From Kitasatospora phosalacinea (GTDB taxonomy: Bacteria; Actinomycetota; Actinomycetes; Streptomycetales; Streptomycetaceae): a DNA stretch of 64,000 nucleotides. The notes beneath the pieces were generated by a model. That model worked only from the letters and a program-made list of their open reading frames with translations, was not told the DNA's origin and did no database searches. Below, piece by piece: positions 1 through 64,000 of the stretch. The DNA lies in NCBI RefSeq assembly GCF_000717185.1, contig NZ_JNYE01000001.1:124001-188000 (forward strand). Reading direction: 5' to 3'. Position numbers and translations under genes: made by a program. How positions within the stretch are numbered: position 1 is the first letter of the stretch; each line of letters opens with the position of its first letter.

Positions 1-93
1 GGTCCACGCTGAAATCCGGTGTTCCCAACGCTCCCCCCCCGGTCGTCACTGCGTGCACCCTAGCGGTAACCGCCCGGCGCCGGAAGGACGCGT

Positions 94-130
94 CGAACGA
101 CCGGCCGCCCCGCGGGCGACCGGTCGTTCG
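94..130 (-). terminator. Hairpin terminator downstream of the tricorn protease gene
   Basis: Two perfect 11-base arms (94-104 and 120-130) flank a 15-base loop, just beyond the stop codon of the minus-strand protease gene. There is no long T-run after it, which is usual for terminators in high-GC actinobacteria. Bases 1-93 hold nothing I can recognise. Confidence 0.6.
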
Positions 131-154
131 TCGGCGCACCTTCCCGGGACGGGG

Positions 155-3100
155 TCAGTCCAGCGGGGGCGGGGTCTTGGCGGGGGTGCGGTCCAGGGCG
201 TCCAGGGCGAGGCGGACGGCGGTCTCCAGCTGGGGGTCGCGCCCGGCCGCCCAGTCGTGCGGGGCGATCGGGACCTCCACGTCGGGGGTGACGCCGCGGT
301 TCTCCAGCTGCCAGCCGTAGCCCTCCAGCCAGAAGGAGTACTTGGGCTGGGTGACCAGCATCCCGTCGACCAGCGCGTACCGGCTGTCGATGCCGATGAC
401 GCCGCCCCAGGTGCGGGTGCCGACCACCGGGCCGATGCCGAGGGCCTGGATCGCCGCGTTGACGATGTCGCCGTCCGAGCCGGAGAACTCGTTGGCCAGC
501 GCGACCACCGGGCCGCGCGGGGCGTCGCCGGGGTACGGGTCGGGGTGGGCGAGGTCGCGGCCGTGGTTCCAGCCGACGATCCGGCGGGCCAGCTTCTCGA
601 CGATCAGCTGCGAGGTGTGGCCGCCGCGGTTCTCCCGCAGGTCGAGCACGAGCCCCTCCAGGGACATCTCGAACCGCAGGTCGCGGTGGAGCTGCGCCCA
701 GCCCGCGCTCTGCATGTCGGGGACGTGCAGGTAGCCGAGCCGCCCGCCGGACAGCTCGCGGACGGCGGCCCGCCGCCCGGTGACCCAGTCGTGGTAGCGC
801 AGCGCCTCCTCGTCGTCGAGCGGCACCACGACGGGGTGGCGCTCGCCGCCGTCCCTGCCGCTGACGGTGAGCTCGACCGGCTGGTCGGCGGTGCCCGCCA
901 GCAGCGGGGCCGGACCGGCCACCGGGTCGACCGGCCGCCCGTTGACCGCCAGGAGCGCGTCGCCGGGCCGGACCGCCACGCCGGGCGCGGCCAGCGGGGA
1001 GCGGGCCCGCGGGTCGGAGGACTCGCCGGGCAGCACCCGGGCCACCCGCCACACCTCGCCGTCGCGCACCAGGTCCGCGCCGAGCAGACCCTGCTGGCGG
1101 GCCGCCTCGGTGCCGCGGCCGGGCGGCAGCACGTACGCGTGCGAGGTGCCGAGCTCGCCGACCGTCTCCCACAGCAGGTCGACCAGGTCGGAGCGGCTGC
1201 CGAGCCGCTCCACCAGCGGCCGGTAGCGCTCCAGCACGCCCGCCCAGTCGACGCCGTTCAGGTCGGCGCGCCAGAAGTTGTCGCGCATCAGGCGGCCGTT
1301 CTCGTCGAACATCTGCCGCCACTCGGCGGCCGGGTCGACGGTGACCCGGACCCGGTCCAGGCCGACCTCGGCCTCGTCGTCCTCCCCGGCCTTCTGGTCG
1401 GCGGGCACGATCCGCAGCGAGCCGCCGTCCAGCACCGCGACCCGGGCGCCGTCGCCGCTGACCGCGAACGCGTCGACGCCGGTGAGCAGTTCCTCGGCCC
1501 GGCGCTTCTTCAGGTCGAACCGCTCCAGCGCGGTGCGGGCCGGTTCCTCGTCCAACGAGGCGGCGCTGTCGCCGAGTTCGCCGCCGAACGGGAACCTGGT
1601 CCACAGCACCCCGTCCTTCGCCGCGCGCAGCGCCCCGAACCGCCCGGCCTCCACCGGGAACGGCACGATCCGGTCCGCGAGGCCCTCCAGGTCGACCCGG
1701 GTGCCCGGCACCGCGGCGTCCTTCTCGCCGTCCTTGGCGTCCTCCTCCTCGCCGCCCACCGGCCGCCCGCCGCGCTGCGGGCCGAACGGCGACGGGGTGT
1801 CGGCGGCCAGCGTCAGCAGGTACGGGCGGGTGCCGCCGGGGAAGGACAGGTCGAAGGCGTGCTGGTCGTACACCGGGTCGAAGGTGCGCACCGAGAGGAA
1901 CGCCAGGTGCTTGCCGTCCGCGGTGAAGGCGGGCGAGTAGTCGTGGAAGCGCTGCGGGGTGGCCTCGCTGACGGTGCGCGAGGTCAGGTCGGCCAGCATC
2001 ACCTGGCGCAGCGACCACGGGCCCAGCACCGGCTGCGACCAGGCCAGCCACGCCGAGTCCGGGCTGAACACCAGCCCGCTCACCTCGCCGTCCCCGCTGT
2101 GCGCCAGCTCGTTCACCGCGCCGTCGCTGAGCGCCACCAGCAGCACCCGGCCGTCGTGCGAGGCCACCGCGAGCTGCTTGCCGTCCGGCGAGACCGCCAG
2201 GCCGCGTACCCGCCCGAGCTGTCCGGCCGCCAGCCGCCGCCGCTCCGCGCCCAGCACCGCCGGGGCGTGCTCCAGCGCGTCCTCGCCCTCGGCGTCGGTC
2301 ACCCACACCGCGCCCTGCGCGCCCTCCTCGCCGGGCACCGCCCGGGCCAGCCGGGCCCGCACCCCGGGCGTCTCGTCCAGCACCCGGGCCGGGCCCTCCC
2401 GGTGGGTGACCCAGTGCACCGTGCCGCGCACCACCACGGCCGCGGCCCGGCCGGTGCGGTCCGGGGCGGCGCTCTCCACCTGCCCGGCGGCGGACGTCGG
2501 GTGCGGGCGGCGCCCGGTCCGGGGCCCGGCCGGGCGGACGTCCAGGCGGCGCGGCTCGGCCCCGTCCAGGTCGTCCAGCAGCCACAGCCCGCCCGCGCTC
2601 TGCCAGACCACCCGGCGGCCGTCGGTGGACGCCTGCCGGGCGTAGAACCCGTCCTCCGCCGCGCCGTGCGCCCGCAGGTCCGAGCCGTCCGGGAGGCTGG
2701 AGTACAGCCGTCCGACGCCCTCGTGGTCGGACAGGAACGCGACCCGGTCGCCGACCCACATCGGGCACTCCAGCTGCCCGTCCAGGTCGGCGTGCAGCCG
2801 CTCGAACTCGGCCCCGCCGATCCACAGCTTCCCGGCCCGGCCGCCCCGGTAGCGCTTCCAGTGCGCGGCCTCCCGGTTGTGCGTTCCCAGCAGCACCCGC
2901 CCGCCGGCGGCGCCCTCCGGCACCGGCTCGAACGCCAGCGCGCCGATCGGCCCGTACGGCAGCCGCTCCGGCTCCCCGCCGTCGAGCGGCACCGCGAACG
3001 CCCAGGTCCGCCGGATCGTCTCCTGCCCCGCCGTGGTGATCGCCAGCGGCCGCCCGTCCGCGCTCCACCCCACCAGCGCGGTGAACGGGCTCCCCCAGTA

Positions 3101-3355
3101 CGTCAGCCGCCGCGCCGCGCCGCCCTCCACCGGCCCGACGTGCACCTCCGGCGCCCCGTCCCGGGTCGACGCCCACGCCAGCGACCGCCCGTCCGGCGAG
3201 AACCGCACCGCGCCCACCGGGGCCTGGTCCGCCGTCACCCGCCAGGCCCGGCCGCCCTCCAGGGGCGCCAACCAGACGTCGTCCTCGGCGACGAACGCCA
3301 CGACGTCGCCGTGCAGGTGGGGGTGGCGCAGGTAGCCGCGCGTAGATTCGGTCAT
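155..3355 (-). CDS. Tricorn-type S41 serine protease
   Basis: A 1066-residue protein built like tricorn protease: a long WD/beta-propeller N-terminal half (repeated blocks such as FSPDGRSLAWAS and VSPDGKQLAVAS), then a C-terminal part with a PDZ-like module (GVAVRPGDALLAVNGRPVDP) and an S41 peptidase domain. The catalytic pair Ser-Asp is visible in EFSGSDGD, and a candidate catalytic His in GTSHAYV. Tricorn enzymes cut short peptides downstream of the proteasome, and in actinobacteria they are soluble cytoplasmic proteins; no signal peptide is present. An acidic low-complexity insert (GGEEEDAKDGEKDAAV) sits mid-protein. The ATG start directly precedes conserved sequence. The gene is followed by a hairpin at 94-130 and preceded by rsmE on the same strand. 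Confidence 0.93.
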   Translation of the reverse strand: MTESTRGYLRHPHLHGDVVAFVAEDDVWLAPLEGGRAWRVTADQAPVGAVRFSPDGRSLAWASTRDGAPEVHVGPVEGGAARRLTYWGSPFTALVGWSADGRPLAITTAGQETIRRTWAFAVPLDGGEPERLPYGPIGALAFEPVPEGAAGGRVLLGTHNREAAHWKRYRGGRAGKLWIGGAEFERLHADLDGQLECPMWVGDRVAFLSDHEGVGRLYSSLPDGSDLRAHGAAEDGFYARQASTDGRRVVWQSAGGLWLLDDLDGAEPRRLDVRPAGPRTGRRPHPTSAAGQVESAAPDRTGRAAAVVVRGTVHWVTHREGPARVLDETPGVRARLARAVPGEEGAQGAVWVTDAEGEDALEHAPAVLGAERRRLAAGQLGRVRGLAVSPDGKQLAVASHDGRVLLVALSDGAVNELAHSGDGEVSGLVFSPDSAWLAWSQPVLGPWSLRQVMLADLTSRTVSEATPQRFHDYSPAFTADGKHLAFLSVRTFDPVYDQHAFDLSFPGGTRPYLLTLAADTPSPFGPQRGGRPVGGEEEDAKDGEKDAAVPGTRVDLEGLADRIVPFPVEAGRFGALRAAKDGVLWTRFPFGGELGDSAASLDEEPARTALERFDLKKRRAEELLTGVDAFAVSGDGARVAVLDGGSLRIVPADQKAGEDDEAEVGLDRVRVTVDPAAEWRQMFDENGRLMRDNFWRADLNGVDWAGVLERYRPLVERLGSRSDLVDLLWETVGELGTSHAYVLPPGRGTEAARQQGLLGADLVRDGEVWRVARVLPGESSDPRARSPLAAPGVAVRPGDALLAVNGRPVDPVAGPAPLLAGTADQPVELTVSGRDGGERHPVVVPLDDEEALRYHDWVTGRRAAVRELSGGRLGYLHVPDMQSAGWAQLHRDLRFEMSLEGLVLDLRENRGGHTSQLIVEKLARRIVGWNHGRDLAHPDPYPGDAPRGPVVALANEFSGSDGDIVNAAIQALGIGPVVGTRTWGGVIGIDSRYALVDGMLVTQPKYSFWLEGYGWQLENRGVTPDVEVPIAPHDWAAGRDPQLETAVRLALDALDRTPAKTPPPLD

Positions 3356-3436
3356 CCCGCCAGCCTAGGACGCGGAGCCCGCGATCCGTCAGCAGAAAGC
3401 CCGAAACGCGAAGCCGTACGCGCGGCAGCCCTCCCG

Positions 3437-4180
3437 CTACCCCCAGCGCCCGGTGCGCCCCAGCAGGAGGGCGCCCGCCGCGACGCCCGCCGTGGAGGTG
3501 CGCAGGACGGAGGGGCCGAGGCGGTGGGGGGTGGCGCCGACCTCGGCGAAGGCGGCGATCTCGTCCGGGGAGACGCCGCCCTCGGGCCCGACGACCAGGA
3601 CGATCTCGCCCGCGGCCGGGAGCGGCGCGGTGGCCAGCGGCAGCGACCCCTCCTCGTGCAGGACGGCCGCGAAGTCCGCCGCGGCGAGCAGCGGCAGCAG
3701 CTGCCGGGTGGTGACCGGCTCCCGGACCTCCGGGAACCGCAGGCGCCGCGACTGCTTGCCCGCCTCGCGGGCGGCGGCCCGCCACTTGGCGAGCGCCTTG
3801 GCGCCGCGCTCGCCCTTCCACTGGGTGATGCAGCGGGAGGCGGCCCAGGGGACGATCGCGTCGATCCCGGCCTCGGTCATGGTCTCGACGGCGAGTTCGC
3901 CGCGGTCGCCCTTGGGGAGGGCCTGGACGACGGTGATCCGGGGCGCGGGCCCGGGTTCGTCGCGGACGGCGGCGACCAGCACGTCGAGGGCGTCCTTGCC
4001 GTGCAGGGCGGCGACGGTGCCGTCGGCGCCGCGGCCGCGGCCGTCGGCGAGGGTGAGGGCCTCGCCGGGCCCGAGGCGTTTCACGGCGACGGCGTGGCGG
4101 CCCTCGGGGCCGTCGAGGCGGACGGTCGTGCCGGGGGCGGCGCCCGTCAGGTCGTCGACGACGAACACGGGTGCGGTCAT
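3437..4180 (-). CDS. rsmE: 16S rRNA (uracil(1498)-N(3))-methyltransferase RsmE
   Basis: This is a 247-residue SPOUT-class methyltransferase that methylates U1498 of 16S rRNA in the 30S subunit. The N-terminal PUA-like part (VRLDGPEGRHAVAVKRLGPG) and the C-terminal knot with the cofactor-binding loop (VLVVGPEGGVSPDEIAAF) are both present. I place the start at the ATG at 4178-4180 because MTAPVFVVDD is a normal RsmE N-terminus and a ribosome-binding site (GAGAGGA) lies about ten bases upstream. In the sequence as given, the dnaJ reading frame continues into this gene without a stop, so a 632-residue DnaJ-RsmE fusion is predicted if the frame is taken literally. Adjacent dnaJ and rsmE genes are the normal arrangement in Streptomyces. 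Confidence 0.9.
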   Translation of the reverse strand: MTAPVFVVDDLTGAAPGTTVRLDGPEGRHAVAVKRLGPGEALTLADGRGRGADGTVAALHGKDALDVLVAAVRDEPGPAPRITVVQALPKGDRGELAVETMTEAGIDAIVPWAASRCITQWKGERGAKALAKWRAAAREAGKQSRRLRFPEVREPVTTRQLLPLLAAADFAAVLHEEGSLPLATAPLPAAGEIVLVVGPEGGVSPDEIAAFAEVGATPHRLGPSVLRTSTAGVAAGALLLGRTGRWG

Positions 4181-4196
4181 CGGTGCAGCGGTCCTC

Positions 4197-5335
4197 TCAG
4201 CGGGGCCCATCGGAGAAAACGGCCGGGAGAACAGGCCCTGCTGGCCGGGCGCGAACTGCCCGGAGGGACGCTCCTCGCCGCGGAGCATGGCGAGCCGCCG
4301 CAGCAGCTCCTCCTGCTCGGGGTCGAGCTTGGTGGGCGTCTGCACCTCGACGTGCACTATCAGGTCGCCCCGGCCGCCGCCGCGCAGGTGGGTGATGCCG
4401 CGGCCGTGCAGCGGGATCGACTGGCCGGACTGGGTGCCGGGCCGGATGTCGACCTCCTCCAGGCCGTCGAGGGTCTGCAGCGGCACCTGGGTGCCGAGCG
4501 ACGCGGCGGTCATCGGGATGGTGACGGTGCAGTGCAGGTCGTCGCCGCGCCGCTGGAAGGTCGGGTGGCTGGTCTCGGCGATCTCGACGTACAGGTCGCC
4601 GGCGGGGCCGCCGCCGGGGCCGACCTCGCCCTCGCCGGCCAGCTGGATCCGGGTGCCGTTGTCGACGCCGGCCGGGATCTTCACGGTGAGGGTGCGGCGG
4701 GCGCGGACCCGGCCGTCGCCCGCGCACTCGGGGCAGGGGGTGGGGACGACGGTGCCGAAGCCCTGGCACTGCGGGCAGGGGCGGGAGGTCATGACCTGGC
4801 CCAGGAAGGACCGGGTGACCTGGGAGACCTCGCCCTTGCCGCGGCACATGTCGCAGGTCTGCGCGGAGGTGCCGGGGGCGGCGCCCTCGCCGTTGCAGGT
4901 GGTGCAGGTGACGGCGGTGTCGACCTGGAGCTCCTTGGTGGTGCCGAACGCGGCCTCCTCCAGGGTGATCTCCAGCCGGATCATGGCGTCCTGGCCGCGA
5001 CGGGTGCGCGAGCGCGGGCCGCGCTGGCCGGTCGCGGCGCCGAAGAAGGCGTCCATGATGTCGGAGAAGCCGAACCCGGCCGCCCCGGCGCCGAAGCCGC
5101 CCGCGCCGCCGCCGTTCGGCGAGAGCGGGTCCCCGCCGAGGTCGTAGACCTGGCGCTTCTGCGGGTCGGAGAGCACCTCGTAGGCGGCGTTGATCTCCTT
5201 GAACCGCTCCTGCGTCTTCGGGTCCGGGTTGACGTCCGGGTGCAGTTCACGGGCGAGGCGCCGGAACGCCTTCTTGATCTCGTCCTGCCCCGCGTCGCGT
5301 CGGACGCCGAGTACCGCGTAGTAGTCCGTGGCCAC
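4197..5335 (-). CDS. dnaJ: Chaperone DnaJ (DnaJ2 type), 3' end frameshifted as read
   Basis: This is a type I Hsp40 co-chaperone that stimulates DnaK. The J domain carries HPD (ARELHPDVNPD), followed by a Gly/Phe-rich linker (about residues 70-110), four zinc motifs (CTTCNGEG, CDMCRGKG, CPQCQGFG, CPECAGDG) and the C-terminal substrate-binding domains. The start is taken as GTG at 5333-5335 (V-A-T-D-Y-Y), with CGGAG six bases upstream; a TTG one codon earlier is less likely. The usual C-terminus (GQQGLFSR followed by about ten residues and a stop) is disturbed: after LFSR the frame enters P-F-S-P-M-G and runs into rsmE. A one-base shift near 4215-4225 would give VFSDGPR and the TGA at 4197-4199. 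The gene follows hrcA by 86 bases and is probably cotranscribed with it. Confidence 0.88.
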
Positions 5336-5421
5336 CAAATGCTCCGGTTTGTTCCGCCTCTAGAAGTGCCTGCGACGGCACGCTGCCTGTTGCGCCGTTC
5401 CGCTGCGCCTGCGCCGCCCCG

Positions 5422-6495
5422 CTACGACTCGTCCAGGATCTGGCCGACGTACCGTGCCACCGCGCGCACCGCCCCCATTGTGCCCGGGTAATCCATCCGG
5501 GTCGGACCGATCACTCCCAGCTTTGCCACGCTCTGGTCGCCCGAACCGTAACCGACCGAGACGACCGACGTGGAATTGAGCCCCTCGTAGGCGATCTCGT
5601 GGCCGATCCGGACCGTCATCGCGGAGTCCGCCGTCTCACCCAGCAGGCGCAACAGCACCACCTGCTCCTCCAGGGCCTCCAGGACCGGCCGGATGGTGAG
5701 CGGGAAGTCGTGGCCGAAACGGGTCAGGTTGGCGGTGCCCGCCAGCATGATCCGCTCCTCGTTCTGTTCGGCCAGCGCCTCGAACAGGACCGTCAGCACG
5801 GTGCTGACGGCGGGCCGGTCGGCGGGCTCGAAGCCGCCCGGCAGGTCCTCCAGGACGGTCGGCACCTCGGGCAGCCGACAGCCGCCCGCCATGCCGTTGA
5901 GCCTGGCCCGCAGGTCGCCGAGCAGGGCCTCGCCGACCGGCGCGGGGCAGTCGACCATCCGCTGCTCGACCCGGCCGGTGTTGGTGATCAGCACCAGCAT
6001 CAGCTTGGTCGGGGTGAGCGACACCAGTTCGATGTGCCGCACGGTGGAGCGGGTCAGCGAGGGGTACTGGACGACCGCGACCTGCCGGGTCAGCTGGGCG
6101 AGCAGCCGCACCGTCCGGGCCACCACGTCGTCCAGGTCGACCGCGCCCTCCAGGAAGTGCCGGATCGCCCGGCGCTCGGGGGCGGTCATCGGCTTGACCT
6201 CGGCGAGCCGGTCGACGAACAGCCGGTAGCCCTTGTCGGTGGGGATCCGGCCCGCACTGGTGTGCGGCTGGTGGATGTACCCCTCCTCCTCCAGCGCGGC
6301 CATGTCGTTGCGGACGGTCGCCGGGGAGACGCCCAGGTTGTGGCGCTCCACCAGGGCCTTGGAGCCGACCGGCTCCTCGGTGCCCACGTAGTCCTGGACG
6401 ATCGCCCGGAGCACCGCGAGCCGCCGCTCGTCCAGCGGCCGGACGGACGGGCGCGTGTCGATGAGTCGGCCGTCGGGCTTGCCGTCGTCCGGCAT
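5422..6495 (-). CDS. hrcA: Heat-inducible transcription repressor HrcA
   Basis: This is a 357-residue repressor of class I heat-shock genes that binds CIRCE operators and depends on GroEL for folding. The N-terminal winged helix is clear ([20 protein letters not shown], then [20 protein letters not shown]). The C-terminal GAF-like dimerisation domain follows. The start is the ATG at 6493-6495, which has GGAGGT eight bases upstream; the longer in-frame extension to 6549 would run into the CIRCE element and is rejected. The N-terminus ([20 protein letters not shown]) is about 20 residues longer than in many homologues. A CIRCE element lies 47 bases upstream, so the gene is probably autoregulated, together with dnaJ downstream. 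Confidence 0.95.
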
Positions 6496-6542
6496 GGGCA
6501 CGCACCTCCGTCGTCGTCCGTTGTTCCGGTGTCCGCTCCGGA

Positions 6543-6569
6543 CTGGCACTCAGCTGGGCAGAGTGCCAG
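6543..6569. promoter_or_regulatory. CIRCE operator upstream of hrcA
   Basis: A perfect inverted repeat, CTGGCACTC (6543-6551), nine bases, GAGTGCCAG (6561-6569), matches the CIRCE consensus in arm length, spacing and core (GCACTC-N9-GAGTGC). On the minus strand a possible -10 hexamer, TACACT, lies at 6583-6588, 14 bases before the operator, so bound HrcA would sit at or just after the transcription start. No good -35 is visible. Autoregulation of hrcA is the expected result. Confidence 0.92.
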
Positions 6570-6795
6570 AACCGTACGTGCCAGTGTACGGCCCGGGCCT
6601 GACGGCAGGAACGGTCCGCCCGCGTGATCCTCGTCCGGAAGACCCGCGACGCGCCCGGGAGGTGTCCCCTTCCCACCGAATTCCCACCGTTTCGGATGGT
6701 GCCCGCGGGGCCGCCCGGTGGCAGCATCGAAGACGAGCGGGGCAGCCGGGCGAGCCGGCCGGGCCCGGCCCGCGCGAGGCAGAGGAGGAGCAGCG

Positions 6796-7713
6796 ATGTC
6801 GGCTTCCCAGCACTCCCGGTTCACCCCCGACCGCGGCCTGACCGGCCGGATGGTCACCACCATGTTCCTGATCGGCCTGCTCTACGTGGGCTTCACCGGC
6901 CTGCTGATCGTGCTGCTGCGCGGCGCCTGGCCGCTGGTGGTGCTGATCTCCGGCGGCCTGTTCGTCGCCCAGTTCTGGTTCTCCGACAGGATCACCGAGC
7001 GGGCGATGGGCGCCCACCGGGTCACCCCCGAGCAGTACCCGCAGCTGCACGGCGCGGTGGACCGGCTCTGCGCGCTGGCCGACATGCCCAAGCCGCGGGT
7101 CGCGGTCGCCGACAACGACATGCCCAACGCCTTCGCCACCGGCCGCAACCCGCAGAACGCGGTGGTCTGCGTGACCACCGGCCTGCTGCGCCGCCTGGAG
7201 CCGGAGGAGCTGGAGGGCGTGCTGGCCCACGAGCTGTCGCACGTCGCGCACCGGGACGTCGCGGTGATGACGGTGGCCGGGTTCCTCGGCGTGCTGGCCG
7301 GCGCGATGACCAGGATCGCCCTGTACGGCGGGATGATGGGCGGCAACCGCAACAGCAACGACCAGAACGCGGCGATCGCGATGGTGCTGATCCCGCTGGC
7401 CTCGATGGTGGTGTACGCGATCAGCTTCCTGCTGACCAGGCTGCTGTCCCGCTACCGCGAGCTGGCCGCCGACCGGGCCGCCGCCCAGCTGACCGGGCGG
7501 CCCGCCGCGCTGGCCTCGGCGCTGACCAAGGTGTCCGGGCAGATCGCCGCCATCCCGACCAAGGACCTGCGGCAGGCCCAGCCGTACAACGCCTTCTACT
7601 TCGCCCCGGCGCTGAGCGCCAAGGAGGCGGCCTCGCAGCTGATGTCCACCCACCCGTCGCTGGAGCAGCGGCTGGCGCAGCTGCGGAAGGTCTCCGAAGA
7701 ACTCGGGCGCTGA
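6796..7713 (+). CDS. htpX: Zinc metalloprotease HtpX
   Basis: This is a 305-residue M48B membrane protease for quality control of membrane proteins. Two N-terminal hydrophobic segments (MVTTMFLIGLLYVGFTGLLI and the next about 25 residues) precede the zinc motif HELSH at residues 145-149 (VLAHELSHVAHRDV). A second pair of hydrophobic stretches follows, then the distal glutamate region YRELAADRAA. The start is the ATG at 6796 because GAGGAGGAG lies just upstream; the open frame back to 6718 is not needed. It is followed 30 bases later by a pspAB-like gene, the usual pairing in actinobacteria, which suggests a shared role in envelope stress. It is divergent from hrcA. Confidence 0.94.
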   Translation: MSASQHSRFTPDRGLTGRMVTTMFLIGLLYVGFTGLLIVLLRGAWPLVVLISGGLFVAQFWFSDRITERAMGAHRVTPEQYPQLHGAVDRLCALADMPKPRVAVADNDMPNAFATGRNPQNAVVCVTTGLLRRLEPEELEGVLAHELSHVAHRDVAVMTVAGFLGVLAGAMTRIALYGGMMGGNRNSNDQNAAIAMVLIPLASMVVYAISFLLTRLLSRYRELAADRAAAQLTGRPAALASALTKVSGQIAAIPTKDLRQAQPYNAFYFAPALSAKEAASQLMSTHPSLEQRLAQLRKVSEELGR

Positions 7714-7743
7714 GCCCGTCCCCCGACGCGAGGAGCGCTGCAC

Positions 7744-8331
7744 GTGGGATTCCTGGACGCCCTGTTCGGCCGGAGCAAGCCGGTGAAGCCCGACCTCGAC
7801 CAGCTGTTCGGCGTCCCGTCGGCGGCGCTGACCCTGCAGGCCGCCAAGGGGTTCACCCCGACCGGCCTCGGCTCGGTGTGCTTCGCCGCGGTCGAGGGCG
7901 CGGCCTTCACCGAGGTGCAGCAGCAGGTCCGGGCGCTGCTGGACGCGGACACCGGGCGCGGCGGCGTCCCGGTCGAGGCCTCCCGGGACGCGTACGGGTA
8001 CTCCTGGCTGCTGGCCCGGCACACCCCCGACGAGCTGCCCGACCTGGTCAACGACCTGCACGCGGTCAACAGCGAGCTGGAGGCGAACGGCTTCGGGCCG
8101 CAGCTGCTCTGCTCGCTGGTCGGCTTCCGGGACGCCGAGGGCCGCTCGCTGGCGCTGGTCTACCTGTACAAGCGCGGCACCTTCTACCCGATGTGCAAGG
8201 TCGCCGGGCAGGAGAAGCGGAACAACCCGCTGGAGATCGAGGTCTCCGACCTGCTCCGCAACGACCTGCGGATCGAACCGGACCTGTCGCGCTGGTTCCC
8301 GGTCTGGGGCGCGCCCGGCATCGCGGACTGA
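7744..8331 (+). CDS. pspAB: PspA-associated protein PspAB
   Basis: This is a 195-residue soluble protein of the PspAB family, found next to htpX or pspA in actinobacteria and of unknown biochemical activity. The opening MGFLDALFGRSKP and the body (LDQLFGVPSAALTLQA, GLGSVCFAAVEGAAF, YSWLLARHTPDELPDLV) are typical of the family. It begins at GTG, 30 bases after htpX, with GAGGAG nearby, so the two are probably one transcript. No membrane segment or catalytic motif is visible. The name rests on family resemblance and on the htpX neighbour; no pspA is present in this window. Confidence 0.85.
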   Translation: MGFLDALFGRSKPVKPDLDQLFGVPSAALTLQAAKGFTPTGLGSVCFAAVEGAAFTEVQQQVRALLDADTGRGGVPVEASRDAYGYSWLLARHTPDELPDLVNDLHAVNSELEANGFGPQLLCSLVGFRDAEGRSLALVYLYKRGTFYPMCKVAGQEKRNNPLEIEVSDLLRNDLRIEPDLSRWFPVWGAPGIAD

Positions 8332-8368
8332 GCCCGCGCCCCCGCCCGGCCCCTCACCCCCCGGCCCC

Positions 8369-9082
8369 TCACCCCCCGGCGGCGTCCCGGTAGGCGGCCA
8401 CGGCGGCCTCGACGAGGCCCGGCAGCCCGGCGGCGTCCTGCCCGCCGCCGAACTCCTGCACGACCAGCAGCACGTCCCCGTCGCGCAGCACGGCGGCCCG
8501 GTCGGTCAGGGACTCGCGGGTGGACCCGGCCCGGGTGGTGACGGTCAGCAGCAGGCCGGTGCCGAACGGCTCGGCGGTGACGGACTGCTCGATCCGGTTG
8601 CTGCCGTCGGGGGAGGTGTCCGCGCTGACGGCGCAGCGCCGGGCGGTGCGCCACAGCTCGGCGAGCACCTCGGCGGCCCCGCCGGACGGGTAGCGGCCCA
8701 GCGTCTCCCAGCCGTACCAGTCCGCGTCCGCGTCCCCGTCCCCGTCCCGGCCGCCCTTCCTCCCGGGCGCCACCCCCACCGCGGCGACCTCCAGCGGCGG
8801 GGCGTGCGTGGTCACGAAGGACTCGAGGTCGATCTCGCCGCAGGACATCGACGCCAGCGGCTCCGGGCCGTCCTCCTCCGGGTCCTCGACCACCGGGACG
8901 TCCGTCCCGTCCGCCCCGCCGCCGAACAGCCCGTACCCCTCCGGCAGCCGCTCCGCGGTCAGCAACCCGTCCCGCAGCGCCTCCGGCCCCGCCGCGCCGC
9001 GCCCCGCCGAGCACCCGGCCCCGCCGAGCACCACCGCGGCGGCCACCGCCGCCGCCCACCACTGCCGCCGTTGCCCGTGCAC
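8369..9082 (-). CDS. Putative secreted lipoprotein of unknown function
   Basis: This is a 237-residue protein with a lipoprotein signal peptide: basic MHGQRRQWW, a hydrophobic Ala/Val stretch and the lipobox LGGAGC. The mature part has no domain I recognise; it has about three Cys residues and an acidic, Asp/Gly-rich insert (GGRDGDGDADADW). I chose the GTG at 9080-9082 because GGAGG sits correctly upstream and the signal peptide then begins at once; upstream ATGs at 9103 and 9124 would add a non-signal extension. It converges with pspAB and is divergent from the DUF3097 gene. A sensor-type or PknH-like extracellular role is possible but not shown. Confidence 0.75.
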   Translation of the reverse strand: MHGQRRQWWAAAVAAAVVLGGAGCSAGRGAAGPEALRDGLLTAERLPEGYGLFGGGADGTDVPVVEDPEEDGPEPLASMSCGEIDLESFVTTHAPPLEVAAVGVAPGRKGGRDGDGDADADWYGWETLGRYPSGGAAEVLAELWRTARRCAVSADTSPDGSNRIEQSVTAEPFGTGLLLTVTTRAGSTRESLTDRAAVLRDGDVLLVVQEFGGGQDAAGLPGLVEAAVAAYRDAAGG

Positions 9083-9213
9083 GGCACACCTCCGCTCGTC
9101 CATGATCGCGCCGTACTGTCGCACGTCCGCCGCCGTCCGCGCAGCGGGTCCGTCCGACCCGTGACCTGACGCGCCGTCGGCCCGGCGGGGGCGGGGTCCG
9201 TAGACTGCCGCCC

Positions 9214-10059
9214 ATGCGGAGCAGGGAGTACGGGCCGGATCTGACCCCGCCGTGGAAGCGGCAGCAGCCCGCGCCCGAGGTGGCGGCGGAGCGGGACCTG
9301 GTGGTGGAGGAGGCGGCGACCGGGTTCTGCGGGGCGGTGGTGCGCTGCGAGCGGACCGCCGAGGGGTTCACCGTCACGCTGGAGGACCGCTTCGGCAAGC
9401 ACCGGGTGTTCCCGCTGGTGCCGCGCGGGTTCCTGCTGGAGGGGCGGGTGGTGACGCTGGTGCGTCCCGCCGCGGCGGCCCCGGCCCCGGCGCGCGGCCC
9501 GGGGCGGACGGCGTCCGGTTCGGTGGCGGTGCCGGGGGCGCGGGCCCGGGTGGCCCGCGAGTCGCGGATCTACGTCGAGGGGCGGCACGACGCCGAGCTG
9601 GTCGAACGGGTCTGGGGCGACGACCTGCGGATCGAGGGCGTGGTGGTGGAGTACCTGGAGGGCGTGGACGACCTGCCCGCCATCGTCGACGCGTTCGCCC
9701 CCGGCCCCGGCCGCCGCCTGGGCGTGCTGGTCGACCACCTGCTGCCCGGCACCAAGGAGCACCGGATCGCCGAGCGGGTGACCGGCGACCACGTGCTGGT
9801 CGTCGGCCACCCGTACGTGGACGTCTGGCAGGCCGTCAAACCGGCCGCCCTGGGCATCGCCGCCTGGCCCGCGGTGCCGCGCGGCGAGGTGTGGAAGGAG
9901 GGGGTGTGCCGCCGCCTGGGCTGGCCGGTGGACACCCCCGCGGCCTGGAAGCGGATCCTCGCCGCGGTCGACGGCTGGAAGGACCTGGAGCCGGAACTGC
10001 TGGGCCGGGTCGAGGAGTTGATCGACTTCGTGACCCTGCCGGGCGGAACGGACGACTGA
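9214..10059 (+). CDS. DUF3097 family protein
   Basis: This is a 281-residue conserved actinobacterial protein of unknown function, recognisable by MRSREYGPDLTPPWKR at the start and by RIYVEGRHDAELVERVWGDD followed by GVVVEYLEGVDDLPAIV. The second half resembles a TOPRIM-like fold (VEGRHDAEL, then LGVLVDHLLPGTKE), which would suggest nucleic-acid or nucleotide binding, but this is inference. No signal peptide or membrane segment is present. It ends 49 bases before the convergent stop of hemW. Confidence 0.88.
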   Translation: MRSREYGPDLTPPWKRQQPAPEVAAERDLVVEEAATGFCGAVVRCERTAEGFTVTLEDRFGKHRVFPLVPRGFLLEGRVVTLVRPAAAAPAPARGPGRTASGSVAVPGARARVARESRIYVEGRHDAELVERVWGDDLRIEGVVVEYLEGVDDLPAIVDAFAPGPGRRLGVLVDHLLPGTKEHRIAERVTGDHVLVVGHPYVDVWQAVKPAALGIAAWPAVPRGEVWKEGVCRRLGWPVDTPAAWKRILAAVDGWKDLEPELLGRVEELIDFVTLPGGTDD

Positions 10060-10108
10060 CCGCCGCCCCGCCCCTGCACCCACCGCCGCCGCCTCCGCCA
10101 CCGCCGGT

Positions 10109-11338
10109 TCAGTCGACCAGGTCGCGGACCACCCCGTCCGCCAGCAGCCGCCCGCGCAGGGTCAGCGCGGCCCGGCCCGCCGCGTACGGCACGGGCTCCA
10201 GCAGGCCGTCGGCGAGGGCCCGGTCGGCGGCGGCGCGGCCGTCGGCGGTGAGCAGGTCGAGCGGGCAGCCCTCGGCGAGGCGCAGTTCCAGCAGGATGCG
10301 CTCGACCCGGCGGTCCTCGTCGGCCAGCACCTCGCGGCCGAGCGCGGGGGTGCGGCCCTCGGCGAGCGCCTGCGCGTACGCGGCGGGGTGCTTGGCGTTC
10401 CACCAGCGGACGCCGCCGACGTGGCTGTGCGCGCCCGGCCCGGCGCCCCACCAGTCGGCGCCGGTCCAGTACAGCTCGTTGTGGCGGCAGCGGCCCTCGG
10501 GCGTGGTGGCCCAGTTGGAGACCTCGTACCAGTGGTACCCGGCGGCGGCGAGCGCGGTCTCGGCCATCAGGTAGCGGTCGGCGTGCACGTCGTCGTCGAT
10601 CATCGGGAGTTCGCCGCGCTTGACCCGGGCGGCCAGCCGGGTGCCGTCCTCGACGATCAGCGAGTACGCGGAGACGTGGTCCGGTCCGGCGCCGATCGCG
10701 GCGTCCAGCGAGGCCTGCCAGTCCCGGTCGCTCTCGCCGGGGGTGCCGTAGATCAGGTCGAGGTTGACGTGCTCGAAGCCGGCCGCGCGGGCCTCGGCGA
10801 CGCAGGCCTCGGGGCGGCCGGGGGTGTGGTGGCGGTCGAGCAGGGCGAGCACGTGCGGGCGGGCGCTCTGCATGCCGAAGGAGATCCGGTTGTAGCCGCC
10901 CTCGCGCAGTTCGGCCAGGTACGCCGGGTCGACGGACTCGGGGTTGGCCTCGGTGGTGACCTCGGCGCCGGGGGCGAGCCCGAACTCCTCGCGCAGCGCG
11001 GCCAGCATCCGCACCAGGTCGCGGGCGGGCAGCAGGGTCGGGGTGCCGCCGCCGAGGAAGACCGTCTCGACCGGCAGGTCGGTGTCGCCGAGGACGCGGC
11101 GGGCCTGCCGGATCTCGGCGACCACGTTGTCCGCGTACGTCTCCTGCGAGGCGACGGCGCCGGAGGAGCGCAGCTCGGTGGCGGTGTAGGTGTTGAAGTC
11201 GCAGTAGCCGCAGCGGCTGGCGCAGTACGGCACGTGCAGGTAGAAGCCGAACGGCCGCTCGCCGAGTCCGTGCAGGGCGTGGGCGGGCAGCGAGCCGTCG
11301 GACGGCACGGGTTCGCCGTCGGGGAGTGCGGAGGGCAT
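10109..11338 (-). CDS. hemW: Radical SAM heme chaperone HemW
   Basis: This is a 409-residue radical SAM protein formerly annotated as oxygen-independent coproporphyrinogen III oxidase. The cluster motif is CASRCGYCDF. The following FLGGGTPTLLP, TTEANPESVD and GMQSARPHVLALLDR are characteristic, and the C-terminal HemW domain is present (YWTGADWWGAGPGAHSHV). HemW inserts heme into target proteins and lacks the coproporphyrinogen-oxidase-specific extra residues. The N-terminus has about 25 residues before GFYLHVPYC. In Streptomyces it lies between hrcA/dnaJ and lepA, as here, and lepA-hemW adjacency is widespread in bacteria. Confidence 0.94.
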   Translation of the reverse strand: MPSALPDGEPVPSDGSLPAHALHGLGERPFGFYLHVPYCASRCGYCDFNTYTATELRSSGAVASQETYADNVVAEIRQARRVLGDTDLPVETVFLGGGTPTLLPARDLVRMLAALREEFGLAPGAEVTTEANPESVDPAYLAELREGGYNRISFGMQSARPHVLALLDRHHTPGRPEACVAEARAAGFEHVNLDLIYGTPGESDRDWQASLDAAIGAGPDHVSAYSLIVEDGTRLAARVKRGELPMIDDDVHADRYLMAETALAAAGYHWYEVSNWATTPEGRCRHNELYWTGADWWGAGPGAHSHVGGVRWWNAKHPAAYAQALAEGRTPALGREVLADEDRRVERILLELRLAEGCPLDLLTADGRAAADRALADGLLEPVPYAAGRAALTLRGRLLADGVVRDLVD

Positions 11339-11407
11339 GCGCCCATTGTCCGGTAGCGGCCCGCGAAACCCGAAAGGGGTCCGCAGGCCGCACCGGGCGG
11401 GCGGGGC

Positions 11408-13309
11408 TCAGGCCTCGTTGGCACCCTCGTACATCGCGCCGACCGCGTCCGCGTACGTCCGCTCGACCACCGGGCGCTTGATCTTCAGGCTCGGGGTGAG
11501 CTCGCCGTGCTCGATGTCCAGGTCGCGCGGGAGCAGCGTGAACTTCTTGATCGTCTGCCAGCGCTGCAGCTCGCCGTTGAGGCGCCGGACGAAGCCGTCG
11601 ACCAGCTCGACGGTCGCCGGGTCGGCGACCACCTCGGCGTACGGCTTGCCGGCCAGGCCGTGCTCGGCGGCCCACGGCATCAGCACCGCCTCGTCCAGGC
11701 CGATCAGCGCGGTGCAGTAGTTGCGGCCGTTGCCGATCACCAGGACGTTGCTGACGAACGGGCAGATCGCCTTGAACTTGCCCTCCACCTCGCTGGGCGC
11801 GACGTACTTGCCGCCGGAGGTCTTGAACATGTCCTTCTTGCGGTCGGTGATCCGCAGGTAGCCGCCCTCGCCGAGCTCGCCGATGTCGCCGGTGTGGAAC
11901 CAGCCGTCCGGCTCCAGCACCTCGGCGGTCTGCTCGGGCATCTCGTGGTAGCCGCGCATGACGCCCGGGCCGCGCAGCAGGACCTCGCCGTCCTCACCGA
12001 TCCGCACCTCGGTGCCGGGCAGCGGCAGGCCGACGGTGCCGACCCGGAAGTCCTCGGCCCGGTTGACCGTGGAGCCGGCCGAGGTCTCGGTCAGGCCGTA
12101 GCCCTCCAGCACCGGGACGCCCGCGCCCTTGAAGAAGTAGCCGATCTCCGGCGCCAGCGCCGCGCTGCCCGACACCGCGCCGCGCAGCCGCCCGCCGAAC
12201 GCGGCCCGGATCTTGGTGTACACCAGCTTGTCGGCCAGCGCGTGCTGCAGCCGCAGGCCCAGCGGGGCGCTCTCCCGGCCGGTGGCGACCTGCGCGGCCT
12301 GGACGGTCTGCGCGTAGTCGCGGGCCACCTTGGCCGCCCACATGAAGATCCGGTACTTGGCGCCGCCCTCGGCCCGGGCCTTGCCCGCGATGCCGTTGTA
12401 GACCTTCTCGAAGATCCGCGGCGCGGAGGCCATCAGGGTCGGACGGATCACCGGCAGGTTGTGGATGATCCGGTCCACCCGGCCGTCCACCGCCATCACG
12501 TGGCCGGTGGCGATCTGGCCGGAGATCAGCGTCTTGCCGAACACGTGCGACAGCGGCAGCCACATGAACTGCACGTCGTCCGCCCGCAGCAGCCCGCTCT
12601 CCTCCTGCGCCACCGCCTCGTACGACCAGCAGTCGTGCACCAGGCGCACGCCCTTGGGGCGGCCGGTGGTGCCGGAGGTGTAGATCAGGGTGGCGAGCTG
12701 CTCCTTGTCGAGCGAGTCGACGGCCTTCTCGACCGCGTCCGGGTGCTCGGCCAGGTACGCGGTGCCGCGCTCCTCCAGCTCGGCCAGGGTCAGCACGGTC
12801 AGGCCCTCGGCCTGCGGCAGCTCGCCGTCCGGGGCGTCGAACAGGACCACCCACTCCAGGGCGGGCAGCGCGTCCTTCCGCTCGGCGGCCTTGCGCAGCT
12901 GGCCCGCGTCCTCGGCGAACAGCGCGCGGCTACCGGAGTTCGCCAGGATGAACGCGGTCTCGTCGGCGTTGGTGCTCGGGTAGACGGTGGTGGTGGCCGC
13001 GCCGGCGCACATGTTGCCCAGGTCGGCGAGGATCCACTCGATCCGGGTGGCGGAGGCGATCGCGACCCGGTCCTCGGCCCGGACGCCCAGCGCCGTCAGG
13101 CCGGCCGCCACCGCGGAGATCCGCCGGAACGCCTGCGCCCAGGTCAGCGAGCGCCACTGCTCGGCACCCGGCGCGCTGTCCGCGGCCTGCTCGTCCACCG
13201 GAACCGGGTACCGGTAGGCCTCGCCGTTCGGCGTGGCCTTTACCCTGCTGAGCAACAGGTGCGCCACGGAGGGCGGACGCCGCTCGATCATGGACTGCGC
13301 GGAACTCAA
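11408..13309 (-). CDS. Long-chain fatty-acid-CoA ligase (FadD15-type)
   Basis: This is a 633-residue AMP-forming acyl-CoA synthetase that activates long-chain fatty acids for beta-oxidation or lipid synthesis. Adenylation motifs are present in order: YTSGTTGRPKGVRL (ATP loop), GYGLTETSAG (A5), WFHTGDIGE and ITDRKKDMFKTSGGKYVAPS (A8-A10 region). The start is TTG at 13307-13309, because GGAGG is six bases upstream and SSAQSMIERRPPSVAHLLL is a normal start for this group; the ATG at residue 7 is possible. It is divergent from the ABC exporter pair; the 250 bases between them hold the promoters and a 16-bp palindrome. Confidence 0.92.
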   Translation of the reverse strand: MSSAQSMIERRPPSVAHLLLSRVKATPNGEAYRYPVPVDEQAADSAPGAEQWRSLTWAQAFRRISAVAAGLTALGVRAEDRVAIASATRIEWILADLGNMCAGAATTTVYPSTNADETAFILANSGSRALFAEDAGQLRKAAERKDALPALEWVVLFDAPDGELPQAEGLTVLTLAELEERGTAYLAEHPDAVEKAVDSLDKEQLATLIYTSGTTGRPKGVRLVHDCWSYEAVAQEESGLLRADDVQFMWLPLSHVFGKTLISGQIATGHVMAVDGRVDRIIHNLPVIRPTLMASAPRIFEKVYNGIAGKARAEGGAKYRIFMWAAKVARDYAQTVQAAQVATGRESAPLGLRLQHALADKLVYTKIRAAFGGRLRGAVSGSAALAPEIGYFFKGAGVPVLEGYGLTETSAGSTVNRAEDFRVGTVGLPLPGTEVRIGEDGEVLLRGPGVMRGYHEMPEQTAEVLEPDGWFHTGDIGELGEGGYLRITDRKKDMFKTSGGKYVAPSEVEGKFKAICPFVSNVLVIGNGRNYCTALIGLDEAVLMPWAAEHGLAGKPYAEVVADPATVELVDGFVRRLNGELQRWQTIKKFTLLPRDLDIEHGELTPSLKIKRPVVERTYADAVGAMYEGANEA

Positions 13310-13521
13310 CGAGGACCTCCGGGGGCGGGTGGACCGAGAGTGGACGGACGCCGGCCGTGGGGGCGGCCGGCCATCGACTTAACCGGTGAGTAACAAGAGG
13401 GCAGCAGCAGCCTAGGGGGTGGGAAGCCGATCCGTAAGGGGGTGACGTGAGCTGGCACACCCCCAGGTCGGCAGTGCAGGACCGGTTCGGACGTGAAGCT
13501 TTCCCACAAGTACCCGAATTT

Positions 13522-13537
13522 GGGATGCGCGCATCCC
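13522..13537. promoter_or_regulatory. Perfect 16-bp palindrome, candidate operator
   Basis: GGGATGCGCGCATCCC is a perfect inverted repeat with no spacer. It ends 22 bases before the GTG start of the first ABC exporter gene, where a repressor could block transcription or initiation. No regulator gene for it is adjacent. The rest of 13310-13559 shows no clear promoter hexamers. Confidence 0.5.
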
Positions 13538-13559
13538 CTCCGCAGACGAGAGTGTCACG

Positions 13560-15293
13560 GTGCTTTTCAGACTCCTACGGGCCCACCTGGGCCCCTACTC
13601 CCGGGACATCACCCTGCTGGTGCTGCTGCAGCTGGTGTCCACCATCGGCATGCTCTACCTGCCGACCCTGAACGCGGACATCATCGACGACGGCGTGCTC
13701 AAGGGCGACACCGGCTACATCCTGCGCGTCGGCGCGGTCATGGTCGGCGTGTCGCTCGCCCAGGCCGTCTGCTCGATCGGCGCGGTCCACTACGGCGCGC
13801 GCACCGCCATGGCCATCGGCCGGGACATCCGCGGCGCGGTGTTCTCCCGGGTCCAGGACTTCTCCGCCCGCGAGCTCAACCAGTTCGGCGCGCCCTCGCT
13901 GATCACCCGCACCACCAACGACGTCCAGCAGGTCCAGATGCTGGCCCTGATGACCTTCACGCTGATGGTCGCCGCGCCGATCATGTGCGTCGGCGGCGTC
14001 GTCATGGCGCTCAACCAGGACGTGCCGCTGTCCGGCCTGCTGCTCGCCGTGGTCCCCGTGCTGGGCGCGGTGGTCACCGTGCTGGTCGCCAAGATGCGGC
14101 CGCAGTTCCGCGGCATGCAGACCCGGATCGACGCGGTCAACCGGATCATGCGCGAGCAGATCACCGGCATCCGGGTCATCCGGGCCTTCGTCAAGGACGA
14201 CCACGAGAAGGCCCGCTTCACCGGCGCCAACGGCGAGCTCGCCGACTACTCGCTGCGGGTCGGCCGACTGATGTCGCTGATGTTCCCGATCGTGATGGGC
14301 GTCGTGAACGTCTCCAGCGTCGCCGTGTTCTGGTTCGGCGCGCACCGCATCGAGAGCGGCGGCATGCAGATCGGCGCGCTCACCGCGTTCCTCTCCTACC
14401 TGATGCAGATCCTGATGAGCGTCATGATGGCCACCTTCATGTTCATGATGGTGCCGCGCGCCGAGGTCTGCGCCGAGCGCATCCAGGAGGTGCTGGACAC
14501 CGAGTCCAGCGTCGTGCCCCCGCTGCACCCGGTCACCGAACTGCCCGCCCGCGGCTCCCTGGAGCTGCGCGGCGTCGACTTCCGCTACCCCGGCGCCGAG
14601 GCCCCCGTGCTGCGCGGCGTCGACCTGTCCGCCCGGCCCGGGCGGACCACCGCCGTCATCGGCTCCACCGGCTCCGGCAAGACCACCCTGCTCGGCCTCG
14701 TCCCCCGGCTGTTCGACGCCACCGGCGGCGAGGTGCTGATCGACGGCGTGGACGTGCGCGAACTCGACCCGCAGAAGCTGTCCGAGATCATCGGGCTCGT
14801 CCCGCAGAAGCCGTACCTGTTCTCCGGCACCGTCGCCTCCAACCTGCGCTACGGCAAGCCGGAGGCCACCGACGAGGAGCTCTGGCAGGCCCTGGAGACC
14901 GCCCAGGCCGCGGACTTCGTGCGGAAGTTCCCCGAGGGCCTGGAGGCCCCGATCGCCCAGGGCGGCACCAACGTCTCCGGCGGCCAGCGCCAGCGCCTGG
15001 CGATCGCCCGCGCGCTGGTCCGCAAGCCCGAGATCTACCTGTTCGACGACTCCTTCTCCGCCCTCGACTACGCCACCGACGCCCGGCTGCGCGCCGCGCT
15101 CGCCCGGGAGACCGGGGACGCCACCGTGGTGATCGTCGCCCAGCGGGTCTCCACCATCCGCGACGCCGACCGGATCGTCGTCCTCGACGAGGGCGCCGTC
15201 GTCGGCACCGGCACCCACCAGGAGCTGATGGCCGACAACCCGACGTACCGGGAGATCGTGCTCTCCCAGCTCACCGAGCAGGAGGCGGCGTGA
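13560..15293 (+). CDS. ABC exporter half-transporter, permease-ATPase subunit 1
   Basis: This is a 577-residue fused membrane/ATPase protein. Six hydrophobic segments fill about residues 15-290 (ITLLVLLQLVSTIGMLYL, FPIVMGVVNVSSVAVFWF and others). The ATPase domain has Walker A GSTGSGKTT, signature VSGGQRQRL and Walker B YLFDDS. Walker B ends in Asp rather than the usual catalytic Glu, while the signature is canonical; this is the mark of one half of a heterodimeric exporter with a degenerate ATP site. It starts at GTG, with only a weak ribosome-binding site. The stop overlaps the next gene by four bases (GTGA), so the two subunits are translationally coupled. Substrate unknown; drugs, lipids or peptides are typical. 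Confidence 0.93.
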   Translation: MLFRLLRAHLGPYSRDITLLVLLQLVSTIGMLYLPTLNADIIDDGVLKGDTGYILRVGAVMVGVSLAQAVCSIGAVHYGARTAMAIGRDIRGAVFSRVQDFSARELNQFGAPSLITRTTNDVQQVQMLALMTFTLMVAAPIMCVGGVVMALNQDVPLSGLLLAVVPVLGAVVTVLVAKMRPQFRGMQTRIDAVNRIMREQITGIRVIRAFVKDDHEKARFTGANGELADYSLRVGRLMSLMFPIVMGVVNVSSVAVFWFGAHRIESGGMQIGALTAFLSYLMQILMSVMMATFMFMMVPRAEVCAERIQEVLDTESSVVPPLHPVTELPARGSLELRGVDFRYPGAEAPVLRGVDLSARPGRTTAVIGSTGSGKTTLLGLVPRLFDATGGEVLIDGVDVRELDPQKLSEIIGLVPQKPYLFSGTVASNLRYGKPEATDEELWQALETAQAADFVRKFPEGLEAPIAQGGTNVSGGQRQRLAIARALVRKPEIYLFDDSFSALDYATDARLRAALARETGDATVVIVAQRVSTIRDADRIVVLDEGAVVGTGTHQELMADNPTYREIVLSQLTEQEAA

Positions 15294-17362
15294 CCAGCCC
15301 CGAGACCCCCGAGTCTCCCGAGACCCCCGGCGCGCCCGACCTGTCCAAGGCCGGGGCGCCGTCGCCGGACGCCGCCGCGAAGTCCTCCCCGCCGGAGGCC
15401 GCGGCCAAGTCCTCCTCGCAGGAGGCGGCCGCCCGCCGCGGCGGGCCCGGGCCCGGCCGGTTCATGGGCGCGCAGGGCGCCGAGAAGTCCAAGGACTTCG
15501 GCGGCTCCGCGAAGCGCCTGTTCGCCCTGCTCGGCCCCGAGCGCAAGCTGCTGTTCACCGTGCTCGGCTTCGGCGCGTTCTCCATCGGCTGCCAGGTGGC
15601 CGGGCCCTGGGTGCTCGGCAAGGCGACCGACCTGATCGTGGCCGGCTGGACGGGCCTGCAGTCCGAGGGCGCGCCCAGCAAGGAGGCCGCCGTCGCGGCC
15701 GCCCGCGCCAAGGGCGGTGACCACGCCGCGGAGATGCTCTCCACCATCGACTTCACGCCCGGCCAGGGCATGGACTTCCACGCCATCGGCACCGTCCTGC
15801 TCTGGGTGCTCGGCATCTACCTGGCCGCGGTCCTGTTCGGCGTGGTGCAGGGCCGGCTGGCCGCGCTGGCGATCAACCGGACGGTGTTCCGGCTGCGCGA
15901 GGAGGTCGAGGCGAAGCTGTCCCGGCTGCCGCTCAGCTACTTCGACCGCCAGTCGCGCGGCGAGGTGCTCAGCCGGGTCACCAACGACATCGACAACATC
16001 AACCAGTCCATGCAGCAGACCATGGGCCAGGTGGTGAACTCGCTGCTCACCATCGTCGGCGTGCTGGCGATGATGTTCTGGATCTCGCCGCTGCTGGCCG
16101 TGATCGCGCTGGTCTCGGTGCCGGTCTCGGTGGTCGTCGCCACCAAGGTCGGCAAGCGCGCCCAACCGCAGTTCATCAAGCAGTGGGGCTCCACCGGCAA
16201 GCTGAACGCGCACATCGAGGAGATGTTCACCGGGCACAGCCTGGTCAAGGTCTTCGGCCGCCAGAAGGAGGCCGCGGAGCTCTTCGAGCGGGAGAACCAG
16301 GCGCTCTACGAGGCATCCTTCAAGGCGCAGTTCATCTCGGGCATCATCCAGCCCGCGATGATGCTGGTCGGCAACATCAACTACGTGCTGGTCGCGGTGG
16401 TCGGCGGCCTGCGGGTGGCCTCCGGCGCGCTGTCGATCGGCGACGTGCAGGCGTTCATCCAGTACTCCCGGCAGTTCAGCCAGCCGCTCAGCCAGGTCGC
16501 CTCGATGGCCAACCTGGTGCAGTCCGGCGTGGCCTCCGCCGAGCGGGTCTTCGAACTGCTGGACGCCGAGGAGCAGTCCCCCGAGCCGCAGTTCCCCGAG
16601 CGTCCCGCCGAGCTCCACGGCCGGGTCGCGTTCGAGGACGTCTCCTTCCGCTACGACCCCGACAAGCCGCTCATCGAGGGCCTGTCCCTGAAGGTCGAGC
16701 CGGGCCACACGGTGGCCATCGTCGGCCCGACCGGCGCGGGCAAGACCACCATGGTCAACCTGCTGATGCGCTTCTACGAGGTCAGCGGCGGCCGGATCAC
16801 CCTGGACGGCGTGGACATCGCCGCGATGTCCCGCGAGGACCTGCGCTCCGGCATCGGCATGGTCCTCCAGGACACCTGGCTGTTCGGCGGCACCATCGCC
16901 GAGAACATCGCGTACGGCGCCGAGAGCGCCACCCGCGAGCAGGTCGTCGCGGCCGCGCGGGCCGCGCACGTCGACCGCTTCGTCCGGACCCTGCCCGAGG
17001 GCTACGACACGGTCCTGGACGACGAGGGCGCCGGGGTCAGCGCGGGCGAGAAGCAGCTGATCACCATCGCCCGGGCCTTCCTGGCCCAGCCCTCGATCCT
17101 GGTCCTCGACGAGGCCACCAGCTCCGTCGACACCCGCACCGAGGTGCTGATCCAGCGCGCGATGGCCGAACTGCGCACCGGCCGCACCAGCTTCGTGATC
17201 GCGCACCGCCTCTCCACCATCCGGGACGCCGACGTGATCCTGGTGATGGAGAACGGCTCGATCGTCGAGCAGGGCAACCACGACGAACTGATCGCCGCGG
17301 GCGGCGCCTACGCCCGCCTGTACCGGGCCCAGTTCGCCGAGGCGGTGGCCGAGGTCGACTGA
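15290..17362 (+). CDS. ABC exporter half-transporter, permease-ATPase subunit 2
   Basis: This is a 690-residue partner of the preceding gene. A disordered N-terminal tail of about 60 residues rich in Pro, Ala, Ser and Glu (PETPESPETPGAPD, then SSPPEAAAKSS) precedes the six-helix membrane domain. The ATPase domain has Walker A GPTGAGKTT, Walker B ILVLDEATSSVD with the catalytic Glu, and a deviant signature, VSAGEKQL, instead of LSGGQ. It therefore complements subunit 1: the deviant signature faces the Asp-type Walker site of subunit 1. The start is the GTG at 15290-15292, overlapping the upstream stop. The same strand continues with the ECF sigma gene after 124 bases. Confidence 0.93.
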   Translation: MTSPETPESPETPGAPDLSKAGAPSPDAAAKSSPPEAAAKSSSQEAAARRGGPGPGRFMGAQGAEKSKDFGGSAKRLFALLGPERKLLFTVLGFGAFSIGCQVAGPWVLGKATDLIVAGWTGLQSEGAPSKEAAVAAARAKGGDHAAEMLSTIDFTPGQGMDFHAIGTVLLWVLGIYLAAVLFGVVQGRLAALAINRTVFRLREEVEAKLSRLPLSYFDRQSRGEVLSRVTNDIDNINQSMQQTMGQVVNSLLTIVGVLAMMFWISPLLAVIALVSVPVSVVVATKVGKRAQPQFIKQWGSTGKLNAHIEEMFTGHSLVKVFGRQKEAAELFERENQALYEASFKAQFISGIIQPAMMLVGNINYVLVAVVGGLRVASGALSIGDVQAFIQYSRQFSQPLSQVASMANLVQSGVASAERVFELLDAEEQSPEPQFPERPAELHGRVAFEDVSFRYDPDKPLIEGLSLKVEPGHTVAIVGPTGAGKTTMVNLLMRFYEVSGGRITLDGVDIAAMSREDLRSGIGMVLQDTWLFGGTIAENIAYGAESATREQVVAAARAAHVDRFVRTLPEGYDTVLDDEGAGVSAGEKQLITIARAFLAQPSILVLDEATSSVDTRTEVLIQRAMAELRTGRTSFVIAHRLSTIRDADVILVMENGSIVEQGNHDELIAAGGAYARLYRAQFAEAVAEVD

Positions 17363-17486
17363 CGCCGCGACGGGCCGGTCGGACGCACCGGGGGAGGTTC
17401 GCTGCGGCGGGCCTCCCCCGGTCCGTTCCCGACCCGGGGTCAGCACCGGCCGCCGCGGCCGCCGTTCGCCGCGCTACCGTGGCCGG

Positions 17487-18443
17487 GTGCCCGATCAGAA
17501 CGCCGCCGACCCCACCACCACCGACCCCGTCGACCCCGCCGACACCGCGGCGGCCGCGGCGGCCGCGGCCGCCGCCTTCCAGGCCGAGCGCCGCTACCTG
17601 GGCGCGGTCGCCTACCGCCTGCTCGGCTCGGTCGCCGACGCCGAGGACGTGCTGCAGGACGCCTGGCTGCGCTGGCAGTCCGCCGACCGCTCGGACGTCG
17701 CCGACCCGCGCGCGTACCTGACCACGGTGGTCACCCGGCTCTGCTACGACCAGTTGGGTTCGGCCCGGGCCCGCCGGGAGGCGTACGTCGGCGAGTGGCT
17801 GCCGGAGCCGGTGCTGACGGCCGCAGGCACCGCCGCCCCCGCCGAACCGGCCGAGCTGGCCGAACTCGGCGAGCAGGTGTCGGTGGCGATGCTGGCGGTG
17901 ATGGAGCAGCTGACCCCGGCCGAGCGGGCCGCGTTCGTGCTGCACGACGTGTTCGCGGTCGGCTTCGACGAGATCGCCCCCGCCCTGGAGCGCTCCCCCG
18001 AGGCCACCCGGCAGCTCGCCTCTCGGGCCCGCCGCCGGATCCGGGACGGCGGCCGGCGCGGCCCGGTCGACCCGGCCGAGCACCACCGGGTGGTGGCGGC
18101 GTTCACCTCCGCGGCCACCGGCGGCGACCTGGCCGCGCTGCTGTCGCTGCTCGACCCCGAGGTGGCCTGGCACGCCGACGGCGGCGGCATCGTCAACGCG
18201 GTGCGCCGCCCGGTGCTCGGCGCCCTCCACGTCTCCCGGCTGCTGCGCAAGCTCACCACCCGCTGGATCGACGCCGAGCACCCGCTGCTGCCCGCGGTGG
18301 TCAACGGCGAACCGGGCGCGGTCTGGTACGCGGCGCCCGGCACGGTCGGCGGCGTGATGGCCTTCACCGTCGAGAACGGCCTGATCACCGCCGCGTACGT
18401 GATGGTGAACCCGGAGAAGCTCGGCCACCTCCGGGAGCTGTGA
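17487..18443 (+). CDS. ECF41-type RNA polymerase sigma factor
   Basis: This is a 318-residue extracytoplasmic-function sigma factor with sigma-2 (AYRLLGSVADAEDVLQDAWL), sigma-4 (LTPAERAAFVLHDVFAVGFD) and a C-terminal SnoaL-like extension. Three hallmarks of the ECF41 group are present: WLPEP after sigma-2, HADGGG in the extension and NPEKL near the C-terminus. In characterised ECF41 factors the extension controls activity in place of an anti-sigma factor. The N-terminus has a poly-Ala run (about ten residues). The next gene, 81 bases on, is an oxidoreductase, the partner type often found beside ECF41 genes, and it has a matching promoter upstream. No anti-sigma gene is seen. Confidence 0.9.
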   Translation: MPDQNAADPTTTDPVDPADTAAAAAAAAAAFQAERRYLGAVAYRLLGSVADAEDVLQDAWLRWQSADRSDVADPRAYLTTVVTRLCYDQLGSARARREAYVGEWLPEPVLTAAGTAAPAEPAELAELGEQVSVAMLAVMEQLTPAERAAFVLHDVFAVGFDEIAPALERSPEATRQLASRARRRIRDGGRRGPVDPAEHHRVVAAFTSAATGGDLAALLSLLDPEVAWHADGGGIVNAVRRPVLGALHVSRLLRKLTTRWIDAEHPLLPAVVNGEPGAVWYAAPGTVGGVMAFTVENGLITAAYVMVNPEKLGHLREL

Positions 18444-18453
18444 CCCGGATCAC

Positions 18454-18480
18454 GGTCACACTCCGGCGGGCCGCCCCGTC
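18454..18480 (+). promoter_or_regulatory. Candidate ECF41-dependent promoter of the oxidoreductase gene
   Basis: GGTCACA (18454-18460), a 16-base spacer and CGTC (18477-18480) match the published ECF41 target (TGTCACA, 16 bases, CGTC) except for the first base. It lies between the sigma gene and the oxidoreductase gene, 44 bases before the ATG, and overlaps no gene. Confidence 0.75.
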
Positions 18481-18524
18481 CCCCTTCCAGAACCGCCACC
18501 GGCGGCCTCACGGAGGAGGACGGG

Positions 18525-19595
18525 ATGACCGGCAAGCACATCGTGGTGATCGGCGCGGGCTACGCGGGGCTGTCCGCCGCCGCCGGGATCGGCCGCGGAC
18601 CGGACCGGGTCACCCTGGTCGCCCCCGAGCAGCGCTTCGGCCACCGCGTCCGGCAGCACGAGATCGCCGCCGGCCACCGGGTGGCCCGCCCCGAGATCGC
18701 CCACGTGCTGCGCGGGCGCCGGGTCGTCCACCGGGCCACCCGGGCGGTCGAACTCGACCTGGCCGCCCGCGAGGTGCGCACCGAGGACGGCGAGCGGATC
18801 GGGTACGACACCCTGGTGTACGCGCTCGGCAGCCGCACCGCCTGGGGCGGCGTGCCGGGCGCGGCCGAGCACGCGTACTCGGCGGAGCGCGCCGAGGAGC
18901 TGCGTCGACGGCTCGCCGGGGATCCCGGGACGGGGACGCTGGCCGTGGTCGGCGGCGGGGCGACCGGCATCGAACTGGCCACCGAGCTGGCCGAGGCGTA
19001 CCCGGCCCGGCGGGTCCGGCTGGTCGCGGCCGGGCAGGTCGGCGGCTGGCTGTCGGAGCGCGGCCGGGCGCACGTCCTGACGGTGCTCGGCCGCCTCGGG
19101 GTGCGCGTCGACGAGCACCGCCGGGTCACCGCCGTCAGCGCGGACGGGCTGACCTGCGAGGACGGGGACGTCCCGGCGGAGGTGGTGGTGTGGGCCGCCT
19201 CGATGGAGCCGCACCCGCTGGCCGCCGACTCCGGCCTGGCCGTCAACGCGCGCGGCCGCGCCCTGGTCGACGACCACCTGCGCTCGCGCTCGCACCCCGA
19301 GGTGTACGTGGTCGGCGACGCCGCCGCCGTCGAGGTGCCCGGCATCGGCGAACTGCGGATGGCCTGCGCCACCGCGGCGCCGCAGGGCCGCTACCTGGCC
19401 AAGCTGCTCACTGGCCGCACCGGCAAGCCCTTCTCGTACCGGTACGCCACCCAGTGCCTGAGCCTGGGGCGCGGCGAGGCGCTGGTGCAGCTGATCCACG
19501 GCGACGACTCGGTGCGGCCCCGGGTGCTGACCGGCGTGGCCGGGCGGCTGGTCAAGGCGGGCATCGTCAAGGGCCTGCCGCTGTCGCTGCGCTGA
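18525..19595 (+). CDS. NAD(P)/FAD-dependent oxidoreductase (NDH-2-like)
   Basis: This is a 356-residue pyridine nucleotide-disulphide-type oxidoreductase with an N-terminal FAD-binding motif (VVIGAGYAGLSAAAGI), a second dinucleotide site (LAVVGGGATGIELATELAE) and a C-terminal FAD motif (EVYVVGDAAAVE). It resembles type II NADH dehydrogenases and related single-subunit flavoproteins; no membrane helix is evident. It starts at ATG with GGAGGAGGA immediately upstream. The position behind the ECF41 sigma gene and the ECF41-like promoter suggest it is that factor's main target. It ends 73 bases from the convergent lepA stop. Confidence 0.88.
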   Translation: MTGKHIVVIGAGYAGLSAAAGIGRGPDRVTLVAPEQRFGHRVRQHEIAAGHRVARPEIAHVLRGRRVVHRATRAVELDLAAREVRTEDGERIGYDTLVYALGSRTAWGGVPGAAEHAYSAERAEELRRRLAGDPGTGTLAVVGGGATGIELATELAEAYPARRVRLVAAGQVGGWLSERGRAHVLTVLGRLGVRVDEHRRVTAVSADGLTCEDGDVPAEVVVWAASMEPHPLAADSGLAVNARGRALVDDHLRSRSHPEVYVVGDAAAVEVPGIGELRMACATAAPQGRYLAKLLTGRTGKPFSYRYATQCLSLGRGEALVQLIHGDDSVRPRVLTGVAGRLVKAGIVKGLPLSLR

Positions 19596-19600
19596 AACGG

Positions 19601-19648
19601 CGGCGGGCCGGCGCCCCGCCCCGGTTCAGGGGGGGTGCCGGCCCGCCG
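19601..19648. terminator. Bidirectional terminator between the oxidoreductase and lepA
   Basis: Two perfect 12-base arms, 19601-19612 and 19637-19648, form a long GC stem between two convergent stop codons and can serve both transcripts. Confidence 0.75.
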
Positions 19649-19668
19649 TCGTACGCCCGTGCCCGGAG

Positions 19669-21537
19669 CTACTTCTTCTCCTTCGGGGCCTCCGCGTCCG
19701 TCGACAGCGCGGCGATGAAGGCCTCCTGCGGGACCTCCACCCGGCCGACCATCTTCATCCGCTTCTTGCCCTCCTTCTGCTTCTCCAGCAGCTTGCGCTT
19801 GCGCGAGATGTCACCGCCGTAGCACTTGGCGAGGACGTCCTTGCGGATCGCCCGGACCGTCTCGCGGGCGATCACCCGGGAGCCGATCGCGGCCTGGATC
19901 GGCACCTCGAACTGCTGGCGCGGGATGAGCTTCTGCAGCTTGCCGGCCATCATCACGCCGTAGTTGTAGGCCTTGTCCTTGTGCACGATCGCGGAGAACG
20001 CGTCCACCGCGTCGCCGTGCAGCAGGATGTCGACCTTGACCAGGTTGGCGGACTCCTCGCCGATGGGCTCGTAGTCGAGCGAGGCGTAGCCGCGGGTCTT
20101 GGACTTCAGCTGGTCGAAGAAGTCGAAGACGATCTCGGCGAGCGGCAGGGTGTAGCGCAGCTCGACCCGGTCCTCCGAGAGGTAGTCCATGCCCTGGAGG
20201 TTGCCGCGGCGGGACTGGCAGAGCTCCATGATCGCGCCGACGAACTCGTTCGGGGCGAGGATGGTGCCGCGCACCACCGGCTCGAACACCTCGGCGATCT
20301 TGCCGGTGGGGAACTCGCTCGGGTTGGTGACGGTGTGCTCGGTGCCGTCCTCCATGATCACCCGGTAGATCACGTTCGGGGCGGTGGAGATCAGGTCGAG
20401 GTTGAACTCGCGCTCCAGGCGCTCCCGGATGATCTCCAGGTGCAGCAGGCCGAGGAAGCCGCAGCGGTAGCCGAAGCCGAGCGCGACCGAGGTCTCCGGC
20501 TCGTAGACCAGCGCGGCGTCGTTCAGCCGCAGCTTGTCCAGGGCGTCGCGCAGCAGCGGGTAGTCCGAGCCGTCCAGCGGGTAGAGGCCGGAGAACACCA
20601 TCGGGCGCGGGTCCTTGTAGCCGCCGAGGGCCTCGGTGGCGCCCTTGTGCTGCGAGGTGATGGTGTCGCCGACCTTGGACTGCCGGACGTCCTTCACACC
20701 GGTGATGATGTAGCCGACCTCGCCGACGCCGAGGCCGTCGGCGACCTTCGGCTCGGGCGAGATGACGCCGATCTCCAGCAGCTCGTGGGTCGCGCCGGTG
20801 GACATCATGGCGATCCGCTCGCGCTTGGTGAGCTGGCCGTCGACCACGCGGACGTAGGTGACCACGCCGCGGTAGGCGTCGTACACCGAGTCGAAGATCA
20901 TCGCGCGGGCCGGGGCGTCCTTGACGCCGACCGGGGCCGGGATCTTCTCGACCACGTGGTCGAGCAGGTCCTCGACGCCGAGGCCGGTCTTCGCGGAGAC
21001 CTTCAGCACGTCCTCCGGGTCGCAGCCGATGATGTGCGCGATCTCGGCGGCGTACTTCTCCGGCTGGGCGGCCGGGAGGTCGATCTTGTTGAGCACCGGG
21101 ATGATCGTGAGGTCGTTCTCCAGCGCCAGGTACAGGTTGGCGAGGGTCTGCGCCTCGATGCCCTGGGCGGCGTCGACCACCAGGACGGTTCCCTCGCAGG
21201 CCGCGAGGGAGCGGGACACCTCGTACGTGAAGTCCACGTGGCCGGGGGTGTCGATCATGTTGAGGATGTGCGTCGTACCCGCGTGCTCACCGGACCGCGG
21301 TGCCCACGGGAGGCGGACGGCCTGGGACTTGATGGTGATGCCGCGCTCGCGCTCGATGTCCATCCGGTCGAGGTACTGGGCGCGCATCTGCCGGGGGTCC
21401 ACCACGCCGGTGATCTGCAGCATCCGGTCGGCGAGCGTCGACTTGCCGTGGTCGATGTGGGCGATGATGCAGAAGTTGCGGATCACCGCCGGGTCAGTAC
21501 GGCTGGGCTCTGGCACGTTGCTGGGGGTCGCGGGCAC
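19669..21537 (-). CDS. lepA: Elongation factor 4 (LepA)
   Basis: This is a 622-residue ribosome-binding translational GTPase that remodels stalled ribosomes or assists 30S biogenesis. G motifs are clear: [17 protein letters not shown] and NKIDLP, followed by domains II and III and the LepA-specific C-terminal domain ([20 protein letters not shown], then [20 protein letters not shown]). The start is GTG at 21535-21537; the first 15 residues are variable in homologues. It is divergent from the monooxygenase-like gene, and rpsT lies just beyond, the usual actinobacterial order. Confidence 0.97.
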
Positions 21538-21641
21538 CTTGGTCCGATTTCTGGTCCGATCAATATGGTTCTGCCCATCCTCCCATGCCGGACGGCCCCC
21601 CGGTCCTGCCCGCCCGGACGGGCGTGCGGGAGGATCACCCC

Positions 21642-21947
21642 ATGATCTTGGAAAGCGCCCTGCTCGACGTCCGTCCCGGCCAGGAGGAGGCCTTCCTGGC
21701 GGCCTTCGCCGAGGCCCGTCCGCTGATCGCCGCCCAGCGCGGCTTCCGCTCCCTCGAACTGCGCCGCTGCCTGGACGCGGGCAGCACCTCCCGGTTCCTG
21801 CTGCAGGTCGGCTGGGACACCCTGGAGGACCACACCGAGGGCTTCCGCCGCTCCCCCGAGTACGGGCGCTGGCGCGAACTGCTGCACCACTTCTACGACC
21901 CGTTCCCGACCGTCGAGCACTACGGCGAGCCGCTGCTCACCGCCTGA
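21642..21947 (+). CDS. Antibiotic biosynthesis monooxygenase (ABM) domain protein
   Basis: This is a 101-residue single-domain protein of the dimeric ferredoxin-like ABM fold: [35 protein letters not shown], then [19 protein letters not shown] and a C-terminal [17 protein letters not shown]. Such proteins are either small cofactorless oxygenases or stress-related heme or quinone-binding proteins; the substrate cannot be told. I start at the ATG at 21642, preceded by GGGAGG; the upstream ATG at 21585 lies in the lepA promoter region. It stands alone between lepA and rpsT. Confidence 0.85.
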
Positions 21948-21979
21948 CGGACCGTCCGCCCCGGCCCCGGCGGTCCGGT

Positions 21980-22009
21980 TTGGGCCGACCCGGGCGGCCC
22001 TGGTAGCGT
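21980..22009 (+). promoter_or_regulatory. Probable promoter of rpsT
   Basis: TTGGGC (21980-21985), an 18-base spacer and TAGCGT (22004-22009) fit a weak housekeeping-sigma promoter. Transcription from about 22016 would give an rpsT leader near 95 bases. Confidence 0.45.
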
Positions 22010-22111
22010 GGGCGGCTGCACTCCGCCATCGGCATGCCCTCTCAGCAGGTCCGAACGGAGACCGGGGTGCAACCCGTCGTAGCAACGATTCACACAGACT
22101 GAGGCTCTTTC

Positions 22112-22375
22112 GTGGCGAACATCAAGTCCCAGATCAAGCGCAACAAGACCAACGAGAAGGCGCGCCTGCGCAACAAGGCCGTCAAGTCCTCGCTGAAGAC
22201 CGCCCTGCGCAAGGCCCGCGAGGCCGCTGCCGCCGGTGAGACCGAGAAGGCCACCGAGCTCGCCCGCGCCGCCTCCAAGGCCCTCGACAAGGCCGTGAGC
22301 AAGGGCGTCATCCACAAGAACCAGGCCGCCAACAAGAAGTCGGCGATCACCAAGCGCGTCAACACCGCCGCCTGA
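22112..22375 (+). CDS. rpsT: 30S ribosomal protein S20
   Basis: This is an 87-residue, Lys- and Ala-rich protein that binds 16S rRNA and is essential for 30S assembly. The typical opening [20 protein letters not shown] and the ending [13 protein letters not shown] are present. It starts at GTG. It is divergent in function and strand from the neighbouring holA and stands alone as a one-gene unit. An approximately 100-base 5' leader without an obvious protein-binding structure precedes it. Confidence 0.98.
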
Positions 22376-22606
22376 TCCAGCTCCTTCCCGCACGGCCCCG
22401 CCGTGCACCCGGTGCCCCCGGCACCACCCGGTCGACGTGAACCCGCGGCCCTCTACCCGCCACCGCCGACCACCCGCTCCCGGAGACCCGGCCCTCTACC
22501 CGGAGCTCCGACGAGCAGCACGACCCGTACCGCACGCGGCCTGCGTTCGCCACGCGGGTGCGGTACCCCAGCTCCACGGTGAGAACCCCTCGCGGGCCCT
22601 CACCCC

Positions 22607-22635
22607 ACTGCCCGCCCGGCCCCCGGGCGGGCAGT
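22607..22635. terminator. Strong hairpin between rpsT and holA
   Basis: Thirteen-base perfect arms, 22607-22619 and 22623-22635, enclose a three-base loop. Smaller hairpins lie right after rpsT (22391-22405 and 22411-22425) and may end the rpsT transcript. The stretch 22376-22799 between the convergent stops of rpsT and holA holds no gene that I can support; its open frames lack codon bias and a start. Confidence 0.65.
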
Positions 22636-22799
22636 CGGCGTTCCGGCCCCTCCGCCCCGGGCCCGCGGACACAACGTGCAGCGGTCGGCGGCGCACCGCC
22701 GGCCTCCGCGCCACGGCCGGTCAGCGAACTCCCCCGCCCGGCACCCCGCCTCCCCACCGGCTCCGGCGCGCAACGCTCCCGAAGCCCCCGGGGATCCTG

Positions 22800-23795
22800 C
22801 TAGTAGGGGCGGGACCCGGCCCGGGAGGCGCGGGCCACGGAAACGACAGCACGTTCGAGCGCGTACGCGGGGTCGTCGGAGCCGCCCTTCACCGCGGCGT
22901 CGGCCTCGGCGACGGCGGTCAGTGCGGCGGCCACTCCGTCGCCGGTCCAGCCGCGCATCTGCTGGCGCACCCGGTCGACCTTCCAGGGCGGCATGCCGAG
23001 TTCGCGCGCCAGGTCACCGGGCCGCAGGTTGCGGCCCGCGGAGGCGAGTCGGCCGATGCTGCGGACGCCGGAGGCGAGCGCGTAGGTGATGCCGGTCGGC
23101 GGCTGGCCGACGGCCAGGGCCCAGCGCAGCCGCTCCAGGGCCTCGGCGGCCCGGCCGGTCACCGCGAGGTCCGCCACCTCGAATCCCGTCGCCTCGGCGC
23201 GACCGCTGTAGTACGTGGCGACCGCCGTCTCGTCGATCGGGCCTTCGACGTCAGCCGTCAACTGGCTGCACGCGGCGGACAGTTCCCGCAGGTCGCTGCC
23301 CAGGGCGTCCAGCAGCGTCTGGCAGGCCTCGGGGGTGGCGGCCCGCCCCAGCGTGCGGAACTCGTTGCGGATGAAGGCCAGTTTCTCGCTCGCCTTGGTG
23401 AGCTTCGCGCAGGCGACCTCCCGGGCGCCCGCCTTCTTCGCCGCGTCCAGCAGTCCCTTGCCCTTGGCACCGCCCGCGTGCACCAGCACCGTGATCACTT
23501 CCTCGGCGGGCGACTCCAGGTACGCCTTGAGCTCCTTGACCGAATCGGCCGAGAGGTCCTGCGCGGCCCTGACCACGATGACCTTCCGCTCGGCGAAGAG
23601 CGAGGGCGTGGTGAGCTCCGCCCACTGGCCCGGCTGCAGGGCCCCCGGCGCGAGGTCCCGGACGTCCGTCTCCGGGTCCGCCGCCCGCGCCGCGGCCACC
23701 ACCTCGGCAACCGCGCGGTCGAGCAGCAGCTCCTCCTGGCCGACCGCAACGGTCAGCGGGGCGAGCAGGTCGTCGGGTGCACTCTTCCTGGCCAT
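22800..23795 (-). CDS. holA: DNA polymerase III subunit delta (HolA)
   Basis: This is the 331-residue clamp-loader subunit that opens the beta sliding clamp. The sequence begins MARKSAPDDLLAPLTVAVGQ, then EELLLDRAVAEVV and the AAA-type body (ELTTPSLFAERKVIVVRAAQ), ending in the delta C-terminal collar domain. I begin at the ATG at 23793-23795, since the open frame continues upstream to 24515 only through low-complexity and opposite-strand sequence. In many bacteria holA lies next to comEC and rpsT, as here. Confidence 0.95.
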   Translation of the reverse strand: MARKSAPDDLLAPLTVAVGQEELLLDRAVAEVVAAARAADPETDVRDLAPGALQPGQWAELTTPSLFAERKVIVVRAAQDLSADSVKELKAYLESPAEEVITVLVHAGGAKGKGLLDAAKKAGAREVACAKLTKASEKLAFIRNEFRTLGRAATPEACQTLLDALGSDLRELSAACSQLTADVEGPIDETAVATYYSGRAEATGFEVADLAVTGRAAEALERLRWALAVGQPPTGITYALASGVRSIGRLASAGRNLRPGDLARELGMPPWKVDRVRQQMRGWTGDGVAAALTAVAEADAAVKGGSDDPAYALERAVVSVARASRAGSRPY

Positions 23796-23896
23796 CGCGT
23801 ACCAGGATCGCACGCCACGACGACAGCCCACCGCGCCACGGCCCTTCCCACTCCCCTTCCCGCCGCCTCCTCCTTTCCCGCACCCGTGTCCGCGCC

Positions 23897-23946
23897 CCGG
23901 GGCCGGGGGGCGCGGGGCCGGGGCCGGGGGGCGCGGGGCCGGGGCC
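23897..23946. repeat. 21-bp GC tandem repeat, about 2.3 copies
   Basis: A G-rich 21-base unit repeats exactly (a run of six G followed by CGC recurs at 905-913 and 926-934 of 23 kb). It lies in the divergent gap between holA and the small gene at 23985. Confidence 0.7.
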
Positions 23947-23984
23947 GATGCCCTGCCTGCCCTGGGGCTGAGGAGAATGATGGC

Positions 23985-24248
23985 GTGATCGAGAACAATG
24001 ACCGTCAGTTGCTCGTCCTCCCCGACCGCGATGCGGCGGAGGAGGTTGCTGAGGAGTTGAGCGCGCGTTGGCCCGAACTGGGCGACGTCGAGGTGGTCCG
24101 GGACTCCCTCGCCGGGGAGGACGACGCCGAGGACGCCCAGTGGCTGGTGGTGGTCGAGGCCCCCGAGGACGAGGGCTGGACCCCCCGGTTGCTGACCGAA
24201 CTCGACCGGCTCGTCGCCGAACAGGACGGCTGGCGAGAACAGGGCTGA
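23985..24248 (+). CDS. Conserved hypothetical acidic protein
   Basis: This is an 87-residue acidic protein (ENNDRQLLVLPDRDAAEEVA, then LSARWPELGDVEVVRDSL, ending RLVAEQDGWREQG) with no signal peptide, membrane segment or recognised domain. I chose the GTG at 23985-23987 because a purine-rich GAGGAGA lies about ten bases upstream and the N-terminus is well formed; the tandem ATGs at 23978 and 23981 are out of frame or stop at once. The codon bias supports coding. Its neighbours holA and comEC suggest nothing definite. Confidence 0.65.
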   Translation: MIENNDRQLLVLPDRDAAEEVAEELSARWPELGDVEVVRDSLAGEDDAEDAQWLVVVEAPEDEGWTPRLLTELDRLVAEQDGWREQG

Positions 24249-24325
24249 CGCTCGCCCCGCCAACCGACCGACCGATCGTCCGTCCGTCCGTCCGATCAAC
24301 CGACCACTCACGACACCCCGCTGGT

Positions 24326-24361
24326 CCCGCCCGAACGAGGTGCCCCACCCGTTCGGGCGGG
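24326..24361. terminator. Bidirectional terminator before comEC
   Basis: Perfect 12-base arms, 24326-24337 and 24350-24361, lie between the convergent stops of the small acidic gene and comEC. The rest of 24249-24527 is low-complexity, with GTCC and CCCGAACCG short repeats. Confidence 0.7.
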
Positions 24362-24527
24362 CGTTCCCGCCCCGGCCCGAGCCCTCCCCCGCCCGAACCG
24401 CCCGAACCGCCCGAACTGCCCGGGCCGCCTGAGCTGCCCGGGCCGCCCTGGGCGCACAGGCCGTCCGACTGCCCGCCTCGAAGCGGCCGCCGCCCGCTGC
24501 GCTGGTGGCCACCACCCGGCCTGCCGA

Positions 24528-27296
24528 TCAGCCGTGGCCCGGGTGCGGGTGCGTCGCCACGGCCAGGGTCCGTGCGTCGCCGAGGACCGCGATGTCTCCC
24601 GAGCGGTCGGTCCGGACCACTGTCGCCCCGAGCGCCTTCAGCCCGGCCACGGTCTGAGGTGCGGGATGCCCGTACGGGTTGCCCACCCCGCAGGAGATCA
24701 GGGCCAGCCGCGGGCGGAGCGCGGCCATCAACGCCCAGTCCTGGTTCGCCGATCCGTGGTGCGCCACCTTGAGGACGTCCACCCTCCCCACCCCCGGCGG
24801 CCCCGGACCGCTCCGGGCCGTGCTCCGGTCGGCAGCCGCGGCCCTCCCCGCCAAGGCTGCGGACCCGTCCTCCTCACCTGCCCTGGGAGTCGGGCCGCCC
24901 CCGTTCGTTCCTTCCTCCGGCGCCCGGGAGGGGGGCCGGGACGGTGCGCCGAGTGCCAGCACCGCGGCCTGGGCCGGGGGTTCCAGGTCACCGAGCAGGG
25001 CGACTCGCAGCGGGGCGGCGGGCGGGCCGAGTACCGCGAGGATCGCGATGCTGGAGTTGTTCGGCCCCTCGGCGTCGGCTGCCGGGGGCGAGGTCGGCCA
25101 CAGGACTTCCCAGGCCAGTTCCGCCCCGGCGGTGCGCCGCTCACCGCGCTGCGCGCGCTGCACCGGGATGCCGTCTGCTGCCGCCCAGCGGAGCACCCAA
25201 GACCGCTCCCCCTCCGAATCGTCCGCACTCGTCACCTCGATCGCTCCGATCGACCGACCACGCAGCACTCCTGGAACGCCTTCCGCGTGATCGGCGTGGA
25301 AATGGGTCAGGATCAACAGGGGGACCTGGGCCACGCCGAGGCTCCGCAGGCAGGCGTCGGCCGCCTTGGGGTCCGGCCCGGCGTCCACCACCACGGCGCT
25401 CTCCGGCCCGACCGGCAGCACCGTCATGTCGCCCTGTCCGATGTCGCACATCGCCAGCCGCCAGCCCGGTGCGGGCCAGCCGGTCGCCAACCGGACGACG
25501 GCCGGCGGGCGCAGCAGCACCAGCGGCAGCAGCAGGGCGAGCGCGAGTGCGACCAGTGCCCTCGTCCGGCGGCGCCGCAGCCTTCGGCCGACCAGCAGTG
25601 GCGGTACCGCCCAGGCCAGCGAGACGATCACCACGACCAGCAGGATCGACCCGAACAACCCGGCGGGCCAGACGAGTTCGGCCCCCGGCAGTTCCGCTCC
25701 GTGCCGGGCGACGGTGGCGAGCCAGCCGACCGGCAGCGCCGCGAGGTCCGTCAGGAACTCCGCCGCTCCCTTCGAGAGGGGTGCGATCGCGAGCGCACCG
25801 AACCCGAGCAGGGTGGCGGGGGCGACCGCGATCTCGGCCAGCAGGTTGCACGGCACCCCGACCAGGCTGACCCGGGGCGCGAGCAGCACGGTCACCGGCG
25901 AGCAGAACGCCTGTGCCGCCGCGGTGGCACCGACCGCCGATGCCAGGTGGTGCGGCCAGCGACGGGCCCGGAGCGCCGCCGTCCACCGCGGGCCGAGCAC
26001 CAGCAGCCCGGCGGTGGCCAGCACGGAGAACAGGAACCCGTACGAGTGGGCCAGGTGCGGGTCGACCAGGATCAGGACCAGGACCGCACCGGACAGCGCC
26101 GGAACGCCCCTCCTCGGTCGGCCGGTGGCCAGGGCCAGCAGTCCGATCAGCCCGGTGGCGGCGGCTCTGAGCACGCTCGGATCGGGTCGGCAGACGGTGA
26201 CGAACGCCAGCGTCAGTGCGGTTCCGAGCAGTGCCGTGGTCCGGAACGAGAGGCCCAGCAGCCCGGCCAGGCCGCCGCGGGCGGGGGCGTCGGGCTCGCT
26301 CGGTGCGCCACCGACCAGGACCGCCAGGACGATCGCCAGGTTGGCGCCGCTCACCGCGACCAGGTGGCCGAGGTCGGTGGCCCGGAACGCGTCCGACAGG
26401 TCGTCGGGCAGTCTGGAGACGTCGCCCACCACCAGTCCGGGGAGCAGCCCCCGGGTGTCCGGCGGCAGGTGGTCGCAGGCGTCGCGGAGCCCTTCACGGA
26501 GGTGGGCCGCGAGACGCTGCGGGAGGTTCGGTGGCGCGATCACGCGCGGCGGCCCTTGCGGGACCAGCAGCGCCGCGCTGTCGGTACGGCGCCCCCGTCC
26601 CGCTCCGCCTGCCGTCTCCGGCTGTTCCGGCAGGACCTCTGCTCGCAGCTCCAGTTCGGTGGAAGGAATCAGCTGCTGCCACGGGTAGTCCTCCTGGGAG
26701 CGGATCAGCAGGGTGACGGGTGTGCGGGTGGCGACGGACGCCGGGGCGGGACCGCCCCGGGGGACGGGATCGGTGCGGATTCGGGTGACGAGGGCGGCGA
26801 CGGTGAGGGTGGGACGGGACAGCGCACTGCCCCGGGTGTGCGAGCCGTGCTGTTTCGGATCGCCCGTGACGGTCAACTGGACGGCGACCTCTGGGTTGGC
26901 GGGTCTCTCCTCGGCCGGGTCCGCCGCGCCTCGCTGGTCGCCGTCCCGCGGCCCGGCCCGGGTGGACGGTGCTGGTGCGGTCGGGAGGAGGGGTGGACGG
27001 GCCAGTGCGGGCAGCGGGCCTCGGCGCAGGTCGGCGGTGTGCAGGACGGTGGTGGTGGCTGCCGCGGCGGCGGTCAGCAGGACGGCGGCAGTCAGGCGGT
27101 GGAGCGAACGGCGGGGTCCTTTCGTGCGGAGCAGGATGGGGGAAACCGCCGCGGCCGCCAGGGCGACCGCGAGCAGTGCCGGTTGTCGGTCCGGGTCCAG
27201 GCCGAGGACTGCGGCGGTGACCGCCCACGCGGTAGCGGCAGGAAGGAGCAGCCGGTAGTCGGTCCGCTGGCGGGTGCGGGCAGGTGCGGCTGGCAT
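24528..27296 (-). CDS. comEC: ComEC/Rec2-family DNA-uptake channel protein
   Basis: This is a 922-residue membrane protein with N-terminal helices, an OB-like region, the Competence domain (LGHLVAVSGANLAIVLAVLV and the many helices after it) and a C-terminal metallo-beta-lactamase domain (LILTHFHADHAEGVPGVL; KVAHHGSANQ). In competent bacteria the channel passes single-stranded DNA and the lactamase domain degrades the other strand. A proline-, glycine- and charge-rich insert of about 55 residues (SRPPSRAPEEGTNGGG, TARSGPGPPGVGRVD) breaks the lactamase domain. The start is ATG at 27294-27296. It follows comEA after 347 bases, and the two are likely a DNA-uptake pair, though transformation of Streptomycetaceae is not established. 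Confidence 0.92.
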   Translation of the reverse strand: MPAAPARTRQRTDYRLLLPAATAWAVTAAVLGLDPDRQPALLAVALAAAAVSPILLRTKGPRRSLHRLTAAVLLTAAAAATTTVLHTADLRRGPLPALARPPLLPTAPAPSTRAGPRDGDQRGAADPAEERPANPEVAVQLTVTGDPKQHGSHTRGSALSRPTLTVAALVTRIRTDPVPRGGPAPASVATRTPVTLLIRSQEDYPWQQLIPSTELELRAEVLPEQPETAGGAGRGRRTDSAALLVPQGPPRVIAPPNLPQRLAAHLREGLRDACDHLPPDTRGLLPGLVVGDVSRLPDDLSDAFRATDLGHLVAVSGANLAIVLAVLVGGAPSEPDAPARGGLAGLLGLSFRTTALLGTALTLAFVTVCRPDPSVLRAAATGLIGLLALATGRPRRGVPALSGAVLVLILVDPHLAHSYGFLFSVLATAGLLVLGPRWTAALRARRWPHHLASAVGATAAAQAFCSPVTVLLAPRVSLVGVPCNLLAEIAVAPATLLGFGALAIAPLSKGAAEFLTDLAALPVGWLATVARHGAELPGAELVWPAGLFGSILLVVVIVSLAWAVPPLLVGRRLRRRRTRALVALALALLLPLVLLRPPAVVRLATGWPAPGWRLAMCDIGQGDMTVLPVGPESAVVVDAGPDPKAADACLRSLGVAQVPLLILTHFHADHAEGVPGVLRGRSIGAIEVTSADDSEGERSWVLRWAAADGIPVQRAQRGERRTAGAELAWEVLWPTSPPAADAEGPNNSSIAILAVLGPPAAPLRVALLGDLEPPAQAAVLALGAPSRPPSRAPEEGTNGGGPTPRAGEEDGSAALAGRAAAADRSTARSGPGPPGVGRVDVLKVAHHGSANQDWALMAALRPRLALISCGVGNPYGHPAPQTVAGLKALGATVVRTDRSGDIAVLGDARTLAVATHPHPGHG

Positions 27297-27580
27297 CGGG
27301 CACCTCCTTTCGGCGTGGGCGGCGGTCGGCGTCGTACGGGTGGCGGCAGAAGGAGCGGGTGAGGCTCAACGGGCTTGCACGGCGCTGGGGTTGATTGCAT
27401 CGCGCGAAGTGGCAGGGGTTGGTTGCAGAGGGGTGGCCTCCGATCAGCAGGGCGGTGTTCTCACGGCGGCCTCGGTGCAGGAGGTGAGGCCCGGACAGAG
27501 CACGGGATCGGGCGGTGGGGCGCCTTCTCCGCGGCAGGACGGCCCGGCGGGGCGGGCACGGCAAGGTTCGGCCCGGTGGC
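27297..27580. other. Gene-free gap between comEC and the comEA terminator
   Basis: Bases 27297-27580 form most of a 348-base gap. I see no gene, no tRNA and no strong promoter hexamers. It presumably carries the comEC promoter and ribosome-binding site. Confidence 0.5.
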
Positions 27581-27619
27581 CCGGGCCGGGTCGGCACAGC
27601 ACGGCCTGACCCGGCCCGG
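27581..27619 (-). terminator. Hairpin terminator after comEA
   Basis: Twelve-base perfect arms (27581-27592 and 27608-27619) lie 26 bases beyond the comEA stop and separate it from comEC. Confidence 0.65.
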
Positions 27620-27644
27620 TCCGAAGGGCAGCGAGGTCGGGGGG

Positions 27645-28904
27645 TCAGAGGGTCAGGAGTGACTTGAGGTCTTCGTACTTCCGCGGGCCGATGCCCGGGA
27701 CGTGGCGGAGTTGGTCGAGTGACTGGAAGGGGCCGTGGGTGAGGCGGTACTGCAGGATGCGTTGGGCCAGTGCGGGCCCCACGCCAGGGAGCGAGTCGAG
27801 TTGCTCCGCCCCGGCGTGGTTGAGGCTCACGGGGCCCGTGGGGCCCGCGGGGCCGGCCTGGGCCACGCCGCCAGGCAGGGGGTCGGTTCCCACGAGGATC
27901 TGCTCTCCATCGGTGAGTGGACGGGCGAGGTTGAGGCGGCTGGTGTCGGCGCCGGGCAGCGGTCCGCCCGCGGCGGCCAGGGCGTCGGCGACCCGCGAAC
28001 CCGCGGGGAGGGTGCGCAGGCCGGGGCTCTGGACTTTCCCGGCGATGTCGATGACCAGGGGCGGGCTGGTCGACGGGGGTGCTGGGGCCCCTCCTTCGGT
28101 CCGGTCGGAGACGGTTTCCGCCATGGCGATGGTCGGGACGGCAACGGGGTGCGGCCTGGCCAGCCAGAAGTGCTGGACGGCGTAGCCGGTGGCGAGGACG
28201 AGCAGGACGGTCAGGCCGAGCACGGCCCGGCGGTCGAGGGCGCATGCGGCGGGGAGGCGGAATCGCAACGGGAGTTTCGGCGGGGCGGTGTGCGGCACGG
28301 CGACAGGGGTCGGGGCTGGTCGGGGCCCGGGCGGCGGATCGGGCTCCGACGGGGTGTCGGCCCATTCGCCGTCCGGAAGGTCGAGGGTCGTAGGGCGCTT
28401 CGGTGTGGTGGCTCCGCCCAGGACGGGTGCCTCCGCGGGAGGGTCCCGCTCCGGTGACGAGTCGGCGCTGCCGTGGCCGAGGGCGGTTGTGCTGCCGGTC
28501 GCGACACCGAGGTCGGCGGCGTCGTCGACGGTCGGTTCCGGGCGCACCGGGCATCCGGATGCTCCGTACGTGGCGAGGATGCGCGGCGACGACGGCCCCG
28601 GCACCGGAACGGGGGCGGGCTGCACGGACGCAACCGCCGACTCGGGTCCGATCGGTTCAGCGGGCTCAGCGGCGCCGGTCCCGTTCTCCGGTGGCCCTCC
28701 CGGGTCGTACTCCGGGGCCTCCTCCACGGCGCTCTCCATGCCGTGTTCCAGCCGCGGGGCCGGTCCTGCGACGCTTCCGGAGAGCAGCTGGTGGTGGTCG
28801 TCGGGTCCGGCGAGCGGGTCCGCCGGGAAGAGTCGGCCGAGGCGGGCCCGGGTGGTCTCGGCGGCCTGGCGTCGGCGGGTCTGGGGGGCGGTGATGGTCC
28901 TCAT
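27645..28904 (-). CDS. comEA: ComEA-like helix-hairpin-helix DNA-binding protein
   Basis: This is a 419-residue protein, much longer than classical ComEA (about 200). A disordered N-terminal tail of roughly 200 residues leads to one membrane segment (AVLGLTVLLVLATGYAVQHF), then an SLBB-like part (VIDIAGKVQSPGLRTLPAGS) and the paired helix-hairpin-helix at the C-terminus (AEQLDSLPGVGPALAQRILQ, then GIGPRKYEDLKSLLTL). In competent cells ComEA binds incoming DNA outside the membrane and passes it to ComEC; the predicted topology fits. ATG start at 28902-28904. Two DnaA-box-like 9-mers precede it. Confidence 0.88.
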   Translation of the reverse strand: MRTITAPQTRRRQAAETTRARLGRLFPADPLAGPDDHHQLLSGSVAGPAPRLEHGMESAVEEAPEYDPGGPPENGTGAAEPAEPIGPESAVASVQPAPVPVPGPSSPRILATYGASGCPVRPEPTVDDAADLGVATGSTTALGHGSADSSPERDPPAEAPVLGGATTPKRPTTLDLPDGEWADTPSEPDPPPGPRPAPTPVAVPHTAPPKLPLRFRLPAACALDRRAVLGLTVLLVLATGYAVQHFWLARPHPVAVPTIAMAETVSDRTEGGAPAPPSTSPPLVIDIAGKVQSPGLRTLPAGSRVADALAAAGGPLPGADTSRLNLARPLTDGEQILVGTDPLPGGVAQAGPAGPTGPVSLNHAGAEQLDSLPGVGPALAQRILQYRLTHGPFQSLDQLRHVPGIGPRKYEDLKSLLTL

Positions 28905-28956
28905 GGCGAGGACAGTAGAACGGCGCTGACGGACCGTCGGAGAATGCGTCCACCCC

Positions 28957-28982
28957 TGTGGACAACTCGGGGTTGTGGATAA
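28957..28982. promoter_or_regulatory. Pair of DnaA-box-like 9-mers upstream of comEA
   Basis: TGTGGACAA (28957-28965) and TGTGGATAA (28974-28982) are the complements of TTGTCCACA, the Streptomyces-type DnaA box, and TTATCCACA, the E. coli type. They share orientation and begin 17 bases apart in the 112-base gap between degV and comEA. DnaA binding is inferred, not shown. Confidence 0.55.
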
Positions 28983-29016
28983 CTCCTGTCGCTCGAACGG
29001 GTGATTCCAGCCCGCG

Positions 29017-29973
29017 TCAGTGCGACGATGCGATGATCGGAGACACCACTACGGCCAGCAGGCCGGGGCCGACGTGCGCACCGATGACGGCTCCGACCTC
29101 ACTGACGTAGAGCCCTTCCAGTCCGGGAACACGGCCCCGCAGCCGCTCCGCCAGCGGTTCGGCCCGGTGTTCGGCGGCGAGGTGGTGGACGGTGATGTCC
29201 ACCGGCTGCTGTCCGGCGCGCTCGACGGCGATCTCCTCCAGCCTGGCGATCGCCCGGGAGGCCGTGCGGACCTTCTCCAGCGGCTCGATCCGGCCACCGG
29301 CCAGGTGCAGCAGCGGCTTCACCGCCAGCGCGGAGCCGACCAGCGCCTGGGCGGTCCCGATCCGCCCTCCTCGCCGCAGGTGCTCCAGGGTGTCGACGTA
29401 GAAGAAGCCCGCGGTGCCGGCGGCCCGGCTCTCCGCAGCGGCCACCACCAGGTCGAGATCCGCCTCGGTGGCCTCGGCGCCCGTCCCGTCGCCACCGCCC
29501 ACGGCGGCGCCCACGGCGCCCCCGGCTCCGACGGCCCCCGCACCGGGGCGTGCCGCGTCCAGCGCCTCGGCCGATTCGGCGGCGGCCAGGACGCAGCTGC
29601 CCAGTGCCATGCCGACGAGCCGGCTGTCGACCACCCGGACCGGGATCGGCACGGTGGGGGCCGCCAGCCGGGCCGCCTCCGCCGTACCGGAGAGCTCGGC
29701 CGACAGGTGGATCGAGACGATGCCCCGCGCACCGGCCTCCGCGGCGGCCCGGTAGGCGGCGGCGAAGGTCTCGGGACTGGGGCGGGAGGTCGTCACCCGC
29801 TGCTTGGAACGCAGGACCTCGGCGACGTCCTTCGGGGAGATCTCGACGCCTTCCGCGAAGACCTCGTCACCGACCGCGACGCTGAGCGGCACCACGCGGA
29901 TGCGGTGCCGGTCCACCGCTTCCTGGGGCAGATACGCGGTGGAATCCGTGACAAGTGCGAGGTGGCCGGGCAT
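29017..29973 (-). CDS. DegV family fatty-acid-binding protein
   Basis: This is a 318-residue EDD-fold protein. DegV/FakB proteins hold a fatty acid in a deep pocket and present it to the FakA kinase; no fakA is nearby. The signature VTDSTAYLP, the pocket strands SRPSPETFAAAYRAA and IHLSAELSGTAEAARLA, and FYVDTLEHLRRGGRI are present. A Gly/Ala-rich insert of about 30 residues (AVGAGGAVGAAVGGGDG) interrupts the middle, absent from ordinary family members of about 280 residues. The start is the ATG at 29971-29973; an upstream open frame is not supported. The next gene upstream is of unknown function. Confidence 0.9.
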   Translation of the reverse strand: MPGHLALVTDSTAYLPQEAVDRHRIRVVPLSVAVGDEVFAEGVEISPKDVAEVLRSKQRVTTSRPSPETFAAAYRAAAEAGARGIVSIHLSAELSGTAEAARLAAPTVPIPVRVVDSRLVGMALGSCVLAAAESAEALDAARPGAGAVGAGGAVGAAVGGGDGTGAEATEADLDLVVAAAESRAAGTAGFFYVDTLEHLRRGGRIGTAQALVGSALAVKPLLHLAGGRIEPLEKVRTASRAIARLEEIAVERAGQQPVDITVHHLAAEHRAEPLAERLRGRVPGLEGLYVSEVGAVIGAHVGPGLLAVVVSPIIASSH

Positions 29974-30070
29974 GAGCCGGAGGTTACCCGCAGCCGGGCC
30001 GGGAGGACAGCGCTCGAAGTTCGATGGTTTGCCCCCTAATGCGTCGGGTAACTTCTCCGAGCACGGACAG

Positions 30071-30104
30071 CAACCGCCTCGTGACGCGGGGTCAGGGGCG
30101 GTTG
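30071..30104 (-). terminator. Inverted repeat spanning the end of the hypothetical gene at 30092
   Basis: CAACCGCC (30071-30078) and GGCGGTTG (30097-30104) form an eight-base stem that includes the stop codon. It may end the upstream transcript before degV. Confidence 0.45.
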
Positions 30105-30865
30105 GGTCCCGCCGGGTTCGGCTTGCGGAGGCGGTCGGCGAGGCGGGAGAGCGGCTCGGCGGCCAGCCCGAGCAGTTCCTCGGCACTGGTCGGGCGACCG
30201 GCTCCGAGTCCCTTCCAGCGGTCGGCGGGCTCCTCGACGGAAGCGGCGGCCGTCCCCTGGGAGCCCCTCTGGAAGTCAGTGCCCTCGGCGGGGTCCTCGG
30301 CAGCGGGCTCGGCCGGGGTCCAGTGGCGCAGCGCTCCGGCTTCGTCCTGGCACTCCTTGCCGAGGCGGGCGAGCTCGTCGTCGGCGAAGCGGCGCATCCG
30401 GTCCTGGGCGGCCCATCGCAGGGAGTCCGCGGAGTGGGTGATCCGCTCGACGCGCTCGCGCAGCTCGGGGAGTTTGGCGGCGACTCGGCTGCTCATCGGC
30501 TCGCGCTCCAGCATGCGGAGTTCGGCGTCGAGCTCCGCGGCGTGCGCGTCGAGGCGGGTGAGCAGGTGGAGGGCGTCACCGAGCTGGCCGTCCTGCGGCA
30601 GGCCGGACTGCAGGACCTGGCGGGTGGAGTCGAGCGCGGTGCGCAGGGACAGCCGGAGCGCGGCGATCCGACCCTGCTCTCCCGGCCTGGCGATGCTCTT
30701 CGCCTTCAGGGCGGCGTTCTCCACCGCCCGCTGGGCGTTGGCGCTGTGCCGGTCGACCTTGGCCGCCACCGCCTTCGCCGCCTTCACCATTCCGACCACG
30801 GCCATCACCAGCAGCGTGACCCCGAACAGCGCGACCAGCGCCACCACCACACCGAGCGCTTCCAT
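30092..30865 (-). CDS. Conserved hypothetical protein, single-pass membrane with coiled-coil
   Basis: This is a 257-residue protein of unknown function. The N-terminus is a single membrane helix (LGVVVALVALFGVTLLVMAV). A long charged, heptad-like helical region follows (AKVDRHSANAQRAVENAAL, then RLDAHAAELDAELRMLE and ELRERVERITHSADSLRWAA), ending in an acidic disordered tail. The start is ATG at 30863-30865 with a moderate AGGTGGG upstream. The likely topology is a helix anchored in the membrane with the coiled-coil in the cytoplasm. It sits between degV and leuS, on the same strand. Confidence 0.8.
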   Translation of the reverse strand: MEALGVVVALVALFGVTLLVMAVVGMVKAAKAVAAKVDRHSANAQRAVENAALKAKSIARPGEQGRIAALRLSLRTALDSTRQVLQSGLPQDGQLGDALHLLTRLDAHAAELDAELRMLEREPMSSRVAAKLPELRERVERITHSADSLRWAAQDRMRRFADDELARLGKECQDEAGALRHWTPAEPAAEDPAEGTDFQRGSQGTAAASVEEPADRWKGLGAGRPTSAEELLGLAAEPLSRLADRLRKPNPAGPNRP

Positions 30866-31117
30866 CGGGAGCCCACCTTCCGCCCGTGACCGGCCCTGAA
30901 CCGCCTGTTGCGGTCCGCTTGTCCGTCGGACCTCCACCGTAGCCCGGAGCGGCGGTCGACAGCAGGCCGTGGGCACCACTCCTGCCCGAGATCAGGGACA
31001 GCTCAGGGATGTCCCCCAAGCGATCTCCCCGAGATCCCGGGTGCTTTCACCGAAGAACGGAGCCACCTTGTTCGCACTCCTCCGGCGGTCGGCCCGGCCG
31101 CATCCGCAGACGGCGAA
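30866..31117. other. Gene-free gap downstream of leuS
   Basis: This is most of a 319-base gap between the hypothetical gene and leuS. I see no gene; the open frames here run against leuS and lack coding bias. Confidence 0.5.
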
Positions 31118-31151
31118 GGGCCGGCCGCCCCTCGACGGGAACGACCGGCCC
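31118..31151 (-). terminator. Weak hairpin after leuS
   Basis: Seven-base arms (31118-31124 and 31145-31151), 33 bases past the leuS stop. Confidence 0.4.
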
Positions 31152-31184
31152 CACTCGGCCGACAGCGCGTCGGCCCGGGTCCCG

Positions 31185-34064
<2,880 letters not shown>

Positions 34065-34115
34065 GGTCCTTCAAGCTCCATCGTCATCAGTCAGCGAACA
34101 GGCCGTAGAAAGCAG

Positions 34116-34136
34116 AAAACCCCTCCGCAGGAGGGG
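34116..34136 (-). terminator. Attenuator terminator in the leuS leader
   Basis: On the minus strand CCCCTCC, three bases and GGAGGGG form a seven-base stem followed by TTTT and CTGCTTTCT. It lies between the leader peptide and leuS, in the place of an attenuator. A GAGGG at 34155-34159 can pair with CCCTC at 34131-34135 and thus open the stem. Confidence 0.75.
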
Positions 34137-34172
34137 ACGCCACGCCGACTCCGGCCCTCGAGCCGGTCCTGG

Positions 34173-34211
34173 TCAGCGCGGCCGGCTAAGAAGCAGGCGC
34201 ACAGTTCGCAT
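34173..34211 (-). CDS. leuS leader peptide (three consecutive Leu codons)
   Basis: A 12-residue open frame, MRTVRLLLSRPR, on the minus strand contains CTG-CTT-CTT; CTT is a rare codon in high-GC actinobacteria. Upstream, TACCCT lies six bases before the ATG, as in leaderless transcripts, though no good -35 is evident. An AGCCGG directly after the Leu codons can pair with CCGGCT downstream; a ribosome stalled on the Leu codons would cover it and favour the GAGGG/CCCTC antiterminator. That is the logic of ribosome-mediated attenuation as known for amino-acid biosynthetic genes of actinobacteria. The role here is inferred from sequence. Confidence 0.75.
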   Translation of the reverse strand: MRTVRLLLSRPR

Positions 34212-34280
34212 GGGCTCAGGGTACCGCACCCCCTCAACCCCCTTTCGCCTCACCACGTCAACCCCCGGCCCGGCCCGGCG

Positions 34281-35573
34281 CTACGCCTCCGCGCGCATCG
34301 CGGCATCGAAGTCCCGCAGGGCCCGCGCCACCCGGGCCGACTGCATGCCCGCCGCGAGCAGCCGCGCCCGGTCCGCGGTCCGTTCGGCCTCGGCCCGCTC
34401 GCCGGTGCGGCGGTAGGAATCGGCGAGGCGCACCATCAACAGCGCCTTGGCCCGGGCCCGTTCCACCGAGAGCGAGTCGATCGAGGACAGCAGCAGGCTG
34501 CGCGCCTGCCCGTGCTCGCCGAGCAGCAGGTACCCCTCGCCGACCATGCCCTCCAGATCGGCCCGCTCCTGCCCGTGCCCCGCCACGCCCTCCAACTCCC
34601 GGAACGCCCGCTCGGCGACGGCCTCCGCGCTGATCTGCTCCCCCTTGCGGCCGTGCGCCCGGGCGATCCGCCCCAACTGCAGGGCCCGCTCGCGCGGCGT
34701 CAGCACGGCGTCCGCGGCGCGCAGCGCGGTGGAGAGCATCGCCACCGGGTCGAGCCCCCGCCCGCCGGAGTTGTACGTCGCCTGGACGGCGAGGCAGCCC
34801 ACCACGCCGACGCCGAGCCGCGGGTCGCCCGAGACGTGCGCGGCCCGCAGCGCGGCGACGAAGGCCCGCTGCGCGGCGGCGTCGTTGCCCATGTCGTAGT
34901 TGGCCCAGCCGACCAGCCGGGCCAGTCGGCTGGCCGCCCCGTACAGTTCGCGGCCGAGCGGTTCGTCGTAGCTGCCGAGTTCCAACAGCTTTCCCACCAT
35001 GGCGAGTTCGGCCTTGGCGAGGTCGAGGATCAGGCCACCGCCGTAGGTGCGTTCCAGTCGCTGCTTGGAGTCGTAGGACAGCCGCAGGTCGGCCAGCTGC
35101 TCGGGGGCGATCCGCAGCGCCCCCTCGCCACCGGTGACCGGCGGGGGCGGGGAGGCCCAGTGCCGGGCCGCCTGTTCCAGCTCGTCGCCGCGGAACAGGT
35201 CGGTCAGGCGGACGGGGGCGCCGTCGGCGCCCGCCTCGCGGAGCGCGGTCTGCGCGGTGTCGGCGGTCCACGGGTCGGTCAGTAGCCGGGGCGAGAGCAT
35301 CTTCGCCCCCCGGCGGGAGCCCATCTGCCCCCAGAGCTGCTCGTAGGTGACGGCGATGCCGACGCTGCGGCCCAGCACCTCGCAGACGGTCTGGTCGTGC
35401 GGCGAACGCGGCACCATGCCCCGGTCGCGCCACTTGTACGGTGCGGTGGAACTGATCGCCATGCCGCCCGGGAGCACCGCGTTCACCTCGCGGGCCAGCC
35501 GCTCCGGGCTCCAGCCGAGCTGGTGGAGTATCCGGGCGAGTTCGTCGTTCCGTTTTCGCACCAGGTCGGCCAT
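34281..35573 (-). CDS. Helix-turn-helix / TPR-like regulatory protein
   Basis: This is a 430-residue protein of a Streptomyces-typical family. The N-terminal 80 residues resemble a plasmid- or Xre-type helix-turn-helix (ILHQLGWSPERLAREVNAVL, then APYKWRDRGMVPRSPHDQTV), and the rest is helical repeats like tetratricopeptides (LYGAASRLARLVGWANYDMG, LGRIARAHGRKGEQISAEAV). No sensor or kinase domain is evident. The start is ATG at 35571-35573. It lies between tRNA-Ala genes and the leuS attenuator; regulation and target are unknown. Confidence 0.82.
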   Translation of the reverse strand: MADLVRKRNDELARILHQLGWSPERLAREVNAVLPGGMAISSTAPYKWRDRGMVPRSPHDQTVCEVLGRSVGIAVTYEQLWGQMGSRRGAKMLSPRLLTDPWTADTAQTALREAGADGAPVRLTDLFRGDELEQAARHWASPPPPVTGGEGALRIAPEQLADLRLSYDSKQRLERTYGGGLILDLAKAELAMVGKLLELGSYDEPLGRELYGAASRLARLVGWANYDMGNDAAAQRAFVAALRAAHVSGDPRLGVGVVGCLAVQATYNSGGRGLDPVAMLSTALRAADAVLTPRERALQLGRIARAHGRKGEQISAEAVAERAFRELEGVAGHGQERADLEGMVGEGYLLLGEHGQARSLLLSSIDSLSVERARAKALLMVRLADSYRRTGERAEAERTADRARLLAAGMQSARVARALRDFDAAMRAEA

Positions 35574-35626
35574 GGCACGACGGTAGCGGCCCCGCCCTCC
35601 GCTCGGCAGGGAAGTCCGGTGAACGA

Positions 35627-35658
35627 CCGGAGGCCGCCCCTCGCGGGACGGCCTCCGG
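35627..35658 (-). terminator. Terminator after the tRNA-Ala cluster
   Basis: A ten-base perfect stem (35627-35636 and 35649-35658) lies immediately after the 3' end of the last tRNA-Ala gene on the minus strand. Confidence 0.7.
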
Positions 35659-35665
35659 ACTGCTG

Positions 35666-35738
35666 TGGAGCTAAGGAGAATCGAACTCCTGACCTATTGC
35701 ATGCCATGCAATCGCTCTACCAACTGAGCTATAGCCCC
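35666..35738 (-). tRNA. tRNA-Ala (GGC), third copy in transcription order
   Basis: A 73-base cloverleaf: acceptor GGGGCTA pairs with TAGCTCC, and the anticodon stem ATTGC/GCAAT encloses the loop ATGGCAT, giving anticodon GGC (Ala). The discriminator base is A. The CCA end is not encoded. The gene is identical to the copies at 36021 and 36132. It is followed by a hairpin terminator at 35627-35658. Confidence 0.97.
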
Positions 35739-35978
35739 ATGCTGTTACTGCTGTCACCTGCGGTTTCCCTCGGCGACATCGCCAACTGTACACGGTCGGC
35801 GCCCCCTGCCCTAATCCGTTCCGAGGCCCCGCAGGACCCCGAGCCGCCGCGGACCGCGCGGGCCGGCGGAACCCCGCACCCGCCCGAACGAGACCCCGAT
35901 CCCGCCGACCGGGCAGGATCCCGGGCAGGATCCCGGGCCCGTCCGCGGAGCGTCCGCGAGAACACCCGAAAACACCGA

Positions 35979-36007
35979 AGGCCGCCACCCTCTTCGGGTA
36001 ACGGCCT
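35979..36007 (-). terminator. Hairpin between the second and third tRNA-Ala genes
   Basis: Six-base arms AGGCCG (35979-35984) and CGGCCT (36002-36007), with a further ACCC/GGGT pairing inside. It resembles the terminator after the last copy and may process or partly end transcription. The rest of the 282-base spacer 35739-36020 holds no gene. Confidence 0.5.
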
Positions 36008-36020
36008 CGCGGAACTGCTG

Positions 36021-36093
36021 TGGAGCTAAGGAGAATCGAACTCCTGACCTATTGCATGCCATGCAATCGCTCTACCAACTGAGCTATAGCCCC
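36021..36093 (-). tRNA. tRNA-Ala (GGC), second copy in transcription order
   Basis: This is identical to the copies at 35666 and 36132 over all 73 bases, including anticodon GGC. The CCA end is not encoded. It shares the flank TGCTG just downstream with the third copy, so the two look like a recent duplication. Confidence 0.97.
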
Positions 36094-36131
36094 GCGACAC
36101 TGACGACCACTCACGGACCACCGGTGCGGAG

Positions 36132-36204
36132 TGGAGCTAAGGAGAATCGAACTCCTGACCTATTGCATGCCATGCAATCGCTCTACCAACTGAGCTATAG
36201 CCCC
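36132..36204 (-). tRNA. tRNA-Ala (GGC), first copy in transcription order
   Basis: This is identical to the other two tRNA-Ala(GGC) genes. It is nearest the promoter at 36265-36294 and separated from the second copy by only 38 bases, so the cluster is probably one primary transcript. Confidence 0.97.
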
Positions 36205-36264
36205 GCAGTTCCGCGACTCCCGCCCCCGGTTTCCCGTCTGCGTTCCTCGCTGCGAACGAGGAAG

Positions 36265-36294
36265 ACTCTAGCTGGTCAGAGCCGGAACTGTGAA
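36265..36294 (-). promoter_or_regulatory. Housekeeping promoter of the tRNA-Ala cluster
   Basis: On the minus strand TTCACA, 18 bases and TAGAGT read toward the tRNA genes. Five of six -35 bases and four of six -10 bases match the consensus. The expected start is about 36257, 50 bases before the first tRNA, with a small hairpin in the leader. Confidence 0.7.
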
Positions 36295-36335
36295 ATCCGG
36301 GTCGTTCGGCCGTCAGGTCTCGCCGCGGGCCCGCC

Positions 36336-36983
36336 TCAGGTCTCGTCGCCGATGACCGGCTGCGGCAGCGTGCCCGCGTTGTGCTCCAGCAGCCGCCACC
36401 CGCGCGAGTCCTGGCCGAGCACCGACCAGCAGCAGTTGGAGAGACCGCCGAAGCGCTCCCACAGCTCCGGCTCCAGGCCCAGCATCCGACCGATCATGGT
36501 GCGGATGGTGCCGCCGTGGCTGACCACCACCAGGGTGCCGCCCTCCGGCAGCTTGTCCACCGCGTCCAGCACCACCGGGACGGCCCGGTCGGCCACCTCG
36601 GTGGCCAGCTCGCCGCCGCCGCGCCGCACCTGCTCGCCCTTCGACCACGCCTCGAACTGCTCCGGGTAGCGGGCCTGGATCTCGGTCTTGGTGAGCCCCT
36701 GCCACTCCCCCGCGTACGCCTCCCGCAGGCCCTCGTGGTGGTGCGCTTCGAGGCCGGTGAGCGCGGCGAGCTCGGCGGCGGTGCGCCGAGCCCGCTGCAG
36801 GTCGGAGGAGACCAGCAGGTCGGGCCGGAGCCCGGCGAGCAGTCGAGCCGCCCGCTGGGCCTGGAAGACGCCCTGGTCGGTGAGCTCGATGTCCGTCGTG
36901 CCCTGGAACCGCGCTTCGAGGTTCCAGGAGGTCTGGCCGTGCCGCCAGAGGACGATGCGCGGCCAGGCCCCGACCCGGCTCAG
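36336..36983 (-). CDS. Histidine phosphatase family protein, probable CTG start
   Basis: This is a 215-residue phosphoglycerate-mutase-like phosphatase. The catalytic RHG is in IVLWRHGQTSWNLEARF, and the second histidine in VVVSHGGTIRTMIGRML. Substrate unknown; members include alpha-ribazole and sugar phosphatases. No ATG, GTG or TTG lies in frame between rsfS coding sequence and RHG. The best start is CTG at 36981-36983, overlapping the rsfS stop as CTGA, exactly as GTGA overlaps elsewhere, with GGGGG seven bases upstream. Translational coupling to rsfS is therefore likely; rsfS-phosphatase pairs are common in Streptomyces. Confidence 0.85.
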   Translation of the reverse strand: MSRVGAWPRIVLWRHGQTSWNLEARFQGTTDIELTDQGVFQAQRAARLLAGLRPDLLVSSDLQRARRTAAELAALTGLEAHHHEGLREAYAGEWQGLTKTEIQARYPEQFEAWSKGEQVRRGGGELATEVADRAVPVVLDAVDKLPEGGTLVVVSHGGTIRTMIGRMLGLEPELWERFGGLSNCCWSVLGQDSRGWRLLEHNAGTLPQPVIGDET

Positions 36984-37417
36984 AGGTCGCCCCCGGAGAC
37001 GGCGTTGCCGGCCGCGTCGGTGACGGCGTTCTCCGGCCGGTTGCGGGTGGCCAGCGCGTCCTCCGGGATCGGCAGCTCGGGGCAGTCCTTCCACAGGCGG
37101 TCGAGCGAGTAGAAGGAGCGCTCCTCGGAGTGCTGGACGTGCACCACGATGTCCAGGTAGTCGAGCAGGATCCAACGGCCCTCGCGCTCGCCCTCCCGGC
37201 GCACCGGCTTCACGTCGAGCTTCTCGCGCAGTTGGTCCTCGATCTCCTCCGCGATCGCCCGCACCTGGCGGTCGTTGGCGGCGGAGGCGATCAGGAAGGC
37301 GTCGGTGATCGACAGCACCTCGCTGACGTCGAAGGCGATGATGTCGTGCGCCAGCTTGTCGGCCGCCGCCTGCGCGGCGACGGTGATCAGTTCCTGGCTT
37401 CGGTCGGTGACGGTCAC
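36980..37417 (-). CDS. rsfS: Ribosome silencing factor RsfS
   Basis: This is a 145-residue Iojap-family protein that binds L14 and prevents subunit joining in starved cells. The conserved block ADKLAHDIIAFDVSEVLSIT, then FLIASAANDRQVRAIAEEIE and GRWILLDYLDIVVHVQHSEE, is complete. The C-terminal extension of about 25 residues (ATRNRPENAVTDAAGNAVSG) is variable. ATG at 37415-37417. A terminator at 37472-37506 separates it from the LCP-like gene, so rsfS and the phosphatase form their own unit. Confidence 0.95.
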   Translation of the reverse strand: MTVTDRSQELITVAAQAAADKLAHDIIAFDVSEVLSITDAFLIASAANDRQVRAIAEEIEDQLREKLDVKPVRREGEREGRWILLDYLDIVVHVQHSEERSFYSLDRLWKDCPELPIPEDALATRNRPENAVTDAAGNAVSGGDL

Positions 37418-37471
37418 GATGCTCTTCCGGATCGGCTGTGGGGATACCCTCCCAGGATCTCATGAACGCGA

Positions 37472-37506
37472 CGGAGCCCCCGAGCGTTTTCCGTCCGGGG
37501 GCTCCG
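37472..37506 (-). terminator. Hairpin terminator after the LCP-like gene
   Basis: Eleven-base perfect arms (37472-37482 and 37496-37506) lie between the LCP-like stop and the rsfS start. Confidence 0.75.
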
Positions 37507-37594
37507 ACCGCGCCTTCGCGGCGCCCTGCTGGGTCCTGCCGGGTCCTGCCGGACCCCCGCCGGGCCTTCTACCGGGCCCTGCTCCGAGTCGTCC

Positions 37595-39676
37595 TCACTG
37601 CGTCTTCTGCGCCAACGGCTGGTAGTCCTTGCCGACCACCAGGACGAGGTCCGCGTTCTGCGCCTCGGTGGCCTTCTTCACCACCGAGTCCGGCAGGTTC
37701 ATGCTGGTGGCGAGGGTGAGGGCCGCGGGCCGCATGGCGTCGTCGGTGTAGCGGATCTCGGAGGTCGCCTGCTCGGGCCCCTTCGCGCTGGAGGGCAGCA
37801 CGTCCATGCCCGCGTTGATGACCGCGGCCTGCGCGCCCGTCCCCGAGACGTCGCTGCCGGAGGCGTTGACCATGGCGACGCGGGTGGAACCGCCGGTGCC
37901 CTTGGCACTGCCGATGGTGCCGCCGAGGATCTCCTTCACCTGCACGCCCGCCGTGGCGTCGTCCAGCGTGCCGTCGGCCTTGGCGGTGAGCTTGGCGGTG
38001 GACAGGTGCCCCGCCTTCGCCTGCTTGGCCAGGTTGACCAGCACGCCGGCCAGTGCGCTCTCCGGGAGCGACGGGTCGGCGACCGAGTTCATCCGGTGCA
38101 CGTCGTCGGTGGCGTCGGCCATGGTGGTCGGCATGGTGCTGATCACCGCGGCCAGCACCTGCCCGAAGCGGGCGAGCTGGGCGTCCCGGCCCTCACCGGG
38201 CGCCTGCAGGGTCGCGTAGGCGACGGCGGCGTGCCCGTTCAGCAGGACGTCCTTGCCCGCCGCGGCGAGCACCTTGCCGTTCGGCTTGTTGTCCTCGCGC
38301 ACCTCGGCGTTGGTGTCCACCCTGATGCCGCCGAGCTGGGAGACCAGCAGCAGCAGGTACGGGGTGTCCAGCCGCCAGGTGCCGGCCACCTTGGCGCCGA
38401 GCACCGCGGACAGGCCCTCGCGGGTGGCGAAGGCGCCGATCTCGTCCAGGGACTCGCCGACCGTGGTGCTGGAGGAGTCCCCGTTGCTGGGCAGCTGCAG
38501 GTTGTCCGGCAGCAGCAGCACGGTCGCCTTCTTCCCGCCCTCGTCGTCGACCAGCAGGGCCGTGGTGACCTCGCCCTCCGGGTCGCGGAGGTGGACCACG
38601 TTCACGTACCGCCCGCCGACCGCCGCGGACGCGTCGTCACCGCCGCCGAACTTCCCGGTCCACCACAGGTAGCCCGTCCCGCCGGCCGCCAGCACCACCG
38701 CCGCCACCAGCAGCGAGACCAGCCGGTTGCGCAGCCGCCGCCGCCGCTCGGCCCGCACCTCGCTGCGCGACTCGGCGAACTTCAGCCAGTCGATCGCGTC
38801 CTCGGACTCCTCCGTCTGCTCGTCGACGAAGCTGAACTCGCCCGTGGTGTACGAGTCGCCGCCCTTGGCCTTCGCCCGGGCCGCCGCGGCCGCCCCCCGC
38901 CCGCCGACCAGCTCGGACGGCTCCTCCGCCGCGCCCCCCACCGACGCGGCCCCCGCAGCCGCACCCGTGCCCGCACCCGGACGCGTCCGCGGCGGCACCA
39001 CCGCAGCACCCGCACCCGCACCCGCACCCGCACCCGGGACGGCCACCGGGCTCACCGGAGGCGCCGAACGCCCCGCCGCCTGCCCAGGCACCTGCCCGGG
39101 AGCCGCCACCGGGGACGGCGCCGCCCCCTGCGGGTGCAGCCCCTGCGCGGGCTGCTGCTGCCCGTAGTAGGCGTCGTACGGCTGCTGCCCGTACGCCTCC
39201 CCACCCGTCTGCCCGCCGAACTGCCCCTCGTAGCCGCGCTGTTCGAACCCCTGCGGCTCGTACCCGCCCTGCTCGTAGCCGCCCTGCTCGTAGCCGGACT
39301 GCTCGTAGCCGGACTGCTCGTACCCGCCCTGCCGGTAGCCGCCCTGCTCGTAGCCCTGCGCCGGGTACCCGGGCGCCGCGGCCTGCTGCCCGCCGCCGTA
39401 GGGGTCCTGCGGGTACGCCCCGGGCTGCTGCTGGTACGGGGAGCCGTACTGGTCGTACTGACCGCCCTGCCCGTACGCGGGCTGCTGGCCGTAACCCTGT
39501 TGCGGCTGCTCGTAGTCGTCGTACCCCTCGTACCCCTGCTGCTGCGCGTACCCCTGCTGCTGCTCGTGGTAGCCGGACTGCGGCTGCTGCTGGGGGTGCT
39601 GGGGCTGCTGCGGCCGCCGGGGCTGGGACTGGGGTTGCTGGCCGAACCAGTTCTGGTCGTCGGACGTTCCGGTCAC
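37595..39676 (-). CDS. LCP/LytR_C-type membrane protein with Gln/Tyr/Gly-rich repeat tail
   Basis: This is a 693-residue protein. The N-terminal 315 residues are disordered and cytoplasmic: a Gln/Gly/Tyr-rich part with pentapeptide repeats (QGGYE, QSGYE), then a Pro/Ala part. A single membrane helix follows at about 317-337 (LVSLLVAAVVLAAGGTGYLW), then an external region of about 350 residues. That region resembles a LytR-CpsA-Psr (LCP) domain, but the usual LCP arginines are not evident (TVLLLPDNLQLP where catalytic members have an SIPRD-like segment). The last 90 residues look like LytR_C (VAMVNASGSDVSG to ADLVLVVGKDY). LCP enzymes attach glycopolymers to peptidoglycan. The position between rsfS and nadD is that of PdtA (SCO2578) in S. 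coelicolor, which affects sporulation. Start GTG with GGGAGGGA. Confidence 0.82.
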   Translation of the reverse strand: MTGTSDDQNWFGQQPQSQPRRPQQPQHPQQQPQSGYHEQQQGYAQQQGYEGYDDYEQPQQGYGQQPAYGQGGQYDQYGSPYQQQPGAYPQDPYGGGQQAAAPGYPAQGYEQGGYRQGGYEQSGYEQSGYEQGGYEQGGYEPQGFEQRGYEGQFGGQTGGEAYGQQPYDAYYGQQQPAQGLHPQGAAPSPVAAPGQVPGQAAGRSAPPVSPVAVPGAGAGAGAGAAVVPPRTRPGAGTGAAAGAASVGGAAEEPSELVGGRGAAAAARAKAKGGDSYTTGEFSFVDEQTEESEDAIDWLKFAESRSEVRAERRRRLRNRLVSLLVAAVVLAAGGTGYLWWTGKFGGGDDASAAVGGRYVNVVHLRDPEGEVTTALLVDDEGGKKATVLLLPDNLQLPSNGDSSSTTVGESLDEIGAFATREGLSAVLGAKVAGTWRLDTPYLLLLVSQLGGIRVDTNAEVREDNKPNGKVLAAAGKDVLLNGHAAVAYATLQAPGEGRDAQLARFGQVLAAVISTMPTTMADATDDVHRMNSVADPSLPESALAGVLVNLAKQAKAGHLSTAKLTAKADGTLDDATAGVQVKEILGGTIGSAKGTGGSTRVAMVNASGSDVSGTGAQAAVINAGMDVLPSSAKGPEQATSEIRYTDDAMRPAALTLATSMNLPDSVVKKATEAQNADLVLVVGKDYQPLAQKTQ
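39257..39346 (-). repeat. 15-bp tandem repeats coding for QGGYE/QSGYE pentapeptides
   Basis: Six in-phase 15-base units, starting at 39257, encode repeated pentapeptides inside the LCP-like gene, so copy-number change keeps the frame. Confidence 0.85.
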
Positions 39677-39695
39677 GTCGTCCCTCCCGGGGGCA

Positions 39696-40391
39696 TCAAG
39701 GCCGGGCCGACGCGTACAGCGCCCGCTTGTGGATGTATCGGACCACGCCGTCCGGCACCAGGTACCAGATGGGTTCGCCCTTGGCGACGCGCATCCGGCA
39801 GTCGGTGGAGGAGATGGCGAGTGCGGGCACCTCGACCAGCGAGACCCCGCCGACCGGCAGGCCGGTGTCGGAGAGAGTATGGCCCGGCCGGGTGCAGCCG
39901 ATGAAGTGCGCGAGGTCGAAGAGTTCCTCGGAGGAGCGCCAGGAGATGATCTGGGCGAGGGCGTCGGCACCGGTGATGAAGAAGAGTTCGGCGTCGGGGT
40001 GGAGGCTGCGGAGCTCGCGCAGGGTGTCGACGGTGTAGGTGGGGCCGTCGCGGTCGACGTCGATCCGGCTGACCGAGAACTGCGGGTTCTCGGCGGTGGC
40101 GATCACCGTCATCAGGTAGCGGTCCTCGGCCGACGAGACCTGCCGGTCGGACTTCTGCCAGGGCTGCCCGGTGGGGACGAAGACCACCTCGTCCAGTTGG
40201 AAGGCGCTCGCCACCTCGCTCGCGGCGACCAGGTGCCCGTGGTGGATGGGGTCGAAGGTGCCGCCCATCACGCCCAGCCGTCGCCTGCGCGCACCGCCGT
40301 CCGGTGTCGGGGTGGCGTCCGGCGCCGGGGTGCCCGGCGCGGAGGTGCCCGGCGCCACGTTCGTCCCGGAGGTCTCGACCTGCTCTCTCAT
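39696..40391 (-). CDS. nadD: Nicotinate-nucleotide adenylyltransferase
   Basis: This is a 231-residue enzyme that makes deamido-NAD from nicotinate mononucleotide and ATP. The nucleotidyltransferase motif [20 protein letters not shown] and the second motif AISSTDCR are intact, as is the C-terminal GVVRYIHKR. The N-terminal 38 residues (Pro/Thr/Ala-rich) are variable, and the true start may lie anywhere from the ATG at 40389-40391 to near VMGGTF. The LCP-like gene follows after 19 bases, so the two are probably cotranscribed. Confidence 0.95.
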
Positions 40392-40446
40392 GGCGCCACA
40401 CCTTACGCGACCCGGATGTACCGGGGGATTCCGCCCGTCGGCGCTC

Positions 40447-40530
40447 CCCGGCCGCACCACGGGCGCTTCCCGGCCGCACCACGGGCGCTTCCCGGCCGCA
40501 CCACGGCGCTGCCCGGCCGCACCGCGCTCC
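40447..40530. repeat. 22-bp intergenic tandem repeat, about 3.5 copies
   Basis: Units start at 40447, 40469, 40491 and about 40512, the last two diverged. They lie in the 214-base gap between nadD and a small membrane-protein gene, which holds no other feature I can support. Confidence 0.8.
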
Positions 40531-40605
40531 GCCACCCCGGGGGCCGCGGTGCGCGGCGGACGGGGCAGCGGCGCGAAGGACCGGCTACCGGCTACCGGCC
40601 GCGGC

Positions 40606-40758
40606 TCAGCGGTCGCGGTTGAAGCGGGTGGTGATGAACAGCAGGAGCAGCAGGATGAACAGCGCCGAGCCGCCCGTCAGCAGGGGGTTGAGGCTGTCGT
40701 GGTTGCCGCCCCCCTCCTCGGCGAGGCGGGCGATGACGGGCAGGGCAGCAGAGCTCAT
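40606..40758 (-). CDS. Small single-pass membrane protein
   Basis: This is a 50-residue protein with one strong hydrophobic segment ([18 protein letters not shown]) and a basic C-terminus. The preceding segment contains Gly and Asn residues. The ATG start is at 40756-40758. Similar tiny membrane proteins occupy this place beside nadD in Streptomyces, where their function is unknown. It is too short for family assignment. Confidence 0.65.
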
Positions 40759-41023
40759 GATCGGCGGGACCTTCTCGGCTCGGTGTGAGGACCAGGCGGT
40801 CACGGACCGTGCGGCCCGCGCGCTCATCGTACGGGGGCCCGAGACGCAACCGCGCGGCGGCCCACCGCGTCTGACCACCCATGAGCCGTCGACGCGGTCC
40901 CGGCCCGAAAGCACACCCAGCCCGCACCCAGCCCGAGCCCGCTCCCGGTTCGACCCGATCGGCGCGACCCGAGCCCGCTCCCGGCGCGCCCCGAGGCGTT
41001 CGGCGCCCGGGCCGCGGCCCGGT

Positions 41024-41251
41024 TCAGCCCAGGTCGTCGGCGGTGCGCCCGGCCGTCCCGGCCCGCTCGGCCCCGCTGGCGGCTTCGCGCGCCGCGTCGC
41101 GCTTGGCGCCGTCGCGGCCGGCCCTGGCCAGCGCCCACACCATCAGGCCGACCCCGACGAAGGAGGCGATCAGGATGAACCGCAGGAACAGACCGGGGCC
41201 GTTCTCGTTGGAGATCGGTCCGGCGAGCTGGACCAGGGCGGCAGTGGACAT
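41024..41251 (-). CDS. Small membrane protein with charged tail
   Basis: This is a 75-residue protein with one membrane segment (FLRFILIASFVGVGLMVWAL) followed by a charged Ala/Arg/Asp/Glu tail. ATG at 41249-41251. It is divergent from the M48 peptidase gene. Function unknown. Between this gene and the preceding one, bases 40759-41023 contain a short 17-base direct repeat but no gene. Confidence 0.65.
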   Translation of the reverse strand: MSTAALVQLAGPISNENGPGLFLRFILIASFVGVGLMVWALARAGRDGAKRDAAREAASGAERAGTAGRTADDLG

Positions 41252-41487
41252 CACGGGCTCCTTGTTCGGTACGGCAGAGCCAGCGTAGTCCCGTTTACGG
41301 CCGCCCCGACCCCGCGGCCCCCGGGTGTCGGTGGGGCGTCCGCGAGGGGCACCCGGGTCTCCCCGACCGGGGTGCGGACGGCGTAGCGTGACCGCGGGGA
41401 CGAGTACGGACACACCGACGTTGAAGTGGAAAGCAGCGGGGGCCGGCCAGGGAGCCGGTGCCGGCGTCGATCCAGGAGAGGTACTCA

Positions 41488-42561
41488 ATGACCGACATGA
41501 CCAAGGGTTCCGCGCCGAGCCGCCGCCAGCGCTTCCCGGAGATCTCCACCCGGGCCTGGGAGCACCCGGCGGACCGTTCCGGCCTGGTGGCGATGCGCAA
41601 GCTCAGCGGCTTCGACGACGTCCTGAAGAAGCTGGCCGGCCTGGTGTCGGAGCGCAGCGTGCGCCTGATGTTCCTGGCCACCGCGGTCAAGACCTCGGAG
41701 CGCCAGTTCCCGGAGCTGTACGACATGGTGCGGGACGCCGCGTACGTCCTGGACCTGGACAAGGTCCCGGACCTGTACGTCTCCCAGGACCCGAAGGTCA
41801 ACGCGTACTGCATCGGCATGGACACCCCGGTGATCGTGGTCACCACCGGCCTGGTCGAGCTGATGGACGAGGAGGAGCTGCGCGCGGTGATCGGCCACGA
41901 GGTCGGTCACGCGATGTCGGGGCACGCCGTCTACCAGACCATGCTGCTGATCCTCACCAACCTGGCGACCCGGGTCGCCTGGATACCGCTGGGCAACCTG
42001 GCGATCATGGCGCTGATCACCGCGCTCAAGGAGTGGTTCCGCAAGGCGGAGCTGTCCAGCGACCGGGCCGGTCTGCTGGCGGGGCAGGACCTGCAGGCGT
42101 CGATGCGGTCGCTGATGAAGCTGGCCGGCGGCGCGCACATGGCCGAGATGAACGTGGACGCGTTCCTGGAGCAGGCCGCCGAGTACGACAAGGCGGGCGA
42201 CCTGCGCGACAGCGTGCTGAAGCTGCTCCAGGTGCTGCCGCAGTCGCACCCGTTCGCGGTGGTGCGGGTGGCCAAGCTGAAGAAGTGGGCGGAGAGCGAG
42301 GAGTACCGCTCGATCATGGCCGGGGCGTACCCGCGCCGCGGCGACGACCCGGAGGCCTCGGTCAGCGCGCAGTGGAAGGCCGCCGCCGAGTCGTACTCGC
42401 AGTCGATGAAGGACAGCAAGGACCCGCTGATGGGCCTGCTGCGCGACCTGGGCAACGGCGTCGGCACGGTCGGCGGCAAGCTCCGCGACACCTTCACCGG
42501 CGCGGGCCGCGGCAACGGCAGCGGTGGCGGCGACCAGGAGGGCAGCGACTCGCAGGGCTGA
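41488..42561 (+). CDS. M48-family metallopeptidase
   Basis: This is a 357-residue zinc protease of the Ste24/HtpX group. The zinc motif is HEVGH at residues 137-141 (AVIGHEVGHAMSGH), and the distal glutamate region is KAELSSDRAGL. Hydrophobic segments around the active site (TMLLILTNLATRVAWIPLGN) suggest membrane association. The C-terminal 30 residues are Gly/Ser/Asp-rich and disordered. The start is the ATG at 41488 with AGGAGAGG upstream. This is the locus of SCO2582-type proteins in Streptomyces, beside SCO2583/2584. Confidence 0.9.
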   Translation: MTDMTKGSAPSRRQRFPEISTRAWEHPADRSGLVAMRKLSGFDDVLKKLAGLVSERSVRLMFLATAVKTSERQFPELYDMVRDAAYVLDLDKVPDLYVSQDPKVNAYCIGMDTPVIVVTTGLVELMDEEELRAVIGHEVGHAMSGHAVYQTMLLILTNLATRVAWIPLGNLAIMALITALKEWFRKAELSSDRAGLLAGQDLQASMRSLMKLAGGAHMAEMNVDAFLEQAAEYDKAGDLRDSVLKLLQVLPQSHPFAVVRVAKLKKWAESEEYRSIMAGAYPRRGDDPEASVSAQWKAAAESYSQSMKDSKDPLMGLLRDLGNGVGTVGGKLRDTFTGAGRGNGSGGGDQEGSDSQG

Positions 42562-42649
42562 GCAACCGCCCGCACCCGCCCCCGCCCCCGCAAGCTCGGC
42601 CGCCCGCGCAACCGGGCCCGCAGCAGCAGCCGCTCCGGCCGCTCCGGGA

Positions 42650-43708
42650 TCAGCCGGTGATCGGCCCCAGCACCCCGCAGGACTGCCAGGCCGGCCGCGC
42701 GTGGTCGGCCGGGTCCACGGCGGGCGGGGTGCTCGGGCGGACGCCCGCCGCGGTGGCCAGCAGCGGCTGCAGGTAGGCGCTCTGCCCGGCCGCGCAGGAG
42801 CTGGGCCCGGCCTGCACGGCGGCGTCGACCACCCGCAGCCGGCCGATGTCGAGGTCGGTGCGGTCGATCTGGATGCGCACCGCCCGGCGCACCGCGTACA
42901 GGGTGACCGACGGGTCGCTGGTGGTGCCGGCCGGGCGCAGCGCGTACACCAGGGTGTGGTCGGTGGTGATCTCCAGGGTGTCGCCGTTGAGCTCGCCGAT
43001 GCGGACGGTGCCGGCGGCCTTGACGGTGTCGGCGGCGAGGGCGATCTGCCCGGGGTCGAAGCGCACCATCCAGCCGGTGGCGGCGTGGTGCTGGTCGTCG
43101 CGGGGCGAGTTGGTGCTGTCGTCGTACTGCGCGAGTTCCCCGGCCGTGACCAGGGCGCGGACCTGTTCGGTCTCGTTGGCGGCCAGGGTGGCCGGGGCCA
43201 GCTCGGAGGCCACCAGGTAGTGCTGGACGGAGTCCAGGGCCCGCTGCACCTGGGAGCCGGTGAAGTGGGCGGTGGCGGTAGCGGTCGGCAGCCCGAGCCC
43301 GGCCGGGCCGTCCGCGTACCCGGGGGGCAGCCCGGCGAACGGGTTCGCGTGGTCGGCGGTCGCGGTGACCGTCCCGGCGGGGGCGAGCGGGGTGAGGCTG
43401 ACGGTCAGCTGGGTGCCGCTGGGCGGCGCGACCTCGCCGCGCGGGGAGCTGATCCCGAAGTAGACGGCGGCGGCGAACGCCAGCGCGACCACCAGCAGCA
43501 GGGCGATGGCCTGCCGGGGCATCCCCAGCCAGCCCCAGCCGCGCGGCCGGGTGGCCCGTCCGAGGGCGCCGGACAGCCGCTCCTGCGCGGACAGCTCCTG
43601 GATCCGGGCAGCTCGGACGAACGATTCGTCGAAGACGACGGACCGGAACTCGTCATCGTTGGAACCACCCTCGGGCGTGCCCCCAGGAGGCTCGCGCGGG
43701 TCACCCAT
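42650..43708 (-). CDS. SCO2583-type spore-wall membrane protein
   Basis: This is a 352-residue protein with a cytoplasmic N-terminus, one membrane segment (AIALLLVVALAFAAAVYFGI at about 70-90) and a large external domain rich in Ala, Thr and Asp, ending with a Cys-containing segment (WQSCGVLGPITG). The N-terminal box DDEFRSVVFDESFVRAARIQ recurs in the next gene upstream. In S. coelicolor, proteins at this locus are reported in the context of the spore wall-synthesising complex with MreB, MreC and PBP2, which also lie in this window. I start at the ATG at 43706-43708. No catalytic motif is seen. Confidence 0.78.
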   Translation of the reverse strand: MGDPREPPGGTPEGGSNDDEFRSVVFDESFVRAARIQELSAQERLSGALGRATRPRGWGWLGMPRQAIALLLVVALAFAAAVYFGISSPRGEVAPPSGTQLTVSLTPLAPAGTVTATADHANPFAGLPPGYADGPAGLGLPTATATAHFTGSQVQRALDSVQHYLVASELAPATLAANETEQVRALVTAGELAQYDDSTNSPRDDQHHAATGWMVRFDPGQIALAADTVKAAGTVRIGELNGDTLEITTDHTLVYALRPAGTTSDPSVTLYAVRRAVRIQIDRTDLDIGRLRVVDAAVQAGPSSCAAGQSAYLQPLLATAAGVRPSTPPAVDPADHARPAWQSCGVLGPITG

Positions 43709-43815
43709 GACACCAGGGTAGACTCGCTGGCCGCCCGCGACGAGGGCACGCGGGTAACGAGCGCGCGACGGTACGTCACCGACGGCCGGGGTGGGCGGGG
43801 GACGGCCGGGATCCG

Positions 43816-44478
43816 TCAGCCGACGGGGACGGCCGCCGCCGCGGACGGCTGCCCGGGCGCCGCGGCCGGGCTGCCGCCGCCCTGGTCGCTCCCGCCGCCC
43901 TGACCGCTGCTGCCGCTCTGGCTGCTGCCGCTGCTCGGCCGGGTCGGCGTCTCCTGCGCGACCCCGCCGACGCCCCGGTAGACCGCGGCGACCGACAGCG
44001 CGACCAGGCCGACGCCCATCACCAGCGCCAGCACCCAGGCCACCGGCCGGTGCCAGCGCTGCTGGGCGACCGTGCCGCCGCGCAGCGGGTCGAAGGCGCG
44101 GACCCGGGAGCGGCGGGTGCGCCGTTCCTGCCGGTCGCAGCCCGACCACGGGTCGGGGTAGAAGCGGTCCTCGTCCAGGCCCCCGGGCAGCGGGCGCAGC
44201 TCCAGCGGCAGCGCCTCGCCCCCGGCAGCGGACTCCGCGAACTCCGCGGACTCCGCCAACTCCACGGACTCGGTGAACTCGTAGCTCCGGGTCGCCCCCG
44301 CCTGTTCCGGCTCCAGCCGGGCCTCGGCGGCGGCGAGTTGCCGCTCCCGGGCGCTCGGCTCGTGCACGGCGGCGGAGCGGACGAAGCTCTCGTCGAAGAC
44401 CACGGTGGCGAACTCGTCGTCCGCACCACCGTGGTCGGCGCCGTCGGAGTACGGCGAGCCCCCCACATCCTCAGCCAC
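43816..44478 (-). CDS. SCO2584-type spore-wall membrane protein
   Basis: This is a 220-residue protein with the shared N-terminal box (ADDEFATVVFDESFVRSAAV), an acidic linker, a basic stretch before the membrane (RRTRRSRVRAFDPLRG), one membrane helix (WVLALVMGVGLVALSVAAVY) and a short Ser/Gly-rich external tail. It is the paralogue of the next gene and probably lies in the same transcript (107-base spacing). The family is named for spore-wall biosynthesis in Streptomyces; the action here is inferred. ATG at 44476-44478. Confidence 0.78.
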   Translation of the reverse strand: MAEDVGGSPYSDGADHGGADDEFATVVFDESFVRSAAVHEPSARERQLAAAEARLEPEQAGATRSYEFTESVELAESAEFAESAAGGEALPLELRPLPGGLDEDRFYPDPWSGCDRQERRTRRSRVRAFDPLRGGTVAQQRWHRPVAWVLALVMGVGLVALSVAAVYRGVGGVAQETPTRPSSGSSQSGSSGQGGGSDQGGGSPAAAPGQPSAAAAVPVG

Positions 44479-44555
44479 GGATTCAATGTATTACCGGCCG
44501 GGGCGTTTGTCTGTGGGTCTCGCCGATCGGGTCCGGACGGGCTACGGCATTCGGC

Positions 44556-44655
44556 CGCGCGCACCACCGGGCCCGCGCACCACCAGGCACACGCATCACC
44601 GAGCCCGCGCACCACGGGCCCGCGCACCACCGAGCCCGCGCACCACCGGGCCCGG
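44556..44655. repeat. Intergenic CACCA-type tandem repeats
   Basis: Several imperfect units of about 15-20 bases built on GCGCACCACCGGGC occupy the gap between the SCO2584-like gene and proA. Confidence 0.7.
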
Positions 44656-44671
44656 AGCCCGGGGCCCCGGG

Positions 44672-45979
44672 TCAGCCGCCGACGGTCTGCCGGGCCTCGC
44701 CGCGGACGTGCCCGTCGCCGGTGACGATGTACTTGGTGCTGGTCAGCTCGGGCAGGCCCATCGGGCCGCGGGCGTGCAGCTTCTGGGTGGAGATGCCGAT
44801 CTCCGCGCCGAAGCCGAACTCGCCGCCGTCGGTGAACCGGGTGGAGGCGTTGACGGCCACCGTGGTGGAGTCGACGAGCTGGGTGAAGCGGCGGGCGGCG
44901 GGCTGCGAGCCGGTGACGATCGCCTCGGTGTGGCCCGAGGAGTAGCGGCGGATGTGCTCGACCGCGGCCTCCAGCGAGGGCACCACGGCGGCCGCCAGGT
45001 CCAGCGAGAGGTACTCCGTCCCCCAGTCCTCCTCGGTCGCCGGGACGGCCGTCACCCCGGTGCCCTCGGCGGCCTTGAGCACCGCGTCGTCGCCGTGCAC
45101 GGTGACCCCGGCGTCGGCCAGCGCGGCCAGCGCGAGCGGCAGGAAGGCGTCCGCGACGTCCTGGTGGACCAGCAGCGTCTCGGCGGAGTTGCAGACGCTG
45201 ACCCGCTGGGCCTTGGAGTTCAGCAGCACGCCGACGGCCATCGCCAGGTCGGCCTGCGCGTCCACGTACACGTGGCAGTTGCCGGTGCCGGTCTCGATCA
45301 CCGGGACGGTGGAGCCCTCGACGACGGTGCGGATCAGCGAGGCGCCGCCGCGCGGGATCAGCACGTCGACCAGGCCGCGGGCGCGCATCAGCTCCTGCAC
45401 CGACTCGCGGCCCTCGCCCGGCACCAGCTGGATCACGTCGGCCGGCAGGCCCGCACCGGCCACCGCGGCGCGCAGCACCTCCACCAGCGCGGTGTTGGAG
45501 CGGTACGCGGAGCCCGAGCCGCGCAGCAGCACCGCGTTGCCGGACTTCAGGCAGAGCGCCGCGGCGTCCACCGTGACGTTCGGCCGGGCCTCGTAGATGA
45601 TGCCGACCACGCCCAGCGGGACGCGCACCTGGCGCACGTCGAGGCCGTTGGGCAGGGTGTAGCCGCGGACCACCTCGCCCACCGGGTCGGGCAGGCCGAC
45701 CACGCTGCGGACGTCGGAGGCGATCGCGGCGATCCGCTCCGCGGTGAGCGTCAGCCGGTCGATCACCGACTCGGCGGTGCCGGCCGCCCGGGACCGCTCC
45801 ACGTCCTCCGCGTTGGCGGCGGTGATCTCGGCGGACCGCTCGACCAGCGCGTCCGCGATCGCCAGCAGCGCGGCGTCCTTCGCCGAGCGCGGCACTGGCG
45901 CCAGGACGGCGGCCGCCTCCCGGGCGCGGCGCGCGGCGGCGAGGACGGGGCTGTCGGCGGTGGCGGTGAGGTCGCTCAT
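44672..45979 (-). CDS. proA: Gamma-glutamyl phosphate reductase
   Basis: This is a 435-residue aldehyde-dehydrogenase-fold enzyme in proline synthesis, reducing the product of ProB. The conserved run [20 protein letters not shown], the catalytic cysteine region [15 protein letters not shown] and the C-terminal [20 protein letters not shown] are present. I start at the ATG at 45977-45979; the longer frame to 46129 crosses repetitive intergenic DNA. It follows proB and a third gene of unknown function in one direction. Confidence 0.96.
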
Positions 45980-46166
45980 GCGGCCAAGCCTAGCGAGCCG
46001 GCGCCCCCGCCCCGCCGCGCATTTCGCCCGCTGAGACGTCCCCCGCGGAACGCGACCGAACGCGGCCGGGCGCGGCCGACCGCAACCGGGCGCGCCCACG
46101 CGGAGCCGGGCCCGACCGGGCGGGCCCACGCGGGGCCGGGCGCGAACGGGACCGACCGGCCCCGCC

Positions 46167-46772
46167 TCAGTACGGGTGCACCCCGCCGAGCTGCGGCGGC
46201 GGGTCCCCGAAACCCTCCGCGACCCGCTTGTGGTACGTCGGGCGGTCCACCACCTCCAGGCCGACGATCTCCCAGGCCGGGAGCTTGGCGCTGGCCTTGT
46301 GCTCGCCCCACAGCCGCAGCGCGATCGCCGCCGCGTCGTGCAGGTCCCGCGCCTCCTCCCAGTAGCGGACCTCGGCGTGGTCGGCGGCGTAGCGGGCGGT
46401 CAGGAAGAACGAGTGGTCGTGCGCCAGCTTCTCCAGTGCCGTCCGCAGCTCGGGCAGCGGTGTCGCCGCCCCGGCCACGCTCAGCACCACGTGCCACATC
46501 CGGGCCTGCTCCCGCACGGGGCCCCGCTCCTCCTGCCCGGCCTGCCCGGTGTCCGGCGCGGCACTCGGGTCGACCTCCCGGTCGGCGCTCCGCTCGGCGC
46601 TCCGCTCGGCACTCCGGTCAGCGCTCTGCTCGGCACCCCGCTCGGCACTCAGGTCGACGTCCCGGTCGGCCTCCCGCGGAGCCCGCTGCTCGACGCCCCG
46701 GCCGCCCTCGATGCTGGTGAGCCGCCGCTCGGACCTCTGCCCCGGCAGCGCTTCCTCCCGCCTGCGAACCAC
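46167..46772 (-). CDS. Conserved hypothetical protein with charged repeat N-terminus
   Basis: This is a 201-residue protein. The conserved part begins at [20 protein letters not shown] (about residue 92) and ends [12 protein letters not shown] charged N-terminus precedes it with four-residue repeats (SAER, SADR). GTG at 46770-46772 has a strong GGGAGG six bases upstream, and codon third positions stay G/C-rich in the repeat, so I take the repeat as coding; a start at 46499 is the alternative. Its position between proB and proA is conserved in Streptomyces; function unknown. Confidence 0.75.
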
Positions 46773-46852
46773 CGGCGGCCTCCCATTCAGCGTGTCGCGC
46801 GGACCCCCCGGCCCGCTGCTCCCACCCCCCGTACCGGCCCCGCCGCCCGTGC

Positions 46853-47989
46853 TCAGCCGCGCAGCACGACCAGGTCGTCGCGGTGGACGACCTCGCGTTC
46901 GTACGCGGCGCCGAGCTCCTGGGCCAGTTCTCGGGTGGACCGGCCGAGCAGACGGGGCAACTCCCTCGCATCAAAGTTGACCAGTCCGCGGGCGACGATG
47001 TGACCGTTTTCGCCAAGAAGGTCGACCGGATCGCCCGCGGCGAACTCCCCTTCGACCCGGGTCACCCCGGCGGGCAGCAGCGACTTGCCGCCGTGCACGA
47101 CGGCCGCCACCGCCCCGTCGTCCAGGGTGAGCGTGCCGCGCGGCGAGGAGGCGTGCTCCAGCCAGAGCAGCCGGTCGGCGGAGCGGCTGCCGGTGCGCTG
47201 GAACAGCGTGCCGGTGGGGCGGCCGGCCAGGGCGTCGGCGGCCTGGCTCGCCGCGGTCAGCACCACCGGGATGCCCGCACCGGTGGCGATCCGGGCCGCC
47301 TCGACCTTGGTGACCATGCCGCCGGTGCCGACGCCCGCCTTCCCGGCGCTGCCGATCTCCACGCCCGCCAGGTCCTCGGGGCCGTGCACCACCTCGATCC
47401 GGCTGCTGCCGGGCTTGGCGGGGTCGCCGTCGTACAGGCCGTCCACGTCGGAGAGCAGCACCAGCAGGTCGGCCCGCACCAGGTGCGCCACCAGCGCGGC
47501 CAGCCGGTCGTTGTCGCCGAACTTGATCTCGGCGGTGGCGACGGTGTCGTTCTCGTTGACGATCGGCATCGCGCCCATGGTCAGCAGCTGGTCCAGCGTC
47601 CGGTACGCGTTGCGGTAGTGGGCGCGGCGGCTGGCGTCCTCGGCGGTCAGCAGCACCTGGCCGACCCGCACCCCGTAGCGCGCGAAGGAGGCGGTGTACC
47701 GGGCGACCAGCAGCCCCTGGCCGACGCTGGCGGCGGCCTGCTGCCGGGCCAGGTCCTTGGGGCGCTTGGCCAGTCCGAGCGGGGCCAGGCCGGCCGCGAT
47801 GGCGCCGGAGGAGACCAGCACGACCTCCGGCGCGTCCGGGCGGGTCCGCAGCTTGGCCAGCGCGTCCACCAGCGCGTCCACCCGGTCCGCGTCCAGGCCC
47901 CCGGCGGCGGTGGTCAGCGAGGAGGAGCCGACCTTCACCACGATCCGCCGCGCCGAGACGACTTCCTCGCGGAGCAACTGATCCACCAT
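46853..47989 (-). CDS. proB: Glutamate 5-kinase
   Basis: This is a 378-residue enzyme, the first step of proline synthesis. The amino-acid kinase domain opens with RRIVVKVGSSSLTTAAGG and has SSGAIAAGL and MPIVNENDTVATAEIKFGDN. The C-terminal PUA domain is present (GNGHIVARGL region, residues 290-370). ProB activity is usually feedback-inhibited by proline. The ATG at 47987-47989 is used, with AAGG eight bases upstream. It is separated from obgE by a terminator at 48099-48130. Confidence 0.96.
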   Translation of the reverse strand: MVDQLLREEVVSARRIVVKVGSSSLTTAAGGLDADRVDALVDALAKLRTRPDAPEVVLVSSGAIAAGLAPLGLAKRPKDLARQQAAASVGQGLLVARYTASFARYGVRVGQVLLTAEDASRRAHYRNAYRTLDQLLTMGAMPIVNENDTVATAEIKFGDNDRLAALVAHLVRADLLVLLSDVDGLYDGDPAKPGSSRIEVVHGPEDLAGVEIGSAGKAGVGTGGMVTKVEAARIATGAGIPVVLTAASQAADALAGRPTGTLFQRTGSRSADRLLWLEHASSPRGTLTLDDGAVAAVVHGGKSLLPAGVTRVEGEFAAGDPVDLLGENGHIVARGLVNFDARELPRLLGRSTRELAQELGAAYEREVVHRDDLVVLRG

Positions 47990-48098
47990 CAGCCCGACCT
48001 TCCGACGCAGCCTGTGTACGTCCGCAATCTAGCGAGCGCGCTTGCGGGTCACGAAATCGCGACGAGGCGTGAGACGTCACCGGTCCGGAAAGCGCGAA

Positions 48099-48130
48099 CA
48101 GGGGCGCGGACGGTGAAGTCCGCGCCCCTG
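48099..48130 (-). terminator. Hairpin terminator after obgE
   Basis: Thirteen-base perfect arms (48099-48111 and 48118-48130) with a six-base loop, 57 bases past the obgE stop. Confidence 0.8.
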
Positions 48131-48186
48131 CCGCACCGGAACACGCCCGGAAGCGCCCCCGTGCTGCCGGGCTCCGCCGCCCCGCC

Positions 48187-49647
48187 CTACTGGTCGAGCT
48201 CCTCGCGGCCGGAGGAGAGCGCCTCGAAGTCCAGGTACTCCTGCTCCGCGGTGTCGCGGCCGCGCTGGCGCTCGCGGCGGCGGTCCACCGCGGGGCGCTG
48301 GGTCTCCATCCGGTGGTCCTCGCCGCGGCGGCCGAGCATCTCCGCACCGGCGGCCATGGTGGGCTCCCAGTCGAAGACCACGGCGTCCTCGTCGGGGCCG
48401 ATGATGACGGTGTCGCCCTCCTTGGCGCCGATCTTCCAGAGCTCCTGCTCGACGCCGAGCCGGGCGAGCCGGTCGGCGAGGTAGCCGACGGCCTCGTCGT
48501 TGGCGAAGTCGGTCTGGCGGACCCAGCGTTCGGGCTTGCCGCCGCGGATCCGGTAGGCGCCGTCCTCCTCCTCGATGGTGAAGCCGGCGTCGTCCACGGC
48601 GGTGGGCCGGATGACGATGCGGGTGCTCTCCTCGACGGGCTTGGCGGCGCGCGCGGCGGAGACGATCTCGGCCAGCGCGAAGGAGAGTTCGCGCAGGCCC
48701 TTGTGGGCGAGCGCGGAGACCTCGAACACCCGGTAGCCGCGCTCCTCCAGCGAGGCGCGGGTCAGGTCGGCGATGTCCTGGCCGTCCGGGACGTCGATCT
48801 TGTTGAGGGCGACCAGCCGCGGCCGGTCCTCCAGGCCGCCGTACTGGGCGAGTTCGTCCTCGATGGTCTCCAGGTCGGTGAGCGGGTCGCGGCCCGGCTC
48901 CAGGGTGGCGCAGTCCAGCACGTGCACCAGCACCTCGCAGCGCTCGACGTGCCGCAGGAACTCCAGGCCGAGGCCGCGGCCCTGGCTGGCGCCGGGGATC
49001 AGGCCGGGCACGTCGGCGATCGTGTAGACGGTCTCGCCCGCGGTCACCACGCCGAGGTTGGGGACGAGGGTGGTGAAGGGGTAGTCGGCGATCTTCGGCT
49101 TCGCGGCGGAGAGCACCGAGATCAGCGAGGACTTGCCGGCGCTCGGGTAGCCGACCAGCGCGACGTCGGCGACGGACTTCAGCTCCATCACGATGTCGCG
49201 GGCCTCGCCGGGCTCGCCGAGCAGCGCGAAGCCGGGCGCCTTGCGGCGGGCGGAGGACAGCGCCGCGTTGCCGAGGCCGCCGCGGCCGCCCTGGGCGGCG
49301 ACGAAGCTGGTGCCGTGGCCGACCAGGTCGGCCAGCACGTTCCCCTTGCGGTCCAGGACGACGGTGCCGTCCGGCACCGGCAGCACGATGTCCGGGCCCA
49401 CCGCGCCGGTGCGGTGGCCGCCCGCGCCGGGCTTGCCGTTGGTGGCCTTGCGCTTGGGCGAGTGGTGGTACTCGAGCAGGGTGGTGACCTGCGAGTCGAC
49501 GACCAGGATGACCGAGCCGCCCTCGCCGCCGTTGCCCCCGTCGGGGCCGCCGAGCGGCTTGAACTTCTCCCGGTGCACGGAGGCGCAGCCGTGGCCTCCG
49601 TTACCCGCGGCGACGTGCAGTTCGACGCGGTCCACGAAGGTGGTCAT
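48187..49647 (-). CDS. obgE: GTPase Obg
   Basis: This is a 486-residue essential GTPase linked to 50S assembly, stringent response and, in Streptomyces, sporulation onset. The glycine-rich Obg fold is at the N-terminus ([19 protein letters not shown]), the G domain follows ([38 protein letters not shown]), then the OCT domain ([20 protein letters not shown] and [20 protein letters not shown]) and a charged C-terminus. Start ATG at 49645-49647; the longer frame begins upstream in the terminator. It stands downstream of rplU-rpmA, the widespread arrangement. Confidence 0.97.
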
Positions 49648-49695
49648 GAGGGGTGCCTCCCGTGCGAAGTAATGAGGTTGTCCTGCGGTAAAGCG

Positions 49696-49730
49696 GAAGG
49701 GTGGGCCCGGATCATCCCGGCCCACCCTTC
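49696..49730 (-). terminator. Terminator between rpmA and obgE
   Basis: Twelve-base perfect arms (49696-49707 and 49719-49730). It may be partial, allowing some read-through into obgE. Confidence 0.75.
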
Positions 49731-49749
49731 ACAGCGAGTCTGTACGGAC

Positions 49750-50007
49750 TCAGGCCTCGACGGCCACGATGTTGACGACCTTGCGGCCGCGACGGTTGCC
49801 GAACTCCACGGCACCGGCGGTCAGCGCGAACAGGGTGTCGTCGCCACCACGGCCCACGTTGGCGCCCGGGTGGAAGTGGGTGCCGCGCTGGCGGACGATG
49901 ATCTCGCCGGCGGAGACGACCTGGCCGCCGAAGCGCTTCACGCCGAGGCGCTGAGCGTTCGAGTCACGGCCGTTGCGAGTGGAACTCGCACCCTTCTTGT
50001 GTGCCAT
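49750..50007 (-). CDS. rpmA: 50S ribosomal protein L27
   Basis: This is an 85-residue basic protein of the 50S subunit whose N-terminus reaches the peptidyl-transferase centre. The complete signature [20 protein letters not shown] and [20 protein letters not shown] are present. ATG at 50005-50007, 37 bases after rplU. No N-terminal extension of the type cleaved in firmicutes is seen. Confidence 0.98.
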
Positions 50008-50044
50008 CTGGCTATCCCCTTTCTAGGAAGACCGCAGGAAGTTG

Positions 50045-50362
50045 TTACTTGCTGACCGAGTCGATGCTGGTGATGCGCACCGCGGTGTGCTTCTGGCGGT
50101 GGCCCTGACGACGGCGGTAGCCGGTCTTGTTCTTGTAGCGCAGGATGACGATCTTGTCGCCCTTGGTGTGGTCGACGACCTCGGCGTGGGCCTTCACGCC
50201 GCCGAGCACCCACGGGTCGGAGGTGACGGACTCACCGTCGACGACGAGGATGGTCGAGAGCTCGACCGAGTCACCCGGCTTGGCGTCGATACGGTCGATC
50301 TCCAGCACGTCGCCCACGGCAACCTTGTGCTGGCGGCCGCCGGCGCGAACGATCGCGTACAT
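50045..50362 (-). CDS. rplU: 50S ribosomal protein L21
   Basis: This is a 105-residue protein that binds 23S rRNA together with L20. The sequence [20 protein letters not shown] and [20 protein letters not shown] is typical. ATG at 50360-50362. The 5' leader of about 140 bases, from the promoter at 50511-50539, has a small hairpin but no clear autoregulatory structure that I can assign. The gene is cotranscribed with rpmA. Confidence 0.98.
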
Positions 50363-50510
50363 GCGGTACCTACTTTCCTAACTCGGTCGGAACTCCGGAT
50401 GCCAGCCGCCTGGGTATGGACACAAGCGGCCTCCCCCGTCGAACGCCGGAACCGGCGTCCACCCGGGAGGTGAGGTGCTCTGGAGCGCGGCGTCAACACG
50501 CCGATGGTCA

Positions 50511-50539
50511 AGAATACGGACCAGTCCATCCGAAGACAA
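50511..50539 (-). promoter_or_regulatory. Promoter of rplU-rpmA
   Basis: Minus strand TTGTCT (50534-50539), a 17-base spacer and TATTCT (50511-50516). Four of six bases match in each hexamer, with ideal spacing. The expected start lies near 50504. Confidence 0.7.
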
Positions 50540-50553
50540 ACCGGGACGTGCGC

Positions 50554-50593
50554 GGGGGCCGGGAGCGCCACCGCAGCGGTGCTCCCGGCCCCC
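50554..50593 (-). terminator. Terminator after rne
   Basis: Thirteen-base perfect arms (50554-50566 and 50581-50593) lie just past the RNase E stop at 50600 and directly before the rplU promoter. Confidence 0.8.
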
Positions 50594-50599
50594 TCGGGC

Positions 50600-53500
50600 T
50601 CACTCCGCGGCGCCGTCACCCTCGGCGGCCGCAGCCTTCTTGGCCGCCGCGCCGGTCCGCTTGGTGGCGGTCTTGCGGGCGGTGGTCTTCTTGGCGGCCG
50701 CGGCGGTGGTGGTGGTCTTCTTCGCCGCGGTCTTCTTGGCCGCCGTGGTCTTCTTCGCCGCGGTCTTGGTCGCGGTCTTCCGGGCGGCGCGCTTCTTCGG
50801 CGCGGCCTCCTCGGCCGGGGCCTCGGCGGGCTGCTCGGTGTCGACCTCGACGACGACCTCGGCCTCGGGCTCCACCGCGGCGACGGCCTCGGCCGTCACC
50901 TCGGCGGCGGTCCGGGCGACCTCGGTGGCCTCCGCCGCTTCCGCAGCCTCCGCGGCCTCCGCGGCCGACTTCTCGGCGGCGGCGCTCAGCGCGGCCTCCA
51001 TCGCGGCCTCGGCACGGGCCTGCAGGACGACGATCTCGGCCTCGCCGGACGTCCCGGCCGGGGCGGTGGCCCGGCGCACGGCGCGGCGCCGGGGGCGGCC
51101 ACCGGCCGCGGGCGCGGTCGCCGGGATCTCCACCAGGCTCGGCTTCTCCTCGGCCACGGCCTCGGCCACCGGCTCGACGACCTCGGCCTCGGCGAAGGCC
51201 TCGACCGGCTCCAGCTCCTCGACGACGTCGAGCGCGACCTCGGCCGCCTCGACGGCCTCCTCCACCTCGTCGGGCTCCACGGAACCGATCGCCCCGGTGG
51301 TGCCCTCGACCGCGTCCGCCTCGGCGTTCCCGGCCCCGCCGCGGCCCCGGCGACGGCGCTTGCCGCCGCCCTCGCCCGCACCGGCCGCAGCCGCGGCGTG
51401 CGAACCGTGGCCGTTGCCGTGGCCGTGGCCGGGCTGGTCCATGTGGACGATCACGCCGCGGCCGTTGCAGTGCACGCAGGGCTCGGAGAAGGACTCCAGC
51501 AGGCCCTGGCCGACCCGCTTGCGGGTCATCTGGACCAGGCCGAGCGAGGTGACCTCGGCCACCTGGTGCTTGGTGCGGTCGCGGCCCAGGCACTCCAGCA
51601 GGCGGCGCAGCACCAGGTCGCGGTTGGACTCCAGCACCATGTCGATGAAGTCGATCACGATGATGCCGCCGAGGTCGCGCAGCCGCAGCTGGCGGACGAT
51701 CTCCTCGGCCGCCTCGATGTTGTTGCGGGTGACGGTCTCTTCCAGGTTGCCGCCCTGGCCGACGAACTTGCCGGTGTTGACGTCGATGACGACCATCGCC
51801 TCGGTCCGGTCGATCACCAGCGAGCCGCCGGAGGGCAGCCAGACCTTGCGGTCCAGCGCCTTCATCAGCTGCTCGTCGATCCGGTAGGTGGCGAACACGT
51901 CGACGTCCGAGGTCCACTTCTGCAGGCGCTCGGTGAGGTCGGGGGCGACGTTGGAGACGTAGTCGTGGATGGTGTTCCAGGCCTCGGCACCGCTGACGAT
52001 GACCTTGGTGAAGTCCTCGTTGAAGATGTCGCGGACCACCCGGACGGTCATGTCGGGCTCGCCGTACAGCAGCGCCGGGGCGTTGCCCGTGGCGGCCTTC
52101 TTCTGGATCTCCTCCCACTGCTGCTGGAGGCGCTGGACGTCGCGGGTGAGCTCCTCCTCGGAGGCGCCCTCGGCGGCGGTGCGGACGATCACGCCCGCGT
52201 CGTCCGGGACGATCTTCTTGAGGATCTGCTTGAGGCGGGCCCGCTCGTTCTCCGGCAGCTTGCGGGAGATGCCGGTCATCGAGCCCTCGGGCACGTACAC
52301 CAGGTAGCGGCCGGGCAGCGAGATCTGGCTGGTCAGGCGGGCGCCCTTGTGGCCGATCGGGTCCTTGGAGACCTGCACCAGCACGGACTGGCCGGACTTC
52401 AGCACCGACTCGATCCGGCGCGGGCCGCCGTGGCCGCCGAGCGCGCCGAAGTTGACCTCGCCCGCGTACAGCACGGCGTTGCGGCCCTTGCCGATGTCGA
52501 CGAACGCGGCCTCCATCGACGGCAGCACGTTCTGCACCTTGCCCAGGTACACGTTGCCGACGTACGAGGTCGCCTGCTCCTTGTTGACGTAGTGCTCGAC
52601 CAGCACGCCGTCCTCGATCACGCCGATCTGGGTGCGGGCGCCGTTCTGGCGGACGACCATGACCCGTTCGACGGACTCGCGGCGGGCCAGGAACTCGGCC
52701 TCGGTGATGATCGGGACGCGGCGGCGGCCCAGCTCGCGGCCCTCGCGGCGGCGCTGCTTCTTGGCCTCCAGGCGGGTGGAGCCCTTGATCGACTGCACCT
52801 CGTCCGGGTCGAACGCGGGCTCGGCGGAGCGGCGGCGCGGCTCGCGCACCTTCACCACGGTGCGCACGCCGTCCTCGGTGGTCTCGGCCTGCTCGGTGCC
52901 GCCCTCGCCGCTGCGGCGGCGGCGACGGCGACGGCGACGCGAGGAAGACAGGCCCGCGGCCAGGTCGTCCTCGGCGTCGTCCTCGGCCTCGTCGTGGTCG
53001 TCCTCGGCGCCGGAGCCCTCCTGGGCGGCGTCCTCGTCCTCGGCGCTCTCGGCCTCGACCGCCTCGGGCGCGTCCTCGGCCTCACCGCGGCGGCGGCGAC
53101 GGCCACCGCGACGGCGGCGGCGGGACGGACGGTCGTCCTCCCACTCGGCGTCCTGCTCGGGGCCCGCGGCGGGCGCCTCGACCTCGGCGGGCGCCTCGAC
53201 CGGCGCGGCCGGGGCCGCGGCCTTGGCGGGCTGCTGGGCGGCCTTGGCGGGCTTGGCCGGCTTGGCCGACTGCTGGACGCGCACCGCGGTGCGGACCCGG
53301 CGGCGGCGGCCGACGCCGCTGTACTCGAACTCCTCGTCGCCGGGGACCGGCTCGGCCTCGGCCTCGACCGCGGCGACCGGCTCGGCGGCCTTGGCAGCGG
53401 GAGCCTTGGCGGCGGGGGCCTTGGCGGCGGCGGGCGCGGGCGCGGTGTAGGGCTCGGGCTCCTGGAACACCGGCGCCTGGAAGATCGCGGTGGACGGGCG

Positions 53501-54202
53501 GACGGCCCGCCGACGGGCGCGCGGCGGCTCGGCCTCGACGACCGGCTCGGGCTCCACGACGGCCTCGACCGCGGGCTCCTCCACGACGGCCTCGGGCTCG
53601 GCCTCGACCTCGGGCTCCTCGACGACCGCGGGCGACTGCACGGGGGCGGACGCACGCTTGCGGGTCCGCCGCGCCCGGACGGGCTTCTCCTCGGCCACCG
53701 GCTCCGCCTCCGCGACCGGCTCGGCCTCGACCGCGGGCTCCTCCACGACGGCCTCGGGCTCGGCCTCGGCCTCCGGCTCCTCGACGACCGCGGGCGTCTG
53801 CACGGGGGCGGACGCACGCTTGCGGGTCCGCCGCGCCCGGACGGGCTTCTCCTCGGCCACCGGCTCCGCCTCCACGACCGGCTCGGCCTCGACCGCGGGC
53901 TCCTCCACGACGGCCTCGGGCGCCCCGGCGGGGGCTTCGACGCGCTTGCGGGTGCGCCGGGCGCGGACCGGCTTCTCGGGCGCCGCTTCGACGGCCTCGG
54001 CGGCCTCGGCCGCCGGAGCGGCCGTCTCGGCGGGCGCGGCCGCGACCACGGTCTCGGTGCCCTCGCCCGCGGCGCCCTGCGGGGAGCCGGCCGGGCGGGA
54101 GACCGCCCGGCGGCGGCGCCGCGGCGGGGCCGCGGCGGTGCCGTCGGCGGCGTTGTCGTTGTTGTCGGCCGCAGCGGGCTGCGGTTCGGTGTTTTCGAGC
54201 AT
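50600..54202 (-). CDS. rne: Ribonuclease E/G with long repeat-rich N-terminus
   Basis: This is a 1200-residue endoribonuclease for rRNA and mRNA processing. About 600 N-terminal residues are disordered and charged, with a 54-residue tandem repeat in 53561-53927 (VEAEP-, RARRTRKRAS-type blocks). The S1 domain follows (GNVYLGKVQNVLPSMEAAFV), then the catalytic part with Asp residues in VVIDVNTGKFVGQG and IIVIDFIDMV, and the zinc-link PCVHCNGRG. A C-terminal region rich in acidic and Ala-Lys repeats (AAKKTAAKKTTT) ends the protein. Actinobacterial enzymes typically put the disorder at both ends of the catalytic core. The ATG at 54200-54202 is used. The terminator at 50554-50593 follows. Confidence 0.93.
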   Translation of the reverse strand: MLENTEPQPAAADNNDNAADGTAAAPPRRRRRAVSRPAGSPQGAAGEGTETVVAAAPAETAAPAAEAAEAVEAAPEKPVRARRTRKRVEAPAGAPEAVVEEPAVEAEPVVEAEPVAEEKPVRARRTRKRASAPVQTPAVVEEPEAEAEPEAVVEEPAVEAEPVAEAEPVAEEKPVRARRTRKRASAPVQSPAVVEEPEVEAEPEAVVEEPAVEAVVEPEPVVEAEPPRARRRAVRPSTAIFQAPVFQEPEPYTAPAPAAAKAPAAKAPAAKAAEPVAAVEAEAEPVPGDEEFEYSGVGRRRRVRTAVRVQQSAKPAKPAKAAQQPAKAAAPAAPVEAPAEVEAPAAGPEQDAEWEDDRPSRRRRRGGRRRRRGEAEDAPEAVEAESAEDEDAAQEGSGAEDDHDEAEDDAEDDLAAGLSSSRRRRRRRRRSGEGGTEQAETTEDGVRTVVKVREPRRRSAEPAFDPDEVQSIKGSTRLEAKKQRRREGRELGRRRVPIITEAEFLARRESVERVMVVRQNGARTQIGVIEDGVLVEHYVNKEQATSYVGNVYLGKVQNVLPSMEAAFVDIGKGRNAVLYAGEVNFGALGGHGGPRRIESVLKSGQSVLVQVSKDPIGHKGARLTSQISLPGRYLVYVPEGSMTGISRKLPENERARLKQILKKIVPDDAGVIVRTAAEGASEEELTRDVQRLQQQWEEIQKKAATGNAPALLYGEPDMTVRVVRDIFNEDFTKVIVSGAEAWNTIHDYVSNVAPDLTERLQKWTSDVDVFATYRIDEQLMKALDRKVWLPSGGSLVIDRTEAMVVIDVNTGKFVGQGGNLEETVTRNNIEAAEEIVRQLRLRDLGGIIVIDFIDMVLESNRDLVLRRLLECLGRDRTKHQVAEVTSLGLVQMTRKRVGQGLLESFSEPCVHCNGRGVIVHMDQPGHGHGNGHGSHAAAAAGAGEGGGKRRRRGRGGAGNAEADAVEGTTGAIGSVEPDEVEEAVEAAEVALDVVEELEPVEAFAEAEVVEPVAEAVAEEKPSLVEIPATAPAAGGRPRRRAVRRATAPAGTSGEAEIVVLQARAEAAMEAALSAAAEKSAAEAAEAAEAAEATEVARTAAEVTAEAVAAVEPEAEVVVEVDTEQPAEAPAEEAAPKKRAARKTATKTAAKKTTAAKKTAAKKTTTTAAAAKKTTARKTATKRTGAAAKKAAAAEGDGAAE
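53561..53927 (-). repeat. 162-bp tandem repeat in rne (two full copies and a partial third)
   Basis: The blocks 53561-53722 and 53723-53884 are near-identical and 162 bases apart (54 codons); the start of a third copy follows to about 53927. The repeat keeps the frame. Confidence 0.85.
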
Positions 54203-54562
54203 GCGGGTGTGTCTCCCGTCAGGCCCCCGGGCTCCGCATCCGGGCACGACGCTCCACCGCATTCACCAGCCGGAGGCCACTTCGGGCGGTCCGGCTCCCA
54301 CGGTGCCGTCGTGCGGACGCGAGGCCGCACAGGGGCTCGTAGTCTCGCTCGCCATCCGCGGGGCGCGGGGAGGCGAAAAGTCTTCTGGTCTGACCAGTCT
54401 TCTCAGTTTTCAAGGGCCTGGCCGAGGGGTGGCCGGGCCTGCGCGCGACGACGCTCGCTCCCCTGGGGAGCCGCGGGGGCCGGGGAGCCGCAGGCCCGGA
54501 GTTCTCTCCGTGCCTGCGCTCCCGCCCACTCGGCGGACGGCGGTTGCGCGCGGCGGGGCGGC
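54203..54562. other. Gene-free gap upstream of rne
   Basis: This 360-base gap between rne and the TIGR03936-type gene must hold the rne promoter; I see no clear hexamers. It carries the direct repeat AGTCTTCT at 54379-54386 and 54396-54403 around GGTCTGACC, a symmetric element that could be a binding site. Confidence 0.45.
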
Positions 54563-55420
54563 CTACCGGCCGACCTCGGCCGCGGCGCGGTCGAGCGCCA
54601 GCGGGTCGGTCACCGTGCCGGTCTGCTCGTCGAGCGGCCCCTGCGCCAGCCTGGTCACCTCTGCGGGGACCGGCGGCGCCAGGTCGGCCGTCGAACGGAG
54701 ACCGGACAATACGTCGTCGGGTCGTACGGCGGGTGTGGCGTGTCGTACTACCAGCCGCAGTATCGCACAGGGAGCACCCGTCCGAACATCGTCCGCACCG
54801 TCCGTGCCCGTGTTGTCACCGATCCCGACCAGGGCGGTGTCCGCCGGGGCGAGCCCGATGGCGGCGACGGCGGCGCGCGCGTCGGAGGTGCGCAGGCCGT
54901 TCTTGGTCATCCGCTGGACCTCGACCGCCTCGGCGGCCAGGAAGACGGCGGCGGCCTTCTCGGCCTCGGCGGGCGCCACGCCGGGCAGGCGCAGCAGCCA
55001 CTCGGAGGCCTCCAGGCGCTCCACGAAGTTGCTCGTGGCGACCTCGACGGCCTCGGTGACGTCCAGGCCGGGGGGCAGCGACTCGTCCAGCTGGCGGCGC
55101 AGCGCCTCCGGGTCGCGGCGCTCGGCGAGGCCGATCTCCAGGTACTCGGCCTCGCTGGCGGTGCCGGTCGGGGCCGCGTTGGCGTAGGAGACCTTGGGGT
55201 GCGGGGTGAAACCCGCGGAGTAGGCCATCGGGACGGCCGAGCGGCGGAGCGCGCGCTCGAACGCCCGCTGGAAGTCCCGGTGGCTGGTGAAGCGCAGACG
55301 GCCGCGCTTGGTGTAGCGGAGACGGATGCGCTGCACCGTCGGCGCGGGCGGCGGACCGTCGGGCGTGCGGCGTGCCAGGGGGCTCAGTCCTTCGTCAGTT
55401 GTCCCCGTCCGGCCTCGCAC
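54563..55420 (-). CDS. TIGR03936-type radical-SAM-associated protein
   Basis: This is a 285-residue protein of the DUF2344 family (RLRYTKRGRLRFTSHRDFQ, then RRSAVPMAYSAGFTPHPKVS) that accompanies TIGR03960 radical SAM proteins. The N-terminal half is conserved and the C-terminal half variable. No catalytic residue set is assigned. GTG at 55418-55420 is used, though a GTG at 55336 gives a start right at the conserved region. It lies between rne and the Trp-rich membrane-protein gene; the radical SAM partner lies two genes upstream. In other genomes the two domains are sometimes one protein. Confidence 0.85.
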   Translation of the reverse strand: MRGRTGTTDEGLSPLARRTPDGPPPAPTVQRIRLRYTKRGRLRFTSHRDFQRAFERALRRSAVPMAYSAGFTPHPKVSYANAAPTGTASEAEYLEIGLAERRDPEALRRQLDESLPPGLDVTEAVEVATSNFVERLEASEWLLRLPGVAPAEAEKAAAVFLAAEAVEVQRMTKNGLRTSDARAAVAAIGLAPADTALVGIGDNTGTDGADDVRTGAPCAILRLVVRHATPAVRPDDVLSGLRSTADLAPPVPAEVTRLAQGPLDEQTGTVTDPLALDRAAAEVGR

Positions 55421-55469
55421 CGCGTGCGGCTCCGGCCGGACCTTGTCCTCACCTAGGGTACGCGGTGCG

Positions 55470-56132
55470 TCAGCCGAACAGTGTCCGCCGTACCTCCCGG
55501 GCCACCCGGCGGACCTCCGCCTTGACGGGCCACCAGACGCTGCGGCGCACCCAGCGGCACGGGGCGACCACGGTGAAGCGCCAGATCCGCCCGCCGAGCC
55601 GCCAGGCCCAGACGAACGCCAGCCACAGCGCGCGCAGCACCGGGAACAGCACCGGCCGCCACAGCCCGTAGTAGAAGGCCTTGCCGACCGGCACCACCAC
55701 CCACCGCCAGAAGGCCCGGACCGGCACCGCGACCAGGTAGTACGCCAACCAGGCGACCACCTTGCCGAACCCGACGGCCAGGTACACCGTCCCGCGCCCG
55801 ATCGGGGCCAGCACGTAGTTCCACAGCGCCTTCAGGACCGGCAGCAGCACCCACTCCCACAGCCAGGTCAGCGGCACCACCACCAGCCACCGCCACAGCC
55901 ACCCCACCGGAACGACCACCAGCCAGTGGAGGACCGGCCACAGCACCCAGTTCCACAGCATCCGCAGCGGCCACAGCAGCACCTTGTCGACCACCCAGCC
56001 GACGCCGCGCCCGATCAGCACCACCAGCTCCCACAGCAGCCGCAACGGCACCACGACCGCCACCACCACCGGCCGCACCACCGCGACCAGACACCCCCCG
56101 CCCTGCTGCGGCTGCCCCTGCTGCTGAACCAT
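55470..56132 (-). CDS. Trp- and Val-rich repetitive membrane protein
   Basis: This is a 220-residue protein with a short Gln-rich N-terminus, then almost uninterrupted hydrophobic, Trp-rich sequence with a proline every 11-12 residues (LWNWVLWPVLHW, LVVVPVGWLWRW, LVVVPLTWLWEW, VLLPVLKALWNY), ending in a basic segment. It is a repeat array of about 12 residues rather than a standard set of helices. The ATG at 56130-56132 has GGGGAG five bases upstream. It lies between the two radical-SAM-related genes; homologues seem limited to Streptomyces-like bacteria. Function unknown. Confidence 0.75.
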   Translation of the reverse strand: MVQQQGQPQQGGGCLVAVVRPVVVAVVVPLRLLWELVVLIGRGVGWVVDKVLLWPLRMLWNWVLWPVLHWLVVVPVGWLWRWLVVVPLTWLWEWVLLPVLKALWNYVLAPIGRGTVYLAVGFGKVVAWLAYYLVAVPVRAFWRWVVVPVGKAFYYGLWRPVLFPVLRALWLAFVWAWRLGGRIWRFTVVAPCRWVRRSVWWPVKAEVRRVAREVRRTLFG

Positions 56133-56178
56133 CGTCACTCCCCGTAGGCCGTTCGGCCGATGGTAATACCCAGGCAAA

Positions 56179-56210
56179 GGGCCCCCGCCACGGGGTCGTG
56201 GCGGGGGCCC
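56179..56210 (-). terminator. Terminator after the TIGR03960 radical SAM gene
   Basis: Thirteen-base perfect arms (56179-56191 and 56198-56210) with a six-base loop and TTT following on the minus strand. It lies 15 bases past the radical SAM stop. Confidence 0.85.
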
Positions 56211-56224
56211 GGGGCGAGGGCGCG

Positions 56225-58153
<1,929 letters not shown>

Positions 58154-58175
58154 GCGCAAGGACCTTTACGGCAGA

Positions 58176-58222
58176 AAAAGCAGTGACCCTTCAGGGTAGC
58201 CGAGCCCCGAGGGTCACTGTTT
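58176..58222 (-). terminator. Intrinsic terminator after rodA
   Basis: Ten-base perfect arms CAGTGACCCT (58181-58190) and AGGGTCACTG (58210-58219), with a TTTTT run on the minus strand at 58175-58179. This closes the mre operon. Confidence 0.9.
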
Positions 58223-58245
58223 CCACGCCGGTGGCCGAACAGGGC

Positions 58246-59445
58246 CTAGATCCCTATCGGCCGCTGGGAGCGCACCGACTGCAGCAGGCCGATCGCGATC
58301 CAGACCGCGAACATCGAGGAGCCGCCGTAGGAGACGAACGGCAGCGGGATGCCCGCGACCGGCATGATGCCGAGGTTCATGCCGATGTTCTCGAAGGCCT
58401 GGAAGGCGAACCAGGTGACCGCGCCGGCCGCCAGGATCGTCCCGTACAGGTCGGTGGCCTGGCGCGCTATCCGGCAGGCGCGCCACAGGATGACGCCGAG
58501 CAGGCCGATCATCAGCAGGGCGCCCGCGAAGCCGAGTTCCTCGCCCGCGACGCTGAACACGAAGTCGGTCTGCTGCTCGGGGACGAACTGGCCGGTGGTC
58601 TGGGTGCCGTGGAACAGGCCCATGCCGGTCAGGCCGCCGGAGCCGATCGCGATCCGGGCCTGGGCGGTGTTGTAGCCGACGCCGGCCGGGTCGAGGGCCG
58701 GGTTGGCGAAGGCCGCGAAGCGGTCGATCTGGTACTGGCTGAGGACGCCGAGCTTCCAGATCGCCAGCGCCCCGGCGGTGCCGCCCGCCAGCAGGCCGAC
58801 CACCCAGCGGTTGGCGGCGCCGGAGGCCGTCAGCACGCCGAGCATGGTGACCACCATGACCATCACCGAGCCGAGGTCGGGCATCAGCATGACCACGGCC
58901 ATCGGGAAGCCCGCCACCGCGAGCGACTGCAGCACGCTGCGGGTCGGCGGGAACTCCCGCTCGCCGGTGTCGACCCGGGAGGAGAGCACCACGGCCATGC
59001 CCAGCACGATCGCCAGCTTGGCGAACTCGGCGGGCTGGAGGGAGAAGCCGCCGCCGAACTGGATCCAGGAGTGCGCGCCGTTGATGGTCGAGCCGAGCGG
59101 GCTGAGCACCGCGAACAGCAGCAGGATCACGGCCGCGTAGACGAACGGCACCGCGGTGCGCAGCCGCCGGGTGCCGAGCAGGATCACCGCGATGCACAGG
59201 CCGATGCCGATCACCAGGTTGGTCAGGTGCCGGTACAGGAAGTACTGCGGGTCGCCGTGGGTCAGCGAGTCCCGGCCGCGGGTGGCGGACCAGACCAGCA
59301 GCGAGCCGATCAGGGACAGCGCCAGCGCCGCCAGGATCATGATCCAGTCGAGCCGCCGCAGCGGGGAGTCCTTGGCCAGCGCCCGGGCCAGCGAGGAGCG
59401 CCGGGGGGCGAGCCGGACGGAGCGGTAGGAGTCGTACGAGGTCAT
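58246..59445 (-). CDS. rodA: Peptidoglycan polymerase RodA (SEDS family)
   Basis: This is a 399-residue SEDS glycosyltransferase with about ten membrane segments. Family motifs include WIMILAALALSLIGSLLVWS and GINGAHSWIQFGGGFSLQPAE-type sequence, then FVFSVAGEELGFAGALLMI and GMNLGIMPVAGIPLPFVSYG. It polymerises lipid II and works with PBP2. The ATG of rodA overlaps the mrdA stop by four bases (ATGA), so they are translationally coupled. In S. coelicolor the homologue is Sfr, needed for spore-wall synthesis. A terminator follows. Confidence 0.95.
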   Translation of the reverse strand: MTSYDSYRSVRLAPRRSSLARALAKDSPLRRLDWIMILAALALSLIGSLLVWSATRGRDSLTHGDPQYFLYRHLTNLVIGIGLCIAVILLGTRRLRTAVPFVYAAVILLLFAVLSPLGSTINGAHSWIQFGGGFSLQPAEFAKLAIVLGMAVVLSSRVDTGEREFPPTRSVLQSLAVAGFPMAVVMLMPDLGSVMVMVVTMLGVLTASGAANRWVVGLLAGGTAGALAIWKLGVLSQYQIDRFAAFANPALDPAGVGYNTAQARIAIGSGGLTGMGLFHGTQTTGQFVPEQQTDFVFSVAGEELGFAGALLMIGLLGVILWRACRIARQATDLYGTILAAGAVTWFAFQAFENIGMNLGIMPVAGIPLPFVSYGGSSMFAVWIAIGLLQSVRSQRPIGI

Positions 59446-61676
59446 GCCCGGCTCCTTCCGTACCCGCCGCCGCGGGTGGGTTCGACGGCGGCCAGCAGGA
59501 CGCCCGCGGGCTGGTCGGCCTGGAACGGGCGGGCCGGGTCCAGGAAGGTCGCGCCGGGCTCGTAGCTGAAGGTGGTGGGGACGATCGCGGTGCCGTCCGG
59601 GTTGAACTTGGGCAGTTCGGCCTGCGGCTTGGGCAGCAGCGCCTTGCCGTTGTCGATGGTGCCCTTGTCGTCGACGCCGTACAGCGCCTGGTAGATCCGG
59701 CGCACCGAGTCGCCGGAGCCGCCGGAGCCGGTGCCGCCCTGGCTGATGGTCATGACCACCGCGTAGTCGTTGCTGTAGGTGGTCAGCCAGGAGGTGGTCT
59801 GCTTGCCCATGACCTCGGCGGTGCCGGTCTTGGCGTGCAGCTCGATCTTGCCCTGCGGCCAGCCCGCGCCGGTGAACTTCCAGGCGGCGGTGCCGGAGGT
59901 GATGACGCCCGCGGTGGCCTGGTCGATGTACTCCAGCAGCTTGCCCTGGGCGGGGATCTTGCCGTCCTCGTGCGGGGCGATGTCGCGCACCAGGGTGCCG
60001 TCGGGGCTGACGACCGCCTTGCCGATGGTCGGCCGGTAGAGCGTGCCGCCGTTGGCGAGCGCCGAGTAGATCCGGGCCATCTGCAGCGGGGTGACCAGGG
60101 TGTCGCCCTGGCCGATCGCGAAGTTGACCATGTCACCGGCGCGCATCTGGTTGCCGTCGGCGCAGTTCTCGCGGGCGATCTCGTCGTCGTACTCGTGGCC
60201 GCCCTTGGCGGCCTGGGCGCACCAGGAGTCCTTCATGGCGTCGTAGTACGCCTGCTTCCACTGCCGGTCGGGGACCCGGCCGGCCACCTCGCCGGGCAGG
60301 TCGACGCCGGTCTTGGCGCCGAGGCCGAACTCGTGGGCGGTCCGGAAGAACCAGTCGGGGGCGTCCTTCTTGGGCTTGAGGCCGCCGTCCTTCATCCACT
60401 GGTCGTAGGCGAGGCCGTAGAACACGGTGTCGCAGGACACCTCCAGGGCCTTCTCCAGGGTGATGTCGCCGAACTGCTCGCTCTCGAAGTTCTTGAACTC
60501 GCGGCCGCCGATGACCAGCGACTTCGGGCACGGGTAGCGCCCGTTGAGGTCGTAGCCGGCCTGCACGGCGGCGGTGGTGGAGATCACCTTGAAGGTGGAG
60601 CCGGGGGCGGACTGACCCTGTATGGCCCGGTTGATCAGCGGGTAGTTGGAGTCCTTGCTGTTCAGCGACTCGTAGTCCTTGGCGGAGATGCCGCCGACCC
60701 ACAGGTTGGGGTCGTAGGTGGGGGCGCTGGCCATCGCGACGATCCGGCCGGTGTGCACGTCCATCACGACGGCCGCGCCGGAGTCGGCGATGTAGTTGCG
60801 GCTGGTCTCCTTGTCGTAGACCTTGCGGGCGTCGGCCATGGCCTGGGCCAGCTGGTCCTCGACCACCTTCTGCACCCGGGCGTCGATCGAGGTGACCAGG
60901 TTGTTGCCGGACTGCGCGGGGGTGTTGCCCGCGCTGCCGATCACCCGGCCGAGGTTGTCGACCTCCAGCCGGTCGACGCCGGTGGTGCCGCGCAGGTCGT
61001 CGTCGTAGACCGACTCCAGGCCGGCCCGGCCGATCTGGTCGGAGGGCAGGCGGCGCTCGCGGCCGGCCTTGTCGGCGGTCTTGGTGACCTCCTCGTCGGT
61101 GACCGGCGAGAGGTAGCCGAGGATCTGGGCGGCGCTGGCGCCCTCCGCGTTGGTGTAGCGGCGCAGCGCGGTGGGCTGGGCGGTGACGCCGGGGAAGTCC
61201 TCGCGGCGCTCCATTATCTGCATCGCCTGCTGGGTGGTGGCCTGCTGGGTGACCGGGATCGGCTGGTACGGGGAGCCGTTCCAGCACGGCTGCGGCGTCT
61301 TGGCGTCGCACAGCCGGACCTTGTTCCTGACCTCGTCGGCCGGGACGCCCAGGACGTCGGCGAGCCGGGTCAGCACCGCCTTGCCCTTGTCCTTCTGCTG
61401 CAGCAGCGCGGTGCGGGAGACCGACACCACCAGCTTGGTCTCGTTGCCGGCCAGGATCCGGCCGGAGGCGTCCAGGATCTCGCCGCGGACGGCGGGCTCC
61501 ACCACCTCGCGGACGTGGTTGCCCTGGGCCTTCTCGCTGAACTCCTTGCCGTTGCGGATCTGCAGGTACCACAGCCGCCCGCCGAGGGTGGCCAGCAGCG
61601 ACAGGACCAGCACCTGGAGGACGACCAGCCGGATCGTCACCCGGCGGGTCCGGCCGGTCTCGGGGATGTTGCTCAC
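59442..61676 (-). CDS. mrdA: Penicillin-binding protein 2
   Basis: This is a 744-residue bifunctional class B penicillin-binding protein (transpeptidase). One N-terminal helix (LVVLQVLVLSLLATLGGRLW), a PBP dimerisation region, then the transpeptidase motifs: SxxK in SAPGSTFKV and KTG in HAKTGTAEVMG. The C-terminal region ends in a Tyr/Glu/Pro-rich stretch. The ATG at 61674-61676 is used, 21 bases after mreD. It overlaps rodA, its SEDS partner. This operon is the spore-wall type of Streptomyces. Confidence 0.96.
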   Translation of the reverse strand: MSNIPETGRTRRVTIRLVVLQVLVLSLLATLGGRLWYLQIRNGKEFSEKAQGNHVREVVEPAVRGEILDASGRILAGNETKLVVSVSRTALLQQKDKGKAVLTRLADVLGVPADEVRNKVRLCDAKTPQPCWNGSPYQPIPVTQQATTQQAMQIMERREDFPGVTAQPTALRRYTNAEGASAAQILGYLSPVTDEEVTKTADKAGRERRLPSDQIGRAGLESVYDDDLRGTTGVDRLEVDNLGRVIGSAGNTPAQSGNNLVTSIDARVQKVVEDQLAQAMADARKVYDKETSRNYIADSGAAVVMDVHTGRIVAMASAPTYDPNLWVGGISAKDYESLNSKDSNYPLINRAIQGQSAPGSTFKVISTTAAVQAGYDLNGRYPCPKSLVIGGREFKNFESEQFGDITLEKALEVSCDTVFYGLAYDQWMKDGGLKPKKDAPDWFFRTAHEFGLGAKTGVDLPGEVAGRVPDRQWKQAYYDAMKDSWCAQAAKGGHEYDDEIARENCADGNQMRAGDMVNFAIGQGDTLVTPLQMARIYSALANGGTLYRPTIGKAVVSPDGTLVRDIAPHEDGKIPAQGKLLEYIDQATAGVITSGTAAWKFTGAGWPQGKIELHAKTGTAEVMGKQTTSWLTTYSNDYAVVMTISQGGTGSGGSGDSVRRIYQALYGVDDKGTIDNGKALLPKPQAELPKFNPDGTAIVPTTFSYEPGATFLDPARPFQADQPAGVLLAAVEPTRGGGYGRSRA

Positions 61677-61697
61677 GTGCGCGGACTCCGTCCCGGT

Positions 61698-62342
61698 TCA
61701 GGGGCGCTTGGCGAGGCCGAGCGCGCGCTTCTTCTTGTAGGGGGTGGCGGAGGGCTCGCGGGTGGTGCGGTAGCGGGCCAGCGCGCCGAGGCCGGAGCCG
61801 CCGTCCGCGCCGCGCACCGTCTCGTTGACCGCCCGGTCGCCGTCGAAGCGGCGGGCCAGCAGCATCACCAGCGGCACCGTGAACGGGGCCAGCAGCACGT
61901 CGTACAGCAGGGCGCTGAACACCAGGCCGGTCAGGCCGACGTGCCGGGCCGCGGTGTCGCCGACCAGGGCGCCGACCATCGCGTACAGCAGGGTGGAGAC
62001 CACCGCGGCGACCGCCACCACGCCCAGCGCGGACAGCGCCGAGCGCTGCCGGCCGCCCTCCGGCTTGAGCAGCCCGGCGCCGTAGCCGACGATGCACAGC
62101 ACCAGCGCGTACCGGCCGATCGCGTGGTCGGACGGCGGGGCGACGTCGGCCAGCAGGCCGGCGCAGAAGCCGACGGTGCAGCCGCCCATCGGGCCGTACA
62201 CCAGGGCCAGGCCGACCACCACCAGCATCAGCAGGTCCGGGGTGGCGCCGGGCAGTTGGAGCCGGCCGAGGATGCTGACCTGGATCACCAGGGCCAGCAC
62301 CAGCAGGACGGCGGACAGCAGGATCCGGTTCACGCGCGGCAT
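61698..62342 (-). CDS. mreD: Rod shape-determining protein MreD
   Basis: This is a 214-residue membrane protein with five or six helices (ILLSAVLLVLALVIQVSILG, LLMLVVVGLALVYGPMGG). The C-terminus has a long basic, non-membrane tail of about 45 residues (DGDRAVNETVRGADGGSGLG to KKKRALGLAKRP), unusual for MreD. The ATG at 62340-62342 overlaps the mreC stop by one base. MreD links MreB-MreC to the peptidoglycan machinery. Confidence 0.93.
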   Translation of the reverse strand: MPRVNRILLSAVLLVLALVIQVSILGRLQLPGATPDLLMLVVVGLALVYGPMGGCTVGFCAGLLADVAPPSDHAIGRYALVLCIVGYGAGLLKPEGGRQRSALSALGVVAVAAVVSTLLYAMVGALVGDTAARHVGLTGLVFSALLYDVLLAPFTVPLVMLLARRFDGDRAVNETVRGADGGSGLGALARYRTTREPSATPYKKKRALGLAKRP

Positions 62343-63277
62343 CAGTTCCCCCCGGTGGTCGGCGGTACGGCGGCGATCGGCGCCTGCGGGTTGCCCGCGG
62401 CACCGGCGGACGCGGCGGGCACCGGCGGCAGCACCGCGTCGCGCGGGTCGGTGCGCGGCGGGACGACCACCACGCCGACCAGGTCGAGCCGGGTGAACTG
62501 CACGTACGGCTCGACCAGGATGGTCTTGGTGAGCTGGCCGGGGGTGGCCTGCACCTCCTTGACGGTGCCGACCGGCACGCCGGGCACGAACGGGCGGCCG
62601 CTCTGCGAGCCGAAGGTGACCAGCCGGTCGCCTGCCTTCACCTGGGCCCGGCCGTTCAGCAGCTCGATCCGCATCGGCGAGGCGCCCTGGCCGGCCGCGA
62701 AGCCGATCTCGCCGCTGCCCTCCAGCCGGACCCCGGCGGTGAAGCCGGGGTCGGAGGCGAGCAGCACGGTGGCGGTGGTGGGCGCGACGGTGGTGATCCG
62801 GCCGACCAGGCCCTGGCCGTCGATGACCGTCATGTCCCGGGTCAGGCCGTCGTCGCTGCCCGCGTCGATGGTGATCGTCCAGGAGAAGCCCTGGGCCGCG
62901 CCGATCGCGATGACCTGGGCGGCCTTGACGGTGTAGCCGCCGGAGCCGGCCGTGCGCAGCATGTCGTCGAGCTGCTTGGTGCGCCCGGACGCGGCGTCGG
63001 AGGAGGCGAGCTTCTGGCGCAGCTCGGTGTTCTCGCGGGTGATCTGGTCGAGCCGCTCCTGGTGGGTGCCCGCGTCGCGGATCGCCCGGATGTAGCCGGC
63101 CACCGGGTCGACCGCGCCGGCCGCGGCGTCCTCCACCGGGCCGAGCGCGGAGGCGGCGGCCCGGCGGGCACCGCCGAGCGGTGAGTCGTCGCCGCCCTTG
63201 ATGTCCACGGTGATCAGTGCGAAGGCCACCAGGACCAGCAGGACCAGCATTAGTCGACTCTGTCGGGTGTCCCTCAC
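62342..63277 (-). CDS. mreC: Rod shape-determining protein MreC
   Basis: This is a 311-residue protein with one N-terminal helix (RLMLVLLVLVAFALITVDI), a coiled-coil (RLDQITRENTELRQKLASSD) and two beta-domains (GLVGRITTVAPTTATVLLAS). A Pro/Ala-rich C-terminal tail of about 40 residues follows. MreC scaffolds PBP2 and RodA; in S. coelicolor it is phosphorylated and needed for spores. Start GTG at 63275-63277. mreB lies 70 bases upstream, with a weak hairpin (63300-63321) in the gap. Confidence 0.95.
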   Translation of the reverse strand: MRDTRQSRLMLVLLVLVAFALITVDIKGGDDSPLGGARRAAASALGPVEDAAAGAVDPVAGYIRAIRDAGTHQERLDQITRENTELRQKLASSDAASGRTKQLDDMLRTAGSGGYTVKAAQVIAIGAAQGFSWTITIDAGSDDGLTRDMTVIDGQGLVGRITTVAPTTATVLLASDPGFTAGVRLEGSGEIGFAAGQGASPMRIELLNGRAQVKAGDRLVTFGSQSGRPFVPGVPVGTVKEVQATPGQLTKTILVEPYVQFTRLDLVGVVVVPPRTDPRDAVLPPVPAASAGAAGNPQAPIAAVPPTTGGN

Positions 63278-63347
63278 GGTGCCGCCGCCGCCCCTTCGTG
63301 CCGGGTGCTCTTCAGCCCGGCTCGGTGTGTAGTTCGAATTGCCTTGC

Positions 63348-64000
63348 TCAACGACGCGGCTGGGCGTCCAGTACCTGCTGGAGTGCCTCGAACTCCTCGA
63401 CGCACTTGCCCGCCCCCAGCGCCACCGAGTCCAGCGGGTTCTCCGCGATGTGCACCGGCATGCCGGTCTCCCGGCGCAGCCGCTCGTCCAGGCCGCGCAG
63501 CAGGGCGCCGCCGCCGGTCAGCACGATGCCGCGGTCCATCACGTCGCCCGCGAGCTCGGGCGGGCACTGGTCCAGGGTGGTCTTCACCGAGTCGATGATC
63601 GAGTTCACCGGCTCGTCGATGGCCTCGCGGACCTCGGCGGCCGAGATCACCACGGTCTTCGGCAGGCCGGAGACCAGGTCGCGGCCGCGGATCTCGGCGT
63701 GCTCGTCCTTCTCGCCCTCCAGGCCGAACGCGGAGCCGATCGACATCTTGATCTGCTCGGCGGAGCGCTCGCCCAGCAGCAGGCTGTACTCCTTCTTGAT
63801 GTGCTGGACGATCGCGCTGTCCAGCTCGTCGCCCGCCACCCGCAGCGACTGGGCGGTGACGATCCCGCCGAGCGAGATCACCGCCACCTCGGTGGTGCCG
63901 CCGCCGATGTCGACGACCATGTTGCCGGTGGGCTCGTGCACCGGCAGGCCGGAGCCGATCGCCGCGGCCATCGGCTCCTCGATGATGTGCACCTGGCGGG
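63348..64000 (-). CDS. mreB: Rod shape-determining protein MreB (5' end beyond window)
   Basis: This is the C-terminal 217 residues of the actin-like cytoskeletal ATPase; the N-terminal third, including the first phosphate loop, lies outside the window. The visible part has [20 protein letters not shown], the second phosphate loop [15 protein letters not shown] and the C-terminal [19 protein letters not shown]. The frame continues past base 64000 (R-Q before VHII). In Streptomyces MreB acts in spore-wall assembly rather than in tip growth. Confidence 0.97.

What the first reader, a model, noticed from the sequence alone, without database searches (positions are those of the whole stretch)
34116..34211. 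Leucine leader peptide and attenuator in front of leuS
The leuS leader holds a 12-residue frame, MRTVRLLLSRPR, with three consecutive Leu codons (CTG-CTT-CTT, two of them rare), then an intrinsic terminator stem (34120-34136) with a T-run before leuS. AGCCGG directly after the Leu codons can pair with CCGGCT, and GAGGG (34155-34159) can pair with CCCTC (34131-34135), opening the terminator. Ribosome-mediated attenuation is known for amino-acid biosynthesis in actinobacteria; a leucyl-tRNA synthetase controlled this way would sense charged tRNA-Leu directly. TACCCT six bases before the ATG hints at a leaderless transcript.
Basis: partly seen in the sequence, partly recalled or inferred. Interest (0 to 1): 0.8.

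Follow-up and report, generated by a model that had tools for sequence, protein, structure and literature searches.

The report
Leucine-sensing switch before leuS gene

Summary
On the minus strand a 12-codon ORF (34211-34173, MRTVRLLLSRPR, Leu codons CTG CTT CTT) is followed by an intrinsic terminator (34136-34120) before leuS. It is in print: predicted for S. avermitilis and S. coelicolor (2005), and the S. lividans leader MRAVRLLLSEPR was reported leaderless (2021). All 130 leuS upstream regions I examined in the family carry it, with a -10 box 6-7 nt before the start codon and CTT as last Leu codon. The conserved partner is another helix, stem A: the leader's last codons plus stop codon (34182-34172) pair with 34149-34139. 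It covaries, starts 5 nt after the last Leu codon and lies within 2 nt of the terminator in 128 of 130. Covariance models find this kind of element in 156 of 296 class genomes: before two LeuS types, and, in hits sampled, before cimA, leuA and ilvB with matching codons. No base-sharing antiterminator is conserved. Stem A, held or melted by the ribosome and abutting the terminator, is probably the switch. Leucine response is untested.

The parts
31185..34064 (-). leuS, leucyl-tRNA synthetase (959 aa)
   Evidence: TIGR00396 887.9 bits, cut-off 548.4; the only full-length match in the genome, the two others being stretches of 62 and 55 residues
34217..34228 (-). -10 region TGCGGTACCCTG; TACCCT (34223-34218) ends 6 nt before the leader ATG, so the transcript is probably leaderless
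   Evidence: -10 box ends 6 nt (127) or 7 nt (3) before the start codon in 130 of 130; position; S. lividans homologue reported leaderless (PMC8079986)
34173..34211 (-). leader ORF MRTVRLLLSRPR
   Evidence: leader present in 130 of 130 family regions (two with GTG start, one with Leu-Val-Leu)
34188..34196 (-). regulatory Leu codons CTG CTT CTT; last codon is CTT in 130 of 130
   Evidence: CTT 53 and CTC 5 of 58 in the class-wide alignment
34172..34182 (-). stem A, 5' arm (last base of codon 10, codons 11-12, stop codon, next base)
   Evidence: 10 of 10 core pairs kept in 130 of 130; covariation
34139..34149 (-). stem A, 3' arm
34151..34166 (-). hairpin inside the loop of stem A (variable; absent where the loop is short)
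   Evidence: 5 of its 6 pairs show double changes, with gaps in 8-10 of 37 rows
34137..34138 (-). two-base spacer between stem A and terminator core
   Evidence: 2 nt in 117 and 1 nt in 13 of 130
34120..34136 (-). intrinsic terminator CCCCTCC-TGC-GGAGGGG
   Evidence: CCCCTC..GAGGGG core in 130 of 130
34107..34119 (-). U-rich tract
   Evidence: 5-8 T in the 9 bases after the hairpin in 130 of 130
34126..34144 (-). candidate weak antiterminator, helix B: CGTGG (34144-34140) with CTGCG (34130-34126)
   Evidence: 5-6 contiguous pairs in 142 of 208, no covariation; P 0.12 here, above 0.5 in 41 of 130: not supported

Best explanation
It is a ribosome-mediated transcription attenuator of leuS. Shown: a leader ORF with Leu codons, a covarying hairpin (stem A) that starts 5 nt after the last Leu codon and contains the leader's last codons and stop codon, and an intrinsic terminator within about 2 nt after stem A. 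Inferred: with enough Leu-tRNA the ribosome runs to the stop codon and melts stem A, the terminator folds and transcription stops before leuS. When Leu-tRNA is short the ribosome waits on the Leu codons (above all the last, CTT), stem A stays folded, and the terminator fails. The last step is the least sure. Stem A and the terminator share no bases, so I propose that stem A, abutting the terminator, keeps it from closing in the RNA exit channel of RNA polymerase (about 0.4). A weak base-sharing antiterminator, or an effect through pausing at the conserved UG in the terminator loop, are the alternatives.
For: 130 of 130 family regions carry leader, -10 box at 6-7 nt, CTT as last Leu codon, stem A and terminator. 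Stem A keeps all 10 core pairs in 130 of 130, against 20-59% of cells when slid by 1-3 nt. Class-wide alignment of 58: 11 of 17 pairs with double changes, 56 such cells against 11.4 shuffled, 0 of 500 shuffles as high. 79 of 80 fetched hits outside the family lie before leuS; the 80th contig ends too early. With no limit on position, the strongest helix before the terminator ends -2 to 2 nt from it in 128 of 130 family, 77 of 78 class and 20 of 20 secondary sequences, while the stem A loop varies from 10 to 37 nt in the family and 3 to 43 in the class. Distance from the end of stem A to the U of the loop UG is 10 in 125 and 9 in 5 of 130. The same layout stands before cimA, leuA and ilvB with matching codons. 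The S. lividans leader is reported leaderless (PMC8079986).
Against: No test of leucine response exists here. Thermodynamics does not show switching: mean terminator probability is 0.96-0.99 in the stalled and ribosome-free states and, against the model, lowest with the ribosome at the stop codon (0.919; below 0.5 in 6 of 130 there, 2 without ribosome, 2 at Leu8, 0 at Leu6 and Leu7). Whole-leader folding is no better than shuffles. PMC8355165 (passages) argues that clusters of neighbouring hairpins are as effective as one strong hairpin in causing termination and that hairpins form outside the exit channel, both against abutment. In S. coelicolor, changing the ilvB leader codons had no effect on regulation (Craster 1999, as told in PMC1262725).
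Confidence: 0.85

Rival explanations
1. Textbook trp-type attenuator: stem A is the 1:2 pause hairpin, and a stalled ribosome frees its 3' strand to form a base-sharing 2:3 antiterminator with the terminator (helix B, GYGYGG with CUGYGY).
For: Helix B can form 5-6 contiguous pairs in 142 of 208 sequences; the spacing from stem A to the loop UG is 9-10 nt in 130 of 130, which fits both a pause hairpin and helix B.
Against: No covariation: 4.74 of 6 pairs with true partners, 4.70 +/- 0.11 with partners swapped between families or genera. P above 0.5 in only 41 of 130 and 0.12 in the window; partial-transcript MFE mean -3.9 against -10.2 kcal/mol for the terminator. Other competitors of the terminator 5' arm (4 bp or more) are not shared: among the up to 4 members per genus printed, none in g4 (1), g7 (4), g8 (1), g12 (3), g17 (1) and in 3 of 4 of g10, while those of g1, g3, g5, g6, g9 and g13 have various 4-5 bp ones at differing places.
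Confidence: 0.25
2. One reading: AGCCGG pairs with CCGGCT, and GAGGG pairs with CCCTC to open the terminator.
For: The letters are present in the window and 5 pairs GAGGG/CCCTC can form there.
Against: AGCCGG-type pairing in 29 of 130, all in the window's genus; GAGGG in the loop in 6 of 130.
Confidence: 0.03
3. The leader is translated constitutively and the terminator only sets a fixed fraction of read-through, so leuS level is tuned without sensing leucine.
For: No response has been measured here; S. coelicolor ilvB regulation was reported unaffected by leader codon changes (Craster 1999, as told in PMC1262725).
Against: Cognate codons are conserved (rare CTT as last codon in 130 of 130), and at other genes the codons change with the pathway: Ile at cimA, Leu at leuA, Leu/Val/Ile at ilvB.
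Confidence: 0.07

Closest known systems
leuS attenuator of S. avermitilis and S. coelicolor (Seliverstov 2005, PMC1262725; passages and part 1 of 3 of the text seen) and LeuL2 of S. lividans TK24 (PMC8079986; passages seen)
   Same: Same gene, same leader (MRAVRLLLSEPR is the leader of 21 of my 130 regions), leaderless, terminator with U-run; predicted as a classical attenuator with antiterminator and terminator
   Different: Only 'some Streptomyces' named; figures are not held, so their Figure 4 antiterminator could not be compared. Class-wide spread, second LeuS type, abutting geometry and lack of a base-sharing antiterminator are not in what I saw
ilvBNC 'fast attenuator' of Corynebacterium glutamicum (PMC11857589; passages seen) and the ilvB-II motif (PMC10272879; passages seen)
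   Same: BCAA leader starting one nucleotide from the transcript start, antiterminator hairpin near the control codons with its base adjacent to the terminator base
   Different: There antiterminator and terminator overlap by a GCC trinucleotide; here they abut without sharing bases
ilvB1NC attenuator of Mycobacterium tuberculosis (PMC13236596; passages seen)
   Same: BCAA codons, stop codon whose ribosome masks the antiterminator, terminator supported by reporters
   Different: Other gene, 166-nt leader; antiterminator described there as mutually exclusive with the terminator
E. coli trp and pheST attenuators (recalled; pheST also named in PMC1262725)
   Same: Ribosome stalling decides between hairpins; pheST is also an aminoacyl-tRNA synthetase operon
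   Different: They use a base-sharing 2:3 antiterminator (recalled)

Membership tests
Ribosome-mediated transcription attenuator | Short ORF with codons for the cognate amino acid before the gene | tested here: met
   130 of 130 family regions, 2-3 Leu codons; translation itself not tested
Ribosome-mediated transcription attenuator | Intrinsic terminator between leader ORF and gene | tested here: met
   sequence only; termination itself not tested
Ribosome-mediated transcription attenuator | Conserved hairpin overlapping the end of the leader ORF, so that ribosome position controls it | tested here: met
   stem A holds the stop codon
Ribosome-mediated transcription attenuator | Response to shortage of the charged tRNA | not testable with these tools
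   needs a reporter or 3'-end sequencing
trp-type attenuator with base-sharing antiterminator | Conserved antiterminator sharing bases with the terminator | tested here: not met
'Fast attenuator' (C. glutamicum ilvBNC) | Antiterminator and terminator bases adjacent | tested here: met
   1-2 nt to the terminator core in 130 of 130; position-free check: -2 to 2 nt in 128 of 130 and in 77 of 78 class hits
'Fast attenuator' (C. glutamicum ilvBNC) | Boundary trinucleotide shared by both hairpins | tested here: not met
   no overlap of stem A with the terminator core in 130 of 130; overlap of 1-2 nt at most in 5 of 78 class hits
T-box or other described RNA family (Rfam 15) | Covariance model match at gathering score | tested here: not met
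   only three tRNAs in the window; with E up to 10 one chance match on the plus strand at 33986-34016, inside leuS

The most novel reading that the evidence does not exclude
Actinobacteria use one widespread attenuator type for leuS, cimA, leuA and ilvB in which the antiterminator does not compete for bases: a translation-sensitive hairpin placed 5 nt after the regulatory codon and about 0-2 nt before the terminator blocks terminator closure by abutment, so a stalled ribosome leaves the block in place and a running ribosome removes it.
Probability: 0.35. Interest if true: 0.65.

Novelty: already known. Interest (0 to 1): 0.38.

Why it matters
The leader would make an essential synthetase its own sensor of charged tRNA-Leu. 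The 2005 survey noted that actinobacterial attenuators often lack components; a conserved hairpin abutting the terminator, seen here before leuS, cimA, leuA and ilvB genes, gives one testable answer to what stands in for the antiterminator. The covariance models and alignments made here could be turned into an RNA family; Rfam 15 gave no match for the leader.

Tried and rejected
Base-sharing antiterminators: helices of 4 bp or more with the terminator 5' arm were listed for 130 sequences and printed for up to 4 per genus; helix B against the terminator loop was tested on 208 and 130: possible in many, no covariation. Ribosome-position ensembles gave no thermodynamic switch and a lower terminator probability at the stop codon, against the model. 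An RNA polymerase pause role for stem A (constant 9-10 nt to the loop UG) is kept as an idea; spacing alone cannot prove it. Rfam gave nothing for the leader. The main texts of RNA-seq/Term-seq papers on S. clavuligerus (PMC8269248) and S. coelicolor (PMC4681348) do not hold the word leuS. The Streptomyces ilvB leader was sought in the own genome by a degenerate pattern of the S. lividans IlvL peptide: no match, so its layout was not compared. R1 left 2 of 245 order genomes and R2 left 140 of 296 class genomes without a match; their leuS upstream regions were not read.

Rows and limits. The 60 non-genus family regions were picked by me, for spread of genera, out of 136 such genomes, from its capped list of matches (11 genera; none from g2, g11, g14, g15, g16). 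Of 97 R1 hits outside the family in the class, 80 were fetched and the 17 weakest not. Of these 80, two gave no terminator under my rule (L207, L209), leaving 78. The search looked for stem A only within 5 nt of the terminator, so its gap counts were partly set by the rule; one search repeats it without that limit and is the one to rely on (exceptions: L216 in the class, L079 and L081 in the family). In one search one stem (CTGCTT/GAGCGG, 6 bp) is probably misplaced. The 15 genomes of other families of the order that match R1, and R2 hits not fetched, were not checked for the gene behind them.

Full report
What is there. leuS lies on the minus strand at 31185-34064 (TIGR00396, 887.9 bits) and is the only full-length match in the genome. 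Reading towards it, a -10 box TGCGGTACCCTG (34228-34217; its TACCCT ends 6 nt before the ATG) precedes ATG (34211), a 12-codon frame MRTVRLLLSRPR ending in TGA at 34173, and a terminator at 34136-34120 with a U-rich tail. leuS itself uses CTG for all its 71 Leu codons; CTT makes up 1 of 175 Leu codons in leuS and two neighbouring genes, yet 2 of 3 in the leader.

Already in print. Seliverstov et al. 2005 (PMC1262725, passages and part 1 of 3 of the text seen) predicted classical attenuators before leuS in S. avermitilis and S. coelicolor. The reannotation of S. lividans TK24 (PMC8079986, passages seen) lists LeuL2, MRAVRLLLSEPR, as transcribed leaderless, followed by a hairpin and a U stretch. 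That peptide is the leader of 21 of my 130 family regions. Searches listed no further paper that, by its listing or the passages I opened, describes a leuS leader in actinobacteria; not every listed paper was opened, and the library holds only open-licence papers.

Conservation. I took 130 leuS upstream regions: the window's own, 69 from the same genus and 60 from 11 other genera of the family. All 130 have the leader: 127 found by rule, 3 read by eye (two with GTG starts, one Leu-Val-Leu). The last Leu codon is CTT in 130 of 130, the -10 box ends 6 nt (127) or 7 nt (3) before the start codon, and the terminator core CCCCTC..GAGGGG is present in all. Within the genus the element is an island: mean pairwise identity 0.80 in the 22 nt before the start codon, 0.97 in the ORF and 0.85-0.88 around the terminator start, against 0.35-0.41 outside (600 random pairs, ungapped, so flanks are understated).

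The real structure. The conserved helix is stem A: the last base of codon 10, codons 11-12, the stop codon and one further base (34182-34172) pair with 34149-34139. All ten core pairs are kept in 130 of 130, with GC changed to AU in 6 sequences; an eleventh pair forms in 124 and is UA instead of CG in 24. Slid partners pair at 20-59%. In a 37-sequence alignment 98.1% of cells pair over three helices (at most 50.9% when slid), 7 pairs have double changes and 0 of 500 shuffles reach the covariation score. Stem A ends 1-2 nt before the terminator core in 130 of 130, while its loop ranges from 10 to 37 nt.

Class-wide spread. A covariance model of the 37 sequences (R1) hits the own genome once, at leuS, 243 of 245 genomes of the order at E up to 0.001 and 122 of 296 of the class at E up to 0.1. 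I fetched 80 of the 97 class hits outside the family: 79 lie before leuS by tblastn, and the other contig ends too early to tell. The LeuS proteins behind them fall in two groups by best-segment identity to the window's: 37 at 62-78% and 41 at 30-40%, with one short match at 51% (counted by me from the rows). One genome (G397) has two LeuS matches, each with the leader; one of the two matches is in two pieces. Stem A changes by compensation (GCCGCGTCG/CGACGCGGC, GGCCGCACCGG/CCGGTGCGGCT, GCCACGTTGATC/GATCGACGTGGC). In a 58-sequence alignment 11 of 17 pairs have double changes, 56 cells against 11.4 shuffled. The codon ending 5 nt before stem A is CTT in 53 and CTC in 5 of 58. A second model (R2) finds 156 of 296 class genomes, 76 of 115 genera, at E up to 0.01, and 20 of 198 of the phylum, 12 of these in the window's class. 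Not all R2 hits are before leuS (next paragraph).

The same layout at other genes. Twenty further R2 hits were fetched. Two precede leuS (tblastn). Two were identified as citramalate synthase (TIGR00977: 450.1 and 445.6 bits on fragments, cut-off 450), one as leuA (NF002086, 583 bits, cut-off 532) and two best match acetolactate synthase large subunit, as fragments below the full-length cut-offs. By their translations ten more look like cimA, one like leuA and one like ilvB; one was not assigned. The leader codons change with the gene: Ile (ATT/ATC) at cimA, Leu at leuA, Leu/Val/Ile at ilvB. The papers listed do not, by their listings, describe a cimA leader; they were not all opened.

Abutment of the two hairpins. 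With the position of the upstream helix left free, the strongest helix ends -2 to 2 nt from the terminator in 128 of 130 family regions, 77 of 78 class hits and 20 of 20 secondary hits. The exceptions are L079, L081 and L216. The terminator is here taken with all its outer pairs, so the gap is often 0.

How it most likely works. The logic of position is that of an attenuator: a ribosome that reaches the stop codon sits on the 5' arm of stem A and must melt it, whereas a ribosome waiting on the last Leu codon can leave it, since stem A starts 5 nt after that codon (the spacing of frameshift-stimulating hairpins; recalled). Stem A should therefore be the antiterminator. What is odd is that it shares no bases with the terminator. 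With the ribosome placed at Leu6, Leu7, Leu8, the stop codon, or absent, the terminator keeps a mean probability of 0.985, 0.984, 0.973, 0.919 and 0.961: no switch, and the lowest value at the stop codon goes against the model. A base-sharing alternative, helix B, is possible in 142 of 208 sequences but does not covary and is weak. I therefore favour abutment: with stem A closed right against it, the terminator cannot close inside the exit channel of RNA polymerase. Support by analogy: in C. glutamicum ilvBNC the antiterminator and terminator hairpins are adjacent and overlap by only three bases, with mutational evidence for the terminator (PMC11857589, passages seen). Against: a genome survey argues that contiguous hairpins promote termination and that hairpins form outside the channel (PMC8355165, passages seen). 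A constant 9-10 nt from stem A to the UG in the terminator loop would also suit an RNA polymerase pause.

Verdict. The finding is real, and in Streptomyces it was known. New here, as far as the named searches go, are the conserved structure as counted, the class-wide distribution before two LeuS types, and the shared abutting layout at cimA, leuA and ilvB genes. The leucine response and the abutment step are untested.

Noticed in passing
L233-L238, L240, L241, L244-L247: Leaders with tandem Ile codons and the same abutting stem A plus terminator stand before citramalate synthase (cimA)-like genes in other actinobacteria (two identified with TIGR00977, ten by their translation).
   Followed up: partly
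L239, L251 (leuA); L242, L250, L252 (ilvB): The same layout with Leu or Leu/Val/Ile codons before leuA-like and ilvB-like genes (L239, L242 and L250 by NCBIfam, L251 and L252 by translation).
   Followed up: partly
L159 and L202 (genome G397): Two different LeuS matches in one genome, each with its own leucine leader and attenuator.
   Followed up: no
window 35665-36204, minus strand: Three tRNA-Ala (GGC) genes in a row with equal Rfam scores, near leuS.
   Followed up: no
window 34281-35573, minus strand: The gene just upstream of leuS encodes an NsdA-family TPR-like regulator (NF053720).
   Followed up: no
L197, L200, L213, L224, L226: Variants in which the leader stops (TAG) at the base of stem A, with stem A re-formed by compensatory changes; useful natural tests of stop codon position.
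   Followed up: no
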